DNA from: a virus
Length of the DNA: 58,164 bases
IMG/VR virus record: IMGVR_UViG_3300012349_000006
Coordinates: 1-58,164 of that record
Direction: 5' to 3' (one strand)
Each line of letters begins with the position of its first letter. The first letter of the stretch is position 1. The notes beneath the pieces are model-generated. The model saw nothing but the letters and a program-made list of their open reading frames with translations. It ran no database searches and was not told the origin of the DNA. Below, one piece after another: positions 1 to 58,164 of this stretch. The position numbers and the translations under genes are program-made.

Positions 1-54
1 CCATCATCATTGGGAGGGGAAAAAGTTAAAGTAGATGTATTCAAAAATAAATTT

Positions 55-288
55 TTAAGCATTGGACTTTCTCTTTTCAAATTCCTGTTTGATTGCTTCT
101 TTTAATTTTAAATATTCTGGATTAATCGGCGGTAGCTCAATCGCTTTCTTGTTATTGATCTTGTCAAACTTGTGATGCTTGCTAGCTTCCTCGCGTTTTC
201 TATCAGCTTCATTAAATTCATAATTGGCTAGTTCCAGTTCCCACAAATCAAAGTCAGCTAGCGGTTTGCCTTTATAGATCATTTGCAA
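55..288 (-). CDS. Hypothetical protein, 77 aa, after the portal cluster
   Basis: I do not recognise this protein. It is charged and mostly helical in character, with many Lys, Glu and Asn residues, and has no membrane segment. It overlaps the end of the upstream 70-residue gene by 10 bases, which fits translational coupling in the minus-strand late operon. It lies downstream of the portal and the large polyvalent-like protein, the place where P22-like phages keep scaffold and coat genes, so a head-assembly accessory role is possible but is inference only. Confidence 0.7.
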   Translation of the reverse strand: MQMIYKGKPLADFDLWELELANYEFNEADRKREEASKHHKFDKINNKKAIELPPINPEYLKLKEAIKQEFEKRKSNA

Positions 289-491
289 ATGGCCTTTTGT
301 AAAGCCTTGGCTTGCGTTTTAATATCTTTCATCAAGGCTTTATCCTTGCGAATTTCTTCCGCTCTGGCGAGCGTTCTCATGCCATCTTCAGCCCGATACC
401 GTCGCTCATGATCCGAAATTGTAGCCTTGCTGGGAGCTTCATTTACAGGACCACCAGCTTTTGCAACAGGTAGCGTGTGTTTCTTAGCCAT
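279..491 (-). CDS. Hypothetical protein, 70 aa, basic
   Basis: Unknown function. The protein is Lys/Arg/Ala rich. The N-terminal third (AKKHTLPVAKAGG...) looks disordered and the C-terminal half, rich in Ala, Glu and Lys, looks helical. The upstream sequence carries a purine-rich AAGGAAATAAGAAT before the ATG. The gene is four bases downstream of the 124-residue gene and overlaps the 77-residue gene, so it sits inside the head operon. Confidence 0.7.
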   Translation of the reverse strand: MAKKHTLPVAKAGGPVNEAPSKATISDHERRYRAEDGMRTLARAEEIRKDKALMKDIKTQAKALQKAICK

Positions 492-495
492 ATTC

Positions 496-870
496 TTATT
501 TCCTTGTAAACAGGCTGTCTAAACTTTCACTGTTGATAATTATAGGACGCGGCTTATCTTCCTTGAATGGCTGGATTTTCTCATTCAGCGTAATCAAGTC
601 AGGATCATTAGCCCGCTCAAGTAGAGCTTGCGAGATTAATTCTTTTTGGCTATCTGGCGTTTCAGGCTTGCCAAGCATATCTACCAATATTTCTACAGCT
701 TTAGGAATAAACTTTTCAAGATTGTGATGCACGAATGCTTTATGTGTCTTATGCCTTGATTTCAGTCCTGCTGATAATCCAGCTTCAAAGAAAGCAGCGC
801 ACAAATCTGCTGCTGTCTGCTCAATCAGAACCGAGGCAGGATTGATTATTTTTCTGGAAAGACTGCTCAT
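496..870 (-). CDS. Hypothetical protein, 124 aa, between polyvalent-like protein and head genes
   Basis: Unknown function. The preferred start is the ATG at 870, giving MSSLSRKII..., because it overlaps the upstream TGA as ATGA. A longer in-frame reading starts at 885. The middle (roughly residues 20-90) is predicted helical by composition, and the C-terminus is Pro/Lys rich. It belongs to the minus-strand late operon downstream of the portal gene. Confidence 0.7.
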   Translation of the reverse strand: MSSLSRKIINPASVLIEQTAADLCAAFFEAGLSAGLKSRHKTHKAFVHHNLEKFIPKAVEILVDMLGKPETPDSQKELISQALLERANDPDLITLNEKIQPFKEDKPRPIIINSESLDSLFTRK

Positions 871-3800
871 TTTTTCTTTTCCCAAGGATCATGCTCTACA
901 GGCATTAAAGGAAGCGGAACGCCTTTGCTAAACAGCGGAAAGCCTTTATGCATCGCAGCATCTTTTAAAGATTGTGGAATGTCAATGTAGTGAATAGGCA
1001 TGGTTTCATGCTCTATTCTATAGTTCTTAGCTGTTTCTGGCGAGAATGTCCTGTTGATCCAACTTCTAGCATCAGCTTCAGAGACAAATTGATTTGATAA
1101 CTCATCGCCACGAAAAACTTTTACTTTACCCTCTTTTTGAATTTCAGCCGTCTTTACCTTAACCCCATGCTCTTTACCAATCTTCTCCAAAGCTTTAGGA
1201 ATAATTTGATCGTAAAAGCCTTTCATGCCTTCGCCGCCAACCTCTAAGTCTTGACCTTTAAGGATATGAGTTGGTCCTAAGCGACCATATTCTAGTTCAC
1301 GATTATTATTGACTTCAAAAGCAGTTTTATTCAAATGACGTTCGGCATATTCTAAAGCTTCAGCTTCAGAGCCAACAGTACCTTTGCCAATCTTTACTGC
1401 TCTTTTATCCTTATTGGTTACAACATATTGATGTTCTGTCTGTGTAACTTTTAAATCTTCTTTCTTAACACTAGGAACACGCTCAAAATTTTCAGGCTCC
1501 TGCTTTAAAAGTTTATCGGCTGCTTCCTTGCCAATGAGATTAGGCAAATCTTCAGGCTTGACACTATCTTTAACGATTACTTCTGCGCCTTTGGCGTCCC
1601 AAGCTTTTAGATATTGCTGCTTAGGATTGTAGGATAGTTTTTCAATTTGCTTTCTAAGATTATACCTAGCAGCCTGTGCCTCTCCCGGCGTCCAAGACAA
1701 CCGATCATAGCCTTTTTCAGCAGCTTCGCGGATCATTCGCTTTAATGCTAATTCGTGCCAAGACTTTTTGAATGGTGCATCTGGAACGCCTTGTCTACCT
1801 TTAATTTCTCCTAATTCGATCTGATCAACATAAGCCTTTAATTCTTTAGCTGCTACAGGATCAGCCGGAAAACGATCTAGCAAAGCTTGATCAAATGCAG
1901 ACTTGCCATAGACTTCAATTAGCCTAGTTCTTTCTTTAGTTTGAGCTTCAGCTTTAGCTACTGCTTTAGGATCAATGTATCCCCTATCCCGTCCCTGCTG
2001 ATGCCAGTCCGATTGAATTTCTTCAAGGTGTAGGGATTTCTTAGGTAGATTATCAGATACAATTTTAGTAGTCACAGATGCAGGAAGCGTAGCTTGATAG
2101 GCTTTGGCTTCATCTTCAGTAGCAAATACTTTAGACTTGTTACCTGATCTAGTATTTTGAACAGCATAACCCGGTTCACTCATAACCCTATCATTCATTC
2201 TGACATGAGCTAGAATGTTTGGTTCATCCCAATGAGAGGAACGATAATTAGGATTTTCTTTAGGCCCATTTTGCTTTAAATTCATAAGCTCACTTTGAAG
2301 ATTGTTTCTTTCTTCAGCAAGCTCTCTACGTTTTTTAATAACGTCTAACCCTTTTGGCAACTGTTCTAATTCTTCAAGCAAATGTAAGTCATTAAACTCA
2401 TCTTGAATTTTTTCTAAGCGATTTTGAATTTTAGCTTTAGGTGCGAACTCCATACCTGTAGTACGGGCTAAATGTTCCGTTGACCAACTGGCAGGCTTAT
2501 CGCCAAAGCCTTTTACATACTCACCATTAGCATGTTGAATTGAGAAACCATTTCCTTCTGGATTAGGTACAACTTTAAATCCATTTTGACTTCTTTCCGG
2601 CAGCCTCAGCAGCATTTCCCTATAGTTTTCTCCACCGGGAAGTTGATAGCCGTGATATTTGGTATCCCCTGTTTCACTAGCATTTTTTGTTTCAATATAC
2701 CGCTTTTGTAGTTCGGTATATTTAGCTACTTCGGCAGGGTCCATATTTTTAAGCTTGCTATGCATTGCTAAATTCTGCAATGGATTTAGATTATACTTTT
2801 CACCTAAAACTTCAGAATAATCTTCAAATTCTTTATAGGCGTCCTTAGCAGCTTTAATATCTTCAGCCGATGCTTGCCCTTTTCCAACCTCATTTAGCTC
2901 AATCTTGTTCGCAGCCAAATGCTCCTGCACCTGTTCCTTAGTAACAGGCTTACTTTTATTTTCATTCAGGAAGTCAGTTAATCCCGTCCATTGTAATTCC
3001 TCTGGTTTCACTCCCGGCTTATTGGAGAGTGTACCTAGCCATTGTTCGCCAGTCATTTTAGATTGTGTAATTGAGTTAATCTGATGCTCTACAGCAGAAT
3101 AGAAGGTGGGAGCCTTACTCTTTGCCATCGCTTCAATCGCCGTACCCGGTTTACTGCTATCAGCCATAAGTGTACTCGTCAAAGCGCCATACTGCCCAGC
3201 ATGTTTATCAATCAAGCCTGTGTCAATGGCATGTTTCAATGCCGCTTCACGGTCTAGAAAATGTCCCTTCTCATTAATGAAGCCAAATTTAAAATTACTT
3301 AAATCTTCGCCAGTCATGGCCTGACGTTCAAATTCTGGATAGATTTCTTTAGGAATTACATCTAAGTGCTGCTGTCCCTCTTTGCCCTTATAGAGCTTGT
3401 CTTTATATTTTAAAGCAGGACGCAAAAATGGCGTAGCCCCTAATGTAGCATCTGTAGCACCGGCTAATCCACCAGTGCCAGCTAGAGCCGCCATATCTAA
3501 CGCGCGTTCAACCATCTGCGGATTAGTATGAACGTCTCCGCTCACAGGGTCAACCTCATATTGAGGTAGTTTACCAGCTAAAGCATCTCCTGCTGCTGTA
3601 GAACCGCTCCTAAGCAGTTTTTCAAGCCAAGTCTGATAGCGTTCTTCACCAGCCAAGCCAAACAGACGATTGCCAAACTTTGTACCCTTGGAAAATTCAG
3701 TATCTAGCCAAGGGTTATGATCAACAGCAATTAGTTGTTTACCGCTTTCATGAATGATTGGTTCTGCTCTTTGCTGTTCTGAGATAGGCTCTGGCCTAGC

Positions 3801-3908
3801 CTCCTGAATTGGCCTAATTGAAATAGCATCTTCTTTTGTAGGCATGGCTACAGGTAGCGTAAATGGCTCTTGTACTTCACCAGTATCAATTGGTAAGTCA
3901 TAGTCCAT
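867..3908 (-). CDS. Large multidomain phage protein (polyvalent-protein-like), 1013 aa
   Basis: This 1013-residue protein follows the portal gene directly, with a TAATG overlap. Several patches resemble the associated domains of the phage and plasmid polyvalent proteins: a YHGYQLPGGENYREMLLRLP-type segment near residue 430, a HLEEIQSDWHQQGRDRGY segment near residue 645, an SWHELALKRMIREAAEKGYDRL segment near residue 735 and a GGEGMKGFYDQIIPKALEKIG segment near residue 910. Proteins of this class are thought to be delivered with phage or plasmid DNA and to act in the new host. That role is family knowledge, not visible here. A head-internal or ejected function is inferred from the position next to the portal. 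The N-terminal 90 residues are Pro/Glu rich and probably disordered. I see no membrane segment. The family call comes from recall of sequence patterns, so it is moderately sure. Confidence 0.72.
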   Translation of the reverse strand: MDYDLPIDTGEVQEPFTLPVAMPTKEDAISIRPIQEARPEPISEQQRAEPIIHESGKQLIAVDHNPWLDTEFSKGTKFGNRLFGLAGEERYQTWLEKLLRSGSTAAGDALAGKLPQYEVDPVSGDVHTNPQMVERALDMAALAGTGGLAGATDATLGATPFLRPALKYKDKLYKGKEGQQHLDVIPKEIYPEFERQAMTGEDLSNFKFGFINEKGHFLDREAALKHAIDTGLIDKHAGQYGALTSTLMADSSKPGTAIEAMAKSKAPTFYSAVEHQINSITQSKMTGEQWLGTLSNKPGVKPEELQWTGLTDFLNENKSKPVTKEQVQEHLAANKIELNEVGKGQASAEDIKAAKDAYKEFEDYSEVLGEKYNLNPLQNLAMHSKLKNMDPAEVAKYTELQKRYIETKNASETGDTKYHGYQLPGGENYREMLLRLPERSQNGFKVVPNPEGNGFSIQHANGEYVKGFGDKPASWSTEHLARTTGMEFAPKAKIQNRLEKIQDEFNDLHLLEELEQLPKGLDVIKKRRELAEERNNLQSELMNLKQNGPKENPNYRSSHWDEPNILAHVRMNDRVMSEPGYAVQNTRSGNKSKVFATEDEAKAYQATLPASVTTKIVSDNLPKKSLHLEEIQSDWHQQGRDRGYIDPKAVAKAEAQTKERTRLIEVYGKSAFDQALLDRFPADPVAAKELKAYVDQIELGEIKGRQGVPDAPFKKSWHELALKRMIREAAEKGYDRLSWTPGEAQAARYNLRKQIEKLSYNPKQQYLKAWDAKGAEVIVKDSVKPEDLPNLIGKEAADKLLKQEPENFERVPSVKKEDLKVTQTEHQYVVTNKDKRAVKIGKGTVGSEAEALEYAERHLNKTAFEVNNNRELEYGRLGPTHILKGQDLEVGGEGMKGFYDQIIPKALEKIGKEHGVKVKTAEIQKEGKVKVFRGDELSNQFVSEADARSWINRTFSPETAKNYRIEHETMPIHYIDIPQSLKDAAMHKGFPLFSKGVPLPLMPVEHDPWEKKK

Positions 3909-6277
3909 TATTGCATTACCTGTAGATGCTTGCCCGGCCTATTAGGATCAGGCATGTAATAATTTCCGTCAGGCGCTTTCAAGGCTCCCGGTATATCCGG
4001 GTGTTCCTCAGGCTGATCCGGTTCCGCTTGGCTAGGCTCTCCCTGCCCTTCAGGAGCTTCCTCGGGCACGATAGGCGTTCCGCCCTCATTCATGCCCGGC
4101 AAATGATCCGCGCCATCAGGAGCCGGGCCACCAGCCGCTAAAGCCTCCAAAATCGCTTGCTTAAGCAAGGGTTGTAGCTGCTCCAAAGAAAAGGCCGGTC
4201 CTGCATTACCCAAAGCGATAATGCGCTTGCTCATGGCATCAAAATCTTGCCTGATTTCAGATACAGCCGTTTGCGTCGTTTGCAAGTCTAGAGCACGTTC
4301 CTTGATATCAAACTCTCTAGTTCTGTCCTCATACTTTTTAACCAAGTCCTGCAACTCGCTTTGCAACTGTTGAATATGATCAGCAGCCTTATGCATCATA
4401 TCTTCTGTTTGTGGATCAGGAGCATCACCAGTAACATTCTTTGGAATGATCTTGCGATAACGTTCAGCCAAAGCTTGCGCTTCAGGAAAATCAGCAACCT
4501 TCCAAAGAAGATCGCCAGCGACCATCATAAATTCTTTATTAGCTGCTGCGATTTGAGTTAAGGCGTTAAACGCTTCCTGCCGTCTAGTGGCAAATGACGG
4601 TCCTGTATCAGATTGAACATCATAGATGCCCACACTAGGATTAAAGATGATATTCGCCATCTCTTGCGCTTTGTCCATGTCAGGTTTTTCACCATCTGGT
4701 GTTGGTATTTTCTGAAATGGCATAGGAGCTTTATTATCAATCGTAACGTTCATAACGCTACCATCAGTAGCCGCTATGCGAACAACTCTAGGAACGTCAT
4801 AGATCAGCGGCACTAGATCAATGATTATCTTACCAGTAAAGCGTACAGCGATAGCCAAATTGTCAATGAAATGATAAGTAGCTCTGTCGCCCTGCCGTTG
4901 CCTAGCATTAATCGCAATACCAGATTTAGCATTTTCATTTTCTCCCATCTGAGCTTGGTATTGACCGCTAACCATCATCATTTCATTTTGTGCAATTTGC
5001 ATACCTTGCACATAACCGGGCGATGCTTGCGGAGCAGCAGGACGCACCGGAGGCGGTATTTCGTTTCCATCATCATCTACATGGTTCCAAGGCAACCATG
5101 CGTGATTGACCGTATTGGCTGTTTTCCAATATTCCTCTAGCCCTTCAACAGCCGCCATTGGCGCAAGCCAAGGTACTTTAGTCTGTAAAGCGCCAAATTC
5201 AACATTAGCTGATGTATTGATATTGTACATACGTTGAGCATCCAGCAACGCTCTGGTATGTCCCTTGCGATCTAGCACACCATCAATGACGGTTTCTGTG
5301 CCAACTAGCCGTACAATTGGTATGTATTTGCCAAGCCAAGGACCACGATCAATAATCGTGTTTCCGGCAATCTTGAACCATTCAATATTATCAGATACGG
5401 ACTTGCGCTCGAAAGCAGTTTTTTGAGCATCTGGTAAATCTTTTTCAAATTCCTTCAATGCATCGTAAAATTGCTTCTGCTCTGCTGTCAGCTTGCTATA
5501 AAATTCCTCTACTAATTGTCCATTGTGGGGATCAGTAAAGCTGCAAGCTATCTCTTTCTTTTGAGTTTTGCGATAATATTCGCACACTCTCACTATATCC
5601 TTGGTAGCCCAACCATCCGAGGTATTACTAAATACCGATGATCCGCCAACATCTTTAAAATCTGAATACTTTGCGTTATACAGATCGCGCGGATTATCCT
5701 CAAAAATAAATCCAAACCTAGCATCTGAGCCGTCAACTTCAGTAATATCAGGATCAAGATAAACCGATCTAGGGTCTTTAATTCTTTTAATGTAGATTTC
5801 TTGCGAACGTGACTTAGCACTGATGTAATCAGTATGTATGCGCCAATAGCCTATGCCGCCTTGTACTTGGGTTACAGTGCCATTATCATAAACATTTTCA
5901 GCACTGGAAATATATTCAATATGCCTGACAACTTCCTGATAGACTTGCGCCGCTTCAAATGAAGCATTATCGCCAACAGGACGAATGTTAATGCCCGGTT
6001 TGTTCTGCTTTGCATCATTAATGATTAAAAGATTATGCTGATTGGTTTTATTGATGGTTAGGCAGGGCCTACCGGCTGAAATTCTATCGCCAATTACCCA
6101 TTCATCCCATTGAAACATATTGCGGCTATCGCCATTGGCAAACTTGATATCAAGCTCATAATAAACGCGAGCTTGGCTTTCCCATTCTTCGCAAACCCGA
6201 AAACGTCCCTTAGCTTCTAGAACAATAGCATCGTCGCCACCAAGCTTATTAGAATATGGATCAGTTGACCATGCCAT
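3908..6277 (-). CDS. Portal protein, P22 gp1-type
   Basis: The portal forms the dodecameric ring at the head vertex through which DNA is packaged and ejected. The length (789 residues) and the N-terminal layout match the P22-type portal family: a helical start, the segment FQWDEWVIGDRISAGRPCLT near residue 55, the IINDAKQNKPGINIRPV segment near residue 90, and IKRIKDPRSVYLDPD near residue 170. The C-terminal 200 residues contain a long coiled-coil-like stretch (from about residue 600) and a Pro/Glu-rich acidic tail. The gene follows large terminase after 41 bases and runs into the polyvalent-like gene through TAATG, the usual terminase-portal order. ATG start at 6277. Confidence 0.93.
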   Translation of the reverse strand: MAWSTDPYSNKLGGDDAIVLEAKGRFRVCEEWESQARVYYELDIKFANGDSRNMFQWDEWVIGDRISAGRPCLTINKTNQHNLLIINDAKQNKPGINIRPVGDNASFEAAQVYQEVVRHIEYISSAENVYDNGTVTQVQGGIGYWRIHTDYISAKSRSQEIYIKRIKDPRSVYLDPDITEVDGSDARFGFIFEDNPRDLYNAKYSDFKDVGGSSVFSNTSDGWATKDIVRVCEYYRKTQKKEIACSFTDPHNGQLVEEFYSKLTAEQKQFYDALKEFEKDLPDAQKTAFERKSVSDNIEWFKIAGNTIIDRGPWLGKYIPIVRLVGTETVIDGVLDRKGHTRALLDAQRMYNINTSANVEFGALQTKVPWLAPMAAVEGLEEYWKTANTVNHAWLPWNHVDDDGNEIPPPVRPAAPQASPGYVQGMQIAQNEMMMVSGQYQAQMGENENAKSGIAINARQRQGDRATYHFIDNLAIAVRFTGKIIIDLVPLIYDVPRVVRIAATDGSVMNVTIDNKAPMPFQKIPTPDGEKPDMDKAQEMANIIFNPSVGIYDVQSDTGPSFATRRQEAFNALTQIAAANKEFMMVAGDLLWKVADFPEAQALAERYRKIIPKNVTGDAPDPQTEDMMHKAADHIQQLQSELQDLVKKYEDRTREFDIKERALDLQTTQTAVSEIRQDFDAMSKRIIALGNAGPAFSLEQLQPLLKQAILEALAAGGPAPDGADHLPGMNEGGTPIVPEEAPEGQGEPSQAEPDQPEEHPDIPGALKAPDGNYYMPDPNRPGKHLQVMQ

Positions 6278-6318
6278 TAGATAATATTCCTTAAATTAAA
6301 AATAATTTTATAAAAATA

Positions 6319-7677
6319 TTAGGTGTGTCCCATCCAGCTAGTATTTTGCCGGTTTAGATTAATTACTTTTGGTACAACTCTAGGAGGTAGCTTGGTAGAA
6401 GCAGTTTCTGATTTTAAAGATAATGCGAAAGTTTGAAATGCATCTGCCCCATGTGACCAAGGCGTGTCATGATCAGGCTCATTACTAAAATTTCCAGTCT
6501 GCTCATTTACCTTATAAGTATAACGTCTCAAGCATTGCAAGCCGCGTTCGGTCTTTTCAGCATCAAAATTACATAGATCGAAAACAGTTCTAGCGGCGTT
6601 GATACCAAGAAACTTCTTTCTAGGGGCGTCAATAATTCTAACTTGCCAGTTTAAAGCCCTTAGTTGTTTTTCTGGCGTGATATTGGATAAAGTTTCGGCT
6701 GCGCCATCATGCGGCAAATTATGTCTACCGTAATTATAACCCCTACGTTGTAGCTCCTGAATGTAGAAAGGCATTTTCTTCAGACTATTTTCGTAATAGT
6801 CTATCAAATTAAATTCAACTCCTATGGTTTGAACAAACCAAATAGAAGTTTTATCGCTATGCCCTAAATCCCAAAATGTATGCACTGGCCTGTTGGGATC
6901 ATACTTAACACTTCCAATGCGATTTTCTAATGTAGCTTTTCTGATTTCTTCAGCGTAGATAGCTCCATCAAGAGTTTGCTTACAGTGACCTTCCCACACA
7001 TTTAGATAGCTGGTCGGGTCTTTTTCCTTTAATTGCTCCATTTCCTCGCGAAGATCGTCAGGAAACCATTGGTTATCTGACCAATTAATCTTTTTGATTA
7101 TCGCGTATCTATTGCCCTTATGATCAAAGTCATTCGGCGGTTTTAAAATAAAACGTTCATAGGTATTATCAGTATCTAATTCAGGATTGAAACTAACCCA
7201 TATTTCAGGACCAACTTTAAATGGTCCTATGTTGCCAGTTGGAGCATCAGCAGGACGGCCACGAATAGTAGGGCTTAATTTCTCCCAAGATGATTTAGAA
7301 ACCACATTAGCTTCTTCAACCCATGCGATATCAATAAAAGCTAGCGACTTAAGACTGTTGATGTTGTAGCGAAGTCCAAGGAAAATAAACTGCGAACCTG
7401 TACGTTTAGAAATAATAGTCTTATCTAATATCTTAAATTCATCTTCCAAATCCATTGCGAAAATTTTGGCTTTTAAAATTTCATACACGCTTTCATCAAT
7501 GGACTTTTGAAATTCACGAAAGCAAGCAATACGCAAACGCTGTTGTGAAGCTAAAATAATTAAAGCAGCCGCAATGTTTTCAGTCTTGCCAGCACCGCGA
7601 CCGCCCCACAGAACTTTATAACGGGCGCTCTCCGTAAGCAAGAATGCTAGATGCTCTGGAAATTCAATTTCTTTCAC
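6319..7677 (-). CDS. terL: Terminase large subunit (ATPase and nuclease)
   Basis: The large terminase drives DNA into the prohead by ATP hydrolysis and cuts the concatemer. Visible motifs: Walker A WGGRGAGKT (residues 24-32), Walker B FIDIAWVEEA (about 114-123), the coupling-type segment VSFNPELDTDNTY (about 161-173), and the RNase H-fold nuclease acidic residues in FWDLGHSDKTSIW (Asp270), LPHDGAAET (Asp324) and HGADAFQTFAL (Asp412). The 452-residue length is usual for PBSX/P22-class terminases. The start appears to be GTG at 7677, eight bases after the stop of the upstream gene. No in-frame ATG lies upstream of Walker A. Unusually, the candidate small subunit is about 8 kb upstream, separated by adhesin-like genes. 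Confidence 0.96.
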   Translation of the reverse strand: MKEIEFPEHLAFLLTESARYKVLWGGRGAGKTENIAAALIILASQQRLRIACFREFQKSIDESVYEILKAKIFAMDLEDEFKILDKTIISKRTGSQFIFLGLRYNINSLKSLAFIDIAWVEEANVVSKSSWEKLSPTIRGRPADAPTGNIGPFKVGPEIWVSFNPELDTDNTYERFILKPPNDFDHKGNRYAIIKKINWSDNQWFPDDLREEMEQLKEKDPTSYLNVWEGHCKQTLDGAIYAEEIRKATLENRIGSVKYDPNRPVHTFWDLGHSDKTSIWFVQTIGVEFNLIDYYENSLKKMPFYIQELQRRGYNYGRHNLPHDGAAETLSNITPEKQLRALNWQVRIIDAPRKKFLGINAARTVFDLCNFDAEKTERGLQCLRRYTYKVNEQTGNFSNEPDHDTPWSHGADAFQTFALSLKSETASTKLPPRVVPKVINLNRQNTSWMGHT

Positions 7678-7684
7678 TTAATGC

Positions 7685-9967
7685 TCAATCGAATTGCCCA
7701 TAGAAGAACCCTGAACCGTAGTACCCGCCATAAAAAAGTCCGTAAGTATCAGCATCTCCTTCGATGCTATACACAGCATCCACACTACCCTTAACCGCCC
7801 AACCATCCAGCTTTCGCCAAATCGGTGTTGTGTTGACATTGATAGCTTGCCACAGACCGTAAGACGCTGTATTGTGACCGCTGCCAGTATCAACCGAACA
7901 CCAGCAATAGAGTGTAGGATAACCGTTAAACCCGGCCTTGGCTTTACCTAAACCAAATGCAAAAACATCAATAACATTGGCAATAGTGTTCCATGTTCCA
8001 GTACCACCGCCAGTATTAAACCATAGAGGCAGTCCTTGCACTGGCAGTTGCGGGCCGGAACTAAAGAACAAGTGACCACTATTGCCGGGTACAGTTTTAA
8101 GCGTTGCGTTGAAATTGGATTGGTTGCTAGTATCAAACTGACTTGTTTTAACGCGAGTACAAGTTGAACCATCTGCTGAAATAGAATAGACACCATCCGT
8201 TGATGGTGCAGCAAAATAATTATACGCATAGTAAGTATTAGCTACTCTATCGGCAGCTACAATATGCCTCACCAGTGTATCAGCACCGCCCCAACCCGTA
8301 ACGCTAGGCGAAACAGGAACGCCAGAACAGCTAGTTATGTTTGTCCAAGTTGTTCCACCATTTTGCGTAATAAATAAATCTTGCTCATTACCTAATTGCC
8401 AAATGGCATGAGTGCTGTCAAGACAAGCAACGTGACCACCAAAGCCATTTTGTCCGAATATCTGTGATGGAACAGTTGTTAAAAGGGTCCAATCGGAAGG
8501 CGTTCCAGTGCCGCCGCCGTTGGTTGATTTTGCCGATGTTTCAAAAGGCGAATTTCCTGCATTTGCTACTAGATAAATAGTGCTAGGATTTTGAGAGCAC
8601 CAATCCGCTCCAAAACCTTCAGTTATGGCTTGATTATAGTTAACACCGTGATTAGACGGATAAGCAGCAGGATTGGTGACAGTCCATACAGGACGATCCC
8701 AAGCCGTGAGAATTGGCTTTCCGCCGGGTGGCGATGCTATCCAAGTAGTGACAAGCTGTTCAATACCAGAACTATTTGATGTATAAGTTTGCGAGCTTGT
8801 ACTAGACGATGGTGAAGAAACCCAACTACCAATACCTTCTGCTGTAAAAAGAGAATTTGATGCCGCACTGTTGTATGCGATTTCTCCAACCGTAAAATTG
8901 GTTTCATTGGTATTAGCGAGCCAAGGAATATCTGTTGCGACCCGCACGGGATGGGCCGATGCTCCACTCCATGTTCCACCTGAGCCGCCTGTTGTATAGC
9001 TGGTAGAGCCTAGCGCATCTATCGCAACAATATTGTTGTTATTCGCCGGATCAAACGCAATTGTTCTTGGTTCAGTAAGTCCTGTAGTAAATGTGCTCCA
9101 TGTAGTACCGTTATACTTTTGTATGTTGGCTGTGCCATCTCCCACTGCATAGATTATTCCAGCACTATCAGACTTGATATGTGCAACACTTACAGGACCA
9201 CCACTAGTGAGCGTAAAAGTTCCGCTAACTCCGGTTGTTGATTTGTAAACGCCGGTCCCAAAACATTCAATGTAAACATTCAAATGGTTTGAAAGATCGA
9301 ACGCGATTTGGTAACCATCACCCTGACCATTGGTAGAAGTAGGAGTACATAAGCCGGTGATTGCAGTCCAAGAGGTTCCGCTGTTGGTTGAATAATACGC
9401 GCCGCTATTTGGTGAGCCGACAATAACTTTTGTAGCATCTGTAGGATCAATGCCAATAAATGGCCCGAAAAATTTGGTATTTACGTTTGGACTTCCTCCT
9501 ATTCCAGTTATGGCAGTTGTCGCAGTCCAAGTCATACTGGCACAAGAACGTAGATTGGACGTTTTATAAATCGTCCCGTTCCAGTTCATGTATGCTTTAT
9601 TGGTGTCGCTTGGCGCAATTCTTATTTCATATACGCCGCAGTAATTACCGTTTCCGCAAATATTTGGAGCATTACTTGGGTCTGAAGGCGGTAATGTGTT
9701 GGTTGTGACTAGCTGTACCCAAGTCGAACCACACAACTCATAAGCACCATAGGTATCGGTGCGAACAATCTTGGTAGTGGTTCCTGAATTATTGCAGGAG
9801 CCTACACCTTGATCACATTGAATATCAATACCAGTAAGCTGACCACCAGCACCGATCTTCAGTGTTTGAATAGTATTTAAATTGGTTGGATAGACACCGT
9901 GGCGAGCTTCTACAGTGCCAACAAATAGTAAAGCAATAACTAAAAGAAGTTTAATCGGTGATTTCAT
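7685..9967 (-). CDS. Secreted beta-propeller protein (GH74/sialidase-like), putative tail adhesin
   Basis: The N-terminus is a clear Sec signal peptide (MKSPIKLLLVIALLFVGTVEA, cleavage near residue 21). The remainder contains recurring Asp-box-like and GH74-like patterns such as YYSTNSGTSWTAITG, TTWSTFTTGL and FITQNGGTTWTNIT, alternating with IAPSDTNKAYM or IDPTDATKVIVG strands, as in seven-bladed propellers of xyloglucanases and sialidases. I infer a carbohydrate-binding or depolymerising tail component. Catalytic residues cannot be assigned. It overlaps the upstream gene by TAATG and precedes large terminase. Phage virion proteins normally lack signal peptides, so an exported role in the infected cell is an alternative. 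Confidence 0.8.
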   Translation of the reverse strand: MKSPIKLLLVIALLFVGTVEARHGVYPTNLNTIQTLKIGAGGQLTGIDIQCDQGVGSCNNSGTTTKIVRTDTYGAYELCGSTWVQLVTTNTLPPSDPSNAPNICGNGNYCGVYEIRIAPSDTNKAYMNWNGTIYKTSNLRSCASMTWTATTAITGIGGSPNVNTKFFGPFIGIDPTDATKVIVGSPNSGAYYSTNSGTSWTAITGLCTPTSTNGQGDGYQIAFDLSNHLNVYIECFGTGVYKSTTGVSGTFTLTSGGPVSVAHIKSDSAGIIYAVGDGTANIQKYNGTTWSTFTTGLTEPRTIAFDPANNNNIVAIDALGSTSYTTGGSGGTWSGASAHPVRVATDIPWLANTNETNFTVGEIAYNSAASNSLFTAEGIGSWVSSPSSSTSSQTYTSNSSGIEQLVTTWIASPPGGKPILTAWDRPVWTVTNPAAYPSNHGVNYNQAITEGFGADWCSQNPSTIYLVANAGNSPFETSAKSTNGGGTGTPSDWTLLTTVPSQIFGQNGFGGHVACLDSTHAIWQLGNEQDLFITQNGGTTWTNITSCSGVPVSPSVTGWGGADTLVRHIVAADRVANTYYAYNYFAAPSTDGVYSISADGSTCTRVKTSQFDTSNQSNFNATLKTVPGNSGHLFFSSGPQLPVQGLPLWFNTGGGTGTWNTIANVIDVFAFGLGKAKAGFNGYPTLYCWCSVDTGSGHNTASYGLWQAINVNTTPIWRKLDGWAVKGSVDAVYSIEGDADTYGLFYGGYYGSGFFYGQFD

Positions 9968-10878
9968 TAGTACACATTTACTCCAAGAGCCGTCATGTAG
10001 GCATTGATACGATTTGAGATTAGAAGGTGAGTTGCACCGCTCACCCCGGCTCCAATGTAAGCGGCAGATATTTGGTCTGTACTGAAATCTAGGTTTCCTG
10101 AGCTACTATCATTTAACGCTCCAATGCTTAGTGCAACAATAGGCACACTAGTGCTGATGTCACCAAGTGGGCCAAGATCAGTTGAAGATGCATTTCTAAA
10201 GACGCTGGTATTTGAACCATTGGTTCGAGATGCTACTAAAAACCCTTGTGCGGTTGTTACGGTAAAAGTTGGAAATGAGAAGCCATTCATGTCTACGCTT
10301 GCTGTTGCTGCGACATTAAGCGGCTGCACATAAGCGTAGGCTGTACCTCCAGCACCTATCGAGACATAATTTTGCGCCGTAGTTCGGTTGGTCCTAACGT
10401 ACGCACCAAGACTAGCACTATTCAGCACATAGTTAGGAGTTGTTGCCGTGTTAGGGTTGAAATTTGTGCTGAGGAATTGGGTTGTTCCGTTGCCAGTATA
10501 ACCCTGATCGGCGGTGAAACTTGGTGCCGCTGTAGTGGTAAGCCCATAGCTGGTTCCACACAAATTTAGGTTCGCTGTGGTTGTTGTGTTTGTCGCAAAA
10601 ATATAGAGAGCATCGAGCGTTGATCCGCAAGCCCCTGCACCTGAATTTGCCCCATTCACTGTACCAGTAATAACACCATCTGTAACCAATCCACAAATTA
10701 AATTGGTATAAGCAGTTGTTTCTGTACCGCTTAGGCCAGAGGTACGCGAGATAAAGGTAGTGGCTTGTGAGCAACCGCTACTTGATTTAGCTAATGGCAA
10801 CCATCCCGCCGCATTTACATTTGGCAATGGTGCAAAGGTAAGCGCCGCGATTATCGCGTATTTTAAAAGTTTATGCAT
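9967..10878 (-). CDS. Secreted lectin-like protein, putative tail/adhesin
   Basis: A signal peptide (about residues 1-23, ending PNVNAA) is followed by a Thr/Ser/Asn/Gly-rich beta protein. The segment from about residue 125 (FTADQGYTGNGTTQFLSTNF) to the C-terminus has the strand pattern of concanavalin A-like or laminin-G-like lectin domains seen in phage fibres. Five Cys residues in the first 110 positions could form periplasmic disulphides. The stop overlaps the start of the propeller gene. The function, binding a host surface glycan, is inferred from composition and neighbours. Confidence 0.75.
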   Translation of the reverse strand: MHKLLKYAIIAALTFAPLPNVNAAGWLPLAKSSSGCSQATTFISRTSGLSGTETTAYTNLICGLVTDGVITGTVNGANSGAGACGSTLDALYIFATNTTTTANLNLCGTSYGLTTTAAPSFTADQGYTGNGTTQFLSTNFNPNTATTPNYVLNSASLGAYVRTNRTTAQNYVSIGAGGTAYAYVQPLNVAATASVDMNGFSFPTFTVTTAQGFLVASRTNGSNTSVFRNASSTDLGPLGDISTSVPIVALSIGALNDSSSGNLDFSTDQISAAYIGAGVSGATHLLISNRINAYMTALGVNVY

Positions 10879-10884
10879 AGTGAA

Positions 10885-11625
10885 CTACCGGCTGTTGTAT
10901 TCTGTAATTAGCACACAACCATTGCCGCCAGCACCTCCTGCTGCGGTTGAAGCTGAGCCTTCAGACTGACCACCAGAACCACCGCCTCCACAGGTTGTTC
11001 CAGCGTTGCCACTAACAGCCGTAGCTGCACCTTGTACACCAATAGCGCCGCCACCATAGGGACCGGAACCACCATAGCCGCTAGACATGATAACAGTAGT
11101 AATGCTGCTACCATCGCCGCGACCGCCCGGAGTGCCAACAATCGTAATGTCACCAGTTCCAGCAACACCACCAGCACCGCCAGCGCCGTTAGCGGTTGTT
11201 GCTGCACCTGTTCCACCAGAGCCGCCTTTACCAACGCACAATGTACCAAGTGATGTATCATTACCAGCGGTGCCATTGTTGTTGCCAGTTGCGGCACCGT
11301 TGGCAGCAGCAGTATTGGTAACAGCCTGAGAAGCGCCGATTTGTGCAGCCGTCAAACGAACGCGAGAGTAAGAACCGGAACCGCCACCGCCACCTGATGA
11401 TACACCTGTAGCTGATGCAGCCGCACCGCCAGCACCGCCGCCCTGTCCGATACACTCTACAACCGCATACAACAGATTAGCATTAGGCGTATAAGTGCCG
11501 TTTGCACTGGTAACGAACTGTTGAAATGTAACGCTGCCAAAAATAGTTGCTGCACCGCCATAAATACCTTGCGCGTGAAGCGGAGCACTGATCAGTAAAA
11601 AAATTAAAGCTAAAAGTTTTTTCAT
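10885..11625 (-). CDS. Secreted glycine-rich protein (polyglycine fibre-tip-like)
   Basis: Signal peptide MKKLLALIFLLISAPLHAQG is followed by a beta start (FQQFVTSANGTYTPNANLLYAVVECIGQGGGAGG) and many Gly-rich blocks (GGGGGSGSYSRV, GGSGGTG, GAGGAGGVAG, GGRGDGSS, GYGGSGPYGGGA, GGGGSGGQSEG). This is the usual composition of the glycine-rich domain found at the C-terminus of phage fibres and in gp38-type adhesins with polyglycine helices. Here it is free-standing and carries its own signal peptide. A receptor-binding role is inferred. Confidence 0.78.
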   Translation of the reverse strand: MKKLLALIFLLISAPLHAQGIYGGAATIFGSVTFQQFVTSANGTYTPNANLLYAVVECIGQGGGAGGAAASATGVSSGGGGGSGSYSRVRLTAAQIGASQAVTNTAAANGAATGNNNGTAGNDTSLGTLCVGKGGSGGTGAATTANGAGGAGGVAGTGDITIVGTPGGRGDGSSITTVIMSSGYGGSGPYGGGAIGVQGAATAVSGNAGTTCGGGGSGGQSEGSASTAAGGAGGNGCVLITEYNSR

Positions 11626-11626
11626 G

Positions 11627-13624
11627 TTATTTCACCATGCCGTGAATGAAGCCAACCGTGCTTAATGTCAGTGTGGAGCAAGATGTTGAACTGATAGCCG
11701 CCGTCATCCCCACACTATACACAGCGGGAGGACCGGGGCCGTAATTAACACCACCGATTGAGCCTGCTCCAATGGGAACACATTCAACCAAATTACCGGA
11801 AGCAACCCCTGATGTGGTAGCTCCATTGCTAGGCGCACTGGTAGCATTGAAGATCATAAGCCAACATGCCGATGTACAGTCAGCATAAGCCGCATAAAGG
11901 CTACCAGCAGATGCTTTTAAAACTAGACTTGATACAGCAGAGCCGCCAACAACAGGAGTGATGCCAGAATTGGAATTTCCAGTTGGAGTTAGCACGTTAG
12001 GAACTGCCGCCGTATCAGCAGCAGGACCAAGAGCGATAATGCCGGGACTGTCAGGACGTAAAGCAGTAACTAAAGCTGTATTGGTTGCCGTAACTGGTGC
12101 GGTGGAAACTGCGACTTGTCCGGTAGCCGTAGACACACCACCAAATTGAGCAACGTTAACCGATTGGTTAGCTGCTAAAGCGACGTTCAAGGCAGTTGTT
12201 AGATTTGGTTGATCTGTTGCGATAACAAAACGCGGCGTACTGGCAGATTTATTACCTGAATTGGTATCAACTGTAGTAGGCCAATTGGTAGTATTAACAG
12301 CGTTGGTAGTACCGGGTGTGGTCTGATCTATGCCAACTTTACCAATAATGTTTGCACCAGCCGGTGTTGATGAAATGATTTGCAAATAGTTTACATAATC
12401 ACCAAAAGTAACGCTTGGACCTTGCGAAACAGCAGTCATAGTACCGGCTACAGTACCAGATGTAAAAGTAACACTCACGCGAGCATAACGCGCGCCTTGT
12501 GTACCAACCAAAAGATAGTTGCCGTTTGCGGTTGCTCCTGTAGCTGCTGCACTGTAGGCAGGAGGGGCAACGGACATATTAAGCAACGGAACGCTAACCC
12601 AATTGGTGTTATCATTGGAAATTTGCCCAACAACTGTACCAGCCCAAGTACCAGTTAAATTAAATTGTACTGAGTTAGTGCCAACGAGAGCTAATGCAGT
12701 TGAAGTAGTAGAAGATGTAATTGAAAACGCTTGTGTACCATCAGCAGCACCAGTGCAACCGGCAGAGCAATTAACTTTTAAAAATTTTGATGCATCTACC
12801 TGTAGTTGATCCCATGTGGTGCCGTTAAAACCATAAAGCCATGCGTCAGTTGTGCCATTGGTGGAGCTAGTAGCTACACCAGATGAAGCATTAGAGGCAG
12901 AACCACCAGTGCAACCGGCAGAGCAATTGACCAACAACTTTCCACTGTTGTCTAATTGAAACGGAGATGAATTACCAGAAGTAATAGTCGTTGGCGTAGT
13001 GTTGAATTGACCACCGATTAGCCATGAGTTTGCAGGACTTGCCGCATTCTGCCCGGCAAAGTCTGTGATAGCACCAGCATTGCCAAGATTGCGAACTGTA
13101 CCAATGACTTTTGTAGTTTCTGCTGTGAGTGTTGAATTAACTGAAAACGCAGTATTGTCTGATGCAACAGTGACGCGCTGCGACCCTGTACCTGTAACGC
13201 CGTTGCCCATCAGTGGCGTTACGGCGTTAATTTGAGCAACGTTCGTTGACGCATTAGAAGGTGGAGTAGTAGTAACTGTACCGGAAACAGGCTGAGTAAC
13301 TGCGCTACCGTCAACTTTCCATGCTGTAGTGTTTGCCGTATTTCCCGGCTGCACAGTCCAAGTACCAGATTGAGTTGCCGAAACGCTACCAGACACAGGC
13401 TGAGTTGTTGCAGAAGCGTCAACCTTTACTGCCCCACCAGCACTAACTGAGGCGCATTGTGCAGGAGTAGTTAAGTCACAAACAAACATTTGAACGTAAT
13501 GAAAGCCGCCAACCAAAACCGAGCCAAAAGTAGTTCCTGCCCCTTGCGTCATGGTGTAGTTAGCAAAAGAATAAGCTCCACCGATACTAAGCAATGCAAC
13601 TAAAGCTAATATAAATTTTCGCAT
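11627..13624 (-). CDS. Secreted repetitive tail-fibre-like protein, 665 aa
   Basis: Signal peptide (MRKFILALVALLSIGGAYSFA) followed by fibre-type repeats: TQPVSGSVSATQSGTW, TQPVSGTVTTT, two copies of a K(L/V)NCSAGCTG motif about 60 residues apart (near residues 233 and 286), and STAPVTATN-type segments. The DNA repeats too: the 17-mer encoding part of the NCSAGC motif recurs near 12755 and 12908. Low complexity in Thr, Ser, Ala, Gly and Asn and a short conserved C-terminus fit a trimeric fibre. It is the largest member of the secreted adhesin-like cluster. Confidence 0.78.
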   Translation of the reverse strand: MRKFILALVALLSIGGAYSFANYTMTQGAGTTFGSVLVGGFHYVQMFVCDLTTPAQCASVSAGGAVKVDASATTQPVSGSVSATQSGTWTVQPGNTANTTAWKVDGSAVTQPVSGTVTTTPPSNASTNVAQINAVTPLMGNGVTGTGSQRVTVASDNTAFSVNSTLTAETTKVIGTVRNLGNAGAITDFAGQNAASPANSWLIGGQFNTTPTTITSGNSSPFQLDNSGKLLVNCSAGCTGGSASNASSGVATSSTNGTTDAWLYGFNGTTWDQLQVDASKFLKVNCSAGCTGAADGTQAFSITSSTTSTALALVGTNSVQFNLTGTWAGTVVGQISNDNTNWVSVPLLNMSVAPPAYSAAATGATANGNYLLVGTQGARYARVSVTFTSGTVAGTMTAVSQGPSVTFGDYVNYLQIISSTPAGANIIGKVGIDQTTPGTTNAVNTTNWPTTVDTNSGNKSASTPRFVIATDQPNLTTALNVALAANQSVNVAQFGGVSTATGQVAVSTAPVTATNTALVTALRPDSPGIIALGPAADTAAVPNVLTPTGNSNSGITPVVGGSAVSSLVLKASAGSLYAAYADCTSACWLMIFNATSAPSNGATTSGVASGNLVECVPIGAGSIGGVNYGPGPPAVYSVGMTAAISSTSCSTLTLSTVGFIHGMVK

Positions 13625-13641
13625 AGTTATAAATCCTTAAA

Positions 13642-13824
13642 TTACATGCCAAGCATGGGCAACGGACAACCGGCTGTAGCGTCGATTACACCAGTTCCGC
13701 AGCTTCCAACTGCACCGCCGTTGCCGTTAGCATCGCCAACGTGAAGTAAATTAAATCCGCCAGCATAAGACGCCGCTATGCCTATAGATAGAATAATTGC
13801 TAGGGCTGCGATGAAAGTTTTCAT
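13642..13824 (-). CDS. Small secreted protein, 60 aa (GFNLLHVG type)
   Basis: A signal peptide of about 20 residues (ending ASYA) is followed by the short mature sequence GGFNLLHVGDANGNGG and a Cys pair. I recall similar 50-70 residue secreted peptides with GFNLLHVG in alphaproteobacterial genomes and phages; their function is unknown. The start overlaps the upstream TGA as ATGA, so it is coupled to the 141-residue gene. Confidence 0.65.
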   Translation of the reverse strand: MKTFIAALAIILSIGIAASYAGGFNLLHVGDANGNGGAVGSCGTGVIDATAGCPLPMLGM

Positions 13825-14246
13825 TGATAATGCACATTGACAATGAATGCATTGGCAGCAGGAGCACCAGTGTCACTATCAGCAATGCCAGTTGTGACAC
13901 ATAGGCTAATGCCTTGAAAATAGCTATCGCCGTTAATATTGGAGACGCTAAATCCGCCGCCGCTAGAAGTTGCACCGAACGGAATTAAATATCTGGCATA
14001 TGGAGTACCAGAGCCGCAAGTTGCTGTAGCCGTATTGTAAAGTTTAATATATGCTATTGCACCAGAATTATTAAAAGCTTCAATGGAGTAAACTGTACCG
14101 GGAGAAGCCTTGATGATGATTGCTGTAGTATTGTTGGGAATGATATTTGATTTTACCGCAATTTGACTGTTAGCATTGAAAGAACTTTGAGCTAATGCAA
14201 ATTGTGGTATCAGCATTAAAAATGCCAATACAAGAAAACGTTTCAT
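13821..14246 (-). CDS. Secreted protein, 141 aa, putative virion decoration/adhesin
   Basis: The signal peptide (MKRFLVLAFLMLIPQFALAQS, cleavage about residue 20) precedes a compact beta-rich domain (VKSNIIPNNTTAIIIKASPGTVYSIEAFNNSG...YIKLYNTATATCGSGTPYARYLIPFG). The segment resembles small beta-sandwich proteins encoded in phage tail modules, where a similar sequence is found without a signal peptide. The function is unassigned. It lies just downstream of a strong hairpin terminator with only about 15 bases between them. Confidence 0.7.
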   Translation of the reverse strand: MKRFLVLAFLMLIPQFALAQSSFNANSQIAVKSNIIPNNTTAIIIKASPGTVYSIEAFNNSGAIAYIKLYNTATATCGSGTPYARYLIPFGATSSGGGFSVSNINGDSYFQGISLCVTTGIADSDTGAPAANAFIVNVHYQ

Positions 14247-14259
14247 TTCTTTAATTCCT

Positions 14260-14289
14260 AAAAAGTTGCCGGTCCCTTTCGGAACCGGC
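14260..14289 (-). terminator. Intrinsic terminator inside the adhesin cluster
   Basis: On the minus strand the hairpin GCCGGTTCC-GAAA-GGGACCGGC (stem 14268-14289) is followed by AACTTTTTAGG. It lies after the 138-residue gene and about 14 bases before the ribosome-binding site of the next gene. No promoter fits in between, so downstream genes need read-through. Confidence 0.75.
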
Positions 14290-14307
14290 TGAGTTGGGGA
14301 GAACTGA

Positions 14308-14724
14308 TTAAGATGAAACGAAACGTACCCATTTACCAGCTACAATGCAGCGGTATTCGGCAGATGCACCGTTAGCTAATGCTACACCTGTAGCGCCAGC
14401 CGTACCTTGAATGGTATCCGATCCGTTGCCAAAGACTTGCATTGAAGCTGCTCCGCTATTGGTGATAGCGCAGCGCAAGCCGGGATATGCAACAGGAAGC
14501 ACACAGCTATCGCCACCTGTTGCAACGGTTGAAAATTCAGTATTGGCAGCTACAATAGGATAGGCTGTAGGTCTACCGCCGCCAGCAGTAGCGGTTTTGC
14601 CGCTTTCAGCAGAACCAAGCATTCCACCAATTTTATTAATGTCGTTACCATCCATAAGGTGACGACCGGCATTAAATTGTGGAAATGGAGATGATCCTAG
14701 CACAAGAGGACCGGGTAAAGGCAT
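14308..14724 (-). CDS. Putative virion protein, 138 aa, no signal peptide
   Basis: The one member of the cluster without a signal peptide. It starts MPLPGPLVLGSSPFP and continues with a beta-rich, Ala/Gly-rich body (GGDSCVLPVAYPGLRCAITNSGAASMQVFGNGSDTIQG...) that resembles small phage capsid or tail decoration proteins. The C-terminal ANGASAEYRCIVAGKWVRF is similar in layout to the end of the 192-residue neighbour. Its Shine-Dalgarno sequence lies in the 3' arm of a 12-bp inverted repeat with the upstream stop codon. Confidence 0.65.
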   Translation of the reverse strand: MPLPGPLVLGSSPFPQFNAGRHLMDGNDINKIGGMLGSAESGKTATAGGGRPTAYPIVAANTEFSTVATGGDSCVLPVAYPGLRCAITNSGAASMQVFGNGSDTIQGTAGATGVALANGASAEYRCIVAGKWVRFVSS

Positions 14725-14727
14725 GTT

Positions 14728-14769
14728 AGTAATCCTTTCTTTAAATGTTTAAATGATGAAAGGATTACT
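14728..14769 (-). promoter_or_regulatory. 12-bp inverted repeat covering stop codon and next gene's RBS
   Basis: AGTAATCCTTTC (plus 14728-14739) and GAAAGGATTACT (14758-14769) are perfect complements separated by 18 bases. On the transcript the 5' arm contains the UAA of the 192-residue gene and the 3' arm contains the GAAAGGA ribosome-binding site of the 138-residue gene. Ribosomes ending on the upstream gene would open the hairpin, so this looks like a translational coupling device. Confidence 0.7.
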
Positions 14770-15343
14770 GTACCCGATACCAAGTGGTATTGGCAACGCG
14801 ATAAACCCATTCAAAACAGGATGCAGCGCCAGTGGTAGCCGGAACAACAGTAGCAGTAGGAGAGCCAAGAATAGTAGTACCAGAACCGGCAGTAACAGTT
14901 AAAGCAGTCACAACCTGAGTTGAACAAAGCCCCATTGTCTGATTGTCAACCAAACCAGCAGCAGCCGGGAAAGTGACAGTCAAGGTTGCAATGGTGCCAG
15001 CAGGTTCAAGGATCAAACGCCGCTGTTGTGCAGTCAAGGTAAGAGAGGCACCAGTAAGCGGAGCGTTGTACTGATACGGTCCTGCACCAAGCGAACGCGG
15101 CTGAATGAGGACGGTAGCTGGATTGATACCCTGTGCTTGGTTGGTATCGGCTGGAATGGTTTCGTTACCAGTGAGCGCAGCCGGACCGGCGGCAACAGTA
15201 TTAACGCAAACGCCAGAATTTTCAGAACCGGCGCAATAAGACGCATTGCTTACAATAGGCCAACCGGCAAAGTTGCCAGTAGCATAAGCAATTCCAACGC
15301 AAGCAACTAAAGCAGCAATGGCAAAAGAGAGTTTTTTAAACAT
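14765..15343 (-). CDS. Secreted protein, 192 aa, putative tail/adhesin
   Basis: Signal peptide (MFKKLSFAIAALVACVGIAYA), then a Cys-containing mature part: YCAGSENSGVCVNTVAAGPAAL...ETIPADTNQAQGINPATVLIQPRSLG, followed by a beta domain with LTLTAQQRRLILEPAGTIATLTVTFPA and a C-terminal SCFEWVYRVANTTWYRVQ. The last segment resembles C-terminal strands of phage tail or head decoration proteins. Tail association is inferred from the neighbours and composition. Two direct GTATCAAT repeats lie just upstream (about 15366-15391). Confidence 0.72.
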   Translation of the reverse strand: MFKKLSFAIAALVACVGIAYATGNFAGWPIVSNASYCAGSENSGVCVNTVAAGPAALTGNETIPADTNQAQGINPATVLIQPRSLGAGPYQYNAPLTGASLTLTAQQRRLILEPAGTIATLTVTFPAAAGLVDNQTMGLCSTQVVTALTVTAGSGTTILGSPTATVVPATTGAASCFEWVYRVANTTWYRVQ

Positions 15344-15387
15344 AGTTGTAGCTCCAAGGTTAAAAGTATCAATATCAACAGTATCAA

Positions 15388-16029
15388 TTAACCGTTACCA
15401 ACTAGCTTGATCTTCAACGGTAGCGGTTCGTCATTTGATATTGCTGATTTGATATTAGGAGCTTGTTCAACTAGCTTAGGCTGATCAGCAGCCTTAACGA
15501 AAATTACCTTCAAACCTTCATTATTGTTGAAATTATTAATGTTGGTTTCATTCTTATTAAGGAAGCCTCTGACTTCGGCATAAAGTTTTAAAGCGTTAAT
15601 GCGTTCCTTGGCTTCCAAAAAATAAACCTGCTTTTCGGGATGCTTTTCGTTCGCAATCTGCATCAACATAGCTGCGAAGCTGTCCTTGTCAAGCAAGGAC
15701 ATTTCCGCGTCAACAGCTTTCAGATATACGTCTTTTGCAGCCACTACTACAGGATCGGCTAACCAGTTAGAAGCTATCCACAGGGCTGCGCTGGTATCCT
15801 TCTCAAATATTTTACAGGCTGCTTCAAACGGTTTTCCACACTTGCCCCATTCAATCCCGAATTGCTTTTTAAGGGCGTCGTCATCAGCGTAGGAAGGCTT
15901 TGCAGTCTGTTTAGAAGCCCAAGGCGATACAGGAGCTATCGCCGTATTCCAGCCACCAGCGGGCGCGAAAACCTCTTTCGCATTATCGACGCTAAATGTA
16001 GATGGTCCCCAAGGCTGCATTCCCCACAC
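15388..16029 (-). CDS. terS: Probable terminase small subunit
   Basis: About 210 residues, soluble and helical. The core pattern (FGIEWGKCGKPFEAACKIFEKDTSAALWIASNWLADPVVVAAKDVYLK near residues 57-105; AAMLMQIANEKHPEKQVYFLEAKERINALKLYAEVRGFLNKNETNINNFNNNEGLKVIFV) matches, from memory, a family of phage small terminases that end with a ligand-like segment before a variable tail. The small subunit recognises the packaging site and feeds DNA to TerL. It is the first gene of the late block. The start is uncertain: GTG 16029 or ATG 16020. Neither has well-spaced Shine-Dalgarno, and GTGTGGGGA overlaps this point. It lies only 15-24 bases after a terminator. Confidence 0.6.
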   Translation of the reverse strand: MWGMQPWGPSTFSVDNAKEVFAPAGGWNTAIAPVSPWASKQTAKPSYADDDALKKQFGIEWGKCGKPFEAACKIFEKDTSAALWIASNWLADPVVVAAKDVYLKAVDAEMSLLDKDSFAAMLMQIANEKHPEKQVYFLEAKERINALKLYAEVRGFLNKNETNINNFNNNEGLKVIFVKAADQPKLVEQAPNIKSAISNDEPLPLKIKLVGNG

Positions 16030-16043
16030 ATAGCATAAATTTG

Positions 16044-16080
16044 AAAAGAGAAAAGGCCCTGCTTTTGCAGCAGAGCCTTT
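16044..16080 (-). terminator. Terminator between late promoter and late operon
   Basis: On the minus strand AAAGGCTCTGC and GCAGGGCCTTT pair with one mismatch around a short loop, followed by TTCTCTTTTC. The gap from the end of the T-rich tract to the first late start codon is about 15-24 bases, too short for a promoter, so the late genes must be transcribed through it. Confidence 0.75.
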
Positions 16081-16129
16081 TTACCCGGTACTTTACCCAT
16101 TGTGAGCCGGAACAATCGTTGATGCTCAA

Positions 16130-16158
16130 TCTCTAATGATTAAATTTGGTACTGTCAA
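16130..16158 (-). promoter_or_regulatory. Sigma70-type promoter, candidate late promoter
   Basis: On the minus strand TTGACA (16158-16153), 17 bases, then TAGAGA (16135-16130). It lies immediately after the stop of the 55-residue gene and reads into a leader of roughly 45-80 bases ending in the terminator at 16044-16080, then into the late genes. Confidence 0.65.
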
Positions 16159-16162
16159 GCGA

Positions 16163-16330
16163 CTAGTCGCGATTGACTGCATTCCACTGATCATCTTCAA
16201 CGTAACGCGCCATTTCTTCTTCGGCTTGATCCTTAGTTTCATAAACCTTGACTTGCTTGCCGTATTTATAAACTCCCCATTTGTTTTGAGCGTTACGATG
16301 AACCTCATACTTTGCATATTTGGTTGTCAT
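16163..16330 (-). CDS. Small protein, 55 aa (KWGVYK...; DUF2188-like pattern)
   Basis: A short ORF starting MTTKYAKYEVHRNAQN, with KWGVYKYGKQVKVYETKDQAEEEMARYVED at about residues 18-47. The order aromatic strand, Lys-rich strand, then a helix starting 'TKDQAEE' recalls the DUF2188-type fold. A good GGAGG lies eight bases before the ATG. A near-consensus promoter (16357-16385) is 27 bases upstream of the start. Function unknown. Confidence 0.75.
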   Translation of the reverse strand: MTTKYAKYEVHRNAQNKWGVYKYGKQVKVYETKDQAEEEMARYVEDDQWNAVNRD

Positions 16331-16542
16331 TTGTCATTCCTCCATTTGATATTGGTACAGTATCAGGACATACAGCTATTGTCAACAGCTATTTTAAAAT
16401 TTGCTGCAATGCAATAATCCCCGTTATTCACAAGGCGTTGTGTCGGATAGCGAACAGACAGAGCTTGAAAACGTGGTATAAAGGGGCAGTATCGTTCGCG
16501 TTCAACCCGCGTTTAATCCTAAAATGTAGGGGAATGAAAAAT
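16331..16542. other. Divergent intergenic region
   Basis: About 210 bases between the minus-strand 55-residue gene and the plus-strand zinc-ribbon gene. It contains the clear minus-strand promoter at 16357-16385. For the plus strand I see only weak candidates (a TTGAAA near 16467 with a poor -10), so the plus promoter is not called. Confidence 0.5.
16357..16385 (-). promoter_or_regulatory. Sigma70-type promoter for the 16330 gene
   Basis: On the minus strand TTGACA (16385-16380), 17 bases, TACTGT (16362-16357). The ATG of the 55-residue gene follows at 16330 with GGAGG between. Confidence 0.75.
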
Positions 16543-16773
16543 ATGAAATTAGCAAATGAAAGCACAGGTACAGCTACGCCTAAATTTGATAGCAGCTATC
16601 GCCGTTGTTCTTATTGTTCCAATCCGATGCTATTAGTAGAGTGTAAACCGGCCTATGTTGGTACTAATTCCAATGTCTATAGATGCTCTCGCTGTTCTAA
16701 TGTAGAAAAAGTGACAACCGTTACTAGAGCTTGGCTGATGGCTTGCAGTAAAGAGCTACAGCCTCCAACCTGA
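16543..16773 (+). CDS. Zinc-ribbon protein, 76 aa, opposite to neighbours
   Basis: Two Cys pairs, CSYC near residues 22-25 and CSRC near 48-51, form a four-Cys zinc ribbon (RRCSYCSNPMLLVE ... VYRCSRCSNVEK). I recall similar 60-90 residue proteins in alphaproteobacteria. The start at 16543 is chosen because GGGGA sits nine bases upstream; the nearer in-frame ATG at 16534 touches it. It is the only clear plus-strand gene in the first 32 kb and has its own terminator, which fits a self-contained moron-like unit. Confidence 0.75.
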   Translation: MKLANESTGTATPKFDSSYRRCSYCSNPMLLVECKPAYVGTNSNVYRCSRCSNVEKVTTVTRAWLMACSKELQPPT

Positions 16774-16832
16774 ATAGGCTTGCCAAAGTAGGGATAGATT
16801 ATCCCCCCATATCTATTTCACTTTGGCGGTTG

Positions 16833-16881
16833 CCCCAAGGGGCTAGAAGCACCAGCCCGCTCGCCCCTTGGGGTCTTTTTT
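16833..16881 (+). terminator. Strong intrinsic terminator of the zinc-ribbon gene
   Basis: CCCCAAGGGGC (16833-16843) pairs perfectly with GCCCCTTGGGG (16863-16873) and is followed by TCTTTTTT. The end overlaps the stop of the converging minus-strand gene. Confidence 0.88.
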
Positions 16882-17089
16882 AAAAATGTTTAGCGATGAT
16901 CAACTGCTGAATTACGATTTGTGCAAATGCATTAGGCCCAAAGCTTAGATTTACTATAAATCCCTCACTGTGAACCTTAGTCATTACGTCTAAAAATGCT
17001 TTGCTAACTTCAATGATTTCTTTTTTGATTTCATCTGCTCTGTCTTGATCAGATTTAGTAGTTACTAGTTTTACAGGTTGATCGTTCAT
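16880..17089 (-). CDS. Hypothetical protein, 69 aa
   Basis: Unknown. Helical N-terminal half rich in Lys/Glu (SDQDRADEIKKEIIEVSKAFLDVMTKV) and a hydrophobic C-terminal part (FAQIVIQQLIIAKHF). It is the last gene of a tightly overlapping minus-strand run: its start ATG lies next to the end of the KTSC gene. It ends at the terminator of the opposing zinc-ribbon gene. Confidence 0.7.
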   Translation of the reverse strand: MNDQPVKLVTTKSDQDRADEIKKEIIEVSKAFLDVMTKVHSEGFIVNLSFGPNAFAQIVIQQLIIAKHF

Positions 17090-17295
17090 TTGATTTTCAA
17101 ATCCCTCTTAATCGAATTGAAATAATGCCCGGCAGATTTTGCATTAATCAAATCCTCATATGTTGATTTAGGCACGTCAACATAGATGTAATGCTTGCCA
17201 TTTAGAAACATAACATCTAGCTCTTGCGTAGCGTCGTCATACTCACAGTTAGCTAACATTGAGCTATTGGCAAATTCAAAGCGTTGAATTATCAT
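17086..17295 (-). CDS. KTSC domain protein, 69 aa
   Basis: The whole protein fits the KTSC domain: SSMLANCEYDDATQELDVMFLNGKHYIYVDVPKSTYEDLINAKSAGHYFNSIKRD, with the characteristic pattern of Ser start, tyrosine-rich V/YVP strand, and SAGxYFN near the end. KTSC domains occur with lysyl-tRNA synthetases and alone in phages; an RNA-related role is suspected but unproven. The start overlaps the upstream stop (ATGA). Confidence 0.88.
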   Translation of the reverse strand: MIIQRFEFANSSMLANCEYDDATQELDVMFLNGKHYIYVDVPKSTYEDLINAKSAGHYFNSIKRDLKIK

Positions 17296-17453
17296 TTAGC
17301 AGCTTCCTTTAACTGTTCAACTGTACTGGCAGCTATAATAGCTGCCAATTCGCAAAGTTGATCTTTAGTACATTTAAATTCATTGTTGCCTAAATCTACA
17401 AAGCCTAATAGCAAAGCTCCACTGACAATATGTAACTTCTCTGTTTCGTCCAT
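17292..17453 (-). CDS. Small protein, 53 aa
   Basis: Short ORF reading MDETEKLHIVSGALLLGFVDL, ending ASTVEQLKEAAK. It has GAGG upstream of the ATG and an ATGA overlap with the KTSC start. Mixed helical composition with no clear membrane segment. Function unknown. Confidence 0.65.
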   Translation of the reverse strand: MDETEKLHIVSGALLLGFVDLGNNEFKCTKDQLCELAAIIAASTVEQLKEAAK

Positions 17454-17454
17454 T

Positions 17455-17637
17455 TTATATTTTCCTCAATAGCGATAATGCTAGCTCTATGTCTTTGATT
17501 GAAGCTTCAACTTCTCTCTTAGACTTCTTCATATTTTCTATTAGGTCATTTGTAGTAAATATATCAAGCTGAATTGCTGTTAATGAGCTTCTATACTGTA
17601 TCAATCTTGCATCTAATGTTTCAATTGCTGTATCCAT
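17455..17637 (-). CDS. Small coiled-coil protein, 60 aa
   Basis: Nearly all heptad-like: MDTAIETLDARLIQYRSSLTAIQ, then LIENMKKSKREVEASIKDIELALSLL. Probably a dimeric coiled coil; partner unknown. The gene sits between two overlapping small genes and starts where the 84-residue gene ends. Confidence 0.7.
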   Translation of the reverse strand: MDTAIETLDARLIQYRSSLTAIQLDIFTTNDLIENMKKSKREVEASIKDIELALSLLRKI

Positions 17638-17891
17638 TACGATCTTCCTTCAGCATCTTTTAATGACATTGTTTCTACGCTGTAGCCCTTTGACCATGCC
17701 CAAAAGCTCATTCGAGCTAACCAAGCCTTATCTTCGCGATTGGCAAAATCAATCTCTCTACAGTCTATGATTTCATCATTCTGCTTTAGATTATAGATGA
17801 ATACAGCTATCTTGAAAGATTTGACATAATCCCTAAGCGGTACATTTTCAGGCCCAGCAGGATCAGGACGCTTTAGTGTTAAATCATTCAT
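17637..17891 (-). CDS. Hypothetical protein, 84 aa
   Basis: Unknown. Two strand-like segments (SFKIAVFIYNLKQNDEIIDCREIDFANRED) followed by an aromatic helix (KAWLARMSFWAWSKGYSVETM). No known motif. Its stop overlaps the next gene's start at 17637. Confidence 0.68.
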   Translation of the reverse strand: MNDLTLKRPDPAGPENVPLRDYVKSFKIAVFIYNLKQNDEIIDCREIDFANREDKAWLARMSFWAWSKGYSVETMSLKDAEGRS

Positions 17892-17905
17892 ATTTGTTCT
17901 TTCTT

Positions 17906-18172
17906 TTAAATTGCTAATTTGTCGCCTTCACATACAAACGGTAGCCTAGCCATAACTCCATCTTCGGTCATGGATGGAGCGAATAAAACCTTTCCTGTAG
18001 GTATGCCCACAAATGTTACATGCTTTTCGCATTGAGTGCAGAAGCCATAGATTTCCAGATAGTGTAGAGTATCGTTTTTGAAGCTAATGTTTTTAGTTTG
18101 AAACGCTACTTCTGAATGCCGACATTGAGGCTTGATAGAGTAATCAGGTTTTGTTGACCAATCATCGGACAT
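17906..18172 (-). CDS. Putative zinc-binding protein, 88 aa
   Basis: Cys/His positions (CRHSEVAF near residue 17, FCTQCEKHVTF near 44) suggest a small zinc site linking two beta hairpins. The rest is beta rich. Function unknown. It is directly adjacent to the 70-residue gene, with no gap. Confidence 0.65.
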   Translation of the reverse strand: MSDDWSTKPDYSIKPQCRHSEVAFQTKNISFKNDTLHYLEIYGFCTQCEKHVTFVGIPTGKVLFAPSMTEDGVMARLPFVCEGDKLAI

Positions 18173-18385
18173 TTATTTACAAGCCAAACCTGTCACATTA
18201 TTAATACAAGATGGCGTAATAAGATAATCCTTCAAGTGAACAGAATTATCAGGAGCTTCTATGCATCTATGCTCCCAACCATCCTTTTTAGCCGCCGCGT
18301 GACAGGCTTCCTCACTATGGTATTTTTCAGGAATTATGGCCATAGCAGAGCCTTGGCCTAAAATATATAACACTAAATAATACAT
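18173..18385 (-). CDS. Putative exported or membrane-anchored small protein, 70 aa
   Basis: A hydrophobic start (MYYLVLYILGQGSAMAII) may be an atypical signal or anchor. The rest contains four Cys (CHAAAKKDGWEHRC..., CINNVTGLAC) consistent with disulphides in the periplasm, and resembles the small DUF-type secreted proteins with 'SEEACHAAAKKDGW' found in alphaproteobacteria. Function unknown. Confidence 0.62.
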   Translation of the reverse strand: MYYLVLYILGQGSAMAIIPEKYHSEEACHAAAKKDGWEHRCIEAPDNSVHLKDYLITPSCINNVTGLACK

Positions 18386-18404
18386 TTGTTATTCCATTTT
18401 AATT

Positions 18405-18443
18405 ATTAAAAAGGCCGGATCAGTGAGAGGACTAATCCGGCCT
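18405..18443 (-). terminator. Intrinsic terminator
   Basis: On the minus strand AGGCCGGAT ... ATCCGGCCT (18443-18435 with 18420-18412) followed by TTTTTAATAATT. It probably ends the strong transcript of the 243-residue gene. The next ATG is about 20 bases beyond the T tract. Confidence 0.85.
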
Positions 18444-18518
18444 ATAAAATTAATACGTCATAAGGATGGGTTTGCATCATCCCCCTTGCAAAACAAAAGT
18501 AAAGTGGCACGTTTTCCC

Positions 18519-18534
18519 GGTAGTTGCAACTACC
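18519..18534. repeat. Perfect 16-bp palindrome
   Basis: GGTAGTTGCAACTACC in untranslated sequence downstream of the 243-residue gene. Candidate protein-binding site. Confidence 0.55.
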
Positions 18535-18654
18535 AAACCTCATGCCTTTATGCCTTAAGCTTTTTCATCTGTGGAAAACTCATTGATGGTAGTCAATGCT
18601 GGTTTACAGATGTTTAAGGGATATCAACTCCTTTTGCTCTTGGCTCATTACTCC

Positions 18655-19386
18655 TTATAAAGTCCGCGCAATCAACGCACCATCTGCCGGGGCAGTCCAT
18701 TCGCCATACTTTTGACCACCAGTAACCGGGCGAATGGTGAATTTGCGGTTGTACTTCAGTTCCGGCAAGTCAACCGTTTCAGTTAGTTTCTTGCCATCAG
18801 GACCAAGCTTCGCCTTGTTATCTTCGCCACGAATGGCGCGGGTAACTTTTTTGGTCTTGGCTACGCCATTCTCTACAACAGGATCAGCATACTTGCGGTT
18901 CTGACTGGAAACCGTGCTACCAAGAGCCTTCACAGCATCGCCCTTGGCATGTTCGGTATTGGCAGAGAAGAACATGCCTCCTACCGGAAGATCAGCAAAC
19001 GGGTATTTGGTAGGAGCGCCAGCACCAAATGCGTTGCCGCGCTTCTTAGGCTCTGGCAGGACCGCGCCAGTGATGATTGCATAGGCGCTTGGTTTGGCAG
19101 CTTCAGAAGGCGCACCGTTAGCAGATGCAGCTTCAGCAGCAGTAGCAGCCAAAAACGCAGCCGCGTCACCAGTAGCCCGCGTAGCGAACTTGGTGGCATC
19201 CGTAGGATCAACCATCGTCGTATTCACTTCCACTAGCGGCGGAACATGAGCCAACATCGGCTGGTGTGCCGTGGGAGAAGTATAGACAAACGAGTTGGCA
19301 GCAGTAGCGGTAACAATCTGATTAAGCAAATCACGGTCAATACCGCTACCAGCGACAACCGCGTTACTCTTTGCACTCTTAGCCAT
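18655..19386 (-). CDS. Abundant-type phage protein, 243 aa (DUF7303-like C-terminus)
   Basis: The N-terminal 100 residues are Ala/Thr/Ser rich. The second half contains YPFADLPVGGMFFSANTEHAKGD, then GSTVSSQNRKYADP, and ends KFTIRPVTGGQKYGEWTAPADGALIART. The order 'PFxDLxVGxxFF ... Ser-rich helix ... KFTxRxVxGG' is the pattern of a small phage domain of unknown function (DUF7303-like). The gene is more GC rich than neighbours, has its own promoter (19442-19470), leader hairpin and terminator, and so is probably strongly expressed. Role unknown; possibly a DNA- or virion-associated protein. Confidence 0.75.
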   Translation of the reverse strand: MAKSAKSNAVVAGSGIDRDLLNQIVTATAANSFVYTSPTAHQPMLAHVPPLVEVNTTMVDPTDATKFATRATGDAAAFLAATAAEAASANGAPSEAAKPSAYAIITGAVLPEPKKRGNAFGAGAPTKYPFADLPVGGMFFSANTEHAKGDAVKALGSTVSSQNRKYADPVVENGVAKTKKVTRAIRGEDNKAKLGPDGKKLTETVDLPELKYNRKFTIRPVTGGQKYGEWTAPADGALIARTL

Positions 19387-19412
19387 TTATCAATTTCCCT
19401 TTTATCTGTTGT

Positions 19413-19425
19413 GGGGATCATCCCC
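19413..19425 (-). promoter_or_regulatory. Leader palindrome GGGGATCATCCCC
   Basis: A 13-base dyad (six-base arms around one base) lies between the promoter and the ATG of the 243-residue gene. It could be an operator or a small leader hairpin protecting the mRNA end. Confidence 0.5.
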
Positions 19426-19441
19426 GTTTTTCAATCATGTA

Positions 19442-19470
19442 CATTTAAGAGTTTCGTTCCTTTTCGTCAA
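19442..19470 (-). promoter_or_regulatory. Sigma70-type promoter for the 243-aa gene
   Basis: On the minus strand TTGACG (19470-19465), 17 bases, TAAATG (19447-19442). It overlaps the end of the upstream 53-residue gene. Confidence 0.65.
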
Positions 19471-19606
19471 GTGGATTATGACTAGGTGACGAAAATTTTT
19501 GTTGGCAATCCTCTAATAATTTTAGCCCTTCAGCGGAACAAATTCGGCAATACGCTACCTCTACGTTACCATCTTTGTAATAGCTGAGGGTGTGAGGCTT
19601 TGTCAC
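19445..19606 (-). CDS. Small protein, 53 aa, GTG start
   Basis: A GTG start overlaps the upstream TGA as GTGA. The protein reads VTKPHTLSYYKDGNVEVAYCRICSAEG, then LLEDCQQKFSSPSHNP. CRICSAEG looks like half of a zinc site. Function unknown. Its last codons overlap the promoter of the next gene. Confidence 0.6.
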   Translation of the reverse strand: MTKPHTLSYYKDGNVEVAYCRICSAEGLKLLEDCQQKFSSPSHNPLDEKERNS

Positions 19607-19767
19607 GGTTTGGCCTCATTATCGTTATTGGCAGCATCGCGAGTATAAGGCCATCCGGCAATTGTAAGTTTACATTCTGCATTGCCGCTATAGATCAAAA
19701 TACCTTTTGCACTAAAATTTAGTCTGATATGATCGCAGAACGATAAAAATAACTTGTGAGTAATCAT
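19603..19767 (-). CDS. Small protein, 54 aa
   Basis: Starts MITHKLFLSFCDHIRLNFSA and contains GILIYSGNAECKLTIAGWPY. Beta-rich and short. It overlaps neighbours on both sides (ATGA at the start, GTGA at the end), the typical packing of this operon. Function unknown. Confidence 0.6.
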   Translation of the reverse strand: MITHKLFLSFCDHIRLNFSAKGILIYSGNAECKLTIAGWPYTRDAANNDNEAKP

Positions 19768-19925
19768 TTAAGCCTTCTCTTTTTCTTCTTAGCAAACATG
19801 GTTATAAACCAATGCCCTCTAAGTCTAATATTGTCCCTATCTGTATTAAAACCATTCTTTAATGCTTTATTACATACTATGTTGACATGCTTCATAGAGT
19901 AAACTTTATGCGGCCTATTCAGCAT
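19764..19925 (-). CDS. Small basic protein, 53 aa
   Basis: Reads MLNRPHKVYSMKHVNIVCNK, later RLRGHWFITMFAKKKKRRLK. The strongly basic C-terminus suggests nucleic-acid binding. It overlaps the end of the 85-residue gene by 11 bases and ends in an ATGA overlap. Function unknown. Confidence 0.58.
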   Translation of the reverse strand: MLNRPHKVYSMKHVNIVCNKALKNGFNTDRDNIRLRGHWFITMFAKKKKRRLK

Positions 19926-20172
19926 CTTTCAATAAATCCTTTGCATCCTTGGTTGGTTGCTTGTCCTTATACCAGTCTGGATGCCTTGTGTCATCTCGCC
20001 AAATTGGACTTTCCACACCATCTACGTTAGCTCCATAAAATCGCGCGTGAATGGCTACAGCCACTTCGGTTGCTACTTCGTTGATTTGTATTTGTTTCAA
20101 ACCCGGAAATTTCTTTCTAATTGCATTTTTGATCATTGTTCTTATGAAGCGTCTATAATCCGCCGAATGCAT
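19915..20172 (-). CDS. Hypothetical protein, 85 aa
   Basis: Helical N-terminal half (DYRRFIRTMIKNAIRKKFPGLKQIQINEVATEVAVAIHARF) and a charged tail. No known motif. The ATG directly follows the stop of the 32-residue membrane peptide (TAGATG), whose last codons supply the AGGAGG ribosome-binding site. Confidence 0.68.
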   Translation of the reverse strand: MHSADYRRFIRTMIKNAIRKKFPGLKQIQINEVATEVAVAIHARFYGANVDGVESPIWRDDTRHPDWYKDKQPTKDAKDLLKDAE

Positions 20173-20271
20173 CTATCCTCCTGCCAGAATATTTAAAACT
20201 ACCCACACTATATACAGGCTTGCAAAGATCGCAATGCCTTTCACTGTCTCTTGAACGTGCCATAGCTCCAT
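20173..20271 (-). CDS. Single-pass membrane peptide, 32 aa
   Basis: MELWHVQETVKG is followed by a 20-residue hydrophobic helix (IAIFASLYIVWVVLNILAG). AGGAG is placed seven bases before the ATG, and the stop abuts the next ATG. It encodes one copy of the TAGTGTGGG motif. Probable inner-membrane peptide of unknown role. Confidence 0.65.
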   Translation of the reverse strand: MELWHVQETVKGIAIFASLYIVWVVLNILAGG

Positions 20272-20313
20272 AGCTAATCTCCTGTGTGAGTGAAAGAAGC
20301 TAGCAGGAAAGCA

Positions 20314-20508
20314 TTAAAACTTTATAAGCTTTTCACTAATCCATATACCAGCGCGTCTTAGTCTTTGCGTAGATAGATTTGATAGCCTGTCCATTTTCTT
20401 TTTGCAATTAGGATGATACTTTTTGCGGTTGGTCCTGTGATGCTCAATGATAGGCTTACCGCAGTCCAAGCATATCGTTTCATCCGGTATTTGCCTGACG
20501 TTAGGCAT
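20314..20508 (-). CDS. Zinc-finger-like protein, 64 aa
   Basis: ICLDCGKPIIEHHRTNRKKYHPNCKKK gives Cys, Cys, His and Cys ligands of a small treble-clef-like or HNH-like zinc site, followed by a basic helix. The start is the ATG at 20508, which overlaps the upstream stop. A DNA-binding role is plausible. Confidence 0.68.
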   Translation of the reverse strand: MPNVRQIPDETICLDCGKPIIEHHRTNRKKYHPNCKKKMDRLSNLSTQRLRRAGIWISEKLIKF

Positions 20509-20713
20509 GAAGCTTTGGCTCAATCTTGACTTGAGCTAGAAAATCAGCCGCGCCTTGATAGGCTGCTGCCAGCGTCGTATTTTCAACTTTGACGGCCACT
20601 CGGCTGGATTTTGCGGCTGCAATTCGATGATTGCTTGCATTCATCTTTAACCATTTAACAATTTCGTCTTTGGTTTCTTGTGGTGTGTCAGCCTGAATGA
20701 TATAACTAGGCAT
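20501..20713 (-). CDS. Hypothetical protein, 70 aa
   Basis: Starts MPSYIIQADTPQETKDEIVKWL at 20713, where GGGGAAAG lies seven bases upstream and the ATG overlaps the previous stop by eight bases. A longer reading to 20860 has no RBS. It is mostly helical with a basic middle. Function unknown. Confidence 0.66.
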   Translation of the reverse strand: MPSYIIQADTPQETKDEIVKWLKMNASNHRIAAAKSSRVAVKVENTTLAAAYQGAADFLAQVKIEPKLHA

Positions 20714-20954
20714 TTTCTTTCCCCTTGCTTTGCAGATAAGCCATCCATCCCTTGTAACGGCAATCATAAGCATTATCTGCTTTGCCATGCCAATAAAACT
20801 TGTCAGGACCGCGAAACTCCCATTGACTGCTGAAATGATCCAAACGCATTGTCCATGCATCCTTTACAACATTGATGCGCGGAAAATGCTTTTTCACCAG
20901 AGCGTGACCCTCTTTTAAAAGTTGTCGGCTGAATGTTAGGTTATGGTACGGCAT
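20706..20954 (-). CDS. Hypothetical protein, 82 aa
   Basis: Aromatic-rich (HFSSQWEFRGPDKFYWHGKADNAYDCRYKGWMAYLQSKGKENA) after a helical basic start. No recognised domain. Its stop overlaps the next gene and its start overlaps the previous one, so it is translated as part of the chain. Confidence 0.66.
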   Translation of the reverse strand: MPYHNLTFSRQLLKEGHALVKKHFPRINVVKDAWTMRLDHFSSQWEFRGPDKFYWHGKADNAYDCRYKGWMAYLQSKGKENA

Positions 20955-21168
20955 TACACATTTCCTTTATGTAGTCTCTCACATTTTTGCGAATGTTCAT
21001 AGCTGCCCTATGATCGCTAGGTGTAGCCGACATGAACAGCTTTCGCTGTTGTCCGTTGATGCAAATGAAGCCTACAATGTTTCCGCTACGCACATCATAA
21101 TCAAACGTAGCGCCAAACTTATAGGCTTCATCTCTAGCAGCTTCCACATGCTCTAATCGGCGTGACAT
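20941..21168 (-). CDS. Hypothetical protein, 75 aa
   Basis: Reads MSRRLEHVEAARDEAYKFGA, then a beta hairpin (DYDVRSGNIVGFICINGQQRKLFM) and a helix (RAAMNIRKNVRDYIKEM). The alternation of helix, strands and helix resembles small phage proteins that bind DNA, but no family is certain. The ATG at 21168 has GGGG nine bases upstream, supplied by the end of the membrane-peptide gene. Confidence 0.66.
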   Translation of the reverse strand: MSRRLEHVEAARDEAYKFGATFDYDVRSGNIVGFICINGQQRKLFMSATPSDHRAAMNIRKNVRDYIKEMCNAVP

Positions 21169-21169
21169 T

Positions 21170-21292
21170 TTAGTTAACCCCAAGCATGGCAGTTATAACG
21201 CTGGTATCAACTATAAGATAGCCAAACAAAACCACACCAGCACCCATAGCTGATATAGGAATGATGATTAAAATTTCCTTGATTGTCTCCAT
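21170..21292 (-). CDS. Small membrane protein, 40 aa
   Basis: METIKEILIIIPISAMGAGV continues into a second hydrophobic stretch VVLFGYLIVDTSVITAML. One or two short membrane helices. The ATG has AAAGGA upstream, and the stop is one base from the next ATG. Function unknown. Confidence 0.65.
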   Translation of the reverse strand: METIKEILIIIPISAMGAGVVLFGYLIVDTSVITAMLGVN

Positions 21293-21305
21293 TTGCTTCC
21301 TTTCT

Positions 21306-21962
21306 TTATTTAAGTCTTAGCGTTCCACCTTGTCCTACCGGCCGATCAAATCGAGCACTGTTGCCAGCCCTGTGACCGGATTTGGCGGCATTCTGATCAA
21401 TTTCTTTACCGCGACCGCGAGACTTGGTTAAAGACATATTTAATTCTTTAACGATTAGTTCTTGTGTCTTGGCCCAATCAACAGGAGCAAGCTCCTTCAG
21501 CTTTTCATTAATTCTAGCAGCACAACCAACAACAAAGCTAGCAGAAGTCCAATTAGAATTGCCAAGATGCTTTTTAGCTCTATCGCCTTGGTATTGTCGC
21601 AATGCGCGCATCATAAAACGCTGAAGTGTATCCAAGAGCCAAGTCGCAAAAACAATATCGCTTTCTTTGCCAGCAAAGCAGATTGTATCATCTCTATCTC
21701 TAAAAGCCTTGCAGCTTGTAAATTTTCCTACATTGACGCATAGATTTTTCTTGATTTCATAAGGATCAGAAACAGCAGTTCTATGAATTTGTGCCTTTTC
21801 GGCTACGTCTTGCAATTCTTTTTCATCAATTTCATATGTCGCCATTAACTCTCTAGCTTTCGCCAGTGCAGCCATAGCTTCACCTTCGGTACAGCCATTA
21901 TCCATAGTCTTAGATAAAATGGCCTTTACTTTATCTAGCATCTTCTTTCGGCTATCGAGCAT
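21306..21962 (-). CDS. DUF2786-type protein, about 218 aa
   Basis: The N-terminal 45 residues (KMLDKVKAILSKTMDNGCTEGEAMAALAKARELMATYEID) are a typical DUF2786 segment, often followed, as here, by a DUF7168-like middle domain (CKAFRDRDDTICFAGKESDIVFATWLLDTLQRFMMRAL). Such proteins are common in alphaproteobacterial phages and plasmids. Their biochemical role is unknown. ATG 21962 is preferred because GAAGGA lies six bases upstream; ATG 21968 is too close. Confidence 0.82.
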   Translation of the reverse strand: MLDSRKKMLDKVKAILSKTMDNGCTEGEAMAALAKARELMATYEIDEKELQDVAEKAQIHRTAVSDPYEIKKNLCVNVGKFTSCKAFRDRDDTICFAGKESDIVFATWLLDTLQRFMMRALRQYQGDRAKKHLGNSNWTSASFVVGCAARINEKLKELAPVDWAKTQELIVKELNMSLTKSRGRGKEIDQNAAKSGHRAGNSARFDRPVGQGGTLRLK

Positions 21963-21992
21963 GACCATTCCTTCGTTGAGTTAGCTACAATA

Positions 21993-22020
21993 GCCGGTCA
22001 ACAATTGCTTGTCAACCGGC
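21993..22020 (-). repeat. Intergenic hairpin
   Basis: Eleven-base arms GCCGGTCAACA / TGTCAACCGGC (two wobble pairs) between the ParB-like and DUF2786 genes. There is no T tract, so it is more likely an mRNA stability or processing hairpin than a terminator. Confidence 0.5.
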
Positions 22021-22035
22021 CATTGCTTAAATAAT

Positions 22036-22875
22036 TTAATAATCAATCATCTCCATCAGTGTAGCCCAATCAGCTTCTTCAATTGACATTGTAACCATAT
22101 TTTCAGTATCGTCAATCCTGCCATTAGCATAAGCAGCTTCAATCAAATTCTTGAGATGGCTTTTCAGGTTGCTCCTGCTACCCTTACCAGAGCCTTTAGA
22201 ACCTTCACCAGAGCCTTCGCCATCCCCTGTATCCTTGGGCATGGCACGTTTGCGGCCTTGTTCGTTAGCCACCGCAACCGCACCGTTAAGCTCTGCAACA
22301 GTTAAGGCAACATCGCCATTATGCTTTTTGAATGTAGCCAGCACCATTGTAGCAGAAGCTTTGCCTTCAGTAATGAACTTCTGAAGGACAAGCGGCAATG
22401 TCAGCAATTCAAGCAATTGACTAACCCTACCACCGGACATGCCAGCTTTAACAGCAATGTCTTTCTGTGCCCATCCAAGATCAATCAAACGCTTAAAGAC
22501 TTTGGCTTGCTCAATGGCAGTAAGCGGCTTGCCTTGATTGTGAACGATCTGACTGAAAATTCTGTCAGCTTCATTAGCAAAACGATCTTCAACCATCACT
22601 GGGACGGTTTTGATTTCCACACCAGCATTAATAAGCTGCATCACAGCCTGCAATCGGCAATGCCCATCTGTCACATAGACAATTTCATTTTCCATGTAGC
22701 AGACAAGTGGCTTCTTTACTCCAATCTCTTTGATGGAGGCTGCAAGCGTTGCGATATGTTCGGCGTTAGCCGGATCAGAAGCATCACGGCTATTCCAGCC
22801 TTCTTTGGTCTGGATCAATTTGGGATCAACTCGATAAATGTCACTTCGGCCTTGCGCGATATCCTTGATTGCCAT
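22036..22875 (-). CDS. ParB/Srx-domain DNA-binding protein
   Basis: The N-terminal half matches the ParB nuclease-like domain: NAEHIATLAASIKEIGVKKPLVCYMENEIVYVTDGHCRLQA with the GHCRL motif near residue 71. A helix-turn-helix follows (AKVFKRLIDLGWAQKDIAVKAGMSGGRVSQLLELL, about 124-158). A Gly/Ser-rich linker (GDGEGSGEGSKGSGKGS) leads to a C-terminal helical domain. I see no ParA partner nearby, so it may be a phage transcription or replication factor rather than a partition protein. A perfect 12-bp inverted repeat in its leader is a candidate binding site. Confidence 0.9.
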   Translation of the reverse strand: MAIKDIAQGRSDIYRVDPKLIQTKEGWNSRDASDPANAEHIATLAASIKEIGVKKPLVCYMENEIVYVTDGHCRLQAVMQLINAGVEIKTVPVMVEDRFANEADRIFSQIVHNQGKPLTAIEQAKVFKRLIDLGWAQKDIAVKAGMSGGRVSQLLELLTLPLVLQKFITEGKASATMVLATFKKHNGDVALTVAELNGAVAVANEQGRKRAMPKDTGDGEGSGEGSKGSGKGSRSNLKSHLKNLIEAAYANGRIDDTENMVTMSIEEADWATLMEMIDY

Positions 22876-22900
22876 TTAGGTATCCTCCTGTTGTTGGCAA

Positions 22901-22934
22901 TTGACACTGTGAACGGGTTTGCTCACAGTGTCAA
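22901..22934 (-). promoter_or_regulatory. Perfect 12-bp inverted repeat upstream of the ParB-like gene
   Basis: TTGACACTGTGA (22901-22912) and TCACAGTGTCAA (22923-22934), separated by 10 bases, in the leader of the ParB-like gene. Each arm begins with TTGACA when read inward. Candidate operator or parS-like site; it could also form an mRNA hairpin. Confidence 0.65.
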
Positions 22935-22979
22935 CTTAAATAATTAAAGTGCTAAGAACTCATTTTCTTTATCTCTGCG

Positions 22980-23141
22980 TTATTGATCTAAGTTCGCAGG
23001 ACCAAGCCAAGCGCCGCAATTACTGCAAAACGTCTGATCAGTCTCTTCGTCTTGCGGACGCGATCCAACAATAGGAATGTCTATTGTCGGATAAGGATGA
23101 CCAAGATGCGCGCACCAAAGTTGTTTAAGCCAGCGGATCAT
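22980..23141 (-). CDS. Small zinc-site protein, 53 aa
   Basis: Reads MIRWLKQLWCAHLGHPYPTI and ends FCSNCGAWLGPANLDQ. Cys10, His12/15 and the CxxC pair could bind zinc. The start at 23141 is preferred: GGAGG sits five to six bases upstream, inside an earlier ATGGAG that would otherwise be read as a start at 23153. A promoter lies at 23168-23196. Confidence 0.68.
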   Translation of the reverse strand: MIRWLKQLWCAHLGHPYPTIDIPIVGSRPQDEETDQTFCSNCGAWLGPANLDQ

Positions 23142-23167
23142 TAGCGCCTCCATTTTCGATATATAGC

Positions 23168-23196
23168 ACTCTACACGCTTTAATTATTTAAGTCAA
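23168..23196 (-). promoter_or_regulatory. Sigma70-type promoter
   Basis: On the minus strand TTGACT (23196-23191), 17 bases, TAGAGT (23173-23168), directly upstream of the small zinc-site gene and the ParB-like gene. The spacer contains the TAAATAATTAAAG sequence seen at other gene borders. Confidence 0.65.
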
Positions 23197-23212
23197 GTGT
23201 GATAATCTCCTA

Positions 23213-23245
23213 TACAAAAATAAAGCTAGGATTGATTACCTAGCT
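23213..23245 (-). terminator. Terminator after the VRR-NUC gene
   Basis: On the minus strand AGCTAGG-TAATCAAT-CCTAGCT is followed by TTATTTTTG. Weak-to-moderate stem of seven base pairs. Confidence 0.6.
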
Positions 23246-23276
23246 CTATCTAAACTTAGGAATAGATGTATAGAAA

Positions 23277-23732
23277 CTAAACTTTTCCTTCTAGATAAGC
23301 TATCAGCGTATCTCTAGCTTCGTGCCATGAGTAGCAGATGGCAACATAGTAACCAGCAGAATTTAGATAGGATATGTACTCTAATTGATCTTCACTCACA
23401 CCACCGAATTTTTCATTACGGCGTTTTTCTATCTTCATTTCGATAAAGCAGCCCATATACTTCATCGCATAAGGTAGCATAACATCAGGTACACCACTAC
23501 GCAATCCAGTTGCAACCATTTTAGTTGCTTCTACAATGTGTCTAGAGCCGCCATTCGGAATTGAAAATAGCCATTTTAATTGCGGGTACGTTCCCACACT
23601 ATCAGCAGCCCAACAAAAAAGCGCGGCCTGTTCTCCATCTTCAGAACCGCTAGCTGCCAGCATTTCAGGAGTGATTTTCTTCCCCTTTTTTGGAGGATCA
23701 GACTTTAGTTTTGGTGGATTGCCCCAAGTCAT
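23277..23732 (-). CDS. VRR-NUC endonuclease (PD-(D/E)XK fold)
   Basis: About 151 residues. The core EQAALFCWAADS ... PQLKWLFSIPNGGSR ... ATKMVATGLRSGVPDVMLPY ... GCFIEMKIEKRRNEKFGGVSEDQLEYISYLNSAGYYVAICYSWHEARDTLIAYL carries the VRR-NUC pattern, with catalytic Asp in GVPDV and Glu-x-Lys in IEMKIE. Phage VRR-NUC proteins are thought to cleave branched or Holliday-type DNA. The start at 23732 is supported by an ATGA overlap with the upstream membrane protein; a longer frame upstream is the shadow of that gene. Confidence 0.9.
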   Translation of the reverse strand: MTWGNPPKLKSDPPKKGKKITPEMLAASGSEDGEQAALFCWAADSVGTYPQLKWLFSIPNGGSRHIVEATKMVATGLRSGVPDVMLPYAMKYMGCFIEMKIEKRRNEKFGGVSEDQLEYISYLNSAGYYVAICYSWHEARDTLIAYLEGKV

Positions 23733-23887
23733 TTGCCAAAGCTCGCACCAATTAGCATCAGCATGGAAAATGCCCATGCCACAAGCATAAATCCAGCACC
23801 ATTGTAAGATTGACCAAACCTCCAAGCGTAAGCTGTATCGCTCGCTAAGATAGCACTTACAACAATAGCCCATGCGATAGCCGTCAT
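23729..23887 (-). CDS. Small membrane protein, 52 aa, two helices
   Basis: MTAIAWAIVVSAILASDTAYA forms a signal-like first helix and FMLVAWAFSMLMLIGASF a second. It overlaps both neighbours by ATGA. Function unknown. Confidence 0.65.
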   Translation of the reverse strand: MTAIAWAIVVSAILASDTAYAWRFGQSYNGAGFMLVAWAFSMLMLIGASFGK

Positions 23888-23997
23888 TTACTTAACCAAT
23901 CAATAAGTTTGTATAAAAGTTGTAAACCTATAGGAGCCCATAATATCCAAGTGCATATAAACCATATTGCAAATATTAGTTGTGTTGTACTGTTCAT
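23884..23997 (-). CDS. Single-pass membrane peptide, 37 aa
   Basis: MNSTTQLIFAIWFICTWILW followed by APIGLQLLYKLIDWLSK. Strong AAGGA six bases before the ATG and ATGA overlaps at both ends. Function unknown. Confidence 0.63.
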   Translation of the reverse strand: MNSTTQLIFAIWFICTWILWAPIGLQLLYKLIDWLSK

Positions 23998-24227
23998 TCT
24001 CTATCCTTTAAAGGTTTAGCTGCATCTTCCAGCATCTTCTTTATGATGTTAAATTTTAAAATTTCCATTCCAGCTATGATACGATAGCCATTCTCTTGAG
24101 CCATTGACAGATGTAATTCAGGTTCACCTTCCTTGTTGATGGAGACACAAGCTATCGCCTGTATGTCGTCATCTTCATTGGCTAGAACAAGCTGCTTTAT
24201 GGTATCGCGTACATTTGGATTAGTCAT
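23994..24227 (-). CDS. Hypothetical protein, 77 aa
   Basis: Acidic helix, strand, helix arrangement: TIKQLVLANEDDDIQAIACVSINKEGEPELHLSMAQENGYRIIAGMEILKFNIIKKML. No family recognised. Overlaps both neighbours. Confidence 0.68.
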   Translation of the reverse strand: MTNPNVRDTIKQLVLANEDDDIQAIACVSINKEGEPELHLSMAQENGYRIIAGMEILKFNIIKKMLEDAAKPLKDRE

Positions 24228-24399
24228 TAAGAATGCAATCTATCATGGCGTGATAAGCGTCTATATCAAGCGTACCAAATTCGCCGTAAGCTTGTCTCAT
24301 TTTGCCTGTCGGCTCTCTCATAGCTGTAACTGCTTTGCCTAACCTATTTATAGTAGCACCAGCAGCGATATCGCAACGCTCAATCATTTCATTAGCCAT
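24220..24399 (-). CDS. Hypothetical protein, 59 aa
   Basis: Reads MANEMIERCDIAAGATINRL, ending AYHAMIDCILND. AGGA is seven bases before the ATG. The start lies within the end of the HTH-like gene and the stop overlaps the 77-residue gene. Function unknown. Confidence 0.65.
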   Translation of the reverse strand: MANEMIERCDIAAGATINRLGKAVTAMREPTGKMRQAYGEFGTLDIDAYHAMIDCILND

Positions 24400-24563
24400 T
24401 GTTCATTCCTACATTCATATTGCCGTCTTACAGCTTTTATAATAGAATAACTTTGATATCTCCTGCTTTGCACGTCATCTAAAATTTTGGCTATCTCATG
24501 CCAAGTCTTACCTTTATTCTTAAGCTCTACCGCAAGCCTTATGTTGATAGGCTTATGAGGCAT
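24384..24563 (-). CDS. Putative helix-turn-helix protein, 59 aa
   Basis: MPHKPINIRLAVELKNKGKT then WHEIAKILDDVQSRRYQSYSIIKAVRRQYE: a basic protein with a probable helix-turn-helix (GKTWHEIAKIL ... SYSIIKAVRR) similar in layout to small resolvase- or sigma-like DNA-binding domains. DNA binding is inferred. It overlaps the following gene by 16 bases. Confidence 0.63.
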   Translation of the reverse strand: MPHKPINIRLAVELKNKGKTWHEIAKILDDVQSRRYQSYSIIKAVRRQYECRNEQWLMK

Positions 24564-24566
24564 TTG

Positions 24567-24650
24567 TCATCTATTGAATAGCTCATGTCCGATCACATAC
24601 ACAATCATGCCAACCGATATACCAGTCAGACAAGAAATTAGAACTATCAT
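24567..24650 (-). CDS. Single-pass membrane peptide, 27 aa
   Basis: MIVLISCLTGISVGMIVYVI followed by GHELFNR. AAGGAAATGACAA precedes the ATG. An alternative 37-codon ORF in another frame covers the same DNA, so the choice is not certain. Confidence 0.45.
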   Translation of the reverse strand: MIVLISCLTGISVGMIVYVIGHELFNR

Positions 24651-24685
24651 TTGTCATTTCCTTATCTAAGTTTGGTATACATGGC

Positions 24686-24817
24686 TTAGTTACCATAATT
24701 TATTTCACTCAGCTTCATCAAAATAATCACTATATACCAAGCAATTGTAACTGCCAACAAAAATTTGTTAAACTCATTCAGTTTAAAAATTTTAAAGTTA
24801 TTTAAAATCTCGCTCAT
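24686..24817 (-). CDS. Single-pass membrane protein, 43 aa
   Basis: A basic N-terminal half (MSEILNNFKIFKLNEFNKF) and a hydrophobic helix (LLAVTIAWYIVIILMKL). Its ATG overlaps the stop of the 21-residue membrane peptide (ATGA). Function unknown. Confidence 0.55.
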   Translation of the reverse strand: MSEILNNFKIFKLNEFNKFLLAVTIAWYIVIILMKLSEINYGN

Positions 24818-24879
24818 TTGTGTATCTCAACTGCGTACAGGTAAATTCCTAGAATGATAAGAAAGCCTATCCAATTCAT
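24814..24879 (-). CDS. Membrane micro-peptide, 21 aa
   Basis: MNWIGFLIILGIYLYAVEIHK is almost entirely one membrane helix. It overlaps the next gene by ATGA. The RBS is only moderate (AAGGTTAAGTGAGAATAAAA). Confidence 0.42.
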   Translation of the reverse strand: MNWIGFLIILGIYLYAVEIHK

Positions 24880-24902
24880 TTTTATTCTCACTTAACCTTC
24901 GC

Positions 24903-25013
24903 TTATCTTGGCATAAACAAGCTAGCTATTGCTATAAAATATAAGCATATAGCAATACACCACATAGGAAACGCGATAGCTTTTATTAATTTATTTAGCT
25001 GTTCGTCGCTCAT
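24903..25013 (-). CDS. Single-pass membrane peptide, 36 aa
   Basis: MSDEQLNKLIKAIAFPMWCI continues AICLYFIAIASLFMPR. GGAG lies upstream (GGAGTGAAAGTAC). Function unknown. Confidence 0.55.
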   Translation of the reverse strand: MSDEQLNKLIKAIAFPMWCIAICLYFIAIASLFMPR

Positions 25014-25078
25014 GTACTTTCACTCCATAATCCTCCACCAATTCAAACAGCGTACCATTATCGAAATGCGATCGTCAT
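24991..25078 (-). pseudogene. Possible frameshifted small ORF
   Basis: The minus-strand ATG at 25078 overlaps the upstream TGA, but MTIAFR stops after six codons. Shifting one base gives FDNGTLFELVEDYGVKVHERR and a stop at 24991, so a single-base change separates a good start from a protein-like tail. It may be a decayed gene or a sequencing error. Confidence 0.3.
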
Positions 25079-25251
25079 TGTCGATCATCCACCTTGACGA
25101 TTTTGTATCCTTTCTTGCGTAAGTCAATGACAATATCCTTTGCCTCTATTTCCCATTTCATACTCTGCTTAGGCTTTATTATCAATTCCAATACTTTTAT
25201 AACCGCCAGCAAATCAGCAGGACGATAGAGCTTCGATGTTATCTTGACCAT
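25075..25251 (-). CDS. Hypothetical protein, 58 aa
   Basis: Basic, helix-strand composition: MVKITSKLYRPADLLAVIKV, then KQSMKWEIEAKDIVIDLRKKGYKIVKVDD. It lies largely inside the end of the 55-residue ORF region in another frame (38-base overlap). Function unknown. Confidence 0.58.
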   Translation of the reverse strand: MVKITSKLYRPADLLAVIKVLELIIKPKQSMKWEIEAKDIVIDLRKKGYKIVKVDDRQ

Positions 25252-25381
25252 AAATTCTAACCCTGCTTTTGATAATTTGTTTAGCGGCGATATCTTTGGC
25301 CAGTTTCTCGCTAAAGGTTACCCCAATTGAGCACCAGCGGTTATACATAAATACTTCAATTACTAATAATGGTTTAGCCAT
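25214..25381 (-). CDS. Hypothetical protein, 55 aa
   Basis: MAKPLLVIEVFMYNRWCSIG, then VTFSEKLAKDIAAKQIIKSRVRIYG. Strand, helix, strand layout. Its ATG overlaps the previous stop (TAAATGG), and its end overlaps the next gene by 38 bases. Function unknown. Confidence 0.58.
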   Translation of the reverse strand: MAKPLLVIEVFMYNRWCSIGVTFSEKLAKDIAAKQIIKSRVRIYGQDNIEALSSC

Positions 25382-25528
25382 TTACTTCAGCTTAACATGA
25401 AGGCGGTAAATTACTTTAACTCCATTCTTACAAAGAAAATTACTTGTATGCGTAGCAACCTCTTTGGTCGAGCACATGGCACCATTAACATTACCTTCAT
25501 ATATATTTATCCAGCATTCTTGCATCAT
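25382..25528 (-). CDS. Hypothetical protein, 48 aa
   Basis: MMQECWINIYEGNVNGAMCS, then KEVATHTSNFLCKNGVKVIYRLHVKLK. Beta-rich with three Cys. Two adjacent ATGs; 25528 is chosen for its ATGA overlap with the upstream stop, though 25525 has a better spacing to GGAG. Confidence 0.58.
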   Translation of the reverse strand: MMQECWINIYEGNVNGAMCSTKEVATHTSNFLCKNGVKVIYRLHVKLK

Positions 25529-25854
25529 TCTTTCTCCGCACATTTCGGACAGAACGCATCATAGCCTTGTCCATTCTTGCGCCAGCTAATAATCCATCCT
25601 GTATGACTAGCAGCGTTATTCAATGCTGCAAAGCTCTTGGTGCCCGGATCAAAGACTTCCCCACACTCACAGGAATAGTAAATATGTGTATCAGGATTGG
25701 TGTAGGGATCATGGGTAGGCACTTTATTATTTCTTTCCTTCAGACTATCCCAAGCTTGCTTAGAAATAGGGGCAGCTTCAGTAAAATATGCAGTCTGATC
25801 AGGTTTGCTTGCTAGATTAATGCCGACATAGTCAGGGCTACTTGTCCAAGCCAT
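25525..25854 (-). CDS. Zinc-binding protein, 109 aa
   Basis: CECGEVFDPG near residue 62 and FCPKCAEKE at the C-terminus give a four-Cys zinc site around a helix (SFAALNNAASHTGWIISWRKNGQGYDAF). The N-terminal 55 residues are variable. Probably a small nucleic-acid-binding phage protein; function unknown. Confidence 0.7.
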   Translation of the reverse strand: MAWTSSPDYVGINLASKPDQTAYFTEAAPISKQAWDSLKERNNKVPTHDPYTNPDTHIYYSCECGEVFDPGTKSFAALNNAASHTGWIISWRKNGQGYDAFCPKCAEKE

Positions 25855-25856
25855 TG

Positions 25857-26051
25857 CTAGCCTCTCCCTATCAGCTTCTTAATGGCTGCTACGCTCTCAT
25901 TTACAAAATAAAATTTGCCATTCATCATCACAACGAGCGTATCTGTACTTCTGTTGGCTTTTTGAAGTGACTGAATGTTAAAAGCGTTGATACTAATAGG
26001 TTTGAGTGCTTCGCCGTTTTTAATAAGCTCATTCAAATCAATAAACATCAT
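25857..26051 (-). CDS. Hypothetical protein, 64 aa
   Basis: MMFIDLNELIKNGEALKPIS, then VVMMNGKFYFVNESVAAIKKLIG. Two beta hairpins and a final helix. GGAAGGA precedes the two adjacent ATGs. Function unknown. Confidence 0.65.
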   Translation of the reverse strand: MMFIDLNELIKNGEALKPISINAFNIQSLQKANRSTDTLVVMMNGKFYFVNESVAAIKKLIGRG

Positions 26052-26142
26052 AACAAGTTCCTTCCATTGCGCGCGAATGAACGTCTAGTCTGCTGCCACA
26101 CCAGCTAAAGTCAACAGGTAGCTCTACGCTATACACAAGATT

Positions 26143-26316
26143 TTAATTTTTAAATAAAGCATCAGCTACAGCTTTTTCACAAGCTTGCGATACCAAATCC
26201 TCGATCGCTTCTGCTTCTGTCTTGCCCCAACCCTGTAAGCTGCCTTCACCATCATTGGTATCATCGTCAATGGCTGTATACTCGCCATTGGGCTGTAACG
26301 TGGTGCGAACTTTCAT
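26143..26316 (-). CDS. Hypothetical protein, 57 aa
   Basis: MKVRTTLQPNGEYTAIDDDT and then GSLQGWGKTEAEAIEDLVSQACEKAVADAL: a strand pair followed by a helix containing KTEAEAIEDL, the pattern of HicB-like or DUF-type small domains that begin a helix with 'GxTxEEAIxxL'. I saw no HicA partner. It overlaps the upstream stop. Confidence 0.62.
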   Translation of the reverse strand: MKVRTTLQPNGEYTAIDDDTNDGEGSLQGWGKTEAEAIEDLVSQACEKAVADALFKN

Positions 26317-26504
26317 CCCCATATCCTTCGTTCTTTTAAATATTCACCAGCTATCAATTTAGTTACAGGTTTATCCTCAAGCCAATAGCTGAAATATTCT
26401 CCATCCCAATAGATTGACAATTTATAGTAAGAAGTCCAGCCAACTATAGCATCTTTGGCGGTAGCTTCCAAATCATCTAGTGTCACCAGCGCAGCTTTTT
26501 TCAT
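26313..26504 (-). CDS. Hypothetical protein, 63 aa
   Basis: Start M at 26504 is preferred because AAGGGG lies six bases upstream; the ATG at 26510 is too near. Contains VTLDDLEATAKDAIVGWTSYYKLSIYWDGEYFSYWLEDKPV, an aromatic-rich beta sheet. Function unknown. Confidence 0.62.
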   Translation of the reverse strand: MKKAALVTLDDLEATAKDAIVGWTSYYKLSIYWDGEYFSYWLEDKPVTKLIAGEYLKERRIWG

Positions 26505-26514
26505 TTTCATCCCC

Positions 26515-26625
26515 TTAAGGTCTAGCTAGGTGCGGGATCGGAAGCGGACCATGCAAAGAGACAAACACGATAGCCATTGCAATTAGCAGGAATGTAACAG
26601 CTAGAGCTTCTGCTTTAGCTCTCAT
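26515..26625 (-). CDS. Single-pass membrane peptide, 36 aa
   Basis: MRAKAEALAVTFLLIAMAIV continues FVSLHGPLPIPHLARP. One clear membrane helix. The start overlaps the 42-residue gene (ATGA), and the stop TTAAGGGG supplies the next RBS. Confidence 0.58.
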   Translation of the reverse strand: MRAKAEALAVTFLLIAMAIVFVSLHGPLPIPHLARP

Positions 26626-26750
26626 GATCTTACCTTTAGCTTCTCCACACCTTTAGCATACCAGTACCATCGCCATGCTCTGATATGTTCGTCTTGCTGG
26701 CACCAAGCATCAACGAACAATTCTGTTGGTCCTATTAGAACATGAGACAT
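26622..26750 (-). CDS. Small aromatic protein, 42 aa
   Basis: MSHVLIGPTELFVDAWCQQD, then HIRAWRWYWYAKGVEKLKVRS. GGAGG is ten bases before the ATG, inside the end of the previous gene. Function unknown. Confidence 0.55.
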   Translation of the reverse strand: MSHVLIGPTELFVDAWCQQDEHIRAWRWYWYAKGVEKLKVRS

Positions 26751-26755
26751 TTGAT

Positions 26756-26995
26756 TTATTCCTCCACACTATAGCGATAGCCCAGCATATCGGCTACTTG
26801 ATCATCAGTCAAGTGTTTGTTTTCATGCAAGGCTTGCACTAATTTACATAATATATCAGAGCAACTTCGAACCCTGTCTACAATACGTTCGACAGAGCCT
26901 TCTGAAAATGAAGTGTCTATCGTACCAGCAATAGCCGTAGCGATAGATACTTCTTTTGGTATTCTACCAGTTGTTTTATCTTGAACGATCTTCAT
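26756..26995 (-). CDS. Hypothetical protein, 79 aa
   Basis: Helical: PKEVSIATAIAGTIDTSFSEGSVERIVDRVRSCSDILCKLVQALHENKHLTDDQVADMLGYRYSVEE. The C-terminal LTDDQVADMLGYR resembles the first half of a helix-turn-helix. Function unknown. It carries the one-mismatch TAGTGTGGA motif near its end. Confidence 0.65.
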   Translation of the reverse strand: MKIVQDKTTGRIPKEVSIATAIAGTIDTSFSEGSVERIVDRVRSCSDILCKLVQALHENKHLTDDQVADMLGYRYSVEE

Positions 26996-27127
26996 TTAAC
27001 ATTTCTTCCCTTCAGTTTTGGCAATCTTAGACGTTCTGCTTAGGATAGCAAGCATATGATTAATGTGACGCAAACGAGTAAATATCTCAATCAATTCGCG
27101 TTGCTCTTTATAGCTCATTGGTTTCAT
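26996..27127 (-). CDS. Small basic helical protein, 43 aa
   Basis: MKPMSYKEQRELIEIFTRLR, then HINHMLAILSRTSKIAKTEGKKC. GAGG is six bases upstream. It is the first gene after the structured non-coding stretch. Function unknown. Confidence 0.58.
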   Translation of the reverse strand: MKPMSYKEQRELIEIFTRLRHINHMLAILSRTSKIAKTEGKKC

Positions 27128-27419
27128 AACATTCCTCTTTAATAATTAAAGTGCTAGTCGCGTAGTGCAAGCTCTTGCAACCTTCTACCACTAGCTCTAA
27201 TCAGCGAAGCTAATCAGCAGTAATTAAAGTGCTACGGTGCAGCTAGTTCGTTGGCGGCACCAAAGCCAACTGCACCGTAGCTGTTGCAGTTTTATAGGAC
27301 AGGGACCAGTCTAACTTGAACGTAACTCGTTAGCTGATATAACCATCTGCAACCCTCTATGCATCCTGATCATTCTCTCGTGCAACGGACACCAGATCAT
27401 TGCTGCATAGAGGTAATAA
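27128..27419 (-). ncRNA. Non-coding stretch with strong hairpins, candidate structured RNA
   Basis: No convincing ORF in 292 bases. It contains a perfect 12-bp stem GCTACGGTGCAG / CTGCACCGTAGC (27231-27242, 27270-27281) enclosing an inner TTGGC/GCCAA stem, a 10-bp stem CCTCTATGCA / TGCATAGAGG (27354-27363, 27404-27413) and a 14-base palindrome TGCAAGCTCTTGCA (27166-27179). On the minus strand TAGCACTTTAATTA follows the large hairpin and recurs before the next gene. A 29-codon ORF (27311-27400) has no RBS. It may be a leader RNA, a small RNA or a binding region; the class is unknown. Confidence 0.5.
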
Positions 27420-27602
27420 TTACTTTTCCAAACCCATATTTTTAATATGACGTTCGGCGCGTTCAACTGACTTGAACCGAATGGGCGAACCGTCCTTGTT
27501 AGCCAATCCTACAACATGAACACGGTTTTTAGACTTGCGCCTATCCTTCTCATGCTTGATTTGAGGGTTTACAACCTCATAGTCTCTACCGCAGATTTGC
27601 AT
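27420..27602 (-). CDS. Hypothetical basic protein, 60 aa
   Basis: MQICGRDYEVVNPQIKHEKD, then RKSKNRVHVVGLANKDGSPIRFKSVERAERHIKNMGLEK. Basic, with a final helix beginning SVERAERHI, similar to AP2-like or DUF1508-like hairpin proteins. The start abuts the stop of the 70-residue gene. DNA binding is possible. Confidence 0.63.
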   Translation of the reverse strand: MQICGRDYEVVNPQIKHEKDRRKSKNRVHVVGLANKDGSPIRFKSVERAERHIKNMGLEK

Positions 27603-27815
27603 TTAACCCTCCTGAAAGGCTGTGGCCTTACGATCCAATACCGCAACCGTTTGACGCTCATACTTACGCACCGGCTTGTGAGCGGCTGTAGCAGGTTTTG
27701 TGCCCATACGCAACCGCATATAGAACGTCATGTAGGGCACACCAGCAGCCTTTGCTGCCAACTTGATTGACTTAAATTGCTTCTTTTTCGTTCCCATTGA
27801 GACAGTGTTAGACAT
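27603..27815 (-). CDS. Putative DNA-binding protein, 70 aa (HTH repeat)
   Basis: Contains FKSIKLAAKAAGVPYMTFYMRLRMGTKPATAAHKPVRKYERQ, which matches the short helix-turn-helix repeats ('AAKAAGVSYxTFxxRLRxGxxPxxA') found beside homing nucleases and in phage regulators. AAGGA precedes the ATG. The promoter at 27842-27870 is directly upstream. A regulator role is inferred. Confidence 0.7.
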   Translation of the reverse strand: MSNTVSMGTKKKQFKSIKLAAKAAGVPYMTFYMRLRMGTKPATAAHKPVRKYERQTVAVLDRKATAFQEG

Positions 27816-27841
27816 TTGATCATTCCTTCATTGTCGCATTA

Positions 27842-27870
27842 ATTATTAAACGTTCTAGATTGACTGTCAA
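27842..27870 (-). promoter_or_regulatory. Sigma70-type promoter for the HTH-repeat gene
   Basis: On the minus strand TTGACA (27870-27865), 17 bases, AATAAT (27847-27842). The -35 box overlaps the stop codon of the 46-residue gene. Confidence 0.75.
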
Positions 27871-28007
27871 TCCCTCCAACTACCGGGGACCATCCAAACG
27901 CACATATTCTTAGGAAATGGTGCATTCAAATCGTCACAGCGATCATACACAACAAAATCGGCGTAGTCGCCAATGCAGCGCATTTCAATGTAAGTAAAGT
28001 TGTACAT
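27867..28007 (-). CDS. Hypothetical protein, 46 aa
   Basis: MYNFTYIEMRCIGDYADFVV, then YDRCDDLNAPFPKNMCVWMVPGSWRD. Three Cys and many aromatics; beta-rich. A good promoter (28033-28060) and GGACGAAGCAA precede the ATG. Function unknown. Confidence 0.62.
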   Translation of the reverse strand: MYNFTYIEMRCIGDYADFVVYDRCDDLNAPFPKNMCVWMVPGSWRD

Positions 28008-28032
28008 TTGCTTCGTCCTTCTGTTGCATTCT

Positions 28033-28060
28033 CTTATATACGGCTACTGGATCAAGTCAA
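28033..28060 (-). promoter_or_regulatory. Sigma70-type promoter
   Basis: On the minus strand TTGACT (28060-28055), 16 bases, TATAAG (28038-28033), about 25 bases before the ATG of the 46-residue gene. Confidence 0.72.
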
Positions 28061-28078
28061 CCTAATAGTGCGATTATT

Positions 28079-28285
28079 TTAAACTATTCTTACGCCAGCA
28101 TCTTGAATGAGCTTGGCATAAGCTTGAATAGCCACAACTATAAAAGCCTTATCATTAGGACGTTGGCTAGCATTCTTACGATAGCCAACCAAGTTACCAA
28201 GGATAAAGTCGGCTATGGCACCTTCAGAGCTTTGATTTGTTGCATCCAGCTTATTCATCAGTTCAACGATATCGGTAAGGTTCAT
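28079..28285 (-). CDS. Hypothetical protein, 68 aa
   Basis: Reads MNLTDIVELMNKLDATNQSS and continues helical (AIADFILGNLVGYRKNASQRPNDKAFIVVAIQAYAKLIQDAGVRIV). The ATG at 28285 is chosen because GGAG of an earlier ATGGAG lies six bases upstream. Function unknown. Confidence 0.65.
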   Translation of the reverse strand: MNLTDIVELMNKLDATNQSSEGAIADFILGNLVGYRKNASQRPNDKAFIVVAIQAYAKLIQDAGVRIV

Positions 28286-28308
28286 TGCTCTCTCCATCTG
28301 TTATCCGT

Positions 28309-28336
28309 AACCTATACGTCTCATAATCAAAGTCAA
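28309..28336 (-). promoter_or_regulatory. Sigma70-type promoter
   Basis: On the minus strand TTGACT (28336-28331), 16 bases, TAGGTT (28314-28309), just upstream of the 68-residue gene. Confidence 0.55.
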
Positions 28337-28359
28337 CACATTTTCTTAAATAATTAAAA

Positions 28360-28563
28360 TTATTTTGCTACCCTTATAACCTTGCTCTTTCGACCTTTTG
28401 GAGAAACCTTAATTTCTTCAACTAACGTTCCATCCTCATACAAGCTTTTAAAGATAGGAGCAGCCTCAAAGTAATCACTTCCAATTGAAGCATAGTTAGG
28501 ACAACGATCGTGCTTCTTAATGTACTCTATTATCTTATTGCGAAGCTCTGCTTTGCGTTCCAT
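28360..28563 (-). CDS. Putative winged-helix protein, 67 aa
   Basis: MERKAELRNKIIEYIKKHDR, CPNYASIGSDYFEAAPIFKSLYEDGTLVEEIKVSPKGRKSKVIRV: helix, helix, helix, two-stranded wing. This is the layout of a small winged helix-turn-helix. The start at 28563 has GGAG six bases upstream. Promoter at 28587-28615. Probably a DNA-binding regulator. Confidence 0.65.
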   Translation of the reverse strand: MERKAELRNKIIEYIKKHDRCPNYASIGSDYFEAAPIFKSLYEDGTLVEEIKVSPKGRKSKVIRVAK

Positions 28564-28586
28564 AGCTTGCTCCATCTGATTTACTC

Positions 28587-28615
28587 ACTATAGACGTACA
28601 GCATCAGACTTGCAA
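28587..28615 (-). promoter_or_regulatory. Sigma70-type promoter
   Basis: On the minus strand TTGCAA (28615-28610), 17 bases, TATAGT (28592-28587), just upstream of the winged-helix gene. Confidence 0.7.
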
Positions 28616-28639
28616 TAGCTAAATGTAGGATAATTTAAA

Positions 28640-28834
28640 TTATTTTATGTTGCGCTGCAAAAAGAAAGCTAGCTCTCTTGCAGTATTAGGATATAGTTTA
28701 AATGATGCAGCCTTTTCACCGTTACTGATCCAAACGTGAATACCACCATCGTCTAGAGGCTTCAGTTTCATACTGGAAACATGCTCCAACCCATCATGCT
28801 TGCCAATGTATGTTTCTTTTAGGATCAGGTTCAT
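28640..28834 (-). CDS. Hypothetical protein, 64 aa
   Basis: MNLILKETYIGKHDGLEHVS, later GGIHVWISNGEKAASFKLYPNTARELAFFLQRN. A small beta sheet closed by a helix. GGAG lies seven bases upstream. Function unknown. Confidence 0.66.
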   Translation of the reverse strand: MNLILKETYIGKHDGLEHVSSMKLKPLDDGGIHVWISNGEKAASFKLYPNTARELAFFLQRNIK

Positions 28835-28862
28835 TGTCTAGCTCCACGATATTGAGAATTAG

Positions 28863-28985
28863 TCATTGCTTAACCTTACAATTAGGACCAAGCACATAAA
28901 TTACAATTATGGTTCTGTCTGCTCCCAAGTGCCAATTCCATTGTATTCTCACACCATCTCCAATCTTTAAGCTAACTTCCGTCAT
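28863..28985 (-). CDS. Small beta protein, 40 aa
   Basis: MTEVSLKIGDGVRIQWNWHL, then GADRTIIVIYVLGPNCKVKQ. The start at 28985 overlaps the upstream TGA (ATGA) and has AGGAG ten bases before it; a longer GTG-initiated reading is the shadow of the upstream 59-residue gene. Function unknown. Confidence 0.6.
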   Translation of the reverse strand: MTEVSLKIGDGVRIQWNWHLGADRTIIVIYVLGPNCKVKQ

Positions 28986-29161
28986 AGCGTCGTATCTCCT
29001 GTGAATAGACCTTGCAGCAAACAAACGTCCCTCGCGCTTCCAATGATGTAGCAGGGACGTTCGAACCCGCTTTGCCAGATATAAAGATGAAGCCACACAT
29101 TAGTTCCAAGCCATCTGAACCAGCCATCGTTATGTGCGGAGCATTCGCATTGGTTTTTCAT
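28982..29161 (-). CDS. Cys-containing protein, 59 aa
   Basis: MKNQCECSAHNDGWFRWLGT, then WLHLYIWQSGFERPCYIIGSARDVCLLQGLF. Four Cys. AGGA is six bases before the ATG, and the end overlaps the next gene by ATGA. Function unknown. Confidence 0.58.
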   Translation of the reverse strand: MKNQCECSAHNDGWFRWLGTNVWLHLYIWQSGFERPCYIIGSARDVCLLQGLFTGDTTL

Positions 29162-29260
29162 TTATGATCCTGTAAATTTGTTAAGAACTAAATAAAACAA
29201 TCCTAGAAACATCAGCACAACAATAATTCCTAAAACTGTATCTGCTGTATGCTCTATCAT
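29162..29260 (-). CDS. Single-pass membrane peptide, 32 aa
   Basis: MIEHTADTVLGIIVVLMFLG continues LFYLVLNKFTGS. One membrane helix. The stop abuts the next ATG and supplies its AGGA. Function unknown. Confidence 0.6.
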   Translation of the reverse strand: MIEHTADTVLGIIVVLMFLGLFYLVLNKFTGS

Positions 29261-29263
29261 TTT

Positions 29264-29437
29264 CTAATCCCCACACAATCTAAGATACTTCAATGCATCG
29301 GCATAACTGACTGTCTCCTGAATGATCACAGCCTTAACGCTTGATTGGCTAAACGCTTTAATTTCGCTATCATTTAGCCAAGGTGTTTCGGTATCGTCAA
29401 TCAATAAGATTTTAGTTCTGCGTGATATGATTTTCAT
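29264..29437 (-). CDS. Hypothetical protein, 57 aa
   Basis: MKIISRRTKILLIDDTETPW, then SEIKAFSQSSVKAVIIQETVSYADALKYLRLCGD. Strand, helix, strand, helix. The ATG overlaps the upstream stop. Function unknown. Its last codons contain TGTGTGGGGAT, a relative of the recurring motif. Confidence 0.6.
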   Translation of the reverse strand: MKIISRRTKILLIDDTETPWLNDSEIKAFSQSSVKAVIIQETVSYADALKYLRLCGD

Positions 29438-29682
29438 TTCTTCAGCTTTCTTATTTCTGCTTCAACAGCACTCAAGCATAGTAACCGTTCTGCATTTGCT
29501 TTAGGACCGCCGTAATTTCCTTTAGGAAATACAGGAGCTTTAAACACAGCTTTAACAGCCGCTTCAATTGCAGCATTCCATATCTCTCTACCATATACGC
29601 TTTGTGTGCTCCCAACCATCTTTCCAATGTCCACATCTTTAAGCTTTGCTTTGCAAACATCGTCTAAGCTATCATCTGTCAT
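29434..29682 (-). CDS. Hypothetical protein, 82 aa
   Basis: Acidic N-terminus, then helical (VYGREIWNAAIEAAVKAVFKAPVFPKGNYGGPKANAERLLCLSAVEAEIRKLKK). The pattern 'REIWNAAIEAA' recalls small phage proteins of unknown function near replication genes. GAGG precedes the ATG. It is the first gene downstream of the candidate origin. Confidence 0.66.
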   Translation of the reverse strand: MTDDSLDDVCKAKLKDVDIGKMVGSTQSVYGREIWNAAIEAAVKAVFKAPVFPKGNYGGPKANAERLLCLSAVEAEIRKLKK

Positions 29683-29729
29683 TTCTTCATCCTCTTTTCA
29701 TCTTGCACCAATTGATTGAATTAGGCCAA

Positions 29730-29952
29730 TAGATATCTACTTTTTCTATCTAACCCCTAAGTCCTTGTTTTTACTCTCTATCTAATATATCTAATATAAC
29801 TAATAGAGAGAGAAAGAGGCTTAGGGACAGGCTCTAGAGTGCCTTTAGCGACCATTAGATATTTATTTTGTTAGATATCCGATATCTAATAGCTTTTTCA
29901 AGCACTTAACCCCAAAAAGACCCCATTAGATATGCCTTTTGCCATTAGATAT
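29730..29952. repeat. ATTAGATAT iteron cluster, candidate replication origin
   Basis: In about 220 AT-rich bases without a gene, the 9-mer ATTAGATAT occurs at 29854, 29925 and 29944 (each preceded by CC). TTAGATATC-c-GATATCTAA forms a 19-base inverted repeat at 29871-29889. TATCTAATA is tandem at 29779 and 29788, followed by TAACTAATA at 29797. TAGATATCTA (29730-29739) and TATCTAA (29747) are further copies. About ten copies in both orientations next to a primase gene is the usual look of an iteron origin. A regulatory array is the alternative. Confidence 0.65.
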
Positions 29953-29957
29953 TTGGA

Positions 29958-32267
29958 TTATTGTACGTCCAAAATGCTCAAATCAGCCAACGCAAAGCAA
30001 CGCTGAGAAGTGCCGTACTTGTCATTAGTCCAAACCTTTCCAAGCTCTCTCATTCTATCAGCATCAACTAAGTTTTGAATTGCGCGTTTCATCGCAATGG
30101 TTGCGCCTGACTTATCATTGCGAAATGCAGAAGCAGCAGCCAAACGCTTATTCAAATAAGCATAAGGAATAACCTTATCGTTGTGCATCGGCTGCGACTT
30201 GAACTGCATATATTTTTCAACTCTCTCATATGGAGAAACAATGTAATCCTTAATTACCCGCAAAATTTCTTGTGCTTGCTTGATCTCAAACGAGTTGCTC
30301 CCGATTTCGCCAGCCTCAAAGCGTTCTGTCAAAGCCTTAATGTCAGCTTGAACTAAGTTAGCTGCCCATCGCATAGCATCAGCAGATATTGTGGGCTCAA
30401 GCATGTTTTCTCCAACAGCAATCAACGCCGAAAGCTTTAGCACTTTAACATGCGCTCTATTCCAAAGCTGCCTGATTACGTCTTTATTTGAACCATTAAT
30501 TCTACCATCTGAGTATTTGTCAAAGTCATGAAGTAGCTTGGTTGCTTCAGAACTTTGCTGCACATTAATAACACGGCGCGGATTTGAATGATTGATAGTC
30601 TCACATTGCGCGGCTAATGCTGCAAGTCTTTCGATTAAGCTAAAGCTAGGTATGACTGTTGTATGATGCTCATTTAACGGCGGTCTAATGCCCTTGTACT
30701 CGATCAACAGAAAACGCGGTAACAAGCCTTCAGCTATCATGTCTTCATTCAAGATACCATAAAAACGCTCTGGTGTGCTTTCACCAATGAAGCTAACAGC
30801 AGGAGACGGAATAGAAGACGTACTATCTTCTTTCTTGGCATATGCCGATGCAGCTAAATTACGACTTGCGCCTGACTTATTGTATAGATCAAGGATCATG
30901 CGACGTAACGAAACTTCAGCACCATTAGCATTAGGTGACGATAGCTGTTGCAGCCTTAAGCCAAACTCGCCAAGCAAGCTAACAAACGATTGAGATATAT
31001 TAGCAAGATGTTTGATCATTGCTGTACCAGACGATATTTCACCGGGACCAATGAAAGTTGTGGATGTAGGTACTTGCATTTTTATTGTAGCCATTAACTT
31101 GTCAATACCTTCAGCCGCCGCTTCCTTACCGGCTCCTGTCATCGCCAGCAGCAGCACATATTGATTTAATCCTGTGCCTGATATATTATAGGCTCTGCCA
31201 CAAATGCCAGCCATCAAGCCTATCGCAGCAGCTAGGGCTACCTCTGGTACAGGTCTAGGTGCAGCTTGATAAATGAATTGCGCGATTTCGCCTAGTAAGC
31301 CTGTTGGTAAATTCGGTACAGGATCAGGAGCAGCAGAGTTTGCCTTTACTGACGGTAGCTCCATTGGTAGCGTAGGCTCTAGCTCCTTTGCTAGCTTAAG
31401 CTCTAGCGCATTCTTCATTCCATCAAAGTCTATGTTTGGTAGCATACGGTCGAATGACCGATGTATCATACTGTTTACATAATCTTTACGTTTAGCTTTG
31501 TCTCTCCTGCCAAGTTGTGAGCTAGCAAAAATTCTTGTAATTTGGTTTTTGTTTTGCGTGTAGAAGCTGATAATATCAATAATGGCGAAGTCTGCTTCGG
31601 ATTGAGACTGATACACACTTTGCCAGTCACCACTATAAAGCTGCTTAAATTTTTCTCCATTAACGGCATTGGTAGCTTGAGTAATGATTTCTTCATCTGT
31701 CTTGGTTTCCTTTTCATCCCCTTTATACAAAGATTGAGCTACAGGACCGCTACCCATCTGTTCCCACAATTGAGTTAGCAGCGATTGCCTTTCATTAATT
31801 ACAGTTTTGTGATTATAAACGTTGCCGGTCATTGTCGCGTAACGTTGCGACGGATAAATTTCTATCTTGCTCCTACGCCGTCCTGCTGGTACAGTTCCTT
31901 TAACAATTATGTGCAGCCCTTTGCCAGATGGGCTAACTTCAGAATAGCTGTCAAACTCGTGGTAGACTTTCAAATGACGCTGTAATATAGCATCGTCGCC
32001 TTCAGCGTCGTCTAGATCAATGAAAGAGTAAGGGTCTTGATCAGTAAATACAAACCCCAACCCGCTATAGCTACTGTTGCCCAACCTGCTAACACACTCG
32101 CTAAATGTGCTAAACGTTGCTTTCTCGTTAACATTAGCTAATGCTCCGCTAGTAGAATAAGGCACCTTTGTAGGTTTTGCTGCGCCAACATCTTCATACT
32201 TCCACACTACCCATTGTTTGAGCGCGCGAAGTTCTTCAGGGATATTCTGAAATAAGTTACCACTCAT
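29958..32267 (-). CDS. Primase/polymerase-like and DUF3987 ATPase replication protein
   Basis: 769 residues. The N-terminal 150 residues match the NrS-1/PrimPol-like primase domain: PEELRALKQWVVWKYE at the start, the metal-binding FIDLDDAE (82-89), SPSGKGLHI (112-120) and EIYPSQRYATMTG (136-148). From about residue 315 a DUF3987 segment follows with a Walker-like AMTGAGKE (377-384), FIGPGEISSGTAMIKHL, FVSLLGEFG and LLPRFLLIEY. DUF3987 proteins are helicase-like partners of phage primases. I infer priming and unwinding at the adjacent iteron cluster. It is minus-strand while the polymerase block is plus-strand. Confidence 0.88.
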   Translation of the reverse strand: MSGNLFQNIPEELRALKQWVVWKYEDVGAAKPTKVPYSTSGALANVNEKATFSTFSECVSRLGNSSYSGLGFVFTDQDPYSFIDLDDAEGDDAILQRHLKVYHEFDSYSEVSPSGKGLHIIVKGTVPAGRRRSKIEIYPSQRYATMTGNVYNHKTVINERQSLLTQLWEQMGSGPVAQSLYKGDEKETKTDEEIITQATNAVNGEKFKQLYSGDWQSVYQSQSEADFAIIDIISFYTQNKNQITRIFASSQLGRRDKAKRKDYVNSMIHRSFDRMLPNIDFDGMKNALELKLAKELEPTLPMELPSVKANSAAPDPVPNLPTGLLGEIAQFIYQAAPRPVPEVALAAAIGLMAGICGRAYNISGTGLNQYVLLLAMTGAGKEAAAEGIDKLMATIKMQVPTSTTFIGPGEISSGTAMIKHLANISQSFVSLLGEFGLRLQQLSSPNANGAEVSLRRMILDLYNKSGASRNLAASAYAKKEDSTSSIPSPAVSFIGESTPERFYGILNEDMIAEGLLPRFLLIEYKGIRPPLNEHHTTVIPSFSLIERLAALAAQCETINHSNPRRVINVQQSSEATKLLHDFDKYSDGRINGSNKDVIRQLWNRAHVKVLKLSALIAVGENMLEPTISADAMRWAANLVQADIKALTERFEAGEIGSNSFEIKQAQEILRVIKDYIVSPYERVEKYMQFKSQPMHNDKVIPYAYLNKRLAAASAFRNDKSGATIAMKRAIQNLVDADRMRELGKVWTNDKYGTSQRCFALADLSILDVQ

Positions 32268-32323
32268 AAACGATTTGCCGCCCCAACAATTAACGCAACA
32301 GTGCCAAGCTTTAATTTTTTAAA

Positions 32324-32512
32324 TTATTTTGCTAGCTTAATTTCAGCCGCTAATGCTTCTCTATAAACACGCTTTGTTACTTGCGCGATAGATAACCGTT
32401 GGTTTAGTCGCTTCTCTAATAATGCGCGAAGCTGCTCAATGCCGACGGCGTCATCGCCGGTAATGCTGATGTTGACGCGCGGTTCTTTAATGGTTTCTGA
32501 ATTTTCTGTCAT
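32324..32512 (-). CDS. Ribbon-helix-helix-like regulator, 62 aa
   Basis: PRVNISITGDDAVGIEQLRALLEKRLNQRLSIAQVTKRVYREALAAEIK has the order strand, helix, helix of Arc/CopG-type repressors. The start at 32512 begins MTENSETIKE; a longer reading upstream has no support. It sits at the divergence between minus and plus blocks and its upstream region holds repeated TTGAC boxes, so it may control one or both. DNA binding is inferred. Confidence 0.7.
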   Translation of the reverse strand: MTENSETIKEPRVNISITGDDAVGIEQLRALLEKRLNQRLSIAQVTKRVYREALAAEIKLAK

Positions 32513-32542
32513 GACAAGCACGGTTATCCCAAGAAAAAATTT

Positions 32543-32568
32543 TGTCAATGACGTTTTGACGCTTGACT
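32543..32568. promoter_or_regulatory. Clustered TTGAC boxes, candidate operators
   Basis: TGTCAATGACG, TTTTGACG and CTTGACTG lie in series at about 10-base intervals, in both orientations. Regular spacing of short half-sites is what ribbon-helix-helix repressors bind. The minus-strand TTGACA at 32548-32543 may be the -35 box of the regulator gene. Confidence 0.5.
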
Positions 32569-32668
32569 GCTTTTTTCCAACGTGTAAGCTTTTCAATGTT
32601 GAAGGGATCGGCGGATCGAAACGCACACATAGGAGCAACATCATGCTGCTTTGAGCGAAAGCAAAAAA

Positions 32669-32699
32669 GATGGGGTAGCATCACCACTCCTGCCCCATC
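32669..32699 (-). terminator. Hairpin with T run on the minus strand
   Basis: GATGGGG (32669-32675) and CCCCATC (32693-32699) form a perfect seven-base stem. On the minus strand it is followed by TTTTTTGC, on the plus strand by AT-rich sequence. It may block antisense transcription leaving the replication block or act as a leader hairpin for that block. Confidence 0.5.
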
Positions 32700-32734
32700 A
32701 TTTCAATTTAATGATTAATGATGGAATAAATAGA

Positions 32735-32920
32735 ATGTCTAAAAAGCCACACTACAGAGTTGGCACATTAAACAAGCTTACTGATGAAAAAGGTACTGTT
32801 GGAGGAGCTTGGATTAATGATGATTAAACCATTTCAATTGTATTAAATCCTTTTGTGAAGCTTGAAGCAAAAGACATGCTGATAACCCTATTCCCAACCA
32901 AGGAAAGCAATAATGCCTGA
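32735..32920 (+). pseudogene. 61-codon ORF interrupted by an in-frame TAA
   Basis: ATG at 32735 reads MSKKPHYRVGTLNKLTDEKG and on to AWINDD, then TAA at 32825-32827, then in the same frame TISIVLNPFVKL...LLITLFP-like sequence (TISIVLNPFVKLEAKDMLIT at its start) to TGA at 32918-32920. The final TGA overlaps the next gene's ATG by eight bases, the normal junction in this genome. From memory, intact phage relatives read 'AAWxNDDGSISVVLNPFV', so codon 31 should be sense. Either a nonsense mutation, a sequencing error or stop-codon read-through. The RBS is weak. Confidence 0.6.
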
Positions 32921-33299
32921 TATCCGCGATACTCTGAATGCATTAGATGAAGCTGATAAGCGTCTCTATGCTCAAATCCGCACCAGAATGCGCGGAGCCT
33001 ACTTGCAAGCTCTTGTAGAGGTTGTAGGTATTCATGAGCATAATGTACATGATGATGCTTTCCTTGATTTAATTGACATCAAGGTTGCCACTCTCTTTGA
33101 TCGCGGCGGTAGGTTTGATGCCATTACTGGCAAGCTTCATACTGAAACTGCTGATAAGATTGAAGCTGAAGTTAAAGAGGAAGGAAACATCTCAAAGAGC
33201 CAAGCTGTGCTAAATTCATATGCTGGTAATGGACAGAAAGAATTAAAAGTAGAACAGATGGATAAGCCTTGGCCTAAGCGGGAAGCTGCACATGAATAA
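32913..33299 (+). CDS. Hypothetical protein, 128 aa
   Basis: Helical N-terminal domain (TLNALDEADKRLYAQIRTRMRGAYLQALVEVVG), a middle with two Asp/His-rich turns (HEHNVHDDAFLDLIDIKVATLFDRGGRFDAITGKLHTET) and a Lys-rich tail ending KPWPKREAAHE. No family recognised. It overlaps the interrupted ORF and the next gene, opening the replication operon. Confidence 0.72.
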   Translation: MPDIRDTLNALDEADKRLYAQIRTRMRGAYLQALVEVVGIHEHNVHDDAFLDLIDIKVATLFDRGGRFDAITGKLHTETADKIEAEVKEEGNISKSQAVLNSYAGNGQKELKVEQMDKPWPKREAAHE

Positions 33300-33810
33300 T
33301 CAAACACCTTGGCCTAATGCTCCTGTAGCAACCCCTTGGCCTTCAACTCCTAGCAATCCTTTGGATGCTATGAGTGAAGATCAATTATTGATGCTGTGGG
33401 ATGAAAATAAAAAAGCTATTGAAATAGCTAAAGAAGCTGAAATGGAATTGCGTAAATATATTGTAGGCCGCGCATTTCCAAAGAAGCAAGAGGGAATGAA
33501 TACGAAAGAGCTAGGTAATGGCTACACTCTCAAAGCTGCTGTTAAGTACAATTACAATTTAGCCGATAACGATATAGTTGAAGGTTGTCTCAATAAGATT
33601 GCTGCACTTGGCAACAGTGGAGCATTTATTGCTGATAGATTAGTGTCATGGAAACCAAGTTTCCTCTTGACAGAGTATCGCCAACTTTGCGAAGATAAGG
33701 ACAAGGGAGACAAGGTAGCTGAAAGTATTTTAAATATTGTTACAGAAATGCTAACAATTACTGAAGCTGCTCCTAGTTTGGAAATTAAGGAACCGAAGGC
33801 TAAGAAATGA
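33292..33810 (+). CDS. Hypothetical protein, 172 aa, replication operon
   Basis: The Pro-rich start (MNNQTPWPNAPVATPWPSTP) leads to an alpha-helical region (LLMLWDENKKAIEIAKEAEMELRKYIVGRAFPKKQEGMNTKELGNGYTLKAAVKYNYNL) and a C-terminal domain with FIADRLVSWKPSFLLTEYRQL. The latter pattern is common in a DUF found beside Sak4 or SSB genes in phages (DUF7173-like, from memory). Function unknown; recombination or replication accessory is inferred. Confidence 0.7.
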   Translation: MNNQTPWPNAPVATPWPSTPSNPLDAMSEDQLLMLWDENKKAIEIAKEAEMELRKYIVGRAFPKKQEGMNTKELGNGYTLKAAVKYNYNLADNDIVEGCLNKIAALGNSGAFIADRLVSWKPSFLLTEYRQLCEDKDKGDKVAESILNIVTEMLTITEAAPSLEIKEPKAKK

Positions 33811-33917
33811 ATAAAGCCGATATATGGTATATATTAGCCGGATTTATGGTATGCTTAGGTTTTGGTAATATAATTACAGGGGTATTTATGCTTATACTGA
33901 GTGTTCCGGGCAAATAA
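33807..33917 (+). CDS. Single-pass membrane peptide, 36 aa
   Basis: MNKADIWYILAGFMVCLGFG continues NIITGVFMLILSVPGK. Two short hydrophobic stretches. It overlaps the upstream TGA (ATGA). It is the plus-block counterpart of the minus-strand membrane peptides. Confidence 0.6.
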   Translation: MNKADIWYILAGFMVCLGFGNIITGVFMLILSVPGK

Positions 33918-33931
33918 GTTGGAATGGGGCA

Positions 33932-34129
33932 ATGGATTTAACTGGATTAAGCTTTAGCGACATAGCCGCTAGAAAAGGCGTTGAAATCATCGTGCGTCAA
34001 GATGGGCTAGTGCTATGGATCAATGTTGATGGAGTGTGTAGGGCTAGGATCATGACCAATGGTTTTATTCCTATTGAGATACTTGACGATAGGAATAAGC
34101 CTAACCCAAGTCCGCATATAGCAGAATAG
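33932..34129 (+). CDS. Hypothetical protein, 65 aa
   Basis: MDLTGLSFSDIAARKGVEII, then VRQDGLVLWINVDGVCRARIM: a beta sheet with a variable tail. GGAA lies upstream. Its stop codon is inside the first of two strong downstream hairpins. Function unknown. Confidence 0.64.
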   Translation: MDLTGLSFSDIAARKGVEIIVRQDGLVLWINVDGVCRARIMTNGFIPIEILDDRNKPNPSPHIAE

Positions 34130-34198
34130 TTAGCAGAACTTGCAATGGGCTGCTAACTAGGTGTGAGAGCAGTTTTGGTATCCTCCTGCTCTCACACC
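34127..34198 (+). promoter_or_regulatory. Two tandem perfect hairpins
   Basis: Hairpin 1: TAGTTAGCAG (34127-34136) with CTGCTAACTA (34150-34159), 10 bp. Hairpin 2: GGTGTGAGAGCAG (34160-34172) with CTGCTCTCACACC (34186-34198), 13 bp, loop TTTTGGTATCCTC. They are contiguous, follow the stop codon and have no T tract. Possible mRNA processing, attenuation or protein-binding element. Confidence 0.65.
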
Positions 34199-34222
34199 AC
34201 TTAATTAAAGAAAGGTTATAAA

Positions 34223-34429
34223 ATGTTTAAGCAATACCGCAGAACGCAAATAGCAGAGATGGCATCATGGGAACCGGGGATGGACATGAAGGATATATCT
34301 ATATCTAATCCGGATAGAGACAATGGCTCCCCAAGAGAAGGCGACATGATAGCGCGCAATCCAAAAAATCACGCTGATCAATGGCTAGTAGCTGCACAGT
34401 ATTTTAACGATAACTTTGAGCCTATGTAA
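34223..34429 (+). CDS. Hypothetical protein, 68 aa
   Basis: MFKQYRRTQIAEMASWEPGM, then DMKDISISNPDRDNGSPREGDMIARNPKNHADQWLVAAQYFNDNFEPM. The 'GDMIARNPKNHADQWLVA.YF..NF' ending is a widespread small phage pattern of unknown role. AAAGG precedes the ATG. It is followed directly by the Sak4-like gene. Confidence 0.72.
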   Translation: MFKQYRRTQIAEMASWEPGMDMKDISISNPDRDNGSPREGDMIARNPKNHADQWLVAAQYFNDNFEPM

Positions 34430-35146
34430 ATGGACATAAGGGATTTAAAAGCTGCTGGTGAACATGCTCAAAACTTTGGTGTTAAGGCATTAATTTTTGG
34501 TCCTGCTGGTACAGGCAAAACACCAATTTTGAATACTGCGCCTAGACCTGTATTACTAGCTACTGAAGCTGGTTTACTTTCTATGCGAGGATCAAAAATC
34601 CCCACATATGAGGCTTACACGTCGCAGCGTATTGATGAATTTTTTAAATGGTTTTTCAATTCAACAGAAACTAAAAATTTTGATACACTTGGTATTGATA
34701 GCGGTAGTCAGACTGCCGATGTTTATTTGAACGCTGCTCTAAGTGGTACTAGCAAGTCTGGAAACAAAAAACATGGGATGGCTGCTTATGGTGAAATGGC
34801 GACTAATACAATGGAGCATTTCAGAACATTGTATTATACTCGTTACAAGCATGTATATATGGTTTGCAAAGAAGAAATAGCTGATGTAGAATTTCAGTCT
34901 TTACGCCGTCCATACTTTCCCGGCAAAGTGCTTCCAGTAGACGTTCCACACTTGTATGATTTTATTTTAAGATTAGCTAAATCCAATGTACCTGGTTTTA
35001 ATGGAGAAACACTAGCGTTTCAATGTAACGGTAATATGAATGTACTAGCTCGCAACAGAACAGGTAACTTAAATGATTTTGAACCGCCTGACTTTGGATT
35101 GCTAGTTCAAAAGGCAATGACGGCACCACCTATAATGATGTATTGA
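34430..35146 (+). CDS. Sak4-like RecA-fold ATPase
   Basis: 238 residues with Walker A GPAGTGKT (24-31), then PVLLATEAGLLSMRG and FDTLGIDSGSQTADVYL (Walker B-like). This arrangement fits the Sak4/ATP-binding recombinase family of phages, which act with an SSB in single-strand annealing and repair. An SSB-like gene follows four genes later. Adjacent genes overlap or abut. ATG at 34430 directly follows the previous stop. Confidence 0.86.
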   Translation: MDIRDLKAAGEHAQNFGVKALIFGPAGTGKTPILNTAPRPVLLATEAGLLSMRGSKIPTYEAYTSQRIDEFFKWFFNSTETKNFDTLGIDSGSQTADVYLNAALSGTSKSGNKKHGMAAYGEMATNTMEHFRTLYYTRYKHVYMVCKEEIADVEFQSLRRPYFPGKVLPVDVPHLYDFILRLAKSNVPGFNGETLAFQCNGNMNVLARNRTGNLNDFEPPDFGLLVQKAMTAPPIMMY

Positions 35147-35147
35147 A

Positions 35148-35330
35148 ATGGGTAAATATGCCAGCAAACTAATTGACATTGCGGCTGAAAAGAAAGGCGA
35201 GACTAAATTAGCATTTCGCTTATATGATGGCAATAAGACAGAATGGGTTCCAAAATCTTATTGTGAAGAAAATGATGATGGAACCTTTACAATGGAAGAA
35301 TGGCTAGCAAAGGAAAAGGGGTTTATCTAA
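35148..35330 (+). CDS. Hypothetical protein, 60 aa
   Basis: MGKYASKLIDIAAEKKGETK, then LAFRLYDGNKTEWVPKSYCEENDDGTFTMEEWLAKEKGFI. The pattern 'AFRLYDGxxxxWVPKSxxExxDDGTFxMPEWLAxxKGL' is common in phage operons near Sak4, function unknown. The TAA overlaps the next ATG (TAATG). Confidence 0.72.
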   Translation: MGKYASKLIDIAAEKKGETKLAFRLYDGNKTEWVPKSYCEENDDGTFTMEEWLAKEKGFI

Positions 35331-35575
35331 TGGCTGAAACAAAAGCATGTAACTTGACTGAAGCTGAAATAAAGCGGCTAATTTTTTATCATGGATGGGA
35401 TTTGAGTTCTGAATACAATCTTGACGGTAGTGACATTAATGATAGGATAGAGCGCATAAACTATCTGCACAAACGTTTAAAAACTTTTTCAGAACCGGCA
35501 GAAGAAAAGTCAACAGCAGTGGCAAATGAAGCCAAGCCTACTGCACAAGGATGGGGAGCACCTTCAAATGGCTAA
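35330..35575 (+). CDS. Hypothetical protein, 81 aa
   Basis: MAETKACNLTEAEIKRLIFY, then HGWDLSSEYNLDGSDINDRIERINYLHKRLKTFSEPAEE and a disordered tail ending GWGAPSNG. The start at 35330 overlaps the preceding TAA and has GGGG eight bases upstream. Function unknown. Confidence 0.66.
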   Translation: MAETKACNLTEAEIKRLIFYHGWDLSSEYNLDGSDINDRIERINYLHKRLKTFSEPAEEKSTAVANEAKPTAQGWGAPSNG

Positions 35576-35843
35576 ATCAAAAAAGCATAGCCTTGCGGCT
35601 AAGAAAGCAGCTACAAAAGCTTGGGCAACGAGGCGCAAGAATAAGGCGACTGCTGCTAAAATTGATATGCTTAGCATCACTGATTATAAACCATTAGACG
35701 GTCCCCTTTTAGAAATTAATGCTGAAGTTAACAGCAATCCAGAGCCGGAACCGGCTGTAGGTAGCTTAGCATTTTATAGCATACGCGAAACAATTAAAGA
35801 GATGGAAGATTTAGTTGCTCGCTTACGCTCACTGGTAGGATAG
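35568..35843 (+). CDS. Hypothetical protein, 91 aa, basic N-terminus
   Basis: MAKSKKHSLAAKKAATKAWA begins with a histone-like Lys/Ala-rich stretch (to about residue 30) and ends with a helix (FYSIRETIKEMEDLVARLRSLVG) that may dimerise. The N-terminus suggests DNA binding. Start at 35568 chosen because it overlaps the upstream stop and has GGGGAG upstream. Confidence 0.66.
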   Translation: MAKSKKHSLAAKKAATKAWATRRKNKATAAKIDMLSITDYKPLDGPLLEINAEVNSNPEPEPAVGSLAFYSIRETIKEMEDLVARLRSLVG

Positions 35844-35879
35844 AATATTTTAACATCGTAAAGGAAAAGGATTAAATCT

Positions 35880-36554
35880 ATGCAAATGCCCGGTAGCTTT
35901 AACGCTAATCAGTTTGAACCAAATCAAGGCACGAGTGGTCATCCTCCTGCTTTAAAAATTCCATTCACCATCACAGCTACAGCTATTGTAGAGAATGCTA
36001 GCAAGGACGGTGGATTTTTCCAAGTTGATCTTACGTCGCAGCTTGGTACTCAAATTGCTAGGTACAACGTTTGGAATAAATCACCAAAGGCTGTTGAAAT
36101 TGCTCATGGTCAATTATCAGCACTTTGTCGCGCTATTGGTATCTATAACATTGATTGGGGTAATGAGGGTGCTGCATTGCGCGGCGGCAAAGGTTTAATG
36201 GACATTGGTTATCAAAAAGGCGAAGAACCAACAGCAGAAAAGCCTACCGGCGGATATACCGAATTGAAGAAGGTGTATGACGCTGCTGGTAATGAGCCGG
36301 GCAAGCCTATGCAGCAACAGCAGCCAATGCAACAGCAACCGCAAACCACGCCACAGCAGCAGCCTCTACAGCAGCAGCCGGGAGGCGGTTGGGGTAATCC
36401 GCCTCAAGCCGCGCCAGCTAACCAGCAGCAGCCCCAAGGCTGGCAGGGACAACCGCAGCCGCAGCCCGGTCCTGTCCAGCAACAGGCACCGGGGCAAGCT
36501 TGGCAACCCGGCAACGCTCCACAGGGCCAAACGCCACCTTGGGGCAATCGCTAA
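35880..36554 (+). CDS. SSB-like protein (DUF669-type) with Gln/Pro-rich tail
   Basis: The first 125 residues form an OB-fold-like beta domain (PFTITATAIVENASKDGGFFQVDLTSQLGTQIARYNVWNKSPKAVEIAHGQLSALCRAIG) of the DUF669/SSB type, ending KGLMDIGYQKGEEPTAEKPTGGYTELKKVYDAAG. The last 75 residues are almost only Gln, Pro, Gly, Trp and Ala and end TPPWGNR, unlike the acidic DDxIPF tip of bacterial SSB. It should bind ssDNA and work with the Sak4-like ATPase. AAAGGAAAAGG precedes the ATG. Confidence 0.83.
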   Translation: MQMPGSFNANQFEPNQGTSGHPPALKIPFTITATAIVENASKDGGFFQVDLTSQLGTQIARYNVWNKSPKAVEIAHGQLSALCRAIGIYNIDWGNEGAALRGGKGLMDIGYQKGEEPTAEKPTGGYTELKKVYDAAGNEPGKPMQQQQPMQQQPQTTPQQQPLQQQPGGGWGNPPQAAPANQQQPQGWQGQPQPQPGPVQQQAPGQAWQPGNAPQGQTPPWGNR

Positions 36555-36597
36555 TTTCAACACCATAAGACTAACATAATCGGTGTTGATAACCTTG

Positions 36598-36632
36598 GGC
36601 TGCTAATAGCTGTACTGTTAGCAGCCCTTTTT
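36598..36632 (+). terminator. Intrinsic terminator after the SSB-like gene
   Basis: GGGCTGCTAA (36598-36607) pairs with TTAGCAGCCC (36618-36627), followed by TTTTTATAG. The next gene starts only 15 bases later, so it probably meters expression of the nuclease-helicase-polymerase genes relative to SSB. Confidence 0.88.
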
Positions 36633-36646
36633 ATAGAAAATTTAAA

Positions 36647-37513
36647 ATGATCAATCTTAGCATTCCCACAGATAGAGACAGGTTAGCTGAATTTATTCAG
36701 GATGATATTAATGAGTTCTGTTCTACTTTCTATGAAAGCGGACACAGAAAGCATTTAGGTGCATCGGAGCTAGGCGAAGAATGCTGGCGCAAACTATGGT
36801 ATGGTTTCAGGTGGACTAAGCTTGATGTTCGTGATGGTAGGATACTGAGACTATTTAATGTCGGCCATCAGGCAGAGCCAAGATTTATTTCTTATCTTCG
36901 CGGTATAGGATTTGAAGTTAGAGAGTTTGAAGATGAAGAAACAAAAAAACAATTTCGGATTGTCGGCGCTAAGGGACACTATGGCGGTAGCTTGGATGGA
37001 ATGTGTAAAGCTCCAATCCGTTATCAATTGTCTGAAGATATCGTATTACTTAATGAGTTTAAAACCAACAATACAGGATCAGGATATACAGCGATAGCTG
37101 AAAAAGAATTAGCAAAATCAAAACCTAAGCACTGGGCGCAAATGTGCCAGTATGGAGCCAAGAAAGGGCTTCGCTATGGCCTGTACATGATCGAAAACAA
37201 GAACGATAGCGATATAACAATTAAAATTGTCGAACTAGATTGGAATTATGGAAAGCAGCTAGAGAAGAAAGCAGAGCAAATTATTTTTGCTAAAGAACCT
37301 CCACCAAAGATTTCAGAAAATCCAGCTTTCTTTAATTGCAAGTTCTGTCATCAAGCCGGTATCTGCCATCGTGGCGAGCAACCGGAAAAGAATTGCAGGA
37401 GTTGTAGGCAGGCTGTTCCTGTTGAAGATGGGCAATGGAATTGTACATTCCATAATAGTATAATTCCTGATGAATGGATCAAGAAAGGTTGCGATCAATG
37501 GCTACCGATATAA
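36647..37513 (+). CDS. PD-(D/E)XK nuclease, Cas4-like, with Cys cluster
   Basis: 288 residues. Nuclease motifs: LGASELGEECWRKLWY (about 42-57), FNVGHQAEPRFISYL, GGSLDGM (Asp near residue 118), LLNEFKTNN (Glu/Lys near 140) and KHWAQMCQYG. The C-terminal Cys run NCKFCHQAGICHRG ... NCRSCRQAV suggests an iron-sulphur or zinc cluster as in Cas4/AddB-type exonucleases. Likely role: end resection for Sak4/SSB recombination. It overlaps the 57-residue gene. Confidence 0.84.
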   Translation: MINLSIPTDRDRLAEFIQDDINEFCSTFYESGHRKHLGASELGEECWRKLWYGFRWTKLDVRDGRILRLFNVGHQAEPRFISYLRGIGFEVREFEDEETKKQFRIVGAKGHYGGSLDGMCKAPIRYQLSEDIVLLNEFKTNNTGSGYTAIAEKELAKSKPKHWAQMCQYGAKKGLRYGLYMIENKNDSDITIKIVELDWNYGKQLEKKAEQIIFAKEPPPKISENPAFFNCKFCHQAGICHRGEQPEKNCRSCRQAVPVEDGQWNCTFHNSIIPDEWIKKGCDQWLPI

Positions 37514-37671
37514 TTGACGAGTTAGATAAAAACTTATTAAGAAAAGTTATTTTTGATCTAAAGGCTTGGCATGGAATGCAGTCTACAGCTAATACTAACG
37601 ATCTGTACAATTCAGCTAGCGCATTATTTAGCTCTAAGTTTGACCCTACTGAATATGACGATGTAGAATGA
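37498..37671 (+). CDS. Hypothetical protein, 57 aa
   Basis: MATDIIDELDKNLLRKVIFD, then LKAWHGMQSTANTNDLYNSASALFSSKFDPTEYDDVE. Helical and acidic. Start at 37498 has AAAGG nine bases upstream; it overlaps both neighbours. Function unknown. Confidence 0.64.
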   Translation: MATDIIDELDKNLLRKVIFDLKAWHGMQSTANTNDLYNSASALFSSKFDPTEYDDVE

Positions 37672-38000
37672 GCAAGAAACAATGGCGTTGTTATTTTTGC
37701 GATGAAGTTTTTACTAGCAAAGATAAAGCTGCTCAACATTTTGGAGTATTCGAAGCCTGCGAAGCTGACGAACCGGCTTGTAAATTAATGCAGCACCAAG
37801 AACGATTTATAGAATATGTTCGCGGATTAGAGCGAGAGATAAGGTTATATCAAGACGAAAATCAACCACTTCAACGGGCAATGTGGGATTTAGAAAGCAC
37901 CATTCGAGATAAAGTAAACCAAGCTGAAGAAAAGGGATATAACAAAGGCGTTCAAGATATGATTAAACAAGGCTATTGTGTTGAACCGGCAAAGCACTAA
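37668..38000 (+). CDS. C2H2-type zinc finger and coiled-coil protein, 110 aa
   Basis: RCYFCDEVFTSKDKAAQHFGVFEACEAD (about 7-34) gives Cys, Cys, His and Cys zinc ligands. A coiled coil follows (EYVRGLEREIRLYQDENQPLQRAMWDLESTIRDKVNQAEEKG). I recall such 'CxFC-xEVF ... HFG' proteins in alphaproteobacterial phages. DNA binding as a dimer is inferred. Its stop overlaps the helicase start (TAATG). Confidence 0.72.
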   Translation: MSKKQWRCYFCDEVFTSKDKAAQHFGVFEACEADEPACKLMQHQERFIEYVRGLEREIRLYQDENQPLQRAMWDLESTIRDKVNQAEEKGYNKGVQDMIKQGYCVEPAKH

Positions 38001-39592
38001 TGATCCAACTACGTTACTATCAGCAGGAAGCTTTAGACGCATTGTATAAATACTTTGCTGATGGTAATTCTGGCAACCCGTTAATCGGCCTTCCTACTGG
38101 CACTGGCAAATCTGTGCTTCCTGCTGCTTTCATTCAAGCGATCATGAAGCAATGGCCCAATCAACGCTTCCTGATGATCACTCATGTAAAGGAACTGATA
38201 TCGCAAAATGCGAATGTACTTTTAAAAGTTTGGCCGGAAGCTCCGCTTGGTATCTATTCATCTGGTTTAAAACTTAAACATACAGCACAACCAATTATCT
38301 TTGGTGGTGTACAGTCTATGATCAGAAACCCGCAAATGTTCGGTCATAGAGATATTGTCTTTGTTGATGAAGCGCATTTGGTATCGGCTGATGATAGCAG
38401 CCAATATCAGAACTTTTTTGCTGTTATGAAGCTGATCAATCCTAATTTAAAAATTATTGGCATGTCGGCTACCCTATACCGCATGGGAATGGGGATGATA
38501 ACAGAAAATGGATTGTTTACCGATGTAGTTTATGACAAAACTGATATGGATGGCTTTAATGAGTTAGTAGCTCAAGGCTACATGGCTCCATTGATACCAT
38601 TGAGAACTAAAATCGAGTTAGATGTTTCAGATGTTAGTGTGCAAAAAGGTGAATTTGTAGCAACCCAATTGCAAGGTGCGGTAGACAAGGCTCACATAAC
38701 ATTTAAAGCATTGCAGGAATTTGTACATGCCGGATACAACAGAAAATCTTGGCTTATATTCGCTTCAGGTATTGAACACGCTGAACATATCGCGGAGCAA
38801 CTTGGAGCGTTTGGAATTGATTGTGCGCCAGTGCATTCAAAACGACTAAGCGACTATAACGACGCGGCAATTAAAGCGTTTAAGAAAAATGAACTTAGAG
38901 CTATCGTTAATTATGGTAAACTTACAACGGGATTTGACCATCCAGAAATAGACCTGATTGGAATGCTGCGACCAACCTTAAGCGTTCCTTTATGGGTACA
39001 GATGTTAGGAAGGGGCACTAGACCGGCTGATGGTAAGTCTAATTGTATGGTGCTTGACTTCGCGCGCAATACGCCGCGACTTGGTCCTATCAATGATCCC
39101 GTTATCCCTAAAATGCGTAAAGGTGACGTTGGCGAAATGCCGGTCAAAATATGCGAGACATGCGGAGCTTATAATCATGTCAAGGTGCGGTTTTGCTGTC
39201 AGTGTGGGGAAGAATTTTCATTTCAAGTCAAGATTGTTAGCCATGCTGGTAGTGACGAATTACTAAGAGCAGCCGCCGTAGAGCCAACGCCGATCATTGA
39301 AACGTTTAATGTCAGATACGCAACCTACAATAAGCATATCAAGATTGGAAAACCTCCTACACTCAAGACGACCTACTACACGTCAGGTCTAGCCTTCAAC
39401 GAATACATTTGCCTTGAACACGCTGGCATGGCTGGTAAGATGGCTAGAGACTGGTGGAGGAAGCGTCACAGGACGGAACCACCAGCTACCATTGACCAAG
39501 CTCTTAATTTTGTGGCAGAGCTACGCTGTCCAAGGTTTTTAAGAGTGCATGTCAATAAGCTGCATCCTGAAATATTAAGCGCAGAGTTCTGA
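38000..39592 (+). CDS. SF2 DNA helicase (DEAH box) with zinc ribbon
   Basis: 530 residues. Q-motif-like LRYYQQEAL (4-12), Walker A GLPTGTGKS (30-38), DEAH (123-126), SAT (about 153-155), and the C-terminal helicase half with GTRPADG-type motif VI region (LGRGTRPADGKSNCMVLDFA). A zinc site CETCGAYNHVKVRFCCQCGEEF (about 388-409) and a 100-residue tail (SGLAFNEYICLEHAGMAGKMARDWWRKR) follow. This architecture is usual for phage replication or repair helicases near DNA polymerase. Confidence 0.93.
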   Translation: MIQLRYYQQEALDALYKYFADGNSGNPLIGLPTGTGKSVLPAAFIQAIMKQWPNQRFLMITHVKELISQNANVLLKVWPEAPLGIYSSGLKLKHTAQPIIFGGVQSMIRNPQMFGHRDIVFVDEAHLVSADDSSQYQNFFAVMKLINPNLKIIGMSATLYRMGMGMITENGLFTDVVYDKTDMDGFNELVAQGYMAPLIPLRTKIELDVSDVSVQKGEFVATQLQGAVDKAHITFKALQEFVHAGYNRKSWLIFASGIEHAEHIAEQLGAFGIDCAPVHSKRLSDYNDAAIKAFKKNELRAIVNYGKLTTGFDHPEIDLIGMLRPTLSVPLWVQMLGRGTRPADGKSNCMVLDFARNTPRLGPINDPVIPKMRKGDVGEMPVKICETCGAYNHVKVRFCCQCGEEFSFQVKIVSHAGSDELLRAAAVEPTPIIETFNVRYATYNKHIKIGKPPTLKTTYYTSGLAFNEYICLEHAGMAGKMARDWWRKRHRTEPPATIDQALNFVAELRCPRFLRVHVNKLHPEILSAEF

Positions 39593-39594
39593 TT

Positions 39595-39837
39595 ATGTAT
39601 AAACAACCAAAACCAATTATCAGACAAAATAATCATGTTGATTTCCATTCGGCTATTCAAACGGCTGTAGACAACGTAATTAAAAATCCAATGACAATGC
39701 CTTATCAGAATTGTTTGAACTGCAAGCATTGGAAGCCTACAGATGATATTTGCGGATTATATAAAGCAAAGCCGCCAACTGAGATAATTGTTTACTCCTG
39801 TCCTAGCTATGAAGATGATATGGATATACCTTTCTAA
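39595..39837 (+). CDS. Cys-rich protein, 80 aa
   Basis: The middle NCLNCKHWKPTDDICGLYKAKPPTEIIVYSCPSYEDD holds four Cys in a CxxC...C...C arrangement, a small zinc site found in many phage proteins of unknown function. It starts three bases after the helicase and overlaps the clamp-like gene. Confidence 0.75.
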   Translation: MYKQPKPIIRQNNHVDFHSAIQTAVDNVIKNPMTMPYQNCLNCKHWKPTDDICGLYKAKPPTEIIVYSCPSYEDDMDIPF

Positions 39838-40847
39838 TGGCACGTCAACCACGCGCAAAAGTAGAGCAGAAAACTAATGCCTTATTACAGGCATTGGAGT
39901 TTTGCTCCTGTGTCTCTGAAAAGCTTGGGGCAAGCTATGAAACGCATATTGGGTTACGCAGCAATTGGGCTGTTGCCTTTAACGGCATTGTCGCTGCTGG
40001 TAGTCCTATCGCTGAAGATATCTTATGTCATCCCCACAATCTGTTGTTTATTGAAGCCTTGTCAAAATGTGACGACAATTTTTCACTTACCCAATTGGAC
40101 AATAACAGGCTCTCCATAAAGTCGGGAAAGTTCAAAGCTGTAGTCCCTTGCCTTGATCCGGCTTTGATGCAGTCTGCTATTCCTGATCCTCCTATTGTCA
40201 CCATCACAAATAAATTTAAAGAGGCTATAGAGGCTGTAGGAGTGCTGGCAAGTGAGAACGCACAGCATGTACTGACTGCATCGGTACTGATGAATGGGCC
40301 ATCTGTGATATCGACTAACCGCAAAATGATCTTTGAATATTGGCACGGGTTAGACCTTCCTCCTAACATACCTCTACCAAAACAGTTTGTAGCGGCATTG
40401 GTAAAACAGAAAAAGAATTTATCCAAATTTGGCTTTAGCAAGTCGTCAGCTACATTTTATTTTGAGGATGGTTGTTGGTTAAGAACACAACTCTACTCCG
40501 ATAACTGGCCTGATATATCCAATATCTTAAATCGCGAAGCTAACCTATGGCCGATTGATCCAAATTTTTTCAAGGCTCTTGAAGCTGTTGCGCCATTTTC
40601 AGAAGATGGAAATGTTTACTTTGATACCAATCTGATCATGTCACATGCTGATCATGGCGTAGGAGCTAGTCACGAATGTAACGGATTGCCAAAAGGCGCT
40701 ACCTATCCGGCTAAACAACTCATGATGCTAAAGCCTCATGTGAAGAAAATTGATTACATGGCTAAAAACAGTCACGATAGTACAGGCTATATGCTTAAAT
40801 TTGAAGGTGATAATGTCAGAGGGTTAATCGCGGGGCGAGAGCGATAA
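39837..40847 (+). CDS. Sliding-clamp-like protein
   Basis: 336 residues of repeated beta-alpha units. Segments such as NFSLTQLDNNRLSIKSGKFKAVVPCLDP, VLMNGPSVISTNRKMIFEYWHG and WLRTQLYSDNWPDI follow the pattern of DNA clamp domains ('xRLxIxSGxFxAxxPC', 'ATDGHRLA' replaced by STNRKM). It lies directly upstream of the DNA polymerase with an overlapping stop/start. Role as a processivity factor is inferred from both. Confidence 0.72.
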   Translation: MARQPRAKVEQKTNALLQALEFCSCVSEKLGASYETHIGLRSNWAVAFNGIVAAGSPIAEDILCHPHNLLFIEALSKCDDNFSLTQLDNNRLSIKSGKFKAVVPCLDPALMQSAIPDPPIVTITNKFKEAIEAVGVLASENAQHVLTASVLMNGPSVISTNRKMIFEYWHGLDLPPNIPLPKQFVAALVKQKKNLSKFGFSKSSATFYFEDGCWLRTQLYSDNWPDISNILNREANLWPIDPNFFKALEAVAPFSEDGNVYFDTNLIMSHADHGVGASHECNGLPKGATYPAKQLMMLKPHVKKIDYMAKNSHDSTGYMLKFEGDNVRGLIAGRER

Positions 40848-42784
40848 TGCAGCAGCTAACCTCTGAAGGCTTGATCAGTCTAGACAAAAGCGTACAGCTA
40901 CTTCCTTATAAGCCGCGTCAATTTATTGAACGCGAGTTTATGACCGATGCTGAAATATTAGCTAATGTCGGCGGTACGCTATTATGCGACGTTGAATTGT
41001 ATCCTAATTATTACCTGTGCTCATTCAAGCTACTCAATACCAACAAATTTATAACGCTTGAGTGTGGGGAAGGTAAATCATTTAATCCAAAATTCCTGTC
41101 TTGGCTAATGAACAGCTACAGAACGGTTGGCTTCAATTCGATTGACTATGACTTATTAATCATTTGGCTATCCTATACTACACAAGATACATACCGTCTT
41201 AAAGATGCATCCAATGATTTGATTTTGCGAGGAATGCGACCGCAGGAGCTAAAAAAGGAATACGGTTTCTTTAGCTATAAGACGCCACACATAGACTTAA
41301 TTGAAGTATCTCCGCTTAAGGGTAGCCTGAAGCTCTACGGCGCTAGGCTCCATTCGCCGCGTATTCAGGACTTGCCTATTCCTGATAACAAAGAGCTAAC
41401 GGCAGAAGAAATTGAAATTGTAAGGCAATATAATTTCAACGATCTTGACGTTACCGAACAGCTTATGAATTTCATGAAAGAGCGTTTGGAATTGCGTACA
41501 GCTATGAGTGCTGAATACAATGAAGATTTAATGAGTAAATCAGATGCTCAAATTGCTGAAGCTGTGCTATCTAAGGAAGTAGGAAAGCTAAACGGCAAGC
41601 GTCCAAAGAGAGCAGAGATAGAAGTTGGTACAATCTATCGCTATAGCATTCCTTCCTACATTGAGTATCAAGCCAACAATTTAAAAGCTATGCTTGGCAG
41701 GATCAGGGTAGCCAAGTTCATTGTCAACGGTTATGGCAAGATAGACTTGCCTGATGAATTAAAAGGAAGCGTTAAAATTGGCAAAGGAACTTATAGGCTT
41801 GGCATCGGCGGTTTGCACAGTTCTGAAAAAAACATTGCCTTTGTGGCAAGCGATACTACTAGCATCGTTGATAGGGACGTTGCTAGTTATTATCCTCGCA
41901 TAATTACTACACTTAGTTTATATCCGCAATCAATGGGACCGGCGTTTTTAGAAATTTATGAAAAATTGATCTTGAGCAGACTAGCTGATAAAAAAGCAAA
42001 GCGAATGGTGCAGAGTAACGGTAAGAAAGTTGTCATCAACGGTACATCTGGTAAGTTTAGTGACGTTTGGAGTTGTGTCTACGCTCCTGATCTAACCATT
42101 CAAGTGACTGTCACCGGGCAACTAGCCTTGCTCATGCTCATAGAGATGGTGGAGCTACACGGCATAGAAGTGATAAGTGCTAACACAGACGGCATTGTAA
42201 TGAGTGTAGGCAAAGACAAAGAGGATGCCTTAAAATACTGTGTGAGTGAATGGGAACGGCGCACCGGATTTGAAACCGAAGAAACAAGGTATAAGGGATA
42301 TTACGCCAGAGACGTTAACGCCTATTTTGCAATCAAGCTTGATGGATCAGTTAAGAAGAAAGGTCCATACAGCGAAGTAGGTTCGCAGTCTGGAACACAG
42401 CTAGACACTAATCCGATGGTGCTAATTTGCTCTGATGCAGTGGAAGCTTTGCTATCAAAAGGAATACCAATTGAACAAACCATTAAAGAATGTAAGAATT
42501 TTAATAGATTTGTTACAGTTAGACAGGTCAAAGGTGGCGCGCATAAAAACAAAGAATATCTTGGTAAGGTTGTCAGATGGGCATATATCAAAGGGGAAAC
42601 CGGAACGATTAATTATGTACAGACGGGTAATAAGGTAGCCGAAACTGATGGAGCCGTACCTTTCATGGATATGCCTATAGAGTTCCCCACAAACATCAAT
42701 TATGACTGGTATATTGCTAAGGCTAGGGAGATACTAGAAGAAATAGGACATACGCCAAAGCCAAAACAATTGCAGTTCTTTTAA
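40847..42784 (+). CDS. DNA polymerase family B with 3'-5' exonuclease
   Basis: 645 residues. Exonuclease motifs: DVELYPN (Asp48, Glu50), VGFNSIDYD (about 94-102) and YNFNDLDVTEQ (195-205). Polymerase motifs: A, DRDVASYYPRI (342-352, Asp344); B, NGKKVVINGTSGKF (391-404); C, ANTDGIVM (445-452), where the usual D-T-D is N-T-D. The overall size is small for family B and close to phage enzymes of the protein-primed or compact type. It is the main replicative polymerase of the block. ATG overlaps the clamp-like stop. Confidence 0.93.
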   Translation: MQQLTSEGLISLDKSVQLLPYKPRQFIEREFMTDAEILANVGGTLLCDVELYPNYYLCSFKLLNTNKFITLECGEGKSFNPKFLSWLMNSYRTVGFNSIDYDLLIIWLSYTTQDTYRLKDASNDLILRGMRPQELKKEYGFFSYKTPHIDLIEVSPLKGSLKLYGARLHSPRIQDLPIPDNKELTAEEIEIVRQYNFNDLDVTEQLMNFMKERLELRTAMSAEYNEDLMSKSDAQIAEAVLSKEVGKLNGKRPKRAEIEVGTIYRYSIPSYIEYQANNLKAMLGRIRVAKFIVNGYGKIDLPDELKGSVKIGKGTYRLGIGGLHSSEKNIAFVASDTTSIVDRDVASYYPRIITTLSLYPQSMGPAFLEIYEKLILSRLADKKAKRMVQSNGKKVVINGTSGKFSDVWSCVYAPDLTIQVTVTGQLALLMLIEMVELHGIEVISANTDGIVMSVGKDKEDALKYCVSEWERRTGFETEETRYKGYYARDVNAYFAIKLDGSVKKKGPYSEVGSQSGTQLDTNPMVLICSDAVEALLSKGIPIEQTIKECKNFNRFVTVRQVKGGAHKNKEYLGKVVRWAYIKGETGTINYVQTGNKVAETDGAVPFMDMPIEFPTNINYDWYIAKAREILEEIGHTPKPKQLQFF

Positions 42785-42793
42785 AAATAAGTG

Positions 42794-42822
42794 TTGACTA
42801 GCTATTATTGCACGTCTATTGT
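42794..42822 (+). promoter_or_regulatory. Sigma70-type promoter for the last plus gene
   Basis: TTGACT (42794-42799), 17 bases, TATTGT (42817-42822), then the ATG of the 67-residue gene at 42848 with GGAG between. Confidence 0.75.
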
Positions 42823-42847
42823 ATGCGTGAAAGATGGAGCAAACTAG

Positions 42848-43051
42848 ATGGATTTCCTTAGATATGTAGTTGAAGCTAAAGATCAATATGGTTGGTTTGA
42901 CTATGCTTTTCTTACTACACTTGAGGAAGCCACTAAGCTAGCTAAGGATTTAAAAGAAGGTTTCGGTGATAACATCAGGGTTATTGATCGCCTTAATATG
43001 ATAGAATACGATCAGTTGACGGAAGCAACACGCGATCCTGATTTTAACTGA
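42848..43051 (+). CDS. Hypothetical protein, 67 aa
   Basis: MDFLRYVVEAKDQYGWFDYA, then FLTTLEEATKLAKDLKEGFGDNIRVIDRLNMIEYDQ: beta-alpha-beta layout. It has its own promoter and terminator, so it may be expressed independently of the replication operon. Function unknown. Confidence 0.72.
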   Translation: MDFLRYVVEAKDQYGWFDYAFLTTLEEATKLAKDLKEGFGDNIRVIDRLNMIEYDQLTEATRDPDFN

Positions 43052-43053
43052 AA

Positions 43054-43083
43054 AAAGAGCCTCCTGAGAGGCTCTTTCCTTTT
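43054..43083. terminator. Bidirectional terminator between converging blocks
   Basis: AAAGAGCCTC-CTGA-GAGGCTCTTT (43054-43077), A run on one side and TTTCCTTTT on the other. It ends the plus-strand block and can also stop minus-strand read-through. Confidence 0.9.
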
Positions 43084-43137
43084 GGGCTGTCTAGCTACCC
43101 CTTACCGATTTTAACGAACGTAGCCCCGGTTTCTAGG

Positions 43138-43575
43138 TCACGGCGCTAGGTATTTTTTGTAGGCTTCTACCCAGTTCTGAGAGATGGCGTTTTGCGCCTG
43201 TCGCGGCGTCAAGGTTCCATCACAGATCAGCTTGTGCAGCCGGTTTTCAAGAGCGTCTTTCTGGTGCGCGTTCCAGCTAGCGGCGTTGGATTGCGGCCAC
43301 AGGTTCTTGATATCGTTACTCCCGCCTAATTCCAGCGATATCAAATGGTCTACTTCGCAGCCAGATTGCTTGCACCAGCCTGTCTTATTGGTTAAACCAT
43401 AGAGCTTAAAAACTTTATTTTTAGTTGCTGTTGATACATTGCGTATAGCTGATGTATGACTAGAACATATGTCAGCTTTATTTGTTGTTCTAACTGCTCC
43501 CGGCGTTTTGCTGATATCATTTAGAGCACCTTGCGCCAGCAACGCACAGGTAACAGCAGCTAATAAGCAAGTCAT
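43138..43575 (-). CDS. Secreted HNH-like nuclease, 145 aa
   Basis: Start ATG at 43575 overlaps the upstream TAA (TAATG) with GGGGAG nine bases before it. The first 25 residues (MTCLLAAVTCALLAQGALND) form a signal peptide. The core CEVDHLISLELGGSNDIKNLWPQ is an HNH-type finger with DH, LGG and N...NLWPQ positions. The two Cys pairs (ADICSSHTSA..., GWCKQSGCEVDH) may form disulphides or bind metal. An exported DNase next to lysis genes could degrade DNA in the periplasm or outside. This is inference. Confidence 0.78.
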   Translation of the reverse strand: MTCLLAAVTCALLAQGALNDISKTPGAVRTTNKADICSSHTSAIRNVSTATKNKVFKLYGLTNKTGWCKQSGCEVDHLISLELGGSNDIKNLWPQSNAASWNAHQKDALENRLHKLICDGTLTPRQAQNAISQNWVEAYKKYLAP

Positions 43576-43928
43576 TATGACATACTCCCCGGCATAAAGC
43601 AACGAATGGCAAGCTCTCCACTATAACGGATAGGCCATACCATTGTCCTGCCATCCTGATTAGGTTCCTTAATTACAGCATCGTCAGGTACATCAATCCA
43701 CAGATTATCAAGCCTGACTTGATAATGACCGTTATCGGATTTCCAATCAACATCAGCGACCGTTTCCCCATCAGCAAAAGAACAGCACAGCCCTTTACCA
43801 CTAGCTAGCTTATCAAACCAGCCATTTAATTCAGGATGGTCAAGATCATGAGCAATTGCTAGCTCAAAACCAGATATCGTACCAGTTATAAATATTAATA
43901 TCAATATGGTTAATGTGACTTTAAGCAT
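43575..43928 (-). CDS. Secreted Cys-containing protein, 117 aa
   Basis: Hydrophobic N-terminus (MLKVTLTILILIFITGTISG) acts as a signal or anchor. The mature part HDLDHPELNGWFDKLASGKGLCCSFADGETVADVDWKSDNGHYQVRLDNLWIDVPDDAVIKEPNQDGRTMVWP...IRCFMPGSM matches, from memory, a common exported family in Bradyrhizobium-like bacteria, function unknown. It overlaps both neighbours. Confidence 0.76.
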   Translation of the reverse strand: MLKVTLTILILIFITGTISGFELAIAHDLDHPELNGWFDKLASGKGLCCSFADGETVADVDWKSDNGHYQVRLDNLWIDVPDDAVIKEPNQDGRTMVWPIRYSGELAIRCFMPGSMS

Positions 43929-44119
43929 CAGCGTAACTTTACGATTTTTCGAGATGCTAAAACATCTCGCAAGCTTTGAGCAGCCCTGATCACTTCTTCT
44001 GTAGCTGTTTTTAAATTTTCCAACGATAACTTAAGACGTAGCTCTTGGATGATAAAAGTCTTATCATTGCGACCATCATCTTCATAAATACGTTTAAACT
44101 GCCGAATTACACTACGCAT
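43928..44119 (-). CDS. Hypothetical protein, 63 aa
   Basis: MRSVIRQFKRIYEDDGRNDK, then RLKLSLENLKTATEEVIRAAQSLRDVLASRKIVKLR: a basic protein with a long helix. Overlaps both neighbours in the lysis-type cluster. Function unknown. Confidence 0.65.
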   Translation of the reverse strand: MRSVIRQFKRIYEDDGRNDKTFIIQELRLKLSLENLKTATEEVIRAAQSLRDVLASRKIVKLR

Positions 44120-44357
44120 GTTTATTTCCCCTAATTTCGGCGGTTAAACTATTCATTGCGCTAGCACTACTATGCAAAGCGTCAGACATTCTATCTGCTG
44201 CTAATATGCGTTCGTCATAGCTTTCTATCAATTGATTTTCCAACATCTGAATACGCATATCCTTCTTTTCTTCGCGCTTTTCAGACTTTGTAAGCATTAC
44301 CCACAATACCAGACAAATTAGACCGGCGATACCTAATTTAAGTATTTCTTGCTCCAC
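44112..44357 (-). CDS. Single-pass membrane protein with coiled coil, holin/spanin-like
   Basis: A GTG start is preceded by AGGA. Residues 6-23 (LKLGIAGLICLVLWVMLT) form a membrane helix, followed by a charged coiled coil (KSEKREEKKDMRIQMLENQLIESYDERILAADRMSDALHSSASAMNSLTAEI). This is the layout of BhlA/UviB-like holin-associated proteins and of i-spanins. The lipoprotein two genes upstream could be its partner if it is a spanin. Confidence 0.66.
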   Translation of the reverse strand: MEQEILKLGIAGLICLVLWVMLTKSEKREEKKDMRIQMLENQLIESYDERILAADRMSDALHSSASAMNSLTAEIRGNKHA

Positions 44358-44392
44358 CAGCCCATTTCCTCAAATCACTTTTGTTAAAATTA

Positions 44393-44683
44393 TTACTGAT
44401 CTTCAGCTAGTGCTTTAGTGGCTGCTGTTTCAAAGTCAGCATCAATTTGAGCTTCAAGAGTTTGCAACGCACCTAGCTGCTCTGGTGTGACCGCAGTATG
44501 ATCCTTAAGCACAGCTATCACATTTTTAACCATCGGAAGAACGTCGCGATATTCTTTAATAAGAACTGGCATGAGAGCTACCAATCCTTCAACAATTTTA
44601 GCAACTAATCCGGCGTTAGCTACACTTAGCGAAGGTAATAGCTGCTGAAGCAAGCCTAATGATAATTGAATTACTGCATCCAT
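44393..44683 (-). CDS. Hypothetical helical protein, 96 aa
   Basis: Two amphipathic or hydrophobic helices (LSLGLLQQLLPSLSVANAGLVAKIVEGLVALMPVLIKEY) and an acidic end. The C-terminal IDADFETAATKALAEDQ is closely similar to residues 5-21 of the peptidase at 45446-46033, IDKDFEAAAARALAEDK. It lies among lysis-type genes. Possibly membrane active or a partner of the peptidase; unproven. Confidence 0.66.
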   Translation of the reverse strand: MDAVIQLSLGLLQQLLPSLSVANAGLVAKIVEGLVALMPVLIKEYRDVLPMVKNVIAVLKDHTAVTPEQLGALQTLEAQIDADFETAATKALAEDQ

Positions 44684-44684
44684 G

Positions 44685-45110
44685 TTAGCTAACTCCTGCT
44701 ACTTTGTATTGGTTCAAGATTTTTTTAACGCTGTCTGTTGCCGTAGTCAAAGCATCGTATAATCCCTTAGAGCCCAATTGGCCGGGATGATCGTTCATAA
44801 ATTGTATGGCGTCGTTTCTAGCTACTCTACCAGAGCGAATAGCTGGAATTAACAGCTTAGTCGCAGCAGAGCTACGGCAGAACGGAGCCGCAGTAGGGCA
44901 CTTTTTCATGTTTAAATAATTTGTAGCTGTGACTTCTACAGCGTCATATGCATTTGCTGCTACATAGATTGCTTCTGGCGAAACAGTAGTTGAAGCTCCT
45001 GCTTTAATCGTTTCGATAAAGCTGGTAATGCGTTCGCCAAATGGCGTAGAGCAGCCGCTTAATGTGCCGCCTAGTGAAAGAGCTAGTGCTAAAATTATAA
45101 GTTTTTTCAT
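44685..45110 (-). CDS. Lipoprotein, 141 aa
   Basis: MKKLIILALALSLGGTLSGC is a textbook lipoprotein signal, with lipobox LSGC and Cys20. The mature part is helical and rich in Ala and Thr, with a second Cys pair (KKCPTAAPFCRSS). Could be an o-spanin-type outer membrane lipoprotein, but it is longer than most. Start at 45110 chosen because a longer reading lacks a signal peptide. Confidence 0.75.
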   Translation of the reverse strand: MKKLIILALALSLGGTLSGCSTPFGERITSFIETIKAGASTTVSPEAIYVAANAYDAVEVTATNYLNMKKCPTAAPFCRSSAATKLLIPAIRSGRVARNDAIQFMNDHPGQLGSKGLYDALTTATDSVKKILNQYKVAGVS

Positions 45111-45111
45111 A

Positions 45112-45420
45112 TTAAGATGCCTTTTTAATTGCTGCTGCAATTTCTGGCGTAACTGCCACTACATCATTATTATTTGGCAAAGCCTCGGCTGATGCTCTAT
45201 CAGTAATGACGGTAGTTTGTGGAAGTTTACCAACAGTATCTTTGAGTGATTGCGCTCTGGTGACAAGAGCGGGCCACAGAATAGCGCCAACTCCCATGAT
45301 GCTGCTGATTACAATAGTCCAATCGCCAGCACTGAGATTTAGCACATGCGCGCCAGCTAAATAACCAGCAGCTATGCCTATCAATGGCGCAACAGTAGAT
45401 TGCAGTTGGGTTTTATTCAT
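45112..45420 (-). CDS. Putative holin, 102 aa
   Basis: MNKTQLQSTVAPLIGIAAGY: two hydrophobic segments at about residues 10-28 and 33-52 (LIGIAAGYLAGAHVLNL; WTIVISSIMGVGAILWPALV), then a soluble tail. AAAGGA precedes the ATG. It lies directly downstream of the peptidase gene, so a holin role is likely but inferred. A longer reading to 45528 is unsupported. Confidence 0.68.
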   Translation of the reverse strand: MNKTQLQSTVAPLIGIAAGYLAGAHVLNLSAGDWTIVISSIMGVGAILWPALVTRAQSLKDTVGKLPQTTVITDRASAEALPNNNDVVAVTPEIAAAIKKAS

Positions 45421-45445
45421 TTTAAAAGTTCCTTTCTTTAATTGT

Positions 45446-46033
45446 TTAAGCGTGAACTCTGGCGGCTTGGAAGTGCATAGCATCAATTGAGGAAGGCGAC
45501 CAATCCCCGCCCCATACCCAATTCTCATTTAGAAAGTTATCCACAAGCGGCGTATTATGTTGAAATAAATGTTTCAAAGAATGCTGTTGATTTTGAGCCG
45601 CATCAAAATCAAATGCACAACCAAATGAATGCATGGATGGTAGTTTGCCGCCGCGCATAGGACGCACTACATATGAGCCATCAAATACATCATACCCTAG
45701 ATTGTGGGCATGATCCTGAGACTTATCAATATCAACCCAAGTCTTATTTAAAACTCTAGCTAAACTATCAGCACACTTTACATGAGAAATGATTATATTG
45801 TTTCCGGTAGTAAAATTCCAAGGACAAATGACATGCGTTAGATTAGCCATAAAGTCAGGCTGGTATGGATCACCATAAAAGGCAACAGCGTCTTTCTGCA
45901 ATGGCCAAATGTTCTTAGTGGTTTTAACAGTAGTTTTGGGAGAAGGCTTAATTATAGCAGGAACAACAGCCTTATCTTCTGCTAAAGCTCTAGCAGCGGC
46001 AGCTTCAAAGTCCTTGTCGATCTTGTTACTCAT
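45446..46033 (-). CDS. Endolysin, M15-family D-Ala peptidase
   Basis: 195 residues with the M15 zinc motifs SMHSFGCAFDFD (133-144, His135 and Asp142) and IDAMHFQ (183-189, His187). It should cleave peptidoglycan cross-bridges in host lysis. There is no signal peptide, so a holin or pinholin is needed for release. The N-terminal helix (IDKDFEAAAARALAEDK) is shared with the 96-residue gene at 44393. The ATG overlaps the upstream TGA. Confidence 0.9.
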   Translation of the reverse strand: MSNKIDKDFEAAAARALAEDKAVVPAIIKPSPKTTVKTTKNIWPLQKDAVAFYGDPYQPDFMANLTHVICPWNFTTGNNIIISHVKCADSLARVLNKTWVDIDKSQDHAHNLGYDVFDGSYVVRPMRGGKLPSMHSFGCAFDFDAAQNQQHSLKHLFQHNTPLVDNFLNENWVWGGDWSPSSIDAMHFQAARVHA

Positions 46034-47001
46034 GGTAATGTCGCCAGTTTTGTTTTAGCCCATTGTATGCCGCCTAAATTATTAGGATGGTCCCCTTGAG
46101 AAGCGCCAGAACCAATAGTCATTGTATCTGGATCATAACCAGAATTAATATCAACATAATGTAAATTGTACCCATCAGCTATAGCTTGAGTGACCAATGA
46201 AGATAATGCTGCATTTATAGTATCTATGTTAGCTGAAGTGCAGTTTACACCATCCTTATTGTAGCCATAAGTTGTACACTTTGGTACTGACAAGATCGAA
46301 CAGAGTAATCCGTTAGCTCCGCGACCAATCCAGTCAATGAATACACGCCTTGCATCCAATGTTGTGATGGTGAATGTATGTGAGCCTGCACCAAAACCGG
46401 CTAATCGTAATGCTGCTGATGCTCGACTAGAGCTATCTATATTACGTTGAGTTGAAGATAGAGCTTGTGCAGAAAATATTCCTTGGTCTATTCCGTCAAT
46501 AGTTACCTTGAAACGCCCCATAAATGGAAGGCCATTAACAAGATAACTGGAAACCGTATAACCTAATATGAATAAATCACCATCAAATGTACCTGATGCT
46601 GTAGCAGAAGCAGCATCGGTATATTTTCCCGGTGTGATCCCGCTATTAGACCATGCTCCGGTGAAACTCCAATCATTGTTAACAGCAGGAGATTTATTGC
46701 CAGCAAGCCAAAGGGCTAAAGCGGACACGCAAGATGAAAACACACCTAGCGCAGCCGCGCCAGCACCGAAAGCGCATACATCATTAAAGCCAATCGCAAT
46801 TTCAAACCGTTCGCCAGCGACCGGCGAATGAGCAAAAATCACATCTCCTAAATCTGCTGCTACCCTGCCGCCAACGCCATTGTTTTCATAGGTTTCTCCG
46901 CGCCACAATGCCGTTAGCTCAAAATGATAGGCCCGCAACAGCGTTGTTTCGGTAATACCACCACCAGCCATATGACTACAGCCGTAACCAATCGCTTTCA
47001 T
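46030..47001 (-). CDS. SGNH/GDSL hydrolase, 323 aa
   Basis: Block I GYGCSHMAGGG (about 5-15) carries the Ser nucleophile, block III is GFNDVCAFG (about 72-80), and the C-terminal GDHPNNLG supplies the Asp-His pair. Middle residues form a beta jelly-roll-like insert (GTFDGDLFILGYTVSSYLVNG...). SGNH enzymes in phage tails deacetylate or cleave ester-linked host polysaccharide. It lies between the fibre and endolysin genes, so a tail depolymerase role is likely. ATG at 47001 has AAAGGA seven bases upstream. Confidence 0.85.
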   Translation of the reverse strand: MKAIGYGCSHMAGGGITETTLLRAYHFELTALWRGETYENNGVGGRVAADLGDVIFAHSPVAGERFEIAIGFNDVCAFGAGAAALGVFSSCVSALALWLAGNKSPAVNNDWSFTGAWSNSGITPGKYTDAASATASGTFDGDLFILGYTVSSYLVNGLPFMGRFKVTIDGIDQGIFSAQALSSTQRNIDSSSRASAALRLAGFGAGSHTFTITTLDARRVFIDWIGRGANGLLCSILSVPKCTTYGYNKDGVNCTSANIDTINAALSSLVTQAIADGYNLHYVDINSGYDPDTMTIGSGASQGDHPNNLGGIQWAKTKLATLP

Positions 47002-47012
47002 CACTCTATCCT

Positions 47013-49268
47013 TTAATTCACAATGCCGTAAATCTTTACTGTGCCGCTTGTGATATTACCGGATGAAAAGCTAACTTCTATTCCAGTAACAGCACCGTTA
47101 CCACCATCCCAATAACCGGAATTGATACTATGATCTATTAGTGAACTGCCACTATCTAGATGGAAAAAGGTTCCATTCATCATTTTACGAAATGTGGTGC
47201 TAGGAGCTTGATACATTATCAAGCGACCAGAAACACCGCCGCCGCTAGCCGAGTTATTAACTTGAGCTACGTTTATCGAACATGGAAAAAATGTAGTAGA
47301 TGCTGTATTAGAAGAACCACCAGTGTTAAACCCGCTACTAACGGTCAAATAGCTTGTGCTTTGAACACCGCCACTGTTAACCTTCAAGCGGCATTGAACA
47401 GCAGTGGTTGCTGGCAGGACGTTATCAAATACAATTTCATAATCATTATAAGTTGACGTAAAGCTTGTGGTATCAGATAAAGTAGCGCCACCGCTACCAG
47501 TCAAGGTATTGAGTAACACCTTATTTCCACTAGCAACAGCACAAGTACCATTAGTGACGATTACTCCACCTGATAAACCAGCCCCGCAAGTAACGCTGCT
47601 CACACCACCAGCAGCAGCCGCTCCTAATGCTTGTGCAGTCCATTTTGAAATACCATCGCTTTTAAAAAGATAAGCGCCATTAGCTACAACCATAGTAACT
47701 GACGTTGCTCCATTTATAGTATCTGAGCCTGCTCTAGTAATTATAAGTGTATTTGTTGCTGTAACAGTGCTTTGAAAATCAGCTATAACAATTTCTTGAC
47801 CGGGATTAACAGCATTGGCGGCTGGTAAGGTCCAAGTTCTAGACGCCGTAAATGTTGCATTGGTTCCAACAGTTCTATCCGTTGGCAAAATAGTATAAAT
47901 ACTATCGCCATGTCCTGTATATTGATCTACGTTCAATCCGCCAGAGGCTCTAGCGGCAGGAGCGGTAACTTGCCCTGTGCCACCTTGGGCTAAAGTTATA
48001 GGAAGGTTTACGCTGATATTATTACCAGTGCAAGTTAAGCCTCCCGTACAAGCAATATCTCCTACCATGCTACCAAGTGAAGTAACACCAGTAGACACAG
48101 ATGATGCGCTATCAGGAGTTACTTTAATAATATAATTAATAGTCTTTTCAGGAGGAACGTTAGCAATAACTAAAGGAGTACCGCTAGTGTTATTAGACGT
48201 AACGCTTATTGCGTTATTACCAGCCGAGTTAACTGTAAGTCTGTGGCCGCTTGATGCTATATAACCAAATGAGCCGCCACTTGTTGCTACAGCTTGATCA
48301 GGCTCAAGCTGCATAAACACCGTGCTAGATGCAACACTAATTGCCTGTGCTGCGTTTGCAGATGTAATGCCTGTTGGCAAATTAGCTAAGGCTAAAGCGA
48401 TACTTGCGCTTTGATTACCACCAGCCGCACCAATGGAGTTAGGATTAGTAGCTCCGAAGTATGTTGCTGTTAAATTTGCCGAGGCTGTACCGCCCATGTT
48501 ATTGTTACCAGCAAGGGTTAAGCCTCTAAAATCTGGTAAGTTAAAAGTGGTGGTACCGTTGCCTCTGCCCCAAGGAAAAAATACCGCCGTTGCGCTAACT
48601 GTGGTGTTAGCATTAGCAGCTAATGTTACGCTAGAAGAAGTCTTAGAAATAATGGTAGAAAAACCAGCAGCCAAGCAAGAAACTTCAACAGGCATTCCAA
48701 TCCAAAAATTTGTAGTGTCTCCTACACCGCTTAGTATGGGGCTACCAGAATTACAAAACACCGATTGACTAGACGTAATGGCCGTAAGCAAAACAGCGTA
48801 TGTAGTTCTTGATAATTCTTGCCCGTAAGTAAATAAATATTGATTAGGCGCAACCATGCCAGCCCAAGGTTTCACTGTTCCAACTAAATCACCATCACCC
48901 GTACCCGATGTTCCTCCACCGCCAGAGCCAACTGACGAAGTGTTCTGATCCCAAATGACATTGCCATTGCGATCTTTAACAACTTGGCGATAGGTACCAG
49001 AACCTAAAATCAAACCTCTACCGGCTGCATCCAACACAACCGGATTTAAATTTGGAACGGTTTCAGCCGCGTCTTGCCAAGTCGTCTTGCGGGTAGTAGT
49101 AGATGGAATATAAAAATCTACCGTTCCCTTAACTAACGGTTTGCCGTTCTGATCCACAAATGTAGTTTTGGCAGGAGGTAAAATGCTAGCCGTTTGAGCA
49201 TAAGCAAAATGTACCTGTGCAACCATCAATAACGACAATAAGAAAGTTTTAAAAATGGAAAACTTCAT
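47013..49268 (-). CDS. Tail fibre with collar domain and signal peptide, 751 aa
   Basis: The N-terminus MKFSIFKTFLLSLLMVAQVHFAYAQ is a Sec signal peptide. Then a beta domain (TTFVDQNGKPLVKGTVDFYIPSTTTRKTTWQDAAETVPNLNPVVLDAAGRG, residues 35-90), a phage tail collar domain (GMVAPNQYLFTYGQELSRTTYAVLL ... FNLPDFRGLTLAGNNNMGG, about 135-260), fibre repeats (TLAQGGTGQVTAPAAR), and a C-terminal sandwich (YNDYEIVFDNVLPATTAVQCRLKVNSGG) common to phage fibres. Collar-type fibres mediate adsorption. The signal peptide is unusual for a virion protein. A short plus-strand ORF overlaps its 5' end. Confidence 0.85.
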   Translation of the reverse strand: MKFSIFKTFLLSLLMVAQVHFAYAQTASILPPAKTTFVDQNGKPLVKGTVDFYIPSTTTRKTTWQDAAETVPNLNPVVLDAAGRGLILGSGTYRQVVKDRNGNVIWDQNTSSVGSGGGGTSGTGDGDLVGTVKPWAGMVAPNQYLFTYGQELSRTTYAVLLTAITSSQSVFCNSGSPILSGVGDTTNFWIGMPVEVSCLAAGFSTIISKTSSSVTLAANANTTVSATAVFFPWGRGNGTTTFNLPDFRGLTLAGNNNMGGTASANLTATYFGATNPNSIGAAGGNQSASIALALANLPTGITSANAAQAISVASSTVFMQLEPDQAVATSGGSFGYIASSGHRLTVNSAGNNAISVTSNNTSGTPLVIANVPPEKTINYIIKVTPDSASSVSTGVTSLGSMVGDIACTGGLTCTGNNISVNLPITLAQGGTGQVTAPAARASGGLNVDQYTGHGDSIYTILPTDRTVGTNATFTASRTWTLPAANAVNPGQEIVIADFQSTVTATNTLIITRAGSDTINGATSVTMVVANGAYLFKSDGISKWTAQALGAAAAGGVSSVTCGAGLSGGVIVTNGTCAVASGNKVLLNTLTGSGGATLSDTTSFTSTYNDYEIVFDNVLPATTAVQCRLKVNSGGVQSTSYLTVSSGFNTGGSSNTASTTFFPCSINVAQVNNSASGGGVSGRLIMYQAPSTTFRKMMNGTFFHLDSGSSLIDHSINSGYWDGGNGAVTGIEVSFSSGNITSGTVKIYGIVN

Positions 49269-49377
49269 AGTTCTAATCCTAATAGGTTTAATTATTTTTA
49301 AATTTCGTCGCTACGTTTGGATGCCTACAATACTTATCGTCATAGCATATTTTTGGTGGAAATTAGAACCTTACCGT

Positions 49378-51381
49378 TTATGGAGCAATTACACGCGACA
49401 ACGCATTACCAGTTCTGGAAAGCAAGCTTTGCTTAGGTGGAGTGACAACATTAGACAACGCTTGAATTAAGGCATCCTTATCGGGTCCGGTAGCGGTAGC
49501 TAGCTTAGTTAGCTCTACATTCTTTGCTTTAGCATGAGATAGCTTTGCCATATCTTTAAGTTTATTGGCACCTTTCAATCCCAAGATCAAAGCGGTAGAA
49601 GCTCCCATAGGACCGCCAGCCAAGCTATTAGCAATCTCGCCTCCTACCATGATCGGCGCACTACGCATAATGTCAGTAGATACTGGCAAATCAATTCCAC
49701 TATGAGATTTGAGACGCATAGCAGTTTGGCTATTTTCAAATAGCTTTTTGTTGGTATCGGCTATCTTGCGCTCATGCAGAAGCTTGGTTGACATTTCTTC
49801 AATTTCAGTATTGCCAAACAAATATTTTAATTTTTCCTTGTTAAAATCTATTTGTGGGATTTCAGTTCCTTTTTGACCAACAGCATTACGCATACCGCGA
49901 ATTTGACTATCAACGGCAACGCGAGCACCTTCCTTAGCAGCAGCTATTTCATCAGCACTGGCATTGTCAATCCAATATTTCCAATAGCTAGGATCATCAG
50001 TATGCTTGGTTGGGCGGTTCTTTAAAATTTCCGCGCCTTTTTCGAAAGCCTCATGCACTTGTTTGTCATCTGCATACTGCTTTAAACCAGTTCTATATGG
50101 CCCAAGTCCGGTATCAGGATTTTTAGGACCACTGGCATTATCAATAGCGTCAACAATTTTATTGCGATAAGCTTTAAGTTCCTTACCTAATAATCGTTCT
50201 GATCCAACAGAACTACTTGTCAAAGCATCTGCTCTTTCCCGCAATCTAGATTGAATACTATGCAAGTCATCAGTATAATGATGCATCGTATCCCTATCGG
50301 GCCAAGAGCCGCGAATTTGTTGACGTAACTTATAAAGTTCTGTCTGCAAAGGGTCTAACGGTAGAGAAGGCTGCTTTCCAGCTTTAATAGCTTTCATCGC
50401 AGGAGCGCCAATCTCTTTATCAATAGCCTTGATGATACCTGTAACTTCTGTATGTGGCGTAGCTCCAATGACCGGATTGATTAAAGTTCTACCTGTTTCT
50501 CTAGCTTTATTTTGAAGTCTGTCAATGGTAGCCTTAACGTCTATAGAACCACCAAGAGCCGTATCAATAACGTCTCCAACAGCACCTTTGGCACTAGCCA
50601 AACGTTGCTCCACAACATTTTTCATTAAATTTTGGTGCGGACCTTCAGTGACTACTAATTTTTGTGCGGCCTGTTGCACTGGTGCGCTAACGTCCATAGG
50701 CGATAGACGCGGATTAGATTTTAAATCAGCAATGAAGGTAGGTAAGTTTTCCTTGCCAACCAAGTCAATCAACTGATTAAACGCTTTGTTGATAGGTCTA
50801 GCTGCATTAGCGACTTTACCTAGTTTAGCAACCGGCAAAGCTCCACCAGCAATCAATCCAGCAGCTTCGCCAGCGCGTTCGCTGCCAGTTAAATTAGCAA
50901 CTGGATTTTCCACTGTTTCCTTTAATATTCCGGTAGCAGGAGATGTTACATATTGAATTGCTCCCAATCCCATCTTGCCAACGCCAGTAGCAGGACGGTT
51001 TTCAAGGGTATCTTTGGCACCGCTCTTGAACGTCTCAATCCCGGCCCTAGCTGCTTCTCCTGTTGACCGGGCAATATCGCCCGGTAGTTCTGAGGCTCCC
51101 GCCGCAACGTCTCCTAGCGCGTTGCTAGGCTCACTGTAGCGACGCGGATTTCTGCCGCCCTTTTGGCTAGGCACCGCATTAATCGTATCGGACTGCTCTT
51201 TGGTAGCATCTGAAATAGGAGGGGCTACAACCGGCCTAATGGTAATGCCAGTAGAATTACTAGGAGCATCGGCATTCAAATACCCATCAAGAATATCATC
51301 AGCCGTAGTAGGAGCACCAGAGCCTTTCGGCACTGGTATCTTACCACCAAGATAACCTTCTAGAATTTGATCAGCGTCCAT
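49378..51381 (-). CDS. Ejection/internal virion protein, 667 aa
   Basis: Ala/Lys-rich helical protein with a Gly/Ser-rich start. The central region (about 130-450) is predicted helical; a hydrophobic segment lies near the C-terminus (IMVGGEIANSLAGGPMGASTALILG, about 580-605). Size, position after the 254- and 478-residue proteins and before the fibre match P22 gp7, gp20 and gp16-type DNA-ejection proteins. No catalytic motif seen. ATG 51381 overlaps the upstream stop. Confidence 0.72.
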   Translation of the reverse strand: MDADQILEGYLGGKIPVPKGSGAPTTADDILDGYLNADAPSNSTGITIRPVVAPPISDATKEQSDTINAVPSQKGGRNPRRYSEPSNALGDVAAGASELPGDIARSTGEAARAGIETFKSGAKDTLENRPATGVGKMGLGAIQYVTSPATGILKETVENPVANLTGSERAGEAAGLIAGGALPVAKLGKVANAARPINKAFNQLIDLVGKENLPTFIADLKSNPRLSPMDVSAPVQQAAQKLVVTEGPHQNLMKNVVEQRLASAKGAVGDVIDTALGGSIDVKATIDRLQNKARETGRTLINPVIGATPHTEVTGIIKAIDKEIGAPAMKAIKAGKQPSLPLDPLQTELYKLRQQIRGSWPDRDTMHHYTDDLHSIQSRLRERADALTSSSVGSERLLGKELKAYRNKIVDAIDNASGPKNPDTGLGPYRTGLKQYADDKQVHEAFEKGAEILKNRPTKHTDDPSYWKYWIDNASADEIAAAKEGARVAVDSQIRGMRNAVGQKGTEIPQIDFNKEKLKYLFGNTEIEEMSTKLLHERKIADTNKKLFENSQTAMRLKSHSGIDLPVSTDIMRSAPIMVGGEIANSLAGGPMGASTALILGLKGANKLKDMAKLSHAKAKNVELTKLATATGPDKDALIQALSNVVTPPKQSLLSRTGNALSRVIAP

Positions 51382-52817
51382 TATCTTGAACCAAGCGGAG
51401 GAATAGACTTAGTATTGTGGGCAATTTCAACAGAAGCTTTAAAAATTTTCAATTCTTCTGGCGACATTCCCTTAATTAATTTTTGCAATTTATCCTTGCT
51501 CATTAGATCAACCCCATATGCTCTAGGGTCTTGCTCATTGTTAAAGCGTACAGAAAATTTTTGAAATTCCTGATCAGGTAGATTTGATTTTTCAAAAGCA
51601 ACAATTTCAGCTTGCTTTAATCGACGTAAAGCCAAGGCTGATTTAGCTACATCAACAGCAGCAGCGTTGGATATTCCCACACTAGGATTACCAGCAAATG
51701 CAGCCGCTAGCTTATCATTGGTTCCGCTATTGCCGGTTTGATTGACAAAATCGGTTAAATATTTTTTGGCTTTGTCGTAATCAGCAACAGTGCCGTTAAA
51801 ATCGCTTTCCTTGATCCCCGGAACCATAGAGATGGCAAACGATTTTAAATGATTAATGGTTTCGGTTCCCGGTCCTGTGCCTTTAGGACCAAGTTTTTCC
51901 AATGCTGGAATAGCTTGGGTAAGTGGAAATATCTCGCGTTGAAAATTTCCGGCTTGCTGTCTAGCCGCAACCGCCGATGTAGCTCCACCAGCCGCACCAA
52001 TACCCATAGCTTCAGGAGTACCGGGAGGTAGTGATTTAGCTACTCCTGTTGGTCTAGCGGCGTTGAACCTATCGTTAAACGTTGGCGCTTCAACGCTAGC
52101 ACCTGTGACAGTGCCGCCAAAATTAGAGCTTGGGCCATTGATAGCAGGATTGTTGATCGGTCCTGTTGGCAACGCCGATGGTGCTGTACGTTGTGGCTGC
52201 TGTTGATATTGTCCCGGTAATCCGCCTCTCACTGGTAACGTGCCTTCAGGTATAGCTGCTCTCTGCGGTCCTAATGCTTGCTTAGCGCCATAATTAGGAT
52301 TAGGCTGACCATTAGGCAATAGCCTCCTGTTATCAACTGTTTCTGTTTCAGGAGGTTGTTGTATCTGAATTGGTGCGCCCATTGGTCTAACACCAAAACG
52401 CGCACTAACGTTAACTGGCGTATCAGTCTGTCCGTTGCGCTGCATAGCAGGAGTACCCAAGTGATATTGAATAGCTTCAGAATGAGTAGCAGCAGCCGTC
52501 ATAAATTCGTTATAAAAACTAGCGCCATCCTTAGCGGCCTGAAGCCTTTGCATGTAAGCATCTAGTTGCTGTTGCGGCACCAGCCCTTGCCTGACTGCAT
52601 TCTGAGCAACAGCCGCGTATTCTTCCTTACTGGCGTTAGGTCCAAGTGATCCCATCGCTCTAGTCATGTAGCCTAGAGCTTGGTTAGCTTGATCTAGCTT
52701 TTGCTGATTAATCTGCAATGATTGCGATTGCAAAGCACCAATCTTGCCAGCTTGTTCCAAAGGACCAACTGGCATTGGTTGATTATATGAGCTTGTGTCT
52801 GCTTCTAATCCAGCCAC
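51381..52817 (-). CDS. Ejection/internal virion protein, 478 aa
   Basis: The N-terminus is helical and rich in Gln/Ala (LEQAGKIGALQSQSLQINQQKLDQANQALGYMTRAMG). A Pro/Gly/Gln-rich linker (about 130-260) leads to a helical C-terminal domain. No family motif beyond the general pattern of the middle P22-type ejection protein. Start GTG at 52817 with AAAGGA eight bases upstream. Confidence 0.7.
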   Translation of the reverse strand: MAGLEADTSSYNQPMPVGPLEQAGKIGALQSQSLQINQQKLDQANQALGYMTRAMGSLGPNASKEEYAAVAQNAVRQGLVPQQQLDAYMQRLQAAKDGASFYNEFMTAAATHSEAIQYHLGTPAMQRNGQTDTPVNVSARFGVRPMGAPIQIQQPPETETVDNRRLLPNGQPNPNYGAKQALGPQRAAIPEGTLPVRGGLPGQYQQQPQRTAPSALPTGPINNPAINGPSSNFGGTVTGASVEAPTFNDRFNAARPTGVAKSLPPGTPEAMGIGAAGGATSAVAARQQAGNFQREIFPLTQAIPALEKLGPKGTGPGTETINHLKSFAISMVPGIKESDFNGTVADYDKAKKYLTDFVNQTGNSGTNDKLAAAFAGNPSVGISNAAAVDVAKSALALRRLKQAEIVAFEKSNLPDQEFQKFSVRFNNEQDPRAYGVDLMSKDKLQKLIKGMSPEELKIFKASVEIAHNTKSIPPLGSR

Positions 52818-52829
52818 TTTTTAAATCCT

Positions 52830-53594
52830 TTAAGCAGTAAATGGTGTTGGGCCGTTAGGACCACCATAAGTAATCGGTCCTGCTGGTGTACCATATAAAC
52901 CTTTATAGGCAGCATATGAGCCAATACCATTAGCTGTATTAGCTATAGATGTTCCTATCCTATTGTCAGCAGCAGCCTCAGCATTACCTGCCCCAACAGT
53001 AGCTACACCAGAGTTGTAAGCAGCTTTTTCACCTAAAACGCCAGTTTGAGCAGATGCATTTTCACCAGTATCAACCAAACCTTTTAGGCGATTAAAAGCA
53101 TTTGTCTTGTTAGTATTCTGCATGTCAAATGCGGTTTTATAAGTATCGGTGGCAAGTCCTTTGGCGAATGCTGCCGCGCCTTTTAGCGCCGCTCCTGATG
53201 TACCTAATCCTCTGGCAGCAGCCGCATTGGTAACAGCCTTTTGACCTTGCGTAGAAGCAAACTTATAGTAATCGCTGTTCTCTAGTACGTTTGGATCAAT
53301 GCTGATATCTGATGTTAATTCAGGCAAGCGACTAGTAAGCTGATCAGTAGCGTTAGCTCCTACCGTTCGGTACGGCTCTAGGTCCGATCTAGTCTGCTGA
53401 TACTGTTGCTGTTGCAAGGCAATAGACTTATCAGCAGCTTCTTTTTGAGCATCAGCAGCTTTACTAGCGGCGTAGCTCTGAGAAATACCGCCAATAACAG
53501 CACTTCCCACAATAGCGGTTGCAACCCATGCGCTGCATAAGCAAGGGTCTATAAATTCATCGCTAAAGCCAAAGATATCTTCTTTGAAATTCAT
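52830..53594 (-). CDS. DNA transfer protein, P22 gp7-like
   Basis: 254 residues. After a short N-terminus (MNFKEDIFGFSDEFIDPCLC) comes a hydrophobic segment (VATAIVGSAVIGGISQSY) and then the characteristic helical sequence ADAQKEAADKSIALQQQQYQQTRSDLEPYRTVGANA seen in gp7-type DNA transfer proteins of podoviruses. These proteins leave the virion first and help form a channel across the host envelope. The ATG overlaps the end of a 23-codon linking ORF. Confidence 0.85.
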   Translation of the reverse strand: MNFKEDIFGFSDEFIDPCLCSAWVATAIVGSAVIGGISQSYAASKAADAQKEAADKSIALQQQQYQQTRSDLEPYRTVGANATDQLTSRLPELTSDISIDPNVLENSDYYKFASTQGQKAVTNAAAARGLGTSGAALKGAAAFAKGLATDTYKTAFDMQNTNKTNAFNRLKGLVDTGENASAQTGVLGEKAAYNSGVATVGAGNAEAAADNRIGTSIANTANGIGSYAAYKGLYGTPAGPITYGGPNGPTPFTA

Positions 53595-53662
53595 AGCTTA
53601 AATCCAAATGAATAAGCTTGCCATTCTGAATACCAAACATTCATAAATATGAGTAGCATCAT
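53591..53662 (-). CDS. Micro-ORF, 23 aa, coupling two virion genes
   Basis: MMLLIFMNVWYSEWQAYSFG ends FKL. It overlaps the upstream stop and the downstream ATG by ATGA. The junctions repeat GGA(A)TTTAAGCTATGA at both ends, so the peptide may serve mainly to carry ribosomes between the 147- and 254-residue genes. Confidence 0.4.
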   Translation of the reverse strand: MMLLIFMNVWYSEWQAYSFGFKL

Positions 53663-54102
53663 AGCTTAAATTCCAATTGATTAGCGTTGCAAAACTCTAA
53701 CCATTCGTTTTCATTCTTGGCGATAAAATGTCTTTCTATTTTATTTAAGTCAGTCTCACAGGTGCCGTGAATGGTTGTCCATACACATTCAGTCAAGGCA
53801 TAAGCAATTCGTTTGGTGCCAGCAGGAGAAACAACTGTAAACGGCGCTTCAACTTTTACGATGCCTTCTTCCGTCGATACTTGCATACTACCGTAAGACA
53901 GAATATTTAAATTTTTAAATTTGTGAATTTCTCCCACAAGAATTGTGCCAGCCGGAATATGCAGTTCTCTTGCATAAACCCCTTCGGAAAAATGATGCAC
54001 TACCTGTAGATTTAATTGTGGTTGCTGCTTCATAAACGTTTCCGCCGCAAATATCTTATTCCTCGTAGATAGTTCGGTTAGCTTTTCTACAATATCAGTC
54101 AT
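53659..54102 (-). CDS. Cupin-like virion-associated protein, 147 aa
   Basis: The beta strands HHFSEGVYARELHIPAGTILVGEIHKFKNLNILSYGSMQVSTEEG and a following APFTVVSPAGTKRIAYALTECVWTTIHGT match a cupin-like fold seen in phages next to gp10-type genes; the His/Glu positions fit a metal-binding barrel. The usual role is unknown (tail or head fibre accessory). Start is ATG 54102; the reading to 54105 begins with TTG. Confidence 0.75.
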   Translation of the reverse strand: MTDIVEKLTELSTRNKIFAAETFMKQQPQLNLQVVHHFSEGVYARELHIPAGTILVGEIHKFKNLNILSYGSMQVSTEEGIVKVEAPFTVVSPAGTKRIAYALTECVWTTIHGTCETDLNKIERHFIAKNENEWLEFCNANQLEFKL

Positions 54103-54461
54103 CAAGCACCTAAGAATTGAAGTGTAGGAGTTACTGTATATGTGGTTCTAATAGTATCTCCGATTGAAATTGGCACGATCAAAGGTCTAACTGTAGATAA
54201 AGGAATTATGATACCGCCTCTGATTAATGATATTGCTGATACTGTTCCACCTGATATAATTAATGTACCCTTGACGTTAGCAGTAAAATTGAATGGAGAA
54301 CCTGTAGGAACTATATTTGCTACAGCAGGAGCCGCTTGGACAAATTGCTGAAAGAAACCATTCCAAGGATCAAGTAATCGTCCTTTGCCTATTTCTTTTC
54401 CCTTGTCGTCAAGCACTCTTACTAAAGGTGCTTGCATATTTAAAAGTGGTAAACTGCTCAT
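54102..54461 (-). CDS. Phage neck/tail accessory protein, 119 aa
   Basis: MSSLPLLNMQAPLVRVLDDK, then GRLLDPWNGFFQQFVQAAPAVANIVPTGSPFNFTANVKGTLIISGGTVSAISLIRGG. The order N-terminal strand, 'DPWxxFFQQF', then a beta domain is common in genes next to P22 gp10 homologues in podophages (from memory), function unknown. Overlaps neighbours on both sides. Confidence 0.68.
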   Translation of the reverse strand: MSSLPLLNMQAPLVRVLDDKGKEIGKGRLLDPWNGFFQQFVQAAPAVANIVPTGSPFNFTANVKGTLIISGGTVSAISLIRGGIIIPLSTVRPLIVPISIGDTIRTTYTVTPTLQFLGA

Positions 54462-55903
54462 TTAGCAGCCTTTACACGTTCAACAAATCCACCATTCAAA
54501 GCTGTATCGCAATTTGCTGACCATGAAAGTTTAAAAACTCTATCCCTTGCTTCTCCTAGCCTATTCCAAGACATAGTTTTCAAATAATCACCAGTCTTAC
54601 CCATAGACTGCATCACAGCATTTCCGTAAGTCTTACCTTTATCATCGGACCAACTTAAACTAATCTGCGGATCATCCTCTTGATCGGTAACTGTACCCGG
54701 CTGTATATCAGCCTGAAAATTCTTATATGAGACTTTTTGATTATTTTCGCTCATGTGTGGGAAGGTTCTAATCCTAGTTATAGGACTATCCAAATCTTTA
54801 AAAAAAGACACATCAAGTCTTAATAGCTGTCCATTCTCCCAATCGCCAATCAGGTTAAATCCGTTGACAAACATACAGCAGTTAGCTCTAGGTCTCAATA
54901 AGTTTCCGTTTGCATCAGTCCAATTCCATTCACTCCATTGCTTAGTTTTTAGATCATATAGCCAACCTTTATTGGCTGTCGGAAACACCAAGCAATAGAA
55001 CGCATGATCAGAGATTTGAAAGGCAAAGCCAATTGCGTCAGCTAGAGTATTGTAACTTTTAAATTCTTGTACAATTCTAGGGGTAGATATTTCTACTACA
55101 TCGTATCCTTGACCTTGAACTACAATCCCGCTTCCCTGCTGATCCTGCATAACGAAGAATATTAAAACGTCTATGGTAGCTAGTGAGAATTGAGCAGCGC
55201 AGCCATGATTAACAAAGGCTCCCTGTTGACGCTGAAAATAAAAATCAGCCGCTCCAGTGCCTACCCAAATTTCGGTAGTCAAAGCTCCTACTAGCCAAAG
55301 CTCGCCATGCACAGCCGCCAAACATACAATCGGATCATTGAAACCTGACTTGGCAGCGATGTCTAAAGGATCAAACGCACCTGTAGTAGTTAATAGAACA
55401 TAAGAAGCATTAGAAACTGTAATGTAAAATTGACTTGTACCGGGACGATTGAAAATAAAGAATGTATCTATCAACGTTACATAATCAGCACCATAAAAAT
55501 TAGGATCAACTATCAACCCTAATGTGTTGGTAGCCAAGTCAATCGCGTAACCGTTTACTCCATCAACCAATACACAAACCAAGCCATTGTCAGAAAAGAT
55601 AACTTGGCTTGGTCTATCAGCTATAGAGCCTATGAATATCAAATTGCCCACACTAGACAAGAAATAAACATTCTGCCCTACGACATAAAAAGCTGTACCT
55701 AAGCTAGTTCTATATGATGCTCTAGCCTTCTTTAAAAAAACAGGATCGGCATAAACAGCACAACCGGGAGTAGGATAATAGGTTACTTGTGCTGGCGCTT
55801 GCGGATCACCAGTATTGATTTCTGCATATAGGTTGACACACTCTTGACCTGAAGCGATGATATTCTTACCAGCGTAAGGAGTGCTTACTAAAGGTACTCT
55901 CAT
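54458..55903 (-). CDS. Tail accessory factor, P22 gp10-like
   Basis: 481 residues. The start MRVPLVSTPYAGKNIIASGQ and the following CVNLYAEINTG, YPTPGCAVYAD, and VFLKKARASYRTSLGTAFYVVGQNVYFLSSVG match the P22 gp10 packaged-DNA stabilisation family. gp10 forms a ring in the tail that blocks DNA loss after packaging. The gene overlaps the gp4-like gene in the P22 order. Confidence 0.93.
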   Translation of the reverse strand: MRVPLVSTPYAGKNIIASGQECVNLYAEINTGDPQAPAQVTYYPTPGCAVYADPVFLKKARASYRTSLGTAFYVVGQNVYFLSSVGNLIFIGSIADRPSQVIFSDNGLVCVLVDGVNGYAIDLATNTLGLIVDPNFYGADYVTLIDTFFIFNRPGTSQFYITVSNASYVLLTTTGAFDPLDIAAKSGFNDPIVCLAAVHGELWLVGALTTEIWVGTGAADFYFQRQQGAFVNHGCAAQFSLATIDVLIFFVMQDQQGSGIVVQGQGYDVVEISTPRIVQEFKSYNTLADAIGFAFQISDHAFYCLVFPTANKGWLYDLKTKQWSEWNWTDANGNLLRPRANCCMFVNGFNLIGDWENGQLLRLDVSFFKDLDSPITRIRTFPHMSENNQKVSYKNFQADIQPGTVTDQEDDPQISLSWSDDKGKTYGNAVMQSMGKTGDYLKTMSWNRLGEARDRVFKLSWSANCDTALNGGFVERVKAAK

Positions 55904-56865
55904 TGGCGAACATCAGGGGCATAGATATTAAACCCTGTCCTGTCTGCAAATGGTAGTTCTAATGTTGGCACTTGTGCGTTTGCGATCTTTACAGCGTTCA
56001 AAGCAATCTTGGCTAATTTTCCTTTGACCGGATCAGGAGGATACTGGTACATGCTAACCAAGCGAATGCACAAATTATAGTGTATAGCCTCTAGGTAAAA
56101 ATCTGGTAGCGTAATTTCTGTATCTAAATTAGAAACTACGGTATTTACAGTATATGTAAAACCAGCACCAGTTCCGCCGACACTGGCAGCAGCTACCGAT
56201 AAAATATCATTGATTGCGTAGCCTTGCCCCGGATTAGCGATAGCCACAATGGCGACGACGCCAGCAGTTACAGTAATGTCGGCTGTAGCTCCGCTACCAG
56301 AACCACCAGTTAGAGCTACTCCTACATAAGCGCCATTAGTATAAGCCGCGCCAGCCGTTGTAATAGAGCCTGTGTCAATGCTGGTTTGCTGCGATATCGG
56401 AAGCTTGGTAATCAAATGTATTTCGTAATCACTAGATGGCACAGGCCAAACAAAAACGTTTCCATTTGGATACGCGCCATCATAGAAAAAGTATTGTGGG
56501 AATGAATTTAAATTTTTAAGAGCTAATCTAGCGTAATCCTCATAACTCCATATAGGACGCAAAGGATAGCTAACAGCAAGAGTATTTCCAGTATTTAGCT
56601 GTTTAAAATATGCAGCTAGTACCTTGTCCGGTCGCATGGCATTGTAGTATTTACCTGGACCGATTTGATTGGATATGGCACCGTTAGCTAATGCGCTGAT
56701 ATCAGTTAAACCCGGAACTAACCAACGCTTGACTTGCCACAGCGCAAGCATTCTGGAAAATAAAGTAAACCCATCATTGATATCTTCATCTAATGCAGTT
56801 TGACCGATGCCAATAACACCAGCCTCTTTAAGAGCTAAAGCCACAATATCCCTAGCTGTAGTCAT
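55900..56865 (-). CDS. Tail accessory factor/head completion, P22 gp4-like
   Basis: 321 residues. MTTARDIVALALKEAGVIGI, then DINDGFTLFSRMLALWQVKRWLVPGL, PDKVLAAYF, PLRPIWSYEDYARLALKNLNSFPQYFFYDGAYPNGNVFVWPVPSSDYEIHL fit the gp4 family. gp4 binds the portal ring and precedes gp10. A Gly-rich internal insert (about 170-235) resembles a beta-helix decoration. AAAGG is eight bases before the ATG. Confidence 0.92.
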   Translation of the reverse strand: MTTARDIVALALKEAGVIGIGQTALDEDINDGFTLFSRMLALWQVKRWLVPGLTDISALANGAISNQIGPGKYYNAMRPDKVLAAYFKQLNTGNTLAVSYPLRPIWSYEDYARLALKNLNSFPQYFFYDGAYPNGNVFVWPVPSSDYEIHLITKLPISQQTSIDTGSITTAGAAYTNGAYVGVALTGGSGSGATADITVTAGVVAIVAIANPGQGYAINDILSVAAASVGGTGAGFTYTVNTVVSNLDTEITLPDFYLEAIHYNLCIRLVSMYQYPPDPVKGKLAKIALNAVKIANAQVPTLELPFADRTGFNIYAPDVRQ

Positions 56866-56910
56866 TGACTAAAACCTTTCAATTGTACAGCTAGGGATAA
56901 AAGTTTTAAA

Positions 56911-57084
56911 TTATTTCTTAGAAGTCCAGCCTTTAGCTGGTTTGGCTGGTTCCGGTTCTGGTGTATCTTTCAACGCTTCCGCTTCTTCCTCGGCACTATG
57001 TACAATAACACCACTACCAACAGCAGTATTTTTAACATCAGGTCCATGAGGATAAACCATCTTGGGATATTCTTCGTCAGACAT
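56911..57084 (-). CDS. Small acidic protein, 57 aa
   Basis: MSDEEYPKMVYPHGPDVKNT, then GSGVIVHSAEEEAEALKDTPEPEPAKPAKGWTSKK. The pattern 'YPKxxYxHGPD-x-VVxSAEEEAAL' is found in small phage genes after the coat gene. Start at 57084 has AAAGGAAA seven bases upstream. Function unknown. It follows the coat terminator by 30 bases. Confidence 0.78.
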   Translation of the reverse strand: MSDEEYPKMVYPHGPDVKNTAVGSGVIVHSAEEEAEALKDTPEPEPAKPAKGWTSKK

Positions 57085-57108
57085 AATCAAGTTTCCTTTT
57101 TGTAAAAA

Positions 57109-57146
57109 TAAGTCGAAAAGGGACACAGTGCCTAAACTGTGTCCCT
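57109..57146 (-). terminator. Terminator after the coat gene
   Basis: On the minus strand AGGGACACAGT-TTAGGC-ACTGTGTCCCT (57146-57119) followed by TTTCGACTTATTTTT. It leaves only about 30 bases before the next ATG, so neck genes downstream depend on read-through, which would give much coat and little neck protein. Confidence 0.88.
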
Positions 57147-57158
57147 AATAATTAATTA

Positions 57159-58164
57159 TTACACCTTGCCAGCAATGACGCAAAGCCACTCAGGACGAAT
57201 GTAAAGGAAGCCATACAGAACGTCAACGCGGGTAGCCAACTGATCACTGTTAGGAAGGTAATCAGTCAGAACGCGCATTGAAATGCCGTTGTAGACCGCT
57301 CTAGCTGCTTCCTCTACCGCCTTGCGGGGCAGAACCAAATCAGCAGTAGCCATCGTAACAGCCTTCTTAACAAAGGCGATAGACTTACGATAGATTTCAC
57401 TTGCCTTATTAACCAAGCGCACCTGTGCGCCGTTAACAGGCAGAGCGTCAACAGTTTGATACTGTACTGTAGTTCCAGCAGGAGAGCCAACAGGAGGGCC
57501 AACAATACCGGGATAGAGAGGAAGCTGAGTAGCGGTAGTGACAACATCAGCAGTCAAAACAAACTGCCTCAAAGTGCCAAGCGATTGCTTGGTGACACGA
57601 TTAACAGCGTTAACGTTATCAATCGTGACAATATCGCCTTTCTTAAAAGTGCCAGTGATAGCGTTGACAAGTAAGTTGCCGCCACCAGTACCAGTAGACT
57701 GACTACCGTTAACTGTGCCACCAGCACTAAAAGTACCAGTGGTATGTTTGATAACAGTCTGATCACGGAACCACTTGTCATAGCCAAGTCCTGACTTCAT
57801 CATGCCAGTGCGGTACTGTGCCGACAATTCAGTAGCCGGATTAAGCAAGCCCTGAAGCGAAACAGTAGTGAGAGCATCTGTAGTAGGATCATTCACCACG
57901 TTACGCGACATTTGATCGGCGGAATTGTCGTCAAGAACGGCATTCGCCAACAGGAATTGAGCAGAGCCGGGAGTAACCGTATTACCAGCACCGTCAACGT
58001 TGTTGACAAAATTGCTAACGCCACCTTCAGAACCAAGCATAATAGTAGCAGCAACGTTACCAGCAAGGTTATTGATCAGCGGAGACATGACCCGCTCCGC
58101 GTAATCGTCAAGGCTCATGGTACGTTCGGCAGAAGTGAAGGGAACGTCAATACCAGATTGAGTA
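57159..58164 (-). CDS. Major capsid (coat) protein, P22 gp5-like, 5' end missing
   Basis: 334 codons are visible; the gene continues past the right edge. The visible start TQSGIDVPFTSAERTMSLDDYAERVMSPLINNLAGNVAA is the typical mid-N-terminal pattern of P22-like coat proteins, and a telokin-like insert is likely between (GTFKKGDIVTIDNVNAVNR). The codon use looks biased as in highly expressed genes. About 90-100 residues are probably missing. The ATG at 58118 is internal, since the frame is open to the edge. Confidence 0.92.
   Translation of the reverse strand, partial: TQSGIDVPFTSAERTMSLDDYAERVMSPLINNLAGNVAATIMLGSEGGVSNFVNNVDGAGNTVTPGSAQFLLANAVLDDNSADQMSRNVVNDPTTDALTTVSLQGLLNPATELSAQYRTGMMKSGLGYDKWFRDQTVIKHTTGTFSAGGTVNGSQSTGTGGGNLLVNAITGTFKKGDIVTIDNVNAVNRVTKQSLGTLRQFVLTADVVTTATQLPLYPGIVGPPVGSPAGTTVQYQTVDALPVNGAQVRLVNKASEIYRKSIAFVKKAVTMATADLVLPRKAVEEAARAVYNGISMRVLTDYLPNSDQLATRVDVLYGFLYIRPEWLCVIAGKV

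What the first reader, a model, noticed from the sequence alone, without database searches (positions are those of the whole stretch)
29730..29952. ATTAGATAT iteron cluster beside the primase gene: candidate replication origin
About ten copies of an ATTAGATAT-like 9-mer (direct copies at 29854, 29925, 29944; tandem inverted copies at 29779 and 29788; a 19-base inverted repeat at 29871-29889; a palindrome at 29730) are packed into about 220 gene-free AT-rich bases. Clustering next to a primase/DUF3987 protein is how iteron-type origins usually look.
Basis: partly seen in the sequence, partly recalled or inferred. Interest (0 to 1): 0.72.

Follow-up and report, generated by a model that had tools for sequence, protein, structure and literature searches.

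The report
Iteron replication origin beside phage primase
The repeat cluster is very probably the place where this phage starts copying its DNA: relatives with the same primase gene keep a repeat array in exactly this spot but spell the repeats differently, and their genomes are also dotted, about every 3 kb per strand, with a short word that looks like the start signal of that primase.

Summary
The cluster is real. The 275-bp gene-free gap 29683-29957 holds 10 ATTAGATAT-like sites (5 exact) against 0.49 in local shuffles (maximum 4); elsewhere the word is at chance level. The gap lies directly 3' of a primase-helicase gene (primase domain, NrS-1-type HBD, DUF3987, C-terminal winged helix).

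About 17 viral relatives, several cultured phages and NrS-1 itself carry a clustered repeat array at this same place. Spelling changes between phages (TTAGATAT, TATAATGG, TTCTTACG, TACATAAT, CCGAAAACA, AGTGTAAC) while layout mostly stays: a left set, then about three tandem copies at ~9-bp pitch in opposite orientation in AT-rich DNA, often flanked by inverted IHF-like arms (TTTCAANNACTTA). The upstream regulator switches between two folds without the iteron following; the primase is shared. I therefore read it as an iteron origin bound by the primase's own winged helix. This is inferred, not shown; no GC-skew switch lies here.

Side finding: these genomes carry a clade-specific 8-mer TGTGGNNA (TGTGGGCA in most; TGTGGGVA here, 25 against 4.3 expected), regularly spaced and enriched on the primase strand. 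Its first copy usually lies 265-683 bp beyond the primase stop. It tracks the primase, and its GTGG core is NrS-1 polymerase's in-vitro priming site: a likely primase start signal.

The parts
29683..29957 (.). Gene-free gap = predicted replication origin
   Evidence: No gene-like ORF spans it; 10 iteron-like sites against 0.49 in shuffles; same position in relatives
29852..29952 (.). Left iteron set (nearest the primase): CCATTAGATAT at 29852, 29923 and 29942 plus a 9-1-9 inverted pair at 29871-29889; read along the primase strand as ATATCTAATGG
   Evidence: matched by ATCTAACG / TATAATGG / TTCTTACG sets in relatives
29778..29804 (-). Right iteron set: three tandem copies at 9-bp pitch (29778, 29787, 29796), opposite orientation, in AT-rich DNA
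   Evidence: similar tandem sets at 8-10 bp pitch in L014, L018, L019, L025, L030, L031, L032
29728..29753 (.). Outer copies: palindrome TAGATATCTA (29730-29739) and TTAGATA (29747-29753, minus)
29896..29908 (+). Left arm TTTCAAGCACTTA (TAAGTGCTTGAAA on the primase strand), IHF-like
   Evidence: 13/13 to the family element, only such match in the stretch scanned around the primase; aligned
29758..29770 (-). Right arm AAACAAGGACTTA, inverted copy of the left arm, IHF-like
   Evidence: 13/13 match, only such match in the stretch scanned around the primase
29958..32267 (-). Primase-helicase (769 aa): archaeo-eukaryotic primase domain, NrS-1-type helix-bundle domain (weak), DUF3987 helicase-like domain, C-terminal winged helix; predicted initiator
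   Evidence: Pfam, PHROG 3022 'DNA primase' E=1.8e-231, PDB chains 7ola and 6k9a
29961..30350 (-). C-terminal domain (residues 640-769), winged helix, predicted iteron binder
   Evidence: AlphaFold2 pLDDT 88.7; Z 7.5-9.3 to winged-helix chains
29268..29275 (-). First copy of the candidate primase start word (TGTGGGGA) beyond the array, 683 bp past the primase stop, on the primase strand
32324..32644 (-). Small gene upstream of the primase, ribbon-helix-helix-like by eye (real start perhaps 32512); replaced by a helix-turn-helix-like gene in many relatives
   Evidence: no Pfam match
29434..29682 (-). Small gene after the array, function unknown
   Evidence: no Pfam or PHROG match

Best explanation
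The gap 29683-29957 is the phage's replication origin. The primase-helicase encoded next to it is the initiator: its C-terminal winged helix binds the ATTAGATAT iterons, which sit in two opposed sets. The flanking TTTCAANNACTTA arms probably bind a host bending protein such as IHF and fold the array. The helicase part then opens the AT-rich tandem set, and the primase part starts primers at the first TGTGGGVA word beyond the array; the same word recurs about every 3.5 kb on the primase strand and serves later priming. Shown: array, conserved position, conserved layout, changing spelling, winged-helix fold prediction, word statistics. Inferred: origin function, who binds what, opening, priming.
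For: Clustering far above local shuffles. Arrays directly 3' of the primase in L008, L014, L018, L019, L024, L025, L028, L030, L031, L032 and L103 with different spellings, weaker in L016, L017 and L034. About 9-bp pitch of the tandem set whatever the letters. Inverted arms at +43..+112 and +180..+298, near-absent elsewhere in the loci. A primase-blind scan for the arm pair recovered known family members, a new one (L103) and two distant Prim-Pol primases with repeats directly 3' of the gene, L104 and L114. Cultured phages Lucius, ytsc, Axy20, PSA and phiSP15-1, Firmicutes elements and NrS-1 with 11 AGTGTAAC copies starting about 10 bp after the primase gene. TTAGATA-type iterons occur with ribbon-helix-helix-like (window, L008) and helix-turn-helix-like (L025) neighbours, so the binder is more likely the shared primase. 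Winged helix at the C-terminus. SaPI Rep and SCCmec Cch2 bind iterons just downstream of their genes through C-terminal domains (PMC7581432). Word statistics.
Against: No GC-skew switch here. Relatives such as L011, L012, L015, Septimatrevirus, Erwinia AH03, XAJ2, RcSpartan, IMEAB3 and Seuratvirus/Nonagvirus have the primase without an array directly 3' of it. No residue of the winged helix significantly follows the iteron letters (13 sequences, low power). IHF binding rests on a consensus of low information and the arm consensus was drawn by eye from the same sequences. L008, the close relative with TTAGATA iterons, has few copies of the word. Nothing experimental.
Confidence: 0.8

Rival explanations
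1. Operator array: the iterons are binding sites of the small ribbon-helix-helix-like or helix-turn-helix-like regulator beside the primase and control transcription of the downstream small genes.
For: Such proteins can bind tandem short repeats (own knowledge); the array lies upstream of a small gene; pRN1 has a repressor gene, orf56, in the same operon as its replication gene (PMC4234260).
Against: Regulator type changes between two folds while TTAGATA iterons stay, and the same regulator type goes with different iterons. Promoter-like sites in the region are at chance level. The array is 3' of the primase, far from the regulator's own promoter.
Confidence: 0.1
2. Stem-loop origin of the pRN1 type: the DNA folds into a large hairpin recognised by the primase.
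For: The window's right half folds well (z -2.2 for the gap; -2.5 for the right block); the pRN1 origin lies within 166 bp 3' of its primase gene.
Against: The hairpin is not shared: most of 14 right blocks fold no better than shuffles, while iterons and arms are shared.
Confidence: 0.05
3. Centromere-like or other structural site bound by the phage's ParB-like protein.
For: A ParB-like gene lies at 22036-22875.
Against: That gene is 7 kb away; the array stays with the primase gene in relatives and in NrS-1.
Confidence: 0.03
4. For the arms: they are primase template sites, one per strand, rather than IHF sites.
For: Inverted pair flanking the array; central AC is present in 23 of 25 elements, more than IHF needs; NrS-1 has a specific 8-nt priming site.
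Against: The elements fit the IHF consensus at 8 or 9 of 9 positions in 23 of 25; a similar pair lies next to an integrase gene in an attP-like setting (L116); the genome-wide TGTGGNNA word is the better priming candidate.
Confidence: 0.15
5. For the TGTGGNNA word: a Chi-like recombination signal read by the phage RecB/Cas4 exonuclease.
For: Oriented, spaced and over-represented like Chi; a Cas4-domain exonuclease is encoded.
Against: Axy20 has the word but no match to the Cas4 protein; Greed, JG054, MiCath and BRET have similar Cas4 and polymerase but use different words and have more distant primases.
Confidence: 0.2

Closest known systems
SaPI origins (Rep helicases; SaPI5 primase-helicase) and SCCmec Cch2 origin
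   Same: Short iterons directly 3' of the initiator helicase gene; C-terminal DNA-binding domain recognises them (PMC7581432); primase domain of the window protein matches PDB 7ola, E=8e-43 (7ola as SaPI5 PriRep1 is my own knowledge).
   Different: DUF3987 helicase-like part, tailed phages of apparently Gram-negative hosts, opposed sets with a 9-bp tandem block, IHF-like arms; helicase parts not matched by sequence.
Nitratiruptor phage NrS-1 prim-pol
   Same: Related primase domain (E=4e-33) and weak HBD match; iteron array 3' of the gene; GTGG is an efficient priming site and TTTGGTTA the first mapped one (PMC8718748).
   Different: Different iteron (AGTGTAAC) and start word, no arms of this kind, an annotated ORF over the array.
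pRN1 plasmid replicon
   Same: Prim-pol with C-terminal winged helix; origin just 3' of the gene; repressor gene in the same operon (PMC4234260).
   Different: Origin is a stem-loop without iterons.
Phage P4 alpha protein and ori
   Same: One protein joins primase, helicase and winged-helix iteron binder (PMC4234260).
   Different: Toprim-type primase; origin placed differently (own knowledge).

Membership tests
Iteron-type replication origin | Cluster of short repeats well above chance | tested here: met
Iteron-type replication origin | AT-rich region beside the iterons | tested here: met
   65.8% AT in gap against 57.6% in window; 78% AT over the tandem set
Iteron-type replication origin | Adjacent initiator gene with DNA-binding domain | tested here: met
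   Primase-helicase with predicted winged helix
Iteron-type replication origin | Initiator binds iterons; replication starts here | not testable with these tools
   Needs binding and mapping experiments
   Skew turns at about 33 kb with gene direction
SaPI-type origin | Iterons directly 3' of the (primase-)helicase gene, two sets with AT-rich DNA | tested here: met
SaPI-type origin | Initiator homologous to SaPI Rep | tested here: inconclusive
   Only the primase domain matches 7ola
pRN1-type stem-loop origin | Conserved large stem-loop | tested here: not met
NrS-1-like prim-pol | Primase domain plus HBD | tested here: met
   HBD in the window just below the Pfam cut-off, above it in L103
NrS-1-like prim-pol | TTTGGTTA priming site at the origin | tested here: not met
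   Single copy at 48262; TGTGGGVA is the over-represented word instead
IHF binding sites (arms) | WATCARNNNNTTR | tested here: inconclusive
   8-9 of 9 consensus positions in 23 of 25 arms; binding not testable, weak consensus

The most novel reading that the evidence does not exclude
Phages with NrS-1-like primases carry a genome-wide, clade-specific start code (TGTGGNNA) at roughly 3-kb intervals, denser on the strand that encodes the primase, and an origin whose iterons are re-spelled from phage to phage. The origin and the lagging-strand start sites of a large phage group could then be read directly from sequence, with primase specificity evolving step by step (TGTGGGCA, TGTGGGGA, TGTGGTTA, TGTGGTCA).
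Probability: 0.5. Interest if true: 0.8.

Novelty: new variant of a known kind. Interest (0 to 1): 0.66.

Why it matters
It predicts where and how a widespread group of phages (and NrS-1, whose polymerase is a biochemical model) starts replication, with cultured phages (Lucius, Axy20, ytsc, PSA, NrS-1) in which to test it. If the word is the primase start site, primase specificity and the pattern of lagging-strand starts can be inferred from genome statistics alone. Iteron spelling that changes while the layout stays suggests that replication specificity can switch readily between otherwise similar phages.

Tried and rejected
Exact palindrome TTAGATATCNGATATCTAA in viral contigs: no hit. Relatives of the small downstream gene: none confirmed. 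Columns of the primase that follow the iteron letter: no significant column; best winged-helix candidate residue 706 (N in 8 of 9 against Q/S/S/A), p about 0.05 uncorrected. Conserved hairpin: rejected. Rfam: no match. Promoter/terminator explanation: at chance level. NrS-1's TTTGGTTA at this origin: absent. Perfect IHF consensus in the window: at chance level and none in the gap. Foldseek alone gave no significant PDB hit for the C-terminal domain; the winged-helix reading rests on VIA-align and the element order. Literature searches for an earlier report of this origin or of the word gave nothing usable; Lactobacillus phage A2 may have a comparable mapped origin, from memory only, not checked.

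Full report
Observation. The 275-bp gap 29683-29957 between a minus-strand primase gene (29958-32267) and a minus-strand small gene (29434-29682) holds ten ATTAGATAT-like sites, five exact. Local shuffles give a mean of 0.49 and never more than 4. Outside the gap the word is at chance level, and the cluster is the tightest 8-mer and 9-mer cluster of the window. GC skew does not switch here but at about 33 kb, with gene direction.

Neighbour protein. The 769-aa protein has a primase domain related to PDB 7ola (E 8e-43) and to the NrS-1 primase structures (E 4e-33), a weak NrS-1-type helix-bundle domain and DUF3987, and belongs to PHROG 3022 'DNA primase'. Its last 130 residues are predicted with pLDDT 88.7 as a domain with winged-helix element order and align with many winged-helix structures at Z 7.5-9.3; Foldseek alone was not significant.

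Relatives. Primase relatives were fetched from viral contigs, bacterial genomes and named phages. Directly 3' of the primase stop, many carry a repeat array whose letters differ: TTAGATA (L018, L019, L025, L028, L008), TATAATGG-like (L030, L103, L031), TTCTTA (L014, L032), TACATAAT (L024), with weaker arrays in L016, L017 and L034. The layout recurs: a left set read along the primase strand, often ending in ACG or ATGG, then two to three tandem copies in the opposite orientation at 8-10 bp pitch inside AT-rich DNA (L024 keeps one orientation). In L008 an inserted stretch separates primase and array, but the array is still there. Firmicutes relatives (L050, L054, L055, L056, L059, L067, L074) carry arrays at about +1 to +270 with yet other letters, as do the cultured phages Lucius, ytsc, Axy20, PSA and phiSP15-1. 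Several relatives lack an array there, so the arrangement is common, not universal.

Arms. Two inverted elements flank the array: TAAGTSNTTGAAA at +43 to +112 and AAACARRGACTTA at +180 to +298. Matches of 12-13 of 13 are almost absent elsewhere in the loci; the consensus was drawn by eye from these sequences, so this is partly circular. An independent test was a scan of all viral contigs for the pair without the primase. Of 19 hits, four lie beside primases of this family, one of them new (L103), and L104 and L114 lie directly 3' of distant Prim-Pol/PriCT-2 primases with repeats of their own; L111 lies upstream of another primase; the rest are coding-DNA chance hits, attP/tRNA-like sites or unassigned gaps. 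The aligned arms match the IHF consensus at 8-9 of 9 positions in 23 of 25.

Which protein binds the iterons. The small gene upstream of the primase looks ribbon-helix-helix in the window, L008, L030 and L103 but helix-turn-helix in L025, L024, L031, L032 and L034 (by eye), while TTAGATA iterons occur with both types. The shared protein is the primase. A residue-by-residue test for covariation was not significant. In SaPIs and SCCmec the helicase's C-terminal domain binds iterons directly downstream of its gene (PMC7581432), which is the model I adopt.

Start word. While comparing flanks I saw TGTGGGCA recur in different genes and frames. It is the most over-represented 8-mer in the pooled relatives (96 against 4.1 expected) and occurs 13-29 times per genome in most carriers, against 0-2 for the reversed control. 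Over 23 genomes (450 sites, TGTGGGSA for the window), copies on the primase-coding strand outnumber the others in 22 of 23 (p 6e-6). Same-strand spacing is regular (combined p about 4e-23 on that strand; genomes are related, so p-values are optimistic). Control 8-mers have median spacing CV 0.94; only 1.3% are as regular as the median genome. Density is about equal in genes and gaps, and the strand bias is not confined to genes on that strand. In 12 of 14 carriers of an array the first copy on that strand lies 265-683 bp past the primase stop, beyond the array. The window uses TGTGGGVA: 25 copies against 4.3 expected, 17 on the primase strand with regular spacing (p 0.004); its own strand bias is not significant (p 0.11). 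More distant primases go with related words: TGTGGTTA in Greed (45 copies) and TGTGGTCA in JG054, MiCath and BRET (33-34 copies). Cas4 exonuclease and DNA polymerase do not track the word, the primase does, with ytsc, L008 and L029 as imperfect cases. NrS-1 polymerase starts primers at GTGG/GTGA and TTTGGTTA in vitro (PMC8718748). The reading as primase start signal is therefore likely but not shown.

NrS-1. Its complete genome has eleven AGTGTAAC copies at 17062-17377, the first about 10 bp after the primase gene (14895-17051), in two orientations; the TTTGGTTA site (17198) and a TGTGGTTA (17210) lie inside the array, another TGTGGTTA at 17438. The TTTGGTTA match there overlaps the junction of two iterons, so its likeness to the other phages' words may be partly coincidental. 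The published remark that the recognition sites sit in the genome centre and may be the origin (PMC7102993) fits. NrS-1 was not used to build the model.

Verdict. An iteron origin 3' of its own primase-helicase initiator, of the kind known from SaPIs, in a new protein family and with a distinct layout. Function is inferred throughout.

Noticed in passing
Window, 25 sites such as 29268-29275 (-), 34599 (-), 39203 (+); relatives G001-G017 and W01-W14: Genome-wide, regularly spaced, strand-biased 8-mer TGTGGNNA whose exact spelling is clade-specific and tracks the primase; candidate primase start site.
   Followed up: yes
L219 (NrS-1, AB746912) 17062-17377: Eleven AGTGTAAC iterons directly 3' of the NrS-1 primase gene, enclosing the mapped TTTGGTTA priming site, under an ORF annotated as hypothetical protein NRS1_29.
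   Followed up: partly
L116 4490-4663; L106 and L117: The same arm pair occurs beside an integrase gene and in tRNA/att-like sites, which would fit IHF sites in attP.
   Followed up: partly
Window 22036-22875 (-): ParB-like protein gene in the phage.
   Followed up: no
L094, L097 (Septimatrevirus) after the primase stop: Repeated promoter-like blocks (GTTGACG..CTTCGAA) before small genes instead of an iteron array.
   Followed up: no
L050, L054-L056, L059, L067, L074: Firmicutes prophage or satellite primase genes are followed by iteron arrays with element-specific letters around a core that is up to 80-90% AT in most of them.
   Followed up: partly
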